Assembly: GCF_000003605.2 (NCBI RefSeq)
Contig: NW_003140813.1
Span: forward strand, 268,680 to 302,626
Origin: Saccoglossus kowalevskii
Lineage: Eukaryota; Hemichordata; Enteropneusta; Harrimaniidae
Reading direction: 5' to 3'
DNA: 33,947 nt
The notes under the pieces are model-generated. The model was not told where the DNA came from, did not search any database, and saw only the letters and a program-made list of their open reading frames with translations. Numbering within the stretch: the stretch's first letter is position 1; each line of letters starts with the position of its first letter. A program made the position numbers and the translations under genes. This document shows positions 1 to 33,947 of this stretch, piece after piece.

Positions 1-1900
1 TGTCAGGTTAGTGATTCCATCTGTTTCGAAAGATTTGTGGAAAAATATTAATGTAAATGTATATATAAGTTACACGCACTGGTTTTTCACGTGTAGCTAG
101 ATATTATTAGAATAATAATAATTATTAGAATAATATACGTAATAAATATACAAACAAAAGATTTTCTCTATATTTTTCACCGATTTGACATGTATTGAAT
201 AGAGAAAATTGTCGTTAGCAGCGGACCTTGGAGTTGTAATGAATATTTGACAGCGCCACCACCGACGAAGAATGATTGCGCTCACCCTTCACTGTTGTGT
301 GTGCGTTTGTGTTCCCATATAAAGGAAAAACAAAATAACCCAATCTTCAATATTTTAGTGTGAAACGATGTGTAAGTTTTATGTCTTGGTTTTAAAAAAA
401 TTGTATGCAATACAGAAATGAAATAAATTTGTCATGTACATATTTTGCTTGATGGAGCCTATATTGTCCAAGTGATCACACCTTTGTGTCAGCGGAAAAA
501 AACATTGTTCAAAATAAATACATTTTTGAGTTAGCCAGATGAGTTTGTTGCTAACATTGTCCTATTATGTACAGTGCTGCAATGCTAAGTTGTTTTTTGG
601 TATTTTCAGTAAGATTATTTCATCTATCATGATATTGACTTTAAATAGATAAAATAACGGACGCTATAATCTAATGGTGCATCATAAAAGGTGATCCAAT
701 CGGCGATTTTTAAAGTTTCTGGATTTTTCCTGTGAACATTGAGCTCAGATGAGTGGATTCTGTTTTTAAATAATTTTGAATGTTTCTGCAATAAGCCGAT
801 AATTTCAGACAGCCATCAGAAGTCTCTTAATGCTTTGATGTAAAATTTGTAAATTTGTAAACCAAACCCCCCCCTATTCTATGGTTTCTTATTCTCTCAA
901 CCCATTCCTGGGAACACACATAATTTGTTTCTCTGACTGCACTACTAGTATTTGCTAATCACTCATGCAATGCGTGATACCACTGATAGAATTACCACAA
1001 CATTTCACTAAAAATTTCCATATATGTTGTTGTAACCAAAAATATATTAACAAATCCACAAATGAATTATTTTTTAATCGCAGACAATAAATTGATGGTA
1101 AAACTGTGTTCAAGCATGGGGCTCAAGTGGCGGCGCTCTGATATGCAAATGAGATCAGATGAGCTTATAAGATTAGGACTCATACAGACAACTAATGTTA
1201 ATGTGATGTTACTTTCCATTGAGGGAAATACTAGTAATAGCGAATTGAAAACATAGTATAAATAGAATATCAAAATTCATGACTGATGATATCAGATTTA
1301 TTAAACTTGTGTCATACTTTTTATATGTTCCAAGTCTTTGGCATTTTGACGATAATGGAAATTATTACATTATTACATTAATTACATTAATTCGTTAAAT
1401 AAATCTGATATCAATGCTCACTCATTAGTTAAAGCACGGCAGTCGTCGCGCTGTGCATGTGCGACATTTGTGTTGATAAACTTTGATTGTCCCACAATCC
1501 AATGCGCTCTTCTAATGGAAATCACAATTATGAGGTTTGACCTGGGTGCGAATTGCACTAATTACTTCTGGTGACTCCTTCGATACCTTTCAATCACATA
1601 AAAAAATACCTAAATAAAGCTTTGTAATGTCTCAGTTTGTACTTGTTGACCTGCGCAACAGTCAAAGTCTTCATCTTTGTTTATACAAGACCCATATATC
1701 TCACGCATGCGTGGCGTGACAACTATGACTCTTTAACCTCTATATATATATCACATTGCTCACTTTGGTATCATTTCTCATTCAGACCAGATGAAAACTG
1801 GACATCTACTGGTGAAAAAAAGACAGTGTACAGGTACATTCATTTAAAAAAAAAGCAGCAAAATTTAAATAATTCATTTATTCTGATAGCAATTTCTAAC
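1..1900. other. Unassigned AT-rich sequence
   Basis: I see no supportable gene. The stretch holds short degenerate ATTACATT repeats near 1358-1395, a run of eight C at 867-874, a TATA-like motif (CATATAAAG) near 316, and an exact octamer motif ATGCAAAT near 1143. Open frames here are short, overlap on opposite strands and have no recognisable domain. Confidence 0.5.
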
Positions 1901-1929
1901 AAAAATTATAAATCCCCCACAGCACTTTA

Positions 1930-2766
1930 CATCATATCGGAAGGTTTCTGCGCCGTTTTAACGGTGTATCTATCACCATTGAAATATTTTTGGAGTAATT
2001 TTAGTGTATTTGGTGTCCAGACACATTGTCAGCTGGTGTTGCTGGGAAGTTTTCACAGAGAAAATATATTTGAAAAAGATTTCATGTTGTACGGCAGCAC
2101 GGAAGTGCGTGGCTCAAGAAATGTATTTATGACTTGAAAGTATAACCGACAATTCAGTAAGAGGGCACCAGCAGAGAGTATCAGGGTGCTGCACCCCCTG
2201 TTCCCCGGTTTAGAATAAAAAACCTGCTCTATAAAACTTGCTACAATGAGTGGAATCCATCACCCTGATCTATTGGTACTACTATATAATGTGTATAATT
2301 GTGAGTGATTGTACCATTGTTTTCAGTGTGAACATGTAAATTGATAATTCTCACATTGCTGACAATGGTATTTTTTCTCACTAAGACCAGAGAACAAGTA
2401 AACAGATACTGGTATGAGGAATAGAGAAATGGGAGAAGGGAGCCCTCATTGTGATATGATATAAATTGAAGATGACAATATAACAGTGATGGCCAGCATT
2501 TTATAGTAACTTTATCAGTGTGAACATTGCGTATTGAAAGTGAATAATGATATTTCTCACATTGTTTGCACTGAAATGGTTTCTTGTTATTCCCAGCAAT
2601 GAAGCAACATTTCCAGTTTCAGTTACGAGTTGTATGACTGTTTTCATGTGTACGAGTATACTATATGTGTCGTCGTATATAGCAGTATGATTATCATTGT
2701 GCTCTCTGTTTAAATTCTATATTTATATTCAAGAAGGCACCATAAAAGAGTTTACAAAGGTAGGTT
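1930..2766 (+). repeat. Long interspersed repeat unit, copy 1 (zinc-finger-relic repeat)
   Basis: This is the first of three related units (others at 3798-5700 and 5826-7240). It opens with a plus-strand frame reading FCAVLTVYLSPLKYFW and on to about 2137, then the segment AGAGGGCACCAGCAG, then AT-rich sequence. The minus strand carries a decayed C2H2 zinc finger near 2521-2585. This copy stops after the shared AAAGAGTTTACAAAGGTAGG (about 2746-2766) and lacks the CT-rich tail of the other two copies. Its junction is followed within about 20 bp by a DIRS recombinase fragment. The family is unknown to me; it could be a mobile element or a duplicated zinc-finger gene segment. Confidence 0.75.
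2521..2585 (-). pseudogene. Decayed C2H2 zinc finger, copy 1
   Basis: The minus strand reads KKPFQCKQCEKYHYSLSIRN then VHT. This gives the linker-like KPF, C-x2-C and then H after twelve residues, as in a classical C2H2 finger, but the second zinc histidine is not where it should be. A second partial finger start (YHCQQCEN) lies on the same strand near 2348-2375. The surrounding frame is not open over a normal zinc-finger array, so I call it a relic. Confidence 0.55.
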
Positions 2767-2784
2767 TAGTAGGATGCATGTATT

Positions 2785-3555
2785 GCTCAGTAGACTACGG
2801 ATTGAAGGTGAATGCAGGACTGTTTTTGGCGGTAGTTGTTGTTGCCTGAGCACATTTGTGGAAGACAATGACTGCGCAGACAGATGATTCTGATGGCGCG
2901 ATGGTTACGTCGGGGTCATTCTTGGCTCCTTTGAAGCGGGCAGTGAGAGTTCTTGGCATGTAATATCGTTCCAGAGTAGGGTGCGGTTGTTGTTGAATGT
3001 GGTTCTAGTTGGTGAAGCAAATTCGCTGATGCGCAGGAAGCCAAAGAATGCTCGTGTGAAAGCAGCCCAGAGCACAAGAGTATCTTGGGCCTCTATGTTA
3101 GGTTTGGTCCTTTGTTCGTTTTTCAGTTTGTCCATGGTTATTGGAAGTTGTTGTTTTGTAGGGGTTGCCAATTTCCTGTTTGATTCCTTGTAAGGTTTTG
3201 TATAATATGGGGTCATCTGTAAATTCAGAGGTTCAATTTTAGACATGGAGGAACACCTTGATAGTTTTGTAGGCTAATTTCTCTAAAGCAACATGTGTGA
3301 CAAATAGGGTGGTGTTGCAAGTTGTAATTGGCATGGTAGGTAGTTGGTAAGTAAGGCAGAAGTCCAGGTACTTTGTCTGTCCTACCTGATATAGGTTCTC
3401 CTTGTGGATGTCGCTGTGCTGTTGAGTAGGTAGAAGTGAGCTTGCTGTTCAAGTTGATGTAGTGGTGAAGATGATGCTGGACGTTGTCTGGGATGAGCTG
3501 TAGTACGTCTGTTACTGGGACTGGTTGGACGGCAGCCTGTGGTGCTAATTTTCTG
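2785..3555 (-). mobile_element. DIRS-like retrotransposon fossil, tyrosine recombinase fragment
   Basis: Minus-strand frames contain a tyrosine-recombinase N-terminal part (TSTYSTAQRH) and, nearer 2905-3246, the core signature LWAAFTRAFFGFLRISEF preceded by LPITMDKL. These are typical of the recombinase of DIRS-type elements. The same sequence recurs in the larger fossil at 9885-10620, so this is a second, 3'-end-only copy. It looks broken, with several breaks. It is bounded by repeat copy 1 on one side and by an inverted copy of the repeat head on the other. Confidence 0.75.
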
Positions 3556-3569
3556 AATTGGATCATCTT

Positions 3570-3797
3570 ATTGTTGAATTGACGATTGAACTTTCAAGTC
3601 ATAAATATATTTCTTGAGCTTCGCACTTCTGTGCTGCCGTACAACATGAAATCTTCCTCATATATATTTTTCTCTGTGAAAACATCCCAGCAACACCAGC
3701 TGACAATGTGTCTGGACACCAAATACATTAAAATTACTCCAAAAATATTTCAATGGCGATAGATACACCGTTAAAGCAGCACAGAAATCTTCCGATA
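3570..3797 (-). repeat. Inverted copy of the repeat head
   Basis: This is the reverse complement of the first ~225 bp of the repeat unit at 1930-2160. On the minus strand it reads ISEDFCAALTVYLSPLKYFW and continues to HREKYI, which matches the plus-strand frame of the direct copies. With 1930-2160 it forms a pair of inverted arms about 1.4 kb apart, enclosing the rest of copy 1 and the DIRS fragment. At about 3797 it flips directly into plus-oriented copy 2. Confidence 0.8.
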
Positions 3798-4260
3798 TGG
3801 CATTTCCAAAAAATATATTTGAGAAAGATTTCATGTTGTACGGAAGTGCATGGCTCAAGAAATGTATTTATGACTTGAAAGTTCAATCAGCAATTCAGTA
3901 AGAGGGCGCCAGCAGAGAGTATCAGGGTGCTGCACCCCTGTTCCCCAGTTTAGAAAAAAACTCTGCTCTATAAAACTTGCTACAATGAGTGGAATCCATC
4001 ACCCTGATCTATTGGTACTACTATATAATGTGTAATTGTGAGTGATTGTACCATTGTTTTCAGTGTGAACATGTAAATTGATAATTCTCACATTGCTCAC
4101 AATGGTATGTTTTTCTCACTAAGACCAGAGAACGAACAAGGAAACAGATACTGGTATGAGGAATAGAGAAATGGGAGAAGGGAGCCCTCATTGTGATATG
4201 ATATAAAATGAAGATGACAATATAACAGTGATGGCCAGCATTTTATAGTAACTGTATCAG

Positions 4261-4325
4261 TGTGAACATTGCGTATTGAAAGTGAATAATTATATTTCTC
4301 ACATTGTTTGCACTGAAATGGTTTC
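4261..4325 (-). pseudogene. Decayed C2H2 zinc finger, copy 2
   Basis: The minus strand reads KKPFQCKQCEKYNYSLSIRN within a short open frame (4097-4336). C-x2-C-x12-H is present and the final histidine is absent. It is nearly identical to copies 1 and 3, so all three derive from one ancestral segment. No neighbouring intact fingers were found. Confidence 0.55.
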
Positions 4326-4644
4326 TTGTTATTCACAGCAATGAAGCAACATTTCCAGTTTCAGTTAGGAGTTGTATGACTGTTCATCTTATTTCATGTG
4401 TACAAGTATACAGTATGTGTCGTCGTATATAGCAGTGTGATTATCATTGTGCACTCTGTTTATATTCTATAGTTATATTTAAGTAGGCACCATAAAAGAG
4501 TTTACAAAGGTAGGTTCTCAATTTTTTATTGCAATTGAATGTGTTGCGTGATGTTCATCTGGTGTAGGAATGTGAATATTATGTTCACCAACTTTACATT
4601 TGTGTAAAAAGACCACATTATTAAATTATCGTCTATAACTCCTC

Positions 4645-5640
4645 CTTGCCTCTCCTCTTCGCTTACAGCCCATGTCGACCTTCCCTCTTGCCTATATTTA
4701 CTACCAGCCTTTACCTCTCACTTACAGTCTCCTCCGGCTTCTTCCTTTCACTAACCAAGTATCCTTGTCAGCTTTTCTCGCCTACAACACAATTTCAAAT
4801 TTTTCTGATGGTTTGCCAGATGTTTAATGGCAAACTCATAATCCTTATAGCCCCTCGCAGCATCTTCGTTTTGCTTATCGACCCTAAGATCTTCCTGACC
4901 CAATCCTGAGCTTTCCCGATCATTTACTGCTTCACCCAACATATTCATATCCTGTACAGCCCATCCTTATCTCCTCTTCTCACCACAGCCCTTCCCAGCC
5001 ATTCTTTTCACTTACTACACAGGGCTTACTGCAACCCAATCCATACTTTCATTACAATTTATAACCTCAACCGACATCCCACTCGCACATATTGCCCTGC
5101 CCTGCATCTCCTTCTCGCCTACAGCCCCTCCTGGTCTCTTATTCTTGCTTAGTGCCTCTACAGGCCACCCCTCTTGCTTACACCTTATTACCTTTCTTGG
5201 TCATTTACTGCCCCACTCAACATCTCCCTCTTGCCTACAGCCCGTTCTAGCCTTCCTCTCTCGCTTACGTCTAAATCCAGACATTTCCCAATCATTTATC
5301 ACCACACTTGGCATCCTACTAATACAGCATCACCTGGCCTATTCTTCTCGCCTACACCCATTCCTGACCTTCTCTTTTTGATTACCATCCCCCTCGACCC
5401 CCCTCAGTTACAACGAATTCTCGAAATTACCCTATGGTTTACTAATTTGACACCCAACTCTCATCTACCTCACTCCTTGCCTCTCTTTTCTCTTGTATAC
5501 GTGGCTCCCCTTGGGCTTATGGTCTCTCCTGGTCACTTCCTATTGCTCACTGCACCATCCACCTTGTTTTCTCGCTTATGAGTCAATATCTTGCCTGATA
5601 GTTGCCTGCTCAATCATCTCTCTTCCTTGTTGCTGAAGCC
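4645..5640 (+). repeat. CT-rich degenerate minisatellite (in copy 2)
   Basis: Loose repetitions, mostly about 35-48 bp apart, of a pyrimidine-rich motif resembling CTCTCGCYTACAGCCCNTCC. Many units look like a polypyrimidine tract followed by ACAG, the form of a 3' splice site. The open frames of up to about 135 codons here result from low-complexity sequence and are not taken as genes. Confidence 0.7.
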
Positions 5641-5696
5641 TTTCTGAGTCCCTTCCAGCCATTTCCTCTCATTACCAAATTGTTCACATACTTCTC

Positions 5697-5830
5697 AGCA
5701 GATATCCAGGTTTGATATAGCTCTACAGGTTTTTTTTTACAAAGAATGAACAAGAGGAAGCACACACAGGCGAGGGAGTGGAGCGACCAAGGTAGCACAG
5801 AAACAACATGGCGAATCAACCAGGAAACGC
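5697..5830 (+). other. Possible first-exon-like start at the head of repeat copy 3
   Basis: A purine-rich leader leads to AACAACATGGCGAATCAACC. From this ATG (about 5809) the frame reads MANQPGNAILEDFCAAL and runs into the frame shared by all repeat copies, stopping shortly after LSPLKYF. ATGGCG in this setting resembles an animal start codon or a YY1 site. This may preserve the original 5' end of the gene or element that gave rise to the repeats; its product is not recognisable. Confidence 0.35.
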
Positions 5831-7240
5831 TATATTGGAAGATTTCTGCGCCGCTTTAAGAGTGTATCTATCGCCATTGAAATATTTTTGAAGTAATTTT
5901 TGTGTATTTGGTGTCCAGACACATTGTCAGTTGGTGTTGCTGGGAAGTTTTCACAGAGAAAAATATGTTTGAGAAAGATTTTATGTTGTACGGCAGCACA
6001 GACGTGTGTGGCTCAAGAAACATATTTATGACTTGAAAGTTCAATCGGCAATTCAGTAAGAGGGTGCCAGCAGAGAGTATCAGGGTGCTGCACCCCTGTT
6101 CCCCGGTTTAGAAAAAAACTCTGCTCTGTAAAACTTGCTACAATGAGTGGAATCCATCACCCTGATCTATTGGTACTACTATATAATGTGTATAATTGTG
6201 AGTGATTGTACCATTGTTTTCAGTGTGAAAATGTAAATTGATAAGTCTCACATTGCTGACAATGGTATGTTTTTCTCACTAAGACCAGAGAAGAACAAGT
6301 AAACAGATACTGGTATGAGGGATAGAGAAATGGGAGAAGAGAGCCCTCATAGTGATATGATATATGATATAAAATGAAGATGACAATATGACAGTGATGG
6401 CCAACATTTTATAGTAACTTTATCAGTGTAAACATTGCGTATTGAAAGTGAATAATGATATTTCTCACATTGTTTGCACTGAAATGGTTTCTTGTTATTC
6501 ACAGCAATGAAGCAACATTTCCAGTTTCAGTTGTGAGTTGTATGACTGTTCATCTTATTTCATGTGTACAAGTATACAGTATGTGTCGTCGTATATAGCA
6601 GTGTGATTATCATTGTGCACTCTGTTTATAATCTATAGTTATATTCAAGAAGGTACCATAAAAGAGTTTACAAGGGTAGGTTCTCCATTTTTTATTGCAA
6701 TTGAATGTGTTGAGTGATGTTCATCTGGTGTAGTAATGTGAATGTTATGTTCACCAACTTTACATTTGTGTAAAAAAGCCACATTATTAAATTATCGTCT
6801 ATAGCTCCTCCTTGCCTCTCTTCCTCGTTTACAGCCCATGGCGACCTTTCCTCTTGCCTATATTTACTACCAGCCTTTACCTCTCACTTACAATCTCTTC
6901 CGGCTTCTTCCTTTCACTAACCAAGTATCCTTGTCAACAATTTTAAATTTTTCTGATGGTTTCCCAGATGTTTAATGGCAAACTCATAATCCTTATAGCC
7001 CCTCGCAGCATCTTCGTTTTACTTATCAACCCCAAGGTCTCTCTTTTCTCTTGTATACATGGCTCCCCTTGGGCTTATGGTCTCTCCTGGTCACTTCCTA
7101 TTGCTCACTGCACCTCCACCTTGTTTTCTCGCTTATGAGTCAATACCTTTCCTGATAGTTGCCTGCCCAATCATCTGTCCTCCTAGTTGCTGAAGCATCT
7201 CTGAGTCCCTTCCAGCCATTTTCTCATTATCTACTGGGCT
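5826..7240 (+). repeat. Long interspersed repeat unit, copy 3
   Basis: This copy has a complete head (from GAAGATTTCTGCGCCGC), the AGAGGGTGCCAGCAG segment near 6059, the AT-rich body, a zinc-finger relic near 6429-6490 on the minus strand, and a CT-rich tail from about 6806. The tail is much shorter than in copy 2: sequence matching copy 2 up to about 4880 joins directly to sequence matching copy 2 from about 5480. Confidence 0.75.
6429..6490 (-). pseudogene. Decayed C2H2 zinc finger, copy 3
   Basis: Same minus-strand finger relic as in copies 1 and 2 (KKPFQCKQCEK followed by YHYSLS), truncated in its reading frame. It is listed separately because the three copies allow substitution comparison. 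Confidence 0.5.
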
Positions 7241-9884
7241 TATGACCCAAACCCCACCTTTCTCGTCAGATTTCTGTCCCAATCTATATTACACTCTCTC
7301 CAACAGCACCTCTTAGCACCTCTCCTTCTTGTCTAAATCCTCTTCTGGTATTTGCCTCCCCGAGCTTATAAGCAAGGCATGGGTTAGCATTAGTCCATGA
7401 AACTAGTACCAGCACACCTTGTCTATGGATTTATGAATGTCACCCTATGCCTATCAGTAACTGTTACATTTGCTTGTGTGTTGTTAGGATGGAGAGATGT
7501 CATGCAGAGTAGATTTTTAATATTCTTCGCATGGTTTCATTCAGAGTTTGTTTTGATTGGGGGAATGTGGTGTTCCATCTAGTTATAATGAACAGTAGTG
7601 CACATTTTACTTTAGAATGAGTAGGTAGTTGGATAAAAATGTCTTCACTTATTTGCAACCACAGCAGCGATATCAATACAACATGGACATAATTATTTCA
7701 AATACATCATCTCCTCTTTCACTTCATTCAAGGCAATGCAAAATAGATATTTGAACAATGATTAAATATTGTCCAATGAGTCAAGAATACATTCTCTCCA
7801 TGTACCTGTTCAACTTTTATGTGCAGAAAATTGTATGAAAAGATGAGAGGATATTTAAAATAGCTAAAAACCTCTAATACAAATTCATACTGCATTCATA
7901 TCATATAGGTTCGGGTTGGTGTTCAAATTAAATAAATCTACATAACGCTTGCATTGCAAACTGTTCTTCTTCAAGGTATAATCACCTTTTTCATTCCAAG
8001 AAACAACATACTTTTCTACTTTACTACACAATGAGTATAAGTTGATGGAATTAATTCGTCAAGTACATTCAATATTAAAATGGCCCAATTCATTTTATTG
8101 GTGGTGTGGCTATGCTAATGAGTCCTGTTAATAACTTGCATAGCCAGTCTACTTGCTTCCATAGAGCACAGACCTGAGCTGCATTGGCATTCTGTAATGA
8201 CAAGCTAACATGCTACAAAGTCATGTGGCATTGACCATTTCTTTGAATTACATTTATTTCAACAATGGCATTCATCTGAAATGCAGAATGACATATATCT
8301 ATTTGCCACCCTTGTATCGTTGAACTGCGATGACCACAATGCACGTATGTTTAGAATTATTTATAAATATATATATATGTATACATATGTTTAATCATTT
8401 GTTCTCATACTGTTAGCGTGACTGTAAAAGCTTGATTAAGCAGTCACTTTAAAAAATTTAATTTTAGGGAAAATAAAAATTGTCATGATCATCTATGAGC
8501 CGGCGTGTGGGCACACATTACAGCATGAATTTACCAATTTCTGTACAACTGTAAAAAAGCCAAGAAGATGCCAGTAAATTAATTCGTACTGAGTCACATG
8601 TAACATTATTGGTACGTCATCGGCAACTCTAAAGATTGTCTGGTCCGAGTCTCATCCCTGTTCTTTTTACCGTCATATGGTGTGCTATTTCCGGAATGTG
8701 CTCTTTGTCACCAAGTAACAAAATATATCATTTAAATCTGACTATGAGTACCGGTAGTTCTGGCTCTCTGTGGCAACTTTTTTAAATTTACGAACACGAT
8801 TTTCATTGCCTTGGTTTAATCCGCTATGTGATAATGAGAAAAGCACTAGGAAGTGTGTAAATGTTTTTTTGGAAATTAGACTCCAACCTGTTTTAGCTGC
8901 CCTACATCATGTGACATTGATTGACAGCAGTTAATTATTCAAGGTTAGTAGCACGTCCCTTTTCCATTTCGTATTTTTGATGTTTATCCGACAAAATCTG
9001 AACTTGTACACTATTTATTGTCATAAATGCTATATATAATCACTGCTGTGATATTCATAGTCACATACATCGTTTTTGGCATAAGTTCGAGAAAATGTGT
9101 CTTTACCGGAGCTTGGCTGGAGCTGTTTACCTATTGTTTAGAAGCGTATTTATAGTATACCTGGGTTTTTAATGCTAAGTAAAGACGCAGATGCAAGGTA
9201 TTGGGTGAAGTGTGGAAAGTAAATACCACAAGCGGTCATTGTGGCGCAGTCCGACCTAATGATCGAACTTGTTTCTTTGAGTAGCATCATGAGATGGAAG
9301 GCGTAGCCTGAGTGGTACTTGCTCTACAGTTCTTCCACAAGCGGTTGTTATGGCAATGCACACCATGGCGAGAGACAATTCAGGCTTGAATCAGGTCATG
9401 GTGATGGTCATGTCGTACCTGAGTAGATCATGCATGCTCTGCATGGCAATTCTCCCAAATTATAGTGAAGGGTGCCTGGACCCTGTGACTGACAGAATGG
9501 TACATGAAATCGGATAAGGCAAATCGATAGAACAATGAAATGACTTGATGCTTGGATCAAGAGGCAAACTAGATCGAGTGGAAATGTAGACAAATAGGTT
9601 GTGGAAAAAGTTTGAATGAATCACTTAGGTACTTTCTGAGCAAACATGCCTTGAACTCTGCAAGTAAATGAGTTTGATAATGTTCTATGATATTGCCAGT
9701 TGCGCTGGTATTGAATGAAGAATGCTGGTAGATGTCTGCATGTAAACCTGGAAGGCATCGCTATGCCATCTGCCAATGGTTTTAATCAGTCAGTCTGGGA
9801 CATTGGTGGTGGTGGTGGCTGCAGCTGTGGTGGCTGTACCGGATATGAAGCTGTGCAAGAGGTAGCTGCCTGCCTATATTGCTT
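7240..9884. other. Unassigned sequence
   Basis: No gene or recognisable element is supported. There is a TA-rich microsatellite near 8368-8390 and an octamer-like ATGCTAAT near 8112. A short duplicated motif CCACAAGCGGT occurs near 9228 and 9338. The part from about 9190 may belong to the end of the neighbouring DIRS fossil, but no domain shows this. Confidence 0.4.
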
Positions 9885-12800
9885 AAGAGACTACGGATTG
9901 TATTGGTGAGCATTTGTTGCATAAGGTATGAATCGTCCTTGAAGGTGATTGTAGGACTGTTTCTGGCGGCAGTTGTTGCTTTAGCATTTTTTTGGAAGGC
10001 ACTGACTGCGCAGACAGATGATTTTCATGGCGCAATGGTTAAGGTATGATCGTGACGGTACGGGTCATTCTTGGCTCCTTTGATGCTGACAGTGAGTATA
10101 TGTAGTTCTTGGCATGTGATATCATTCTAGAGTAGAGTGCGGTTGTTGTTGATTGTGGTTCTAGTTGGTGAAGCAAATTCACTGATGTGCAGGAATCCAA
10201 AGAATGCTCGTGTGAAGGCAGCCCAGAGCATAAGAGTATCTTGGGCCTCTATGTTAGATTTGGTCCTTAGTCCGCTTTCAGTTTGCGCATTAAGTCAATG
10301 TTAATTCAGAGGTTCCATTTTCGGCATGGAGGTGGAGCACTGAGTTTAGGTACACCTTTATTGTTTTGTAGGCTAATTTCTCTAAAGCAAGGTGTGACAA
10401 ATACTGTGGTGTTGTGAGTTGTGACTGGCACGGGTGGTAGTTGGTAAGTAAGGCAGAAGTCCAGGTACCTGGTCTGTCCTACTTCCTTGTGGATGCAGCT
10501 GTGCTGTTCCAGTTGATTTAGCGATGTAGATGGTGGTGGACGTTGTCTGGAATGAGCTGTAGTACATCTGTTACTGGGACTGGGTGGACGGCAGCCTGTG
10601 GTACTAATTTGGGCAGCAAGTTCCTTGCTTCCATATGTCTACGGTTGATTGGTCATCACAGTGGGACATGATGTGTTGTCCGTGATAATGTTTTCTCCAA
10701 ATTAAATAGGCTACGTAAATGGGAAAGAGTTCCCATCAACTGAGAGCTAGAGTGTGGTAGTGGCCAGGAGAATGATAACCACTGACCATTGTACTAAGCT
10801 GCGTAGCCAAGCGTAGATGCGTCTGTGTACAGGTTCATGGCTGATGCTGGGGTTCTTTTTGGTTGGATAAAGGATGCAGTACCATTCTAAGTAGGAAGGA
10901 ATTCATTCTACCAAGCAACATCCAGTCGAAAGGCATTAGTGAGTGTGATTCTACCATTAATGTGATGGGTTGTAGTGCTTAGGTCTATCATGTGTCTGAG
11001 AAAGATTATTCCTGCTGGTATGCATTCGCAAGAAAAACTTAAGGTGCTGATGTGGGATAGTAGTTCTTGTTTAGTGCATTCGGTTGGCTGGATTCATATA
11101 ATAGTACTTTGTTGAGATGGTCCATTTTGTTCTTCGGGAGGCAAATGACCATTTGGGTTGTGTCTAGTTCTACACTGAGAAAGATGAGGACAAGAGATAG
11201 ACTTTCAATTTGTTGTCTCCAATTGGTACTCCAAAATATGACAGGTTTGTAGCATTGTTCGCATGTTGTTGTGGCAGGGGGATGTGTTGTGTGGACCAGC
11301 TGTGAACAAGTTGTCAACATAGTGAATTAGGTATTCTATATTTGCACGCTGTTTGATTATCCATTCTATGGTTTCAGCTTTATGGTTAAACAGACTGTAA
11401 GCCAAATGGAAGTACCCGATGTAAGAAATAATGGCAGGCTCCAGTTGGCTTTTCGGACAGGGCATATCCGGAAGGCGTGTTGTCTTGGCCATTAGTGTGT
11501 TTGGACCGTATTTTGTTGCCATAGCAATGTCATCGTCAATACATGCATATGTGAGGGGAGTATTGTTCTTTGTGAATGTGATCGTTGATGCTGTTTGATA
11601 TGTTCTCAAAGGTCTAAGAGGTTGGTGCCAAAGTTTGTCGGTCGTCCTATGGTGTGTCCAATAGTGTGTCCAATTTTGATTTATTTCTGTATTGCTTTGC
11701 TGACAGCTTCAAGGTTTTGCAGTGTAGTCTTTGTGTGCTTCGTGTGTAATGGTTACCAGAAAATCTAATGTTTGCTCCCTATGATATATCGTGCAGGATG
11801 GAAGCAACAAATGGTTTGTCTAGATGGTTATGGAGTTCTTTTGCAAATTCTTCTAGATGGAGTGAATGTTGATAAATGGATGGAGTTGATGCAGGCGGTA
11901 TGGTCATTTAGTGGAAAGGAGTGTGGCGTGCTGTTGATTTGCTTTCTTCTGTTCAGAAAGAGCTGCGTTGGTGTAGCTGAGGGCTTGTTGTTGTGCTGAA
12001 TCATTGGGTGGTCTTGGCTATGACAGATGCTGCATAGGTGAACACGATTGTGGTTGCAAGGTGACTGGCATATTCCACAATTAAAGTTTTTTGGATATCG
12101 TGAGATTCTAATTGTTACTGCTGTGATGTAGATTTGGTTGGTTCATGTAGTCATGGTGATAGGATTTGAAGCTACCTTCTTTGCGATTGTGTTGTGAGAT
12201 GTAAGGGCATGTCGAATGTTGAAGAATTTGGTGTAACCACCTTGGTTGCATTTCTAGCACAGTGGAAGTGGCATATGAAGGCTTCGTTGAAAGTACTGGT
12301 AGTCGTATCGTGGGTCTTGGCTGCTTCAAAATCCGACATCAGGCAACCAGGATTGATCTAGGCGAAAGCTGTTGTCATATGTGAGCTATGCTTCGGTTTG
12401 TACATATCAGACTTCATATCAATGAAACGTATACAGTTAAATAGATGAACTGTCTCGTGTGGGAAGTAGAAAGCGTGATAGGCTGCAAAGGTTCTGAAAG
12501 CTAAGAGCCAACTACCAAGGATGTTGAATGATTTCCTACTGGTTTGTGAATCGACTGTGGCAATTGATGGATTTTCGGGGTCAAGAGATATTTTTTGCTA
12601 GACCATAACAGGGTGTAAATATGATAAATCGACAAACTTACTTAAATCTGCAAGGGAATTCAATGTTGCTTGGTTGATGTATGGTAGCTGTACATTTGGT
12701 GGCAGAATAAAAGGGGTGATGCTATGCCTTGTGATGTGTGGATTTGTCGAATTTGGCTGTTGTATGGTGGTGATGTAGGGCGCAGCCATGTTGTCTACTG

Positions 12801-13670
12801 GATGAAATGAGAGCAGAAGTGATTGTGCCATCAGCGATGGGGTTTGTTATTGGGCTTGCTGGTTCTGAAACCAAATCAATGGTGGACATATTGGTGTCAC
12901 TGTGATTTTTTTACTTTTGACGGGGCAGTGTTTCTGTATATATATATATATACGTTTGGTGGATGCAGCAAATCATGAAAGACGCAAACCATGCTGTCTT
13001 GGCCCTGGGGTGGATTGACTTGCAGTAACTGATAGTTTGCAGCCACACTGCATATATTGCATTAAAGCTTCGAGGTCATTCATGTTGAGCGTGAATATGT
13101 TTGGGCTGTTGGAGTTTTGTTCTTCCACTGATGTTGCCGATAAGTAAGTGCCGGTAAGTGCAGTTTCATCTGTGAAGCAAGCTGGTTTGCGAATGTTTCA
13201 TTTACGTAAGGGTACCATGATTGGTATTGAAACTCAGTCTGGTGGATGTCACATTGGTGCAATTATGCTTGCTTGAAGTAAATCGATGTTGTATCCTGGA
13301 GCGAGGTTGGCGCTGTTGAGTAAGCAAGGTTTTTTGACTGTGGCCAGTGTCTGTGCTGGAAACTATAGTGATAACAAAGGTGTACGGTGAAGCAGGCATA
13401 GGCAGCAGCGTTGGTACAATGAGTTGATAGCCTAGCATATCCTGCTTATATAGTGAAGTGATGTTAGTGGCTTGGAGTTAGCCAGACCAGGTTGGGCAGG
13501 TGTGAAATGCCAAGGATTGTAAAACAAAGGCCAGATTGAGCAGCAAACAGTGAGTGCAAACCTTAGCCTACCCTGCTAATAAACAAGGAGTGAGTGTTAC
13601 AAGTTAGCCAAACAAGGTTGGGCAAGTATCAAATGCCATAATAACAAAACAAAAAAAGCTGACTATGCAT
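9885..13670 (-). mobile_element. DIRS-like (tyrosine-recombinase) retrotransposon fossil
   Basis: The parts run 5' to 3' on the minus strand. A gag-like region (about 13440-11990) contains a Cys/His cluster reading CNHNRVHLCSICHS near 12015-12060. A reverse transcriptase region follows (about 11640-11030), with FTAGPHNTSPCHNNMRTML after the catalytic motif and then a conserved stretch containing ELDTTQM. Next is a linker with an FLRHMIDLS-like segment near 10980. A tyrosine recombinase part (about 10620-9885) matches the second copy at 2785-3555. The family call rests on this order and these motifs. The element is broken many times over (roughly ten or more breaks) and looks old; it makes no intact protein. 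Confidence 0.75.
13441..13660. repeat. Two tandem ~131-bp units at the 5' edge of the DIRS fossil
   Basis: Two direct units start with CCTGCT at 13441 and about 13572. Each contains AGTTAGCCARACMAGGTTGG and an AAATGCCA segment, ending in AAAACAAA. Their place just upstream of the gag-like region suggests terminal or leader repeats of the fossil, but this is inference. Confidence 0.55.
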
Positions 13671-16100
13671 TGATGCTAGTGAGGGGGGGGGGTCTGTTAC
13701 TTTACCAGCATTAACCTTGGTTACATGATTACATAATATAACCATGAAAAATAACTTTTAATTCGTTCAATACTGTACTCATTGAGAAAATGTTGTCCAC
13801 TGTCTGTTTTGTACTACCAGATTTGAGTTGCAGAATATTTAATCCAGGTTCCCATATTATATATTGTTAGTGAGAATGTGTGAAACAATTGTAACTGCAA
13901 TTGTTGACCTGTGAAGAACAAGATTGTCATTTGCAATGGAACACATTGTAAATGTGAAGTGGGTATTATAATGAAGATCTATGTACACTGGCGAAAACGA
14001 TTATATTATTTGCATTGTAAATCATTCTACCAAACCACAAGTTACCTGCGTGCCAACTATTCTGTTTAGCTGGAGTTTCAATACAATCCCTGTACTTGCA
14101 TAACTGATCAAAGCAATATATTAATTATTTTTCTGGTGTTTCTTGATTTAGAGCGAGATGCTCCACTGCTTTCTAGATTCCTGGCCATCAATTATGGTTT
14201 TGGGGATTCATACATCATCTTGATTTAATGATTAAGTGATTCATCACGTGATTGTTTAGTAGATTTTGTCACACTGAAACCCCCCCCCCCCATTTCTCGA
14301 AAATTGACTAGCATTGATTTGTTAGTAATACCTGATTGACAGGAATAATAATTAATGTAATGACATATTATTGGGAGTGGGTCATCATTTTAACTTTCCA
14401 GTTCAGCTTTCGGAGATTCGTGGTTCATTGTCTAGTCATTGTAAAACTAATTCGATTGTGTTTCACCTACATGACTTATTCATGTTAGGTCAAACAAATC
14501 AAGTGACTGATTATTATTTAAATATTCGTGTTTCCGAAACTGTTACACCAGGTTAACTCAAAGATTACTCTCTCTGTGTGTATTGGTGTTCCAATCCTGT
14601 TTTCTGCTTCGTATTCGTATCTACTTCTGGATATGACTGTCATATTTTATTAACCCATGGGAGTTTGCGAATTACCATAAATATATCGTATTCGTCAGCC
14701 AAGGTTCATTTCTTCGGCCGTCGCCTCACCATTGAAAGGATGGGCAAAGGAATCGCACGATATGGTTACATATATACCGTAACCTGGCAATGGCATCATA
14801 TACATCTGTACACAGTGTTTGATGTGCTGAAAACTTTCCTATTCGCGATAACATGGTAAAATGCGATACATTATAACCAACTAATGCTGGTTTCAACAAA
14901 TAAGCCAGTCATATGTCGTGTCGGTGTGACCATGGTGTACACTGTAAACTTTTTAAGCACGTTCACGTGTTTCATTAAAATACACCGTTGTAATTGAAAG
15001 CATACTTTTTAAATTAAAAACATGTGTATTATATTATAAAACATTTGTATTTTCTATTAAAACATTATCGTCTTAGTATTTTTCGTAAAGAGTTTCTACG
15101 ACAACACACAAAAATATACGTGTCAAGTGTTTATTGATAAGACATTTATAGAATCATGCAATCAACTTTATGCAATCAGTGCTAACAACATTGAGTAAAA
15201 AGAAATATCGGTAACGTTCAAGCGTGTTGGTATGTCCATGGTCCAAGGCACCAGATTGTACGAGTATATGGCTTTATTAACCTACAAGTACAACTGGAAA
15301 CAGATACCTCGTGGCCTAACAGTGTTTGACTCCTTGAATTTTGGTGAACGGTGGCATAAGAGCATTCTCACGAGTGAGTTAAACATATTTCTCGAATATG
15401 TTCAATTTGAAGTAATTCGAAGTAAGTTACCAACCATGTTTCAAACCAAAACACCAGACTATAAATGTTTTACAAAATGCTAATGTACAAGGTACGTTTG
15501 TATTCATAAGAGTAACTAAAACACTTTCCTTCTAAACTGTGTTATCATGTTGCCTCACTGAAACGCAAGATAGAGTTGTCTAAAACAGATTTGTGTCAAA
15601 GCAAAGCTCATTTCAAGATAACATTGCTAATTCGAAACACACCAGAATATTAAGCGCACACTTCAAATGACCGAAACACTGTAATAATGGATCACAAAAT
15701 AATAGACACGTGCAAATCCAATGTTTCTTTATAAATGTCACCTTTTGTATAACTTTCTGTATATCACACTGACAAAATTGATACAAGATTTTTTTTGTTT
15801 TTATATGGATATAACGAAACAGAGATTAAACAAGTGTACAACATATAATTCCAGTTCTAAACAGCCATAGAATTAGCGCGAACAACCAATGAGAATTGCA
15901 TCGGAACGTATCGATTCCATCTCATAAATATGGCAACAATTGGCATGTTATGTCAGTGTGTAATTCCAAACCCACAAATCATACTAAAATAATGTATTTT
16001 TTGATATTTAATACATTTGAATTGATTTGTAGAATATTGCAAGTCTCTACTTTGCGATAAATGTACATACAATAAAGCTTCAAAAATATAACACGACCAG
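13671..16100. other. Unassigned sequence with homopolymer tracts
   Basis: No supportable gene. It holds a G run at 13683-13692 and a C run at about 14280-14290. Short open frames occur (up to 93 codons at 14578-14859 and 83 codons at 15232-15483) with no domain I recognise, no splice context and no homologous copy in the window. Confidence 0.45.
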
Positions 16101-16110
16101 AGATATTTAA

Positions 16111-16134
16111 TTTATTTAGGATGTTGAATTTATT
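16111..16134 (-). promoter_or_regulatory. Poly(A) signals of the dipeptidase gene
   Basis: The minus strand carries AATAAA twice, at 16134-16129 and 16116-16111, about 50-75 nt after the dipeptidase stop codon. This gives a plausible short 3' UTR. The cleavage site itself cannot be read from sequence. Confidence 0.5.
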
Positions 16135-16185
16135 TTCCTGTGTTGTTGACAACGCCTCCCCTCCCCCGCTGGCCAATAATAATTT

Positions 16186-16353
16186 CTAATCGCACTGTGT
16201 TGTGGCCAAATGTTCAGATGCTTTCTGTGAGCTCGGATAAGACGCCCATCCATCTTCTTCATGTGTGCGACACTCATTGTTAAACTCTGCCTTGCTGTCG
16301 TTTCGCTCAATCCATTCCTCATAGGGGAAAGTGTCTGACATGGTGTCTCGTAC
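16186..16353 (-). CDS. DPEP: Dipeptidase exon 10 (C-terminus)
   Basis: Codes residues 401-455 and a TAG stop. It contains [18 protein letters not shown], where C428 matches the inter-subunit disulfide cysteine of mammalian DPEP1. The end, HLATTQCD, is hydrophilic, so no GPI-anchor signal follows. The acceptor is TTGAAG. Confidence 0.88.
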   Translation of the reverse strand, partial: VRDTMSDTFPYEEWIERNDSKAEFNNECRTHEEDGWASYPSSQKASEHLATTQCD

Positions 16354-19300
16354 CTTCAATGATCAAAAGAGATGTATTATACTAAATCCAACTCGAGAGA
16401 ATTGTTTTTATGCTGACATACTTTATCATGATATGATTACTAGTATAGCCATACACACGTATTTGTTGGTCAGTAACGTTGATATATTCTAGATTTGACC
16501 CCCTATATTAAATGTGTACACAATTTATAGTTGAAATATATATACCACAGTTCTGGAAATAAATTCAAATGAACATTACATATCAACATACACATTCAAA
16601 TTTGTCATAGTCCTGACTAAGTCACGTGACTACATACATACATACATACATACATACATACATACATACATACATACATACATACCCTTTCCACTTCCTG
16701 CATAACTCTGATAAGGTTTCTTCCAATTAATTTCTCAATATTCTCGTCTGTCCAGTTACGTATTACCATTTCTTCAATTAAATATGGATATTTGGACACA
16801 TCCTCTAATCCTACTGGCGTTCTGATACAAAATGTACCAATGAGAAAGATGTAATGGAAATGGCATCAAGATTCGTTACTCGGGTGAATCATAAAATGGG
16901 GTGTACGGAGTAGCCCAAATGAACAATCTGTATAAAAACATCTATTATGCAGCGATTTGTTTGTGCAAATAATGGTATGAAATATCAATATCACCAAAAA
17001 TGTCCCGAATTGGATGGACGTCTTAGAATGGTGGATATATATAAAAATTGGCTATTTAATTAGTTAATAAAAATCGTAAGTATATTATATGAACAAAATT
17101 ACCATGGAAACTACTTACACGCTAATGCCGTCGTAATCAGACCCGATTCCCACGCATCCATAGCCACAGACACTTGCAATGTGTTCAATGTGATCTGATT
17201 AAATATTTAATTTAGAAATTATCAGCATCTTATAGTAAATATTTGCTCAAATTTTGACCTGCATTTTCGCACGTTTGAAAACTGACAATGCTGTAAGATT
17301 GTGGCATACCTAGCTTAGTGAAAAGGCAGAATTTGTTTCACTAGATTGTGTAACTTGTAATACCCTGGGTAATGTGTTCATTTGCCCATTGCTTCACAGA
17401 ATAAGGATGTGACACATTGTAACAAATTGTATGTCGAAATTAGAATGGACAATTCTTTAGAAGGGAAATCCATGTTTTGTGGAGATATTTTGTTAACATG
17501 AGATGTTAAATAAACAATTGCACTCAATCAATTAATTGACCTTGTAAGCTACTACTGTTTTAGTCCAGACATCACGTGACCCAGACACCCCTGACACATG
17601 CAAGTTACGCACTGATGACAGGATTTGATAAATATGCGAATACAGTGTCTCTATAATTGAAATAAGTCTCATAATTCAAATCAAATCTCATATCACTGAT
17701 TGTTATCTGACCTGCGACCTGTGGGATATCACAGACTTCCTGTTTGTTTGGTTCACAGTTTATGAATCCTGGGTAGAATACCATCATAACAATTCCACCA
17801 TTTTCAACCTGAATAGGAAAAGACGAAAACAGGAAACTTTCGTCGTGTTCGATATGTGACGTATACGAAAATGTCGAAAAACTAAATTCGACTATGGCTC
17901 CTGAAAACAATTCATGGGTCGATGTATGTTCTCTTGCAACCGAATAACAATAAATTGAAATAATACATTATATATTGAAGATAAAAGTACGCCCCAAATC
18001 AATTACTCAATTAATAATTACAAGCCGTTCTAAGACTTCGTCCGGGACATTTCGTGTGTTGTCACACAGTGTTCTCGCAGCCGAGTGACTGAATATTACT
18101 GGTGACTGCGATACATCGAGGGCGTCGTTCATAGTGCTAACACTAACATGTGAAAGGTCCACTAACATACCAAGGCGATTCATTTCACGAATCAGGTCCT
18201 ATAATAATGGAAATGTACAATGAAAAGTTGTGAATTGATTAGAAAGCGGCCACAGAAACCCAGATCCATGCGTGGCAGATGTGGAGTGGTAACATTCAAC
18301 GTTTGTTCATATTGTACAGATGAAAGTTGATTTACAGGCATACAATTCCCATGATCGTTATTCACACTCAGTGAGTGCATACCTTTCCCCAGTCAGATAA
18401 GCCACCAAACTCCAAGTCGTCTTCAGAACGTCCACTGTTATCAGCCCTGAAATAAACAGCAATTAAGTAATAATGATAAATTACGGATTTCTGTGTTTCT
18501 CTTTCAGGAGCGTAATAGTAATCACGAGATAGGTAAAACACAACTACCAGACTTATAGTTATTTGGGCAGAATTATGCTTTTGGTGGGAGCTTGTGAGCA
18601 TTTGTATGAGATTGGTGGTAACATTCTTTAACACGTGTTTTAAACAAAGTGTGCAACCAGACAAATATACATGTATGTCGTGTTGTCAAATTCGCAGACT
18701 GTTGATATGATTGTTGTTTTGTTATCGATTTTACTGAAAACTTACGTAAATTTATAACTGAGTAAGTGCTATACTATGCTACCAAAAGTGTAGCAACATT
18801 TACATAAACAATACTGTATTGCATCGAACTGTTGCTCGAAGGAACATTCCCTATTAAGTCATATTTATATTTTAACTTGTAGTAAAGTGTTATTGAAAAT
18901 TAGGTGATTAACATAATAATAACAACATAACAAATGAAAAGCTTCTGTCGCATTGAATGATTTTTTATCTATACTTCTTAGTCAAATTAATTAGCTCGTT
19001 CACTGTAAATTCGTTTTCCCATGCCAGCAGCTAACTTAACATGGCCAACCACGCAGTGCCAAACATGAATTTTTAAAAGATTTGTTTCCAGGAATATGAA
19101 AACAGTGTGGTCAAGAATCAGAAGACACAATAATTAATAACACAATAGCTATATCAGTTATGTATAAAATAAATTCTCAGATCTAAAAGGGCAGTGGTCG
19201 TCGAGAAGCGCGTGTTCAAATTCGTGTAAAAAACAATGCTGTATACGTCGTGTGGGACCCGTGTCGATCACAGCGCGCCTCAGCGACCACCACTCTTTAA

Positions 19301-22300
19301 AGGGTGATGGTCGTCGCGCCACGCCGCGTTCTGTTCGATATGGAACACATATAGCGACGTACACGTTGCTTGTAAAATACATTGTTTGTTTGAATGAAAT
19401 TCGAACACGCGCCGCGCGACGACCACCGCCCTTTAATTCTTGGTTAAGGAATGTTCAGTTAAAGTCTAACACCGTGCACGTCACCAAGTCTCACCATGGT
19501 GTATTACAGCTGTGTGTTAATGTCATATATCTTGCACCGACGTCATACATCATACGAAGATTAGAATAAGTACTATCAACGCTATGACCTCCTTCCATTC
19601 CTATCAGACTACCAATCTTACCAGCAACAAATGCATCCACGATACCTGTTGGGATAGTATATGTGTATTTAGCATTTATTTATTTGCGTCAATTATACTA
19701 ATTCACACAGAATGCACAAATTGAAAATCAAAAAGCATAGTCGAAAGCAAATTAAAAAGTGAATAGCAACTGACTGTATAGACGCGAATTCGTAATGAAC
19801 AGTAAATTTAATTGCAAATCAAAACTGTAAATGCAAATTTGTCTAGAAGAGTAAAGCGTAAATGTGAAATACATTTTGAAACTGGAAAAATAAAAATGAG
19901 AATGTAAATTTCTTTTTCTAAAATAGAGCTGAAATAATTAGTGTAAGTGTAGGTATATAAATTGTATGAAATCAGTCGAATATACACAAAGTCACCTAAA
20001 GTATAGAACACAGACCGAGTACGAAGACTCCCGTTTTGGGACATAAAGTCCGACCCGAAAAAAATGTCGAGTTCTGGGATGGTTTCTTCTTAGCTCAGTA
20101 AATAAGAAAATCAAATTAATACTTAAATTAATACAATGCAAATATAATCAATTATAATTGTTTATCCTAATACTTGTAAATAAACAAAATTATGGAAAAA
20201 ACACCTTATCGAATTTTATTAAATTTTTCTTAAATCCTACAAAATTCACTTCATATACTTAACTATTTATGTAAAATTGTCTATCTGGTTTTAATGAAGA
20301 GTTATTTTATCTCAGTCTGTGTACTGTAAAATCCGTTATTTTTACTTTTTGTGCTGAAGGAGTGACTCAGTGAAAATAAAATCCAGCGAATATACCCTTT
20401 TCCCTATTTTACAATCAACTCATCAAAAATCAGTGAAAATAAATAAACTCTACGAAACAGCTAAAAGGTCTTTTAAGCGAAAATTTATCCCACCTAAAAT
20501 AGAGTATTCACGCAATGTAGCTATTATGGCGCATGTGTTTCAGAGATAATACAAAGTAAATAAGTCAGACCTTGTGCCGTTGTAACATATGCAAATGTAT
20601 CGCTGTATTGTTTGACATATCTTTTGACAAGGTCAATCTGGTCCAATGTCTGGCGAACGGCATCATTGTACTGGCTATCACATGGAACATAGACAGACCA
20701 AAACTACAACGAATTGAACCGACATATTATAATACGAATCTGACTAGATCATCGTGTACAATAATCCTTAGTTCTCTATATCCATGCACCAAATTGTAGT
20801 ATTCAAATTGACGTCACGTGCATGCTTTGCATGATTAAAAATTACTTTCGAACGTCTGAAACGTAAATGGTTTTCTTGGTTTTAAACGTATCATGTAAAT
20901 TTCCAGCTGCATTTAGATTCCTAGGCTGAATTACATATGTTCTGTGTTTGTTATTTTAATATACAAACTGCCACCAACTTCCCGTTGTTAAGCATCAACA
21001 TGTTATTGTCATATTCACTATGACCCGCAACGTGTACTGACTTTACAATCAGCCAGTCCAGATGATATGAACATATACTCGACTGTCCACCCATCTTTCT
21101 CGGAGCCTAGGGATATCATAGTGTACACCGTACGAACTATAATCACTTACCTACCTGAACACCCACCAGACCTTCTCGGGGCATAGAGATACCAGTGTGG
21201 ATTCTATGTGAACTATGAACATTACTTACCTGGCCACCCACCAGACCTTCTCAAAACTTAGGAATATCAGTATGGAGACCATACGAACCAACTAGATCAC
21301 TATTCAAATCAACGTTGACTCTAATACACGTTTCAATGCTGGGTAGATGTTGTGGACGTTTTGTTGACAATACATTTTGAAAAGCGCGTCATCAATAATA
21401 TGGTTTGTGTGTACTTTAAAAAAAGGAAATACGTATTACGTTGAACGAAGGAAGTAAAATTCCCTAACTTGTTCCCAAGAAAAGATATACATGTATTATC
21501 CCTTAGTGGCCCCAACATAAAGAGAGATAATGTTATCCATGTTGTTCAAAGTATTATCCATGAGTGGTCCCAGTAACAGAGATAGTAATTATTTTTTTTA
21601 TACGAGTTATGTAGTGATTTTTAAAATGCTGGTAATTTTGGTCAAATTGTGCTGTTTTTAGTATTATTATTGCATTTTCTGCTGGTGAAGTGAATAACAA
21701 TTCCACGCTGCTAGAGATTTTTTGAAGGAAAACAGGCTATGTAATCCATGAATGCAATGCAGTATGGGATGATAAACATTTATAAGATAAACATTTTATA
21801 TTGTCAAATTAATTGTAAAAGATTTTGTACGTGTATACCACAAAGTTGGAGATTTTAGCATGGATGAATTATTTCTTAATATTTTCCAAGTAATGATTCG
21901 TTCATTCTTAGCGTTTTTGCAAAATGTATTTTCTATATTCTTGGTGTGTTTCAGTTCTGTGAGTTTTGTTCATGAATAATGTTTTGTTTTGTTGTTGTTA
22001 ATATTGAATATTTCGTTGATACGTTCCAAATACAATTCTATCTATCTATCTAACTACTGTATGTGTATGTTTACCGAATAAATAATATTATTTATGGAGG
22101 TCATTGATAAGCGCAGCATTCCTTACTGTAAACAGGAGGCGAAGGCAATTGGCAAAAAAATCAACTAAACAGGAGGTAACAGATAAAAAACAAACTGTAG
22201 TCTCCCGCCCGGAGACGTACGTGTCGAACACCGAATAGAATTGTTTAGTTCGTGACGGTTCGGCAGGTGTAAGGAGTGTGTTTACCTTTTAATAAGTGCA

Positions 22301-23724
22301 TTTAGCAAATTGAGCAAATCAATAAATATATAATAGGACAGCAAATGTATGAGAATGTGGGGGTTGTACCACATTCATTCATTTATTCTGCCATTTAATC
22401 TCACTCCAAACCAATTAGGGATACCATGGTATGTGTGCAGTTAAAAGTTCATTTACTGCAATATTTGAATATATATGTACTCAACGAATTGTATTTGCTT
22501 TATGTAAATTTACTACGACACGAAGGGTATGCGTGATTATGAATTATCTTTGAATACCATCTTGCATTCTGTTGACGTAATGAACAAATAGTCTAATAGT
22601 CAAATAGTCTCATTGTACACATCAAATAACATTTCTATTTGGATTAGTTAAATTCAAGCTGCCGTCAGCAACCGGCATAAATGATTAGACAAAATAATTT
22701 TTTTTCACAACCCACCAAACCTTCCCAGACCATGGGAATGTCGTTATAGACACCATGCGAACTATGACGACTTACTCACCTGACCGACCACCCAAGAAGT
22801 TTTCGGAGCCTATGGAAATTATTTTGGACATCGTCCAACCTATGATCTGGCCACCTTACGTGCCTGGCCACTGGCAGCATCTTAGGGCATAGAAATATCA
22901 GGGAGGACACCATGCGAGCTATCAACACTCACTTACCTGAACGCCCACTAGGGACACAGTTTGCACACCGTCCAACCTAAAATGTGATGATCACTAACTT
23001 ACTTGGCCACCCACCAGACCTTCTCGGAGCCTAGGAATATCAGTATGGAGACCATATGAACTCAGATCGCTATTCAAATCAACGTTTGCTAATTGGTTTT
23101 TCCATTCGTATCGTATAGCCAATGGTAGATCATTGTGACTTGAAATAAATAAATAATAAATCAATCAATTATAATTATAATTCGATCAAACGAGTATCGA
23201 CCTACATTTTGATTCATCGCTATCTGCAATGGATCAAAACAAATTAAAGTTTCAATGCAGGACAGAGATCGCTCTAGCTTTGTTGTCATCATATCTGAAA
23301 AGCACGTGATCAAAGCAAATGCATTTTAGATTGTGTCTCGTCGTCCACAGAACATGATAACTGACGTAAGCACGATACATTTTTGGTGGGCGAGTTTTGA
23401 TTGTTTACTTCCAGTTAAATTCCTTTTCTGAAAAACTCAGGAGCTCACTGGTGATTTGCAGAAATCCGAGATACATATACGATTATTTACTAACCCATCA
23501 ACCAATGGAACCCTTCTCATAATATCCTTGGCATGCTCCAAGGTATCAGTCCCGGTATCAGTCTTGTCGTCTGAACCAGAGTTTGATGCAAGTGGTACAG
23601 CTATTGCAATGGCTATAACTGCTGCTGCGATGCCCACACCGAACGCCACAACGATTATCTTTCTTGTCCGTTTTGAACCGTACGATATTAGCGGTTCCTG
23701 TGAGATGCTGCCGTCGCCGTCCAT
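16186..23724 (-). CDS. DPEP: Membrane dipeptidase (renal dipeptidase family, M19), ten coding exons
   Basis: A binuclear zinc enzyme that hydrolyses dipeptides; family members also cleave leukotriene D4 and cystinyl-glycine. Exons on the minus strand: 23724-23495, 23138-23003, 20703-20571, 19645-19495, 18446-18383, 18198-18022, 17808-17712, 17194-17119, 16821-16686, 16353-16186. All junctions are GT/AG, phases agree, and the sum is 1368 nt (455 residues plus stop). Visible: H78-N-D80, E184 in GMEGGHS, H211 in LTHSC, H255 in DLSHVS, H276 in IFSHS, R287, and D349/D351 in GSDYDG. Cysteine pairs C130/C213 and C283/C315 and the dimer cysteine C428 (ECRTH) match the family. Residues 23-46 are a membrane segment after a basic RTRK, so topology is probably type II with the catalytic domain outside. 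The vertebrate GPI-anchor tail is absent. Usual family length is about 410. The Trp after HNDLP in vertebrates is Leu83 here. Confidence 0.95.
16631..16685. repeat. (CATA)n microsatellite
   Basis: About 14 uninterrupted tetranucleotide repeats abutting the 5' splice site of dipeptidase exon 9 (minus strand TATG units). Length is likely to vary between individuals. Confidence 0.97.
16686..16821 (-). CDS. DPEP: Dipeptidase exon 9
   Basis: Codes residues 355-400, with [16 protein letters not shown], the sequon N377-W-T, and [11 protein letters not shown]. The donor GTATGT is the first repeat of a (TATG)n microsatellite, so the intron begins with the microsatellite itself. Confidence 0.92.
17119..17194 (-). 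CDS. DPEP: Dipeptidase exon 8 (catalytic aspartate)
   Basis: Codes residues 330-354 plus two bases of Val355: [20 protein letters not shown] then YDGIS. It contains D349, the expected catalytic-site aspartate. Two overlapping GT donors are possible; GT/GTAAGT is chosen because it keeps phase with exon 9. Confidence 0.92.
17712..17808 (-). CDS. DPEP: Dipeptidase exon 7
   Basis: Codes residues 298-329 plus one base of Asp330: [18 protein letters not shown] then [15 protein letters not shown]315 pairs with C283 in the family. The acceptor is ATTCAG and the donor is GTCAGA. Confidence 0.93.
18022..18198 (-). CDS. DPEP: Dipeptidase exon 6 (two zinc histidines)
   Basis: Codes residues 239-297, beginning [20 protein letters not shown] and ending VPDEVLERL. 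It holds zinc ligands H255 and H276, C283, and R287, which matches the substrate-binding arginine of human DPEP1. Confidence 0.95.
18383..18446 (-). CDS. DPEP: Dipeptidase exon 5
   Basis: A 64-bp exon coding residues 217-238: [20 protein letters not shown] then GK. It matches the WADN to LSPFG segment of vertebrate enzymes, which is variable in between. The acceptor is TTTCAG and the donor is GTATGC. Confidence 0.9.
19184..19436. mobile_element. Two abutting ~120-140-bp MITE-like elements
   Basis: Three sets of ends are visible. The left end has AAAGGGCAGTGGTCGTCG, a central palindrome about TTTAAA at 19296-19301 has ACCACTCTTTAAAGGGTG, and the right end has CGACGACCACCGCCCTTTAA. This reads as element 1 (19184-19300) and element 2 (19296-19436), each with inverted ends AAAGGGYRGTGGTCGTCG, meeting at a shared TTTAAA. 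They lie in dipeptidase intron 4, are GC- and CpG-richer than their surroundings, and encode nothing. Confidence 0.75.
19495..19645 (-). CDS. DPEP: Dipeptidase exon 4 (bridging glutamate)
   Basis: Codes residues 167-216 plus two bases of Trp217. It contains [16 protein letters not shown] with E184, the residue expected to bridge both zinc ions, and [13 protein letters not shown] with H211 and C213. The acceptor is CCAACAG and the donor is GTGAGA. Confidence 0.93.
20322..20500 (-). mobile_element. MITE family T, copy 1 (decayed)
   Basis: A ~180-bp element starting TACTGTAAAAT, with inner GTGAAAATAAAATCCAGCGA and a degenerate far end. It is reverse-oriented relative to the copies at 28400-28580 and 31326-31502. 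It lies in dipeptidase intron 3. Confidence 0.7.
20571..20703 (-). CDS. DPEP: Dipeptidase exon 3
   Basis: Codes residues 123-166 plus one base of Gly167: [20 protein letters not shown] and on to AYVTTAQ. C130 is the first cysteine of a conserved intrachain disulfide. The acceptor is TTGTAG; the donor GTCTGA is weak by usual standards, yet frame and homology on both sides fix the boundary. Confidence 0.92.
21074..21330 (-). pseudogene. Three tandem decayed copies of dipeptidase exon 2 (3' half)
   Basis: In intron 2, minus strand. Unit c (21330-21230) reads [20 protein letters not shown], then KF, a stop, EGLVGGQ and donor GTAAGT. Unit b (about 21222-21154) ends REGLVGVQ with donor GTAGGT. Unit a (about 21140-21074) reads [20 protein letters not shown] followed by GTATAT. 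None retains the HNDLP-encoding 5' half or its acceptor, so they cannot replace exon 2. Confidence 0.8.
21590..22056 (+). mobile_element. LINE 3'-end fragment with (CTAT)n tail
   Basis: AT-rich 3' end of a non-LTR element in dipeptidase intron 2. It closes with CCAAATACAATTC and then CTATCTATCTATCTA, the kind of short-repeat tail LINEs carry. A faint terminal frame ([17 protein letters not shown]) resembles a LINE C-terminus. It is 5'-truncated; the left limit is approximate. Confidence 0.5.
22695..22992 (-). pseudogene. Four further decayed copies of dipeptidase exon 2 (3' half)
   Basis: Minus strand, in intron 2 within 10-310 bp of real exon 2. Unit d (about 22975-22938) is shortened but keeps the end GGGCGTTCAG and donor GTAAGT. 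Unit e (about 22925-22862) reads [12 protein letters not shown]. Unit f (about 22853-22782) ends GTCAG/GTGAGT. Unit g (about 22757-22697) reads [18 protein letters not shown]. They alternate with short spacers and form an array with the functional exon at one end. Confidence 0.7.
23003..23138 (-). CDS. DPEP: Dipeptidase exon 2 (first zinc ligands)
   Basis: Codes residues 77-122 and begins with THC-like sequence giving [12 protein letters not shown], including zinc ligands H78 and D80. It ends [15 protein letters not shown] before donor GTAAGT. Decayed copies of its 3' half, donor included, lie downstream in intron 2. Confidence 0.92.
23495..23724 (-). CDS. DPEP: Dipeptidase exon 1 (cytoplasmic tail, membrane anchor, start of catalytic domain)
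   Basis: Codes residues 1-76 plus two bases of Gly77. It has an acidic start, basic RTRK at 19-22, a hydrophobic Ile/Val/Ala-rich segment at 23-46, an acidic Asp/Thr linker, then [14 protein letters not shown]. The start is the ATG at 23724; the family motif VDG-HND is split by the following intron. The donor is GG/GTTAGT. A truncated near-identical copy lies at 26147-26491. Confidence 0.9.
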
Positions 23725-24159
23725 AGTGGTAGCGGTATTAATTATTTGATGGTCGTCCGATTAACAGACTGAAATCAGAATGGTATCTACATGTTTTGTT
23801 ATCTAGAGATACTAACCGGTCATAGTGCTAAACCAAAATACCGCGTCACGGTGAGATATATGTTTATGGGGTCATGTAAGCCAACGCAACCCGGCTTACA
23901 ATGATATTAACTCCAACAAAAATCTACACGAAGCGAATAAAGAAATAAAATAATAACATTACACTCAAGATTTCAGTTCAGCTATTTCAGTGCCAATGGA
24001 ATTAAAACCAAAATTAAGTATTGCTGGACTGGGTTGATGTAATCTAGAATCTTACTGAGAAAACTTGTATCAAATGGCTCATTTAAGTAGGTCACTGTCA
24101 TTTAAATAGGTCACTGCTTTCTTGCAATTGTTTCTTTTCACACATAGTCCACTTTTTTT

Positions 24160-25170
24160 TCTTAAAAGGTCAACAACTACAGAGGTATTTTACTGATTTC
24201 ATTAATGAGTAAAATCTTTACCATAATTCTTAATTCTCGGCTAGAAATATGGTTTCATCAGAACAATATTACTCGAGGCCAGGCAGGTTTGCGTCGACGG
24301 ATTGATAACATCTTCTCCCCTCAGTTCTTGATCACGAAGTATCTTACGAATCATAGAGGGCGCTGTTATTGTATTTTTATCAACTTCTCGAAAGCTTTCG
24401 ATATAATACATTACTTGCTATTTGCGTTCAATGTACAGTAAACTTGAAACCTGTGTAAAAAACAAACAATAGATTAACTGAGATTTTTTAAGTTCTCTCT
24501 TAGAACTAGACAGAGCTGCATCCTAAGCCCAAATTTTGTTTTCAATATTTATTGACGATTTGACCGACTGTATCATGATGAGACAGTTGATGTGTGGCGG
24601 TAATGTTGTAGATCGAGACTTTCCCAAATTTTATGCCGATGATGTAGTACAATTTTCTGGCATCTTCAAAGTCAGCTAAATTACCTGCACAAATCTTTTC
24701 GGACTGCCGGGTATAACAGTTAACGTAAGACAACAATTTGTGTATTTTCTCATGTGCTTATTTGTGACAGTATGAAAAATGGTTTGATGTGAAACCTGTC
24801 AAAATAGTAGCACAGTAACAATATTTGGAGCTAATTTTCATGTCGAGACTAAGCTGGACCATCAACATAATAAATCAGGCAAATATGAGTAAAACGGCGT
24901 TATTTCAACTAAAAACATTAATCTAGGGAGCATTTCCCATTATTTGACTCAGTAGTTGCGCCAATTCTGTGCAACACCAGTGAAATTTGTGGTTTTTATT
25001 CCAGATCCAAATCTGTAAATTTTTGTTTGGAACTAATAATAGAGCAAATGATACTGTCGTGCATTATAGATGTAACGGTGTGTAAAATAGTGTTAAACAA
25101 GGGACCACATAGATACCCATCGAAGACAGCGTTATTCAATGGCAGAGACTGAGAAGACGAGAAGTAATAT
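24160..25170 (+). mobile_element. LINE (non-LTR retrotransposon) reverse transcriptase relic
   Basis: The plus strand reads NNYRGILLISLMSKIFTIIL, then QAGLRRRIDNIF and FINFSKAFDIIHYLL. After an internal gap come SIFIDDLTDCI and FYADDVVQFS (the YADD catalytic box), and later LFDSVVAPILC. This is the reverse transcriptase order of LINEs. An internal deletion lies between the KAFD block and the FIDDL block, and stops and frame changes follow, so it is dead. It lies upstream of dipeptidase exon 1. I cannot assign the clade. Confidence 0.85.
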
Positions 25171-26044
25171 TAATGTAAACTTGACGTACCATGTTGAACT
25201 ATTGTTTTGTCGCCATGAATTTGGGGAGGTGTGGTTAATTAAATCAGAATGTAGATAACTTCAAAGCAACATCTGTATAATCAATGAATCCCCTACAAAT
25301 CTACCTGTAACTACTGAGACTATATATTAAGTGATTTGTTTGTATTCTGTCCGAGTTGTGCCAGCTTTACACAAGAGTTTCTAGACGATATTATGAAGCG
25401 TTGTACCTTTATTTAAAAAAAATCTTCATAAATCGTCAGTGAATAAGTCAATATGCATTATATACGTGTTTTTTCCATCTATTCCTGAAACATCCTATAA
25501 CATGTACATTTTAATATCTTCATATTGCATAATCAATTGACTCCAGAGCGTGGCGTTACGTATTGTTTTGAATGTGCACTTAATAGAGTGAAGGATACCA
25601 TATGCAAATTATTGCAATTGCGACATCTGTTAATACAAACTGATAATAAAGAGGGGCACAGGAGGCGCCTACCCCTTCTAACTCGTGGTTACTCATGTAC
25701 ATGTATCCGATAATGCAATGCGGCACAATAACGTCATTGCAAAGTAATTTGCCGAAAAAATACTGAAAATGTCACATTTCTCCAATTACTTTCTTTCGCC
25801 AAATTTTTATTTTCGTCATTTTTAGGTGGAAATTGTAAACATACTTTTATTCGAAATACACTCATAAAGCTGTCACACCAAAAGAAATACACTGTGATTG
25901 GTTGTAAACTGAAATTTGATTTTCATCAATATTTTTCTTAGAAATTTACCCAGGAAAAAACACCGGCTAAACCGAGTTTCTTATCTTTTCGTTATTTGTG
26001 CATAGGGGATCACGCCGGGCGACTGTGCGTTGCCAGGCAAAAAG
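25171..26044. other. Unassigned sequence
   Basis: No gene seen. It is AT-rich, with one 62-codon open frame (25525-25713) of no recognisable type. Confidence 0.4.
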
Positions 26045-26147
26045 TAATGTGTGTTTTTCAACACGGCTGTAGAGTTGCATACAGTCTCTTGTTTGTATTT
26101 TAGTGATTTTCAATAACATAAAATATGAGAGTGTATAATTGGCGAAA
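26045..26147 (+). repeat. Direct repeat A, duplicated left arm of a fold-back MITE
   Basis: A 103-bp segment from TAATGTGTGTTTTTCAACAC to GTGTATAATTGGC, recurring at 26492-26594 with one visible difference. The two copies flank the pasted exon 1 fragment. Confidence 0.92.
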
Positions 26148-26491
26148 GCACGTGATCAAAGCAAATGCATTTTAGATGGTGTCTCGTTGTCCACAGAACA
26201 TGATAACTGACGTAAGCACGATACATTTTTGGTGGGCGAGTTTTGATTGTTTACTTCCAGTTAAATTCCTTTTCTGAAAAACTCAGGAGCTTACTGGTGA
26301 TTTGCAGAAATCCGAGATACATATACGATTATTTACTAACCCATCAACCAATGGAACCCTTCTCATAATATCCTTGGCATGCTCCAATGTATCAGTCCCG
26401 GTATCAGTCTTGTCGTCTGAACCAGAGTTTGATGCAAGTGGTACAGCTATTGCAATGGCTATAACTGCTGCTGCGATGCCCACACCGAACG
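26147..26491 (-). pseudogene. Truncated copy of dipeptidase exon 1
   Basis: Colinear, without indels, with 23301-23645; I count four differences over 345 bp. It keeps the codons from FGVGIAAAV through the membrane segment to RRVPLVDG and the donor GTTAGT, and about 190 bp of the following intron. It lacks the start codon and first 28 residues, and the frame upstream meets a stop before any ATG. It therefore cannot supply the usual N-terminus unless joined to another upstream exon. It lies upstream of the real gene in the same orientation. Confidence 0.9.
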
Positions 26492-26737
26492 TAATGTGTG
26501 TTTTTCAACACGGCTGTAGAGTTGCATACAGTCTCTTGTTTGTATTTTAGTGATTTTCAATAACATAAAATATGAGAGTGTATAATTGGCAAAAGCCGGG
26601 TTACCGCGAAATAAATTATCATTTTGCGGCAACCCGGCTTTCACCATTTACACACTCCCATGATAGTGTTGTATTTTATTGAAAAAAACACAACAAAATG
26701 AATAGATGTATGCGATTCTAACAAGGCTGCACCCCGA
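26492..26737. mobile_element. Fold-back MITE with ~120-bp imperfect inverted arms
   Basis: The left arm (26492-26610) and right arm (about 26615-26737) are imperfect reverse complements. The centre is the tightest match: AAAGCCGGGTTACCGCG against GCGGCAACCCGGCTTT. Both arms carry GTTGCATAC/GTATGCGAT-type and TTTTCAATA/TATTGAAAA segments. It is non-coding and probably folds into a long hairpin. Confidence 0.75.
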
Positions 26738-26819
26738 AACTGTGTTGTGACCCAGGTGAAAAAAGATTATTAGTACTGTTCTTTACGTCATGATGGATAA
26801 TTAATGGTAGTGTGAGACT

Positions 26820-27170
26820 TTACACGAGCGCGCGATCGTTAACCTTACAGTGACGTCATGACACTGTGATAACAAATTGATTCCCACAATGCATCACTTT
26901 AACGTACACCTTAACTTATTGACAATTTTTATTAGCACCTGAGTTGGAACAAGCGATTCGGGTTTGTACCCCAGGTAAGCAAACGAATGGAATTAATTTT
27001 CGAAAATAATGTAACTAGAGGAAATATCAATTGATTGAACAAAATATCACTCATTAGATGTGTGATTTGTTGCTGTATAGCTACCTATAGTGGACGTATT
27101 TCCGGGTTGTCTCGTTCGCGTACATGCAATATGGCGAATTGAAAGTGTAAAGACATACAATGACAGGTAG
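26820..27170 (+). promoter_or_regulatory. Promoter-like CpG-containing stretch, possibly for the BTB gene
   Basis: It contains a perfect cAMP-response element TGACGTCA at 26851-26858, a ZNF143-like TTCCCACAATGCA at 26881-26893, an ETS-like ATTTCCGGG near 27098, and a YY1-like CAATATGGCG near 27127 in plus orientation. GT donors follow at 26975 (CCCCAG/GTAAGC) and near 27166 (GACAG/GTAGTT). This suggests one or two noncoding first exons for a plus-strand gene, most simply the BTB gene 2.7 kb downstream. It is inferred from motifs only. Confidence 0.4.
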
Positions 27171-27925
27171 TTTGTTTGTTTCTGTTATGTATCTACGATA
27201 TTTAGCTTCGATTTAGGTTATATTGATACGATGCTATTTGGTAACGTTTCGGCAAGAAAGGTTTCATTCTATTAGTGTTGTTGATCTGACAAACTTATAT
27301 TTCAGAAAACAGTACACGTTCCCACCACACAAATCATGACAGAACTCGCTGTGTGATGGATCGATAATTATGATCATTAGGCGCCAAGCTACACGTGCAT
27401 TCATAGCATAATAGCTGTGTTAAAGTGACAATACTCCTATCTTTGTTTTTATTATTTACGTTACACGTATAACCCACGCCATTGAGGTATTTTATTTTAC
27501 TTCAATGCCGACACTAGTTCTATGATTGAAAACTACTAGCAGTACATGTACTATACATGTATTATTAAAGTAAATCATATCGAGCACTGATATTATTGAA
27601 GTCAAGACGCTGTCGTGTCACACCCCTGTCATATCTACCCCTTCTAAATTATAACTGTACCTAAATAATTGATATAACATGTCTCAACACGTCTCATGTT
27701 AACAAAACATTATGTTAACAAGACATTTAACTGTAGGTAATTTCACTGGTATTCAATTTCACTCTTTTTATATTTGATCATATTCAGTGATTTGTAAATT
27801 CACAGAATTTCCACTGAAATAATGAGTTCTGCCAAGGATTTATAAGGTCTGTTTATGCAACTTACCTACCGGTAGTGATGTTCAGTGATATGTATGAGAT
27901 AAAAATTTCTCAAGAAACAACTTCT
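27171..27925. other. Unassigned intron-like sequence
   Basis: AT-rich, with no coding evidence and no recognisable repeat. It is probably intron of the plus-strand gene if the upstream promoter assignment is right. Confidence 0.4.
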
Positions 27926-27929
27926 CTCC

Positions 27930-28195
27930 TTTGCAAGTATTTATTACAAAGCTATCTTATTCCGTGTAAGCCATGACAAAATTAGGGAATTAAGAAATGC
28001 ATTATTTACAGCAATCTATATTTATGCCCCTAATGTACAACTAGAGAGGATATTTTTGTTGTGATTTTTTCAAGTTCTAGCAAAATTTGTTTTTCATGTT
28101 TTAGAATTGTTTTAGCTTATTTCGGACTTTACACTAGCTCTGTATTGTGTACGTGCCAAATAAAATATCCTATCTCTAAGCAATTGAGTCACAGA
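27930..28195 (+). mobile_element. LINE C-terminal/3'-end fragment
   Basis: The plus strand reads IYYKAILFRVSHDKIRELRN and ALFTAIYIYAPNVQLERIFLL, resembling the HDIR-x-LL segment near the end of LINE ORF2. A 3' UTR-like end follows (GTGCCAAATAAAATATCCTA, then TCTCTAAG). It is 5'-truncated and has stops. Confidence 0.5.
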
Positions 28196-28399
28196 ATGCA
28201 GTGAAAGATTAGAAAGGTTTGATTGGGTCAATAAAATGTTCTTTCACAATCACACGACTTTTTCAATTTATGCGACTTTTTCAATTCATGCGACTTCTTC
28301 ATCACATATCACAAACTTCTACCCTCATCTTATACAACCTTGGTTCTACATATATTGCAATCTTACCAGTTCACATTGATTAATTTAGCTGTTTTCTCC

Positions 28400-28580
28400 T
28401 ACTGTAAAATACTTTATTTTAGCTGGAATTTGTATGGAATTTGTTTTCACTGATTTTTGACGAGTTGAGTGTAAAATATAGGAAAATAGGAATTTTCACT
28501 AGATTTTATCTCACTGAATCACCCCTTCAACGAAAATAGCAGAAATTTATTCTAAGCGAAAATAAAGTATTTTACAGTAT
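28400..28580 (+). mobile_element. MITE family T, copy 2
   Basis: A 181-bp element with inverted ends TACTGTAAAATACTTTATTT and AAATAAAGTATTTTACAGTA, and an inner palindromic TTTTCACTGATTTTTGACGA block. TA at both ends fits the Tc1/mariner type of target. Non-coding. Confidence 0.85.
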
Positions 28581-29865
28581 TAGCCAAATTAAAACCCAGT
28601 AAATAATTAATTAGTTGACAGTATTGGAACAAACAGAATTAAAAGTTATTACATGATTCATGTCCAATGTGACATACAGTGCTTGTACATAATTTCTTAA
28701 CATAAAATTCAAACAAACACTGCATGAATACCATCGCACTTTGACCACTATGAAGCATTAATAATTTTGAAAAAGATTGTTGAGCTCCTCTCCAAAGATT
28801 CTACATTATTGTTTTTTTGATCAAGAGTTAAAAATGGCAAACTCTAGTAGAAATGAAAGCGAAGACGAAGTATCTATGAATAGTGAGGATTGTTTTTTGG
28901 ATTAAATGTATATGGGGGGGGGGGAGGCTTTGAAAATGTTTGGACTCATGGCAACCATTTATTTGTTTATCATGAGAGCATTTGCTCATATATTATAAAG
29001 GGGAAATGTTGACATCTGTATCTGTCTGACATCTGTACTACATCATGTTGTTTATAATATATTTTCACACTAACTGCGGTTAAGTATGCTGCTAAATGAC
29101 TTTGTTTCATTTTTCTGCTCAAGTTGAAGCGATGGGTTAAGCATGATTTTTATGAATTGTAAAGGTACCACAGTCACCTGGCAATATATGTTAAAAATAC
29201 AATATAGACAAGAAGATGTTAGTTTTAGTATTGTTGTTTGATATTGTATATTGATAATATTGTAAACGCTTGTGCACTTGTGTATTTGTGGTTGTCTGTT
29301 TTTAGTTTGAGTTTCTTGTTTACTGGATACATTTATGTATTGTATTGATTTAGAATACAAAGACTATTAAAACTGCATGTGCAAATATATTATTAATTCC
29401 TTGAGAAAAAAAAAGCATGAGATGAAAATCAGTTTTAAAAATTAAATTGTAATTTTTAAATAATAATGAAGAATCTAGAAAAAATTAATAATGTGTTTCT
29501 TATCTTTGTGTGTTCTATCTCAGAACAAAGCTCTTTTGGAATTGATGAAAAAGATTATTGTTAAACCCTATCACATAACAAATTAATGCGGGACGAGGTC
29601 CACAGATATTGTAGGCAATACCTACCATTTCCATTACAGTAAATGTTTGAAATATCTAATCCACATAAAAAAATAATCTTATTTACTGTATTTAAATCGC
29701 AGCAACTGTAGTGTTATTAGACATCTAGAAGTACTACACTGTCAATACCATGTTATCTAGAACAGAAATCCAGAGTTGACCCGGGTGTTGTCGCTACTAT
29801 GCTATAAACAGAAATATTCATATATGGACTGACCATACTACACTTACTGGAAATCCAAGAAGAAA
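28581..29865. other. Unassigned AT-rich sequence
   Basis: No gene seen before the BTB exon. It contains a run of eleven G at 28914-28924. The 96-codon minus-strand frame at 29070-29360 is low-complexity. Confidence 0.4.
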
Positions 29866-30265
29866 ATGATACAATCTCGGGTGTATACAATTAATCTACA
29901 TACGAGTAGTGCATTCCGCGTAATGAACGAACTACGTCAAAAACATGAACTCTGCGACATCATTTTACGAATAGAAGATCATGAATTTGAGGCGCATAAA
30001 GTGGTCCTTGCTGGATGTTGTCCATATCTGCGTGCTATGTTCACTAACGGCATGCTGGAAACTGACAAAAATTACATTGAAATACAAGGAGTTGATCCAA
30101 TGGCCATGGAACTACTCTTAGAATTTATGTACACTGGAAAAATTGAAATTACTGTGGAGAACGTACAAGGTGTTCTAGCTGGTGCAAGTATGCTAAACCT
30201 TGCCAGTCTACGCAATGTTTGTTCTTCCTTTCTTCAGTCTCAACTAGATGCCTCCAATTGTCTAG
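29866..30265 (+). CDS. BTB/POZ domain first coding exon of a Kelch-like (KLHL-type) gene; partial
   Basis: From the ATG at 29866, 133 codons plus one base end at donor CTAG/GTAAGT. Residues about 20-125 form a BTB/POZ domain: MNELRQKHELCDIILRI, FEAHKVVLAGCCPYLRAMFT, ELLLEFMYTGKIEI and ENVQGVLAGASML. The exon ends SQLDASNCLG, exactly where many KLHL proteins pass into the BACK domain. Such proteins usually act as substrate adaptors of CUL3 ubiquitin ligases, with Kelch repeats following. No BACK or Kelch exon is found in the remaining 3.7 kb, so the rest lies beyond the window. Which KLHL it matches cannot be told from the BTB alone; another BTB protein is possible. Confidence 0.9.
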
Positions 30266-30282
30266 GTAAGTAAACCAACTTT

Positions 30283-30770
30283 TCTCTAATAATAATAATA
30301 ATAATTTTATTAGCTTTTAAAATGGCGTAAGAAGTAACATACAAGTCAATAAGAACAAGAAAAAACAAACTATAAAAGCATTCGTACATGTAAATCATTC
30401 ATTTTCTCGTTTCTGAATTTCCATAGGTGGGTGAGAAAGTTTTGAATTTTTTTTTGATGTACTATTTCCTGAATCCTTATTGATTGCCCATAAAGCGTCA
30501 CTAAAGAGAGAATTAAATTTGAAATTAATTAATTCCACCTGATAAAATAGTTGGTTCTCCCCCAACTTTCCACTATTGTATTGGTCAGTGCTGAATAGAA
30601 TTTACTTCTCAAGTGGTTAGCTGATTTGCAAAGAAATAAAAAGTGATAAACATCCTCCTTTCCATCATTACAAAGCTTACGTACCCCGTCACCTAGAAAA
30701 GCCCAAGTAAGCACACTGTACATATATTTTAAATACTTTGTTCAGTGTAGTGCAGTATACCAATGATTTA
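30283..30770 (-). mobile_element. 5'-truncated LINE 3' end with (ATT)n tail
   Basis: The minus strand reads LCNDGKEDVYHFLFLCKSAN then HLRSKFYSAL, the Cys/His C-terminal domain found at the end of many LINE ORF2 proteins. It runs on to a stop, a 3' UTR and a terminal (TTA)n tract at 30283-30303 on the plus strand. The tail starts under 20 bp after the BTB exon donor. Confidence 0.7.
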
Positions 30771-31325
30771 CAGGACTAGGACAACATTGTACTTGTATGC
30801 AATGTTGATATCTAATATGTAAACTGTAATGTGTTGATGCTGATATCCTGAGTATTGCGCATGCATCAATTGACCATCTTCCATTTACTGCAAAATTGAA
30901 TTTTAGTGGTGGCAAAACGTCATGTGAGTTTTGACAAGCGCAAAACTATTTTTTGGGTATTACACATTTGATGAAGTCATTGTATCTTTAATGTTATATT
31001 TCACTCTGAAAGAAAATTTAGACATTGAACCATAAATTCAAAATCCAATTTCAGTCGCAGATGTTCGAATTGCATCGTTCGTGCATTAAGCGAGATCTCG
31101 TGATGAATGGAAAATTAACTATTAAACATACTTTGTAAGAAATAAGATCACAAAACACAGTGTTGCTTTAAAACATCCAATTTCCAAAAAAGTGAGATTC
31201 AGATCAATTTCACTACGTAAAATGCACGAAATGCACACTTTGTGAATAAGCAAAGACTCCGCCTCACAACAACAACAAAATAGTCAAGACAAACACTAGC
31301 CAGTTAGAACAACTCTACTGTGAAA

Positions 31326-31502
31326 TACTGTATTTTCGCTGAAAAGTCTTTTTGGTAGTTTTGTATGTAATTTATTTTTACTGATTTTCGATGAGTTTAA
31401 TGTGAAATATAGGAAAAAAAGTATATTCGCTGGATTTTATTTTCACGGAATCATCCCTACAGCGAAAATAAATTCCAAACGAAAATAAAGTATTCTACAG
31501 TA
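31326..31502 (+). mobile_element. MITE family T, copy 3
   Basis: Ends TACTGTATTTTCGCTG and AAATAAAGTATTCTACAGTA, with the inner TTTTTACTGATTTTCGATGA block shared with the copy at 28400. About 177 bp, non-coding. Confidence 0.85.
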
Positions 31503-32141
31503 TGTGATCCACCTGAAAGAGATGCCTAATCAACAGAAGGTTCATGGTACACCACATATATCACCTCAGTAGATGGAGTTTGTTCTCATCAGACACTCAA
31601 CACAATGATTTCATTCTTGTAATAGACAATACTGCAATGCATGTATTTAATTAAGCATGGTTTTAATTTCGCTATTTCCATTGATAATAAATCTGCTGAA
31701 TTAAACCCACATGAAGATGTAAAATAACAATATAACTCATTGTTTTTCTCATTTAAAAACCAGTGGATATTATGTAATACCAAAATAGTAAAATTAAATA
31801 CTGTCACACGCAACGTAATATTACCGTAATTGGTATAGTACAGGTGTGATGGTTCAAATACCAAAATGGCAACAGTAACAGAAAGACTTCCCTGGCGGCG
31901 ATGATAAAATACGAACACGGAGCCAACAGATGAGGTTTCAACTGGTACTGGTATTATTATACTCTGCAACCATCAACTACAATAACGCGGTAAAACTCCA
32001 CTACTCCAATAACTAGATATTTAAACTCCAATACAATTCAACGAGATCTCCGATCTGATCAACTCCCCTATATATACCCACACTGTCTATAAATAGACCA
32101 TTACATCAGCATACATAATGAGTCTGGAATTTACTACAAAT

Positions 32142-32154
32142 TTCTAGAATGTTC
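32142..32154. promoter_or_regulatory. Heat-shock-element-like motif
   Basis: TTCTAGAATGTTC is a perfect three-part TTCnnGAAnnTTC. A two-part TTCTAGAA follows at 32234-32241, and further TTC triplets lie between. No gene start is visible nearby, so function is unproven. Confidence 0.35.
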
Positions 32155-32245
32155 CATTACCTTCTATTGCCTTCTACAGTGTTCTATTACCTATTCAACC
32201 AGCTTCTAAAAATTCCACCCAGACACAGTACGGTTCTAGAACATG

Positions 32246-32308
32246 CTGGTTCCTAGTGGAGCTTCTCTGGTTCCTAGCATTTCTTCGCTGGTTCCTAGCG
32301 TCCCTTGC
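32246..32308 (+). repeat. Three 21-bp tandem units
   Basis: CTGGTTCCTAG recurs at 32246, 32267 and 32288, a strict 21-bp period with diverged second halves. Confidence 0.85.
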
Positions 32309-32458
32309 AACCAGCAAGTAGGATGCAGGTAACTAGTAATCACCATATTGTTCAACTCGGTTGGGATTTCTGTCCAAAAAAATGTGACTAAGCGTTGTAA
32401 TTTGAAAGCATTTCAAGTTCTCATATGAAAATTTGTGCTTACAACTATGTTTTAATCA

Positions 32459-32506
32459 GTGTCGAAAACGTGCACAGAATAGTGGTTTTGTGCACGTTTT
32501 CGACAC
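32459..32506. repeat. Perfect 18-bp inverted repeat (hairpin)
   Basis: The left arm GTGTCGAAAACGTGCACA (32459-32476) and right arm TGTGCACGTTTTCGACAC (32489-32506) are exact reverse complements around a 12-nt loop. Confidence 0.95.
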
Positions 32507-33206
32507 GGCTTATCAGCTACCTCAAGTGCCAAATCCATGAAATACATGTAAACAACCAATGTCAATAGAGTAGGCTAGGTGTTAAAAATGGATTAAGTAC
32601 TGGCAAACCAACTTCTGTATAGGTATGTCTCTAAATGCTTGCTTTTGGTTGATTTAGTTATCTTTTATGAACTCAGAAGCCTGCAAAACCTAATATTACA
32701 TGTGAGAACGAAACAAATCCGTCGAGATTTCACGTTTTCCCGTAAAAGGGATGCTGGCTGTTCCGTCTCTGGACTCCCTCCCCACGTATACTAGTACTGG
32801 TACTACCATGGATTAGTACCTTCCATGGTACTACCAACTCTAACCATGTCCCCATTTGATGACGCATGTCAAGCTATAAATGGGCATCAATACTCATTTC
32901 GCCCAATATTTCGCTCTTATAACATTTTAATCAACAGCATATCGCTTAATTTCCGACCAGAAAAACGACCATGTTTTTATCCCTATTTTTTCTCACTCGC
33001 TTATTAAAAACACTGACCGCTTGTTCAAACACTGAACACTGAACACTGGCACATGTATTGAAATGGTTGTTTTAGTGCTTAAGTTTGAGGATTCAACGAG
33101 TATTAACCATTATTTATTTTTGAACGACACTTCCAAACCAACATACTTTGTTTCGTTCGTGAACGTAACTTGAACTATGACCTCTTGTTATGTGAACGTT
33201 CCCCAA

Positions 33207-33255
33207 CAAGCTGATAGAGCGGGACTGTGTTCTGTTTGAATCCCAGGGCTGCTAC
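33207..33255 (+). repeat. tRNA-like relic (possible SINE head)
   Basis: GATAGAGCGGGACTGTG resembles the D-arm/anticodon side of tRNA-derived SINEs, and GTTTGAATCCC resembles a B box. The spacing between them is too short for an intact tRNA, so it is a shortened relic if real. Confidence 0.35.
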
Positions 33256-33739
33256 CTCGTTTCAACAATATGATTATCGAGACAATGATGCAGGCAATAC
33301 TAACTCTTTAGGGCAGAGAGCAGAGACACCAGGAACATATTGATGCCACGGCCATGTATTTAAAATGTGAGCGTGTAGACGGGCGATATTTCTGGGTTCG
33401 CGCGCTCGAAAAATTAAGCGGAAATTATTCAACATATAATGATAGAAAAGCAGAAGCAAGCAGGAGGTTTGGTGAAATTAGTGCTGTACATTCAGGTCCT
33501 TTGTAAAAAATACGATCGGCCAAGATCTATATCATTCTAAAGCACGCCAGAGACAGACAAAATGCAGTTTTAAATATTGACACCGTTCGTATTTTTTAAA
33601 TGAGTCAAAAAATAAATAATTCGTATGCTGCTTAAGCGATGATCGATCGAAACAGACTCGTTTTGCAAGTGTTAACTGCTGAAGATATAAGACTTCACTT
33701 TCAGAGTTATTACCGAAGCTAATGTACGACAGCAAAAAA

Positions 33740-33947
33740 ACAACAACATTTGTTTTGTTTTTATTTATTAACACACAACATCCCCCGGAGGGGATGAAAA
33801 GGGTTACAAATCAGATATTAGTAAAAGAAAAATAACTGCATAAAAAGTAAGGGAACAAAAAAGCATTAAAAAAAGATAAAAATTTGTAAACAAGGAATGT
33901 GTTACTGGCTTAGTTTATGTAGGTGCTGCTGTCTTGTATTAAAACAG
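33740..33947 (-). mobile_element. LINE-like 3' end, cut by the window edge
   Basis: The minus strand reads GTAACCCTTTTCATCCCC, then CTCCGGGGGATG and GTGTTAATAAATAAAAACAA, a form common at LINE 3' ends (a short stem before an A-rich tail). No coding part is visible before the window ends. Confidence 0.4.

Follow-up and report, generated by a model that had tools for sequence, protein, structure and literature searches.

Intron 2 of a membrane dipeptidase gene in Saccoglossus kowalevskii holds an array of partial exon 2 copies that is very probably an old, neutrally decaying tandem repeat arisen across the exon 2/intron 2 border, a relic of slippage or unequal crossing-over. The window is the whole stretch of DNA that was analysed (33,947 nt, contig NW_003140813.1, positions 268,680 to 302,626), and all coordinates below refer to it. 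The host gene lies on its minus strand and encodes an animal-type membrane dipeptidase, as judged by matches to Pfam Peptidase_M19 (PF01244, E 1.8e-83, residues 68-315) and to the best chain of the solved dipeptidase 1 in the PDB (E 2.4e-86), both obtained with a protein joined by hand from seven exon translations, with borders set by eye and a partial last exon. Since the 3' half of exon 2 aligns with dipeptidase 1, the array derives from the exon and not the reverse. The parts of the gene concerned are the following, a slash marking an exon border here and below.

23003..23138, minus strand: exon 2 (GHNDLP...VGGQ), with borders TTTCAAG/T...GGCCAA/GTAAGT by direct reading, supported by the translation, the M19 match and the residue alignment to dipeptidase 1
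23087-23138, minus strand: the HND-encoding half, within exon 2
23002 to 20704, minus strand: intron 2, between exons 2 and 3
20571..20703, minus strand: exon 3 (FWSVYVPCD...), bounds by eye, with a donor and the acceptor TTGTAG/TTTTGG

Elsewhere in the window, an open frame with a BTB/POZ domain (29833-30270, plus strand, E 2.4e-32) perhaps belongs to a kelch-like neighbour gene. The intron after dipeptidase exon 4 carries inverted repeats (19186-19436, arms of 37 and 28 nt, both 86% complementary), possibly a small transposable element. Upstream of the gene, a second copy of exon 1 and its flanks (26145-26491) lies in the same orientation as the first (23299-23645); the two are 98.8% identical over 347 nt, and the duplication looks recent. 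On both sides of this copy stands a 109-nt direct repeat of 98% identity (26041-26149 and 26488-26596), as if the copy had entered during break repair together with a long target duplication, and next to it lies an inverted repeat (26572-26661, 41-nt arms, 83% complementary, 8 nt apart) that may be a small palindromic element.

The array was recovered with nhmmer using a profile of its eight units, which are the end of exon 2 and seven copies. This profile matched exactly eight places in the whole window, with E from 9e-23 to 3.6e-8 and always on the minus strand; the ninth-best match had E 2. Leave-one-out profiles recovered all eight units, the exon with E 2.4e-21 and the copies with 1.3e-15, 2e-14, 1.1e-10, 2.2e-8, 2e-6, 2.3e-5 and, for the weakest, 0.004, while the best match off the array in the 34-kb window had E 1.3; the remaining rows retained the alignment built with all eight units, which makes this test partly non-blind. 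All seven partial copies of the exon's 3' part that an earlier note had described in intron 2, in the orientation of the gene, were thus found again. When exon 2 alone served as query, five of the seven copies scored 35 to 128, above every one of 500 Markov shuffles (maximum 27), the other two scoring 24 and 22, inside the null. No score above 22 was obtained with the same query in intron 1 or on the antisense strand of intron 2. The closest copy, u6, has 82 identical positions over a 90-nt stretch of the query; overall, the copies are 50-73% identical to one another and 62-88% to exon 2. Tandem Repeats Finder gave no row for the array at a minimum score of 30, and according to its description copies less than about 70% alike usually fall below threshold. 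Among viral contigs, six pattern matches were obtained, none of them a relative by tblastn. Taken as a whole, the array is a real but probably idle relic.

A transposon fragment or other dispersed repeat that overlaps exon 2 by chance has only a slight probability in our view: a possible reverse transcriptase fragment lies nearby (24166-24438, plus strand, Pfam RVT_1 E 5.9e-5, below the curated cut-off) and could be a mobile-element remnant, but the unit occurs nowhere else in the 34 kb and its exon part aligns with the dipeptidase 1 protein.

As cut here, a unit starts 60 nt before the end of exon 2, at SSYG, and runs 16 nt into intron 2, past the donor, for a length of about 76 nt. The units follow exon 2 head to tail, and the exon's own 3' end is the first unit of the nearer cluster. 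All of them lie on the minus strand.

22987..23062, minus strand: E2, the first unit of the array (nhmmer E 9.1e-23; leave-one-out E 2.4e-21)
22921..22978, minus strand: copy u2, with an internal deletion and donor CAG/GTAAGT, first intron-side base 22936 (leave-one-out E 0.004)
22842..22920, minus strand: copy u3, with the weak donor CAC/GTAAGG (leave-one-out E 2.3e-5)
22764..22841, minus strand: copy u4, with donor CAG/GTGAGT (leave-one-out E 2.2e-8)
22706..22763, minus strand: copy u5, truncated and devoid of a donor (leave-one-out E 2e-6)
21215..21316, minus strand: copy u6, a longer exon 2 piece (from NVDLNSDL) with an in-frame TGA and donor CAG/GTAAGT (leave-one-out E 1.3e-15)
21139..21214, minus strand: copy u7, with donor CAG/GTAGGT and an overlapping TAG/GTAAGT (leave-one-out E 2e-14)
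21063..21138, minus strand: copy u8, with the decayed donor CGA/GTATAT (5/9 consensus matches; leave-one-out E 1.1e-10)
23065..23072, minus strand: TAGCGATC, the exon-side unit edge (7/8 match to 22989-22996)
22989..22996, minus strand: TAGTGATC, the intron-side unit edge, just past the donor (7/8 match to 23065-23072)

The arrangement in two clusters suggested in the earlier note was retained with corrected spans, cluster A covering 22706-22978, contiguous with the exon 2 unit, and cluster B 21063-21316; the peptide segment SYGxHTDIP to VGGQ, said there to be kept repeatedly, is only partly retained in most copies. Neighbouring units are spaced by 75, 76, 78 or 79 nt, and by 142 nt across u2, a shortened unit of 58 nt. 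In cluster B, the autocorrelation has peaks at 75 and 151 nt; those of cluster A are at 157 and 221 nt, with a weaker one at 78 nt. Such near-constant, head-to-tail units, each holding exon as well as intron sequence, are those of a tandem repeat across an exon-intron border.

The edges of the unit provide an indication of how it was cut out. The two 8-mers TAGCGATC and TAGTGATC match at seven of eight positions exactly 76 nt apart, and among offsets from 70 to 82 such a match exists at 76 only. It was first spotted by eye; in the null, 3 of 198 random 25-nt spans show one at offset 76, to be compared with a scanned stretch of 40 nt. Copy u6 carries TAGTGATC, identical to the intron-side 8-mer. 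A tandem duplication breaking at this short match would give precisely a unit made of half an exon plus a donor and devoid of an acceptor, although the match may be a footprint of the duplication junction rather than its cause. In the order of events that we favour, a first tandem duplication would have joined these near-identical 8-mers through slippage or microhomology-mediated repair, and more units would have been added by unequal crossing-over, perhaps partly as pairs; additions of two units at once are suggested by the pairing of u2 with u4 and by the cluster A peak at 157 nt. A larger block duplication would then have placed the tail of intron 1, exon 2 and two units downstream, and the acceptor half of this block would have been removed by one deletion, or two. 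The tree of the units, a check proposed in the earlier note, was built and is nearly devoid of resolution: none of its five inner branches reaches 95/80, u2+u4 alone is fairly supported (89/88), and E2+u6 obtains 63/76. The order of events consequently rests on collinearity.

This collinearity concerns cluster B. The succession exon 2-u2-u3 is collinear with u6-u7-u8 (182 of 262 columns identical, blastn E 2e-30), and the similarity extends upstream of the cluster into a flank resembling intron 1.

21323..21395, minus strand: the flank on the upstream side of cluster B, which resembles, and is collinear with, 23242-23313 of intron 1 (identity in 50 of 73 columns, blastn E 3.3e-4)

The flank scores 50, whereas the maximum is 40 both in 1000 shuffles and in 55 other tiles. 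Downstream of the two clusters no homology was detected (score 32, reached by 27 of 500 shuffles). Between the flank and u6, the copy holds 4 nt where the original has 153 nt (23239-23087), a segment that spans the intron 1 end with its acceptor as well as the HND half. These four bases (AGTC) were set by the aligner on the exon 2 acceptor junction and are of a size expected by chance; if they are a true remnant, they would imply two deletions rather than one. Given the intron 1-like sequence upstream, cluster B probably once had the acceptor and the HND half, and we read this far cluster, from its sequence, as a block copy that later lost its acceptor by one or two deletions. The statement that no copy has an acceptor or an HND-encoding half is true today, and a blastn search of the window, with E up to 0.05, matched the HND half (23087-23138) nowhere but in exon 2. 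For cluster B, we prefer to interpret this absence as a later loss. Exon 2 remains the sole working copy because it alone has both the acceptor and the HND half.

An intron 1-like flank next to a longer exon 2 piece is also what a failed tandem exon duplication would leave, the full exon having been copied as a would-be alternative exon, with cluster B as its remains and the 76-nt array as a side product. We regard this scenario as quite unlikely: the copies of cluster A lack such a flank and have a period of 76-79 nt, which whole-exon duplication does not produce, and u6 contains an in-frame stop. Likewise, the array does not have the make-up of a tandem or mutually exclusive exon, no copy retaining the acceptor region of exon 2. 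In part, the failed duplication is contained in the tandem-repeat explanation, which, in its general form of relics of unequal crossing-over, had already been put forward and agrees with the spacing of 75-79 nt, the peak at 157 nt in cluster A and the collinear block copy.

How the copies have changed since is in agreement with a tandem repeat under neutral decay. Mismatches among the copies amount to 38, 35 and 43% at codon positions 1, 2 and 3 (permutation p 0.27); the copies thus vary alike over the three positions and, on these sequence data, look neutral, as expected for sequence free of reading-frame constraint. In six columns, four or more copies agree on a base that differs from exon 2, and five of these columns are third positions, as expected for a working exon drifting at silent sites. 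An excess of third-position differences separates exon 2 from the copies (column permutation p 0.043; Fisher p 0.010 with non-independent cells) and was read as synonymous drift of exon 2 itself, since the copies show no such excess among themselves. Free decay of the copies also means that earlier states of the exon have left traces in them; the last exon base is A in exon 2 (CAA/GTAAGT) and G in four of the six copies having that column. The mean mismatch between copies, about 39%, points to an old array. At usual animal neutral rates, its age would be tens of millions of years or more, so that relatives should share it. The same divergence bears on an assembly artefact, to which we give almost no credence: nothing in favour of it was found for the array itself, and while the 99% exon 1 duplicate in the window could be questioned, the identity of the array copies to one another and to exon 2 is far below the level that confuses assemblers. 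A collapse of real exons by the assembler, named earlier as a possible refutation, is likewise unlikely for copies that differ by 35-43% on average per codon position.

The donors are the part of the unit for which another role can be envisaged. The recurrence of GTAAGT, GTAGGT or GTGAGT at the donor position had been emphasized, and it is observed in four of the seven copies (two, one and one, respectively), the other three reading GTAAGG, GTATAT or being truncated. Five strong donor-like sites remain in these four copies, whose donors agree with the 9-nt consensus in 8 or 9 positions, as compared with 8 for exon 2's own. In the 34 kb, 11 minus-strand sites have at least 8/9 consensus matches; five lie within copies and a sixth is the donor of exon 2. 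The computed pairing with U1 is -12.9 to -13.8 kcal/mol for the donors of the four copies versus -5.6 for CAA/GTAAGT of exon 2. In the Rogers model, tandem duplication yields a new intron, spliced in RNA, between duplicated AGGT-type sites; as to such sites, four of the copies here carry CAG/GT. Matrix scoring of acceptors placed exon 2's own acceptor at rank 102 of 282 AG sites and that of exon 3 at rank 55; it was uninformative and was dropped.

These donors could act as decoys that compete with the donor of exon 2. Use of the nearest strong one (22936) is predicted to extend exon 2 by 66 nt, the extension reading VS and then two stops, in frame and right after VGGQVS, and would lower dipeptidase mRNA, for example through nonsense-mediated decay. 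We hold this explanation, which the strong U1 pairing and the share of the window's strong sites found in the copies would favour, to be unlikely. Three of the seven copies have no strong donor: u5 breaks off ahead of it, that of u8 has decayed and that of u3 is weak. In the six copies with a donor (u5, having none, was left out), the donor hexamer shows 5 mismatches in 36 positions versus 98 in 342 for the exonic part (Fisher p 0.075, with cells non-independent because the copies share descent). The donor columns rank first of 52 nine-column windows and third of 58 six-column windows for conservation, so that they show a weak trend to better conservation that is not significant. The proposal of decoy donors thus finds no positive evidence here, even though the surviving donors are strong. 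Its more elaborate form, in which a bank of donors copied from that of exon 2 would tune dipeptidase output via the extended, stop-containing exon 2, and a G-to-A step at the last exon base (CAG to CAA, as deduced from the copies) would have shifted the balance its way, seems very unlikely. In the tandem-repeat explanation that we prefer, the surviving donors would be carried by descent and not maintained for a use, an effect of the array on splicing through the 66-nt extension and its immediate stop being possible.

Related cases are on record, and the form of this array is moderately unusual. In the potato RdRp gene, a boundary-spanning tandem duplication with intron gain has been described (PMC4974935), which involves the 3' part of an intron and the 5' part of an exon. 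Both that duplication and the dipeptidase array cross an exon-intron border and multiply splicing signals, but the present array is its mirror image, with more copies and lacking evidence of a new intron. In fission yeast, 24-nt repeats with AGGC are reported with one spliced EST per gene (PMC3629103), and in SPOG_01682 the EST removes more than the annotated intron. As in the dipeptidase array, several tandem units that are not identical each bear a cryptic splice site and are similar to the nearby exon, the yeast units making up the intron; the dipeptidase units differ in being 76 nt long, in bearing a true donor and in lying inside an existing intron. Published tandem exon duplications, some backed by split reads (PMC9013439), likewise place exon-like sequence in an intron beside the exon, whereas the dipeptidase copies, unlike these duplicated exons, comprise only the 3' part of the exon and the donor and lack the acceptor of exon 2.

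The array provides a clear example of a tandem repeat starting across a splice donor, and is in this sense a fossil of a gene-border duplication. If the surviving donors were used, the array would illustrate how a splicing switch can be installed by a copying accident. More generally, repeats that span an exon-intron border may be raw material for new donors, alternative exon ends or new introns.
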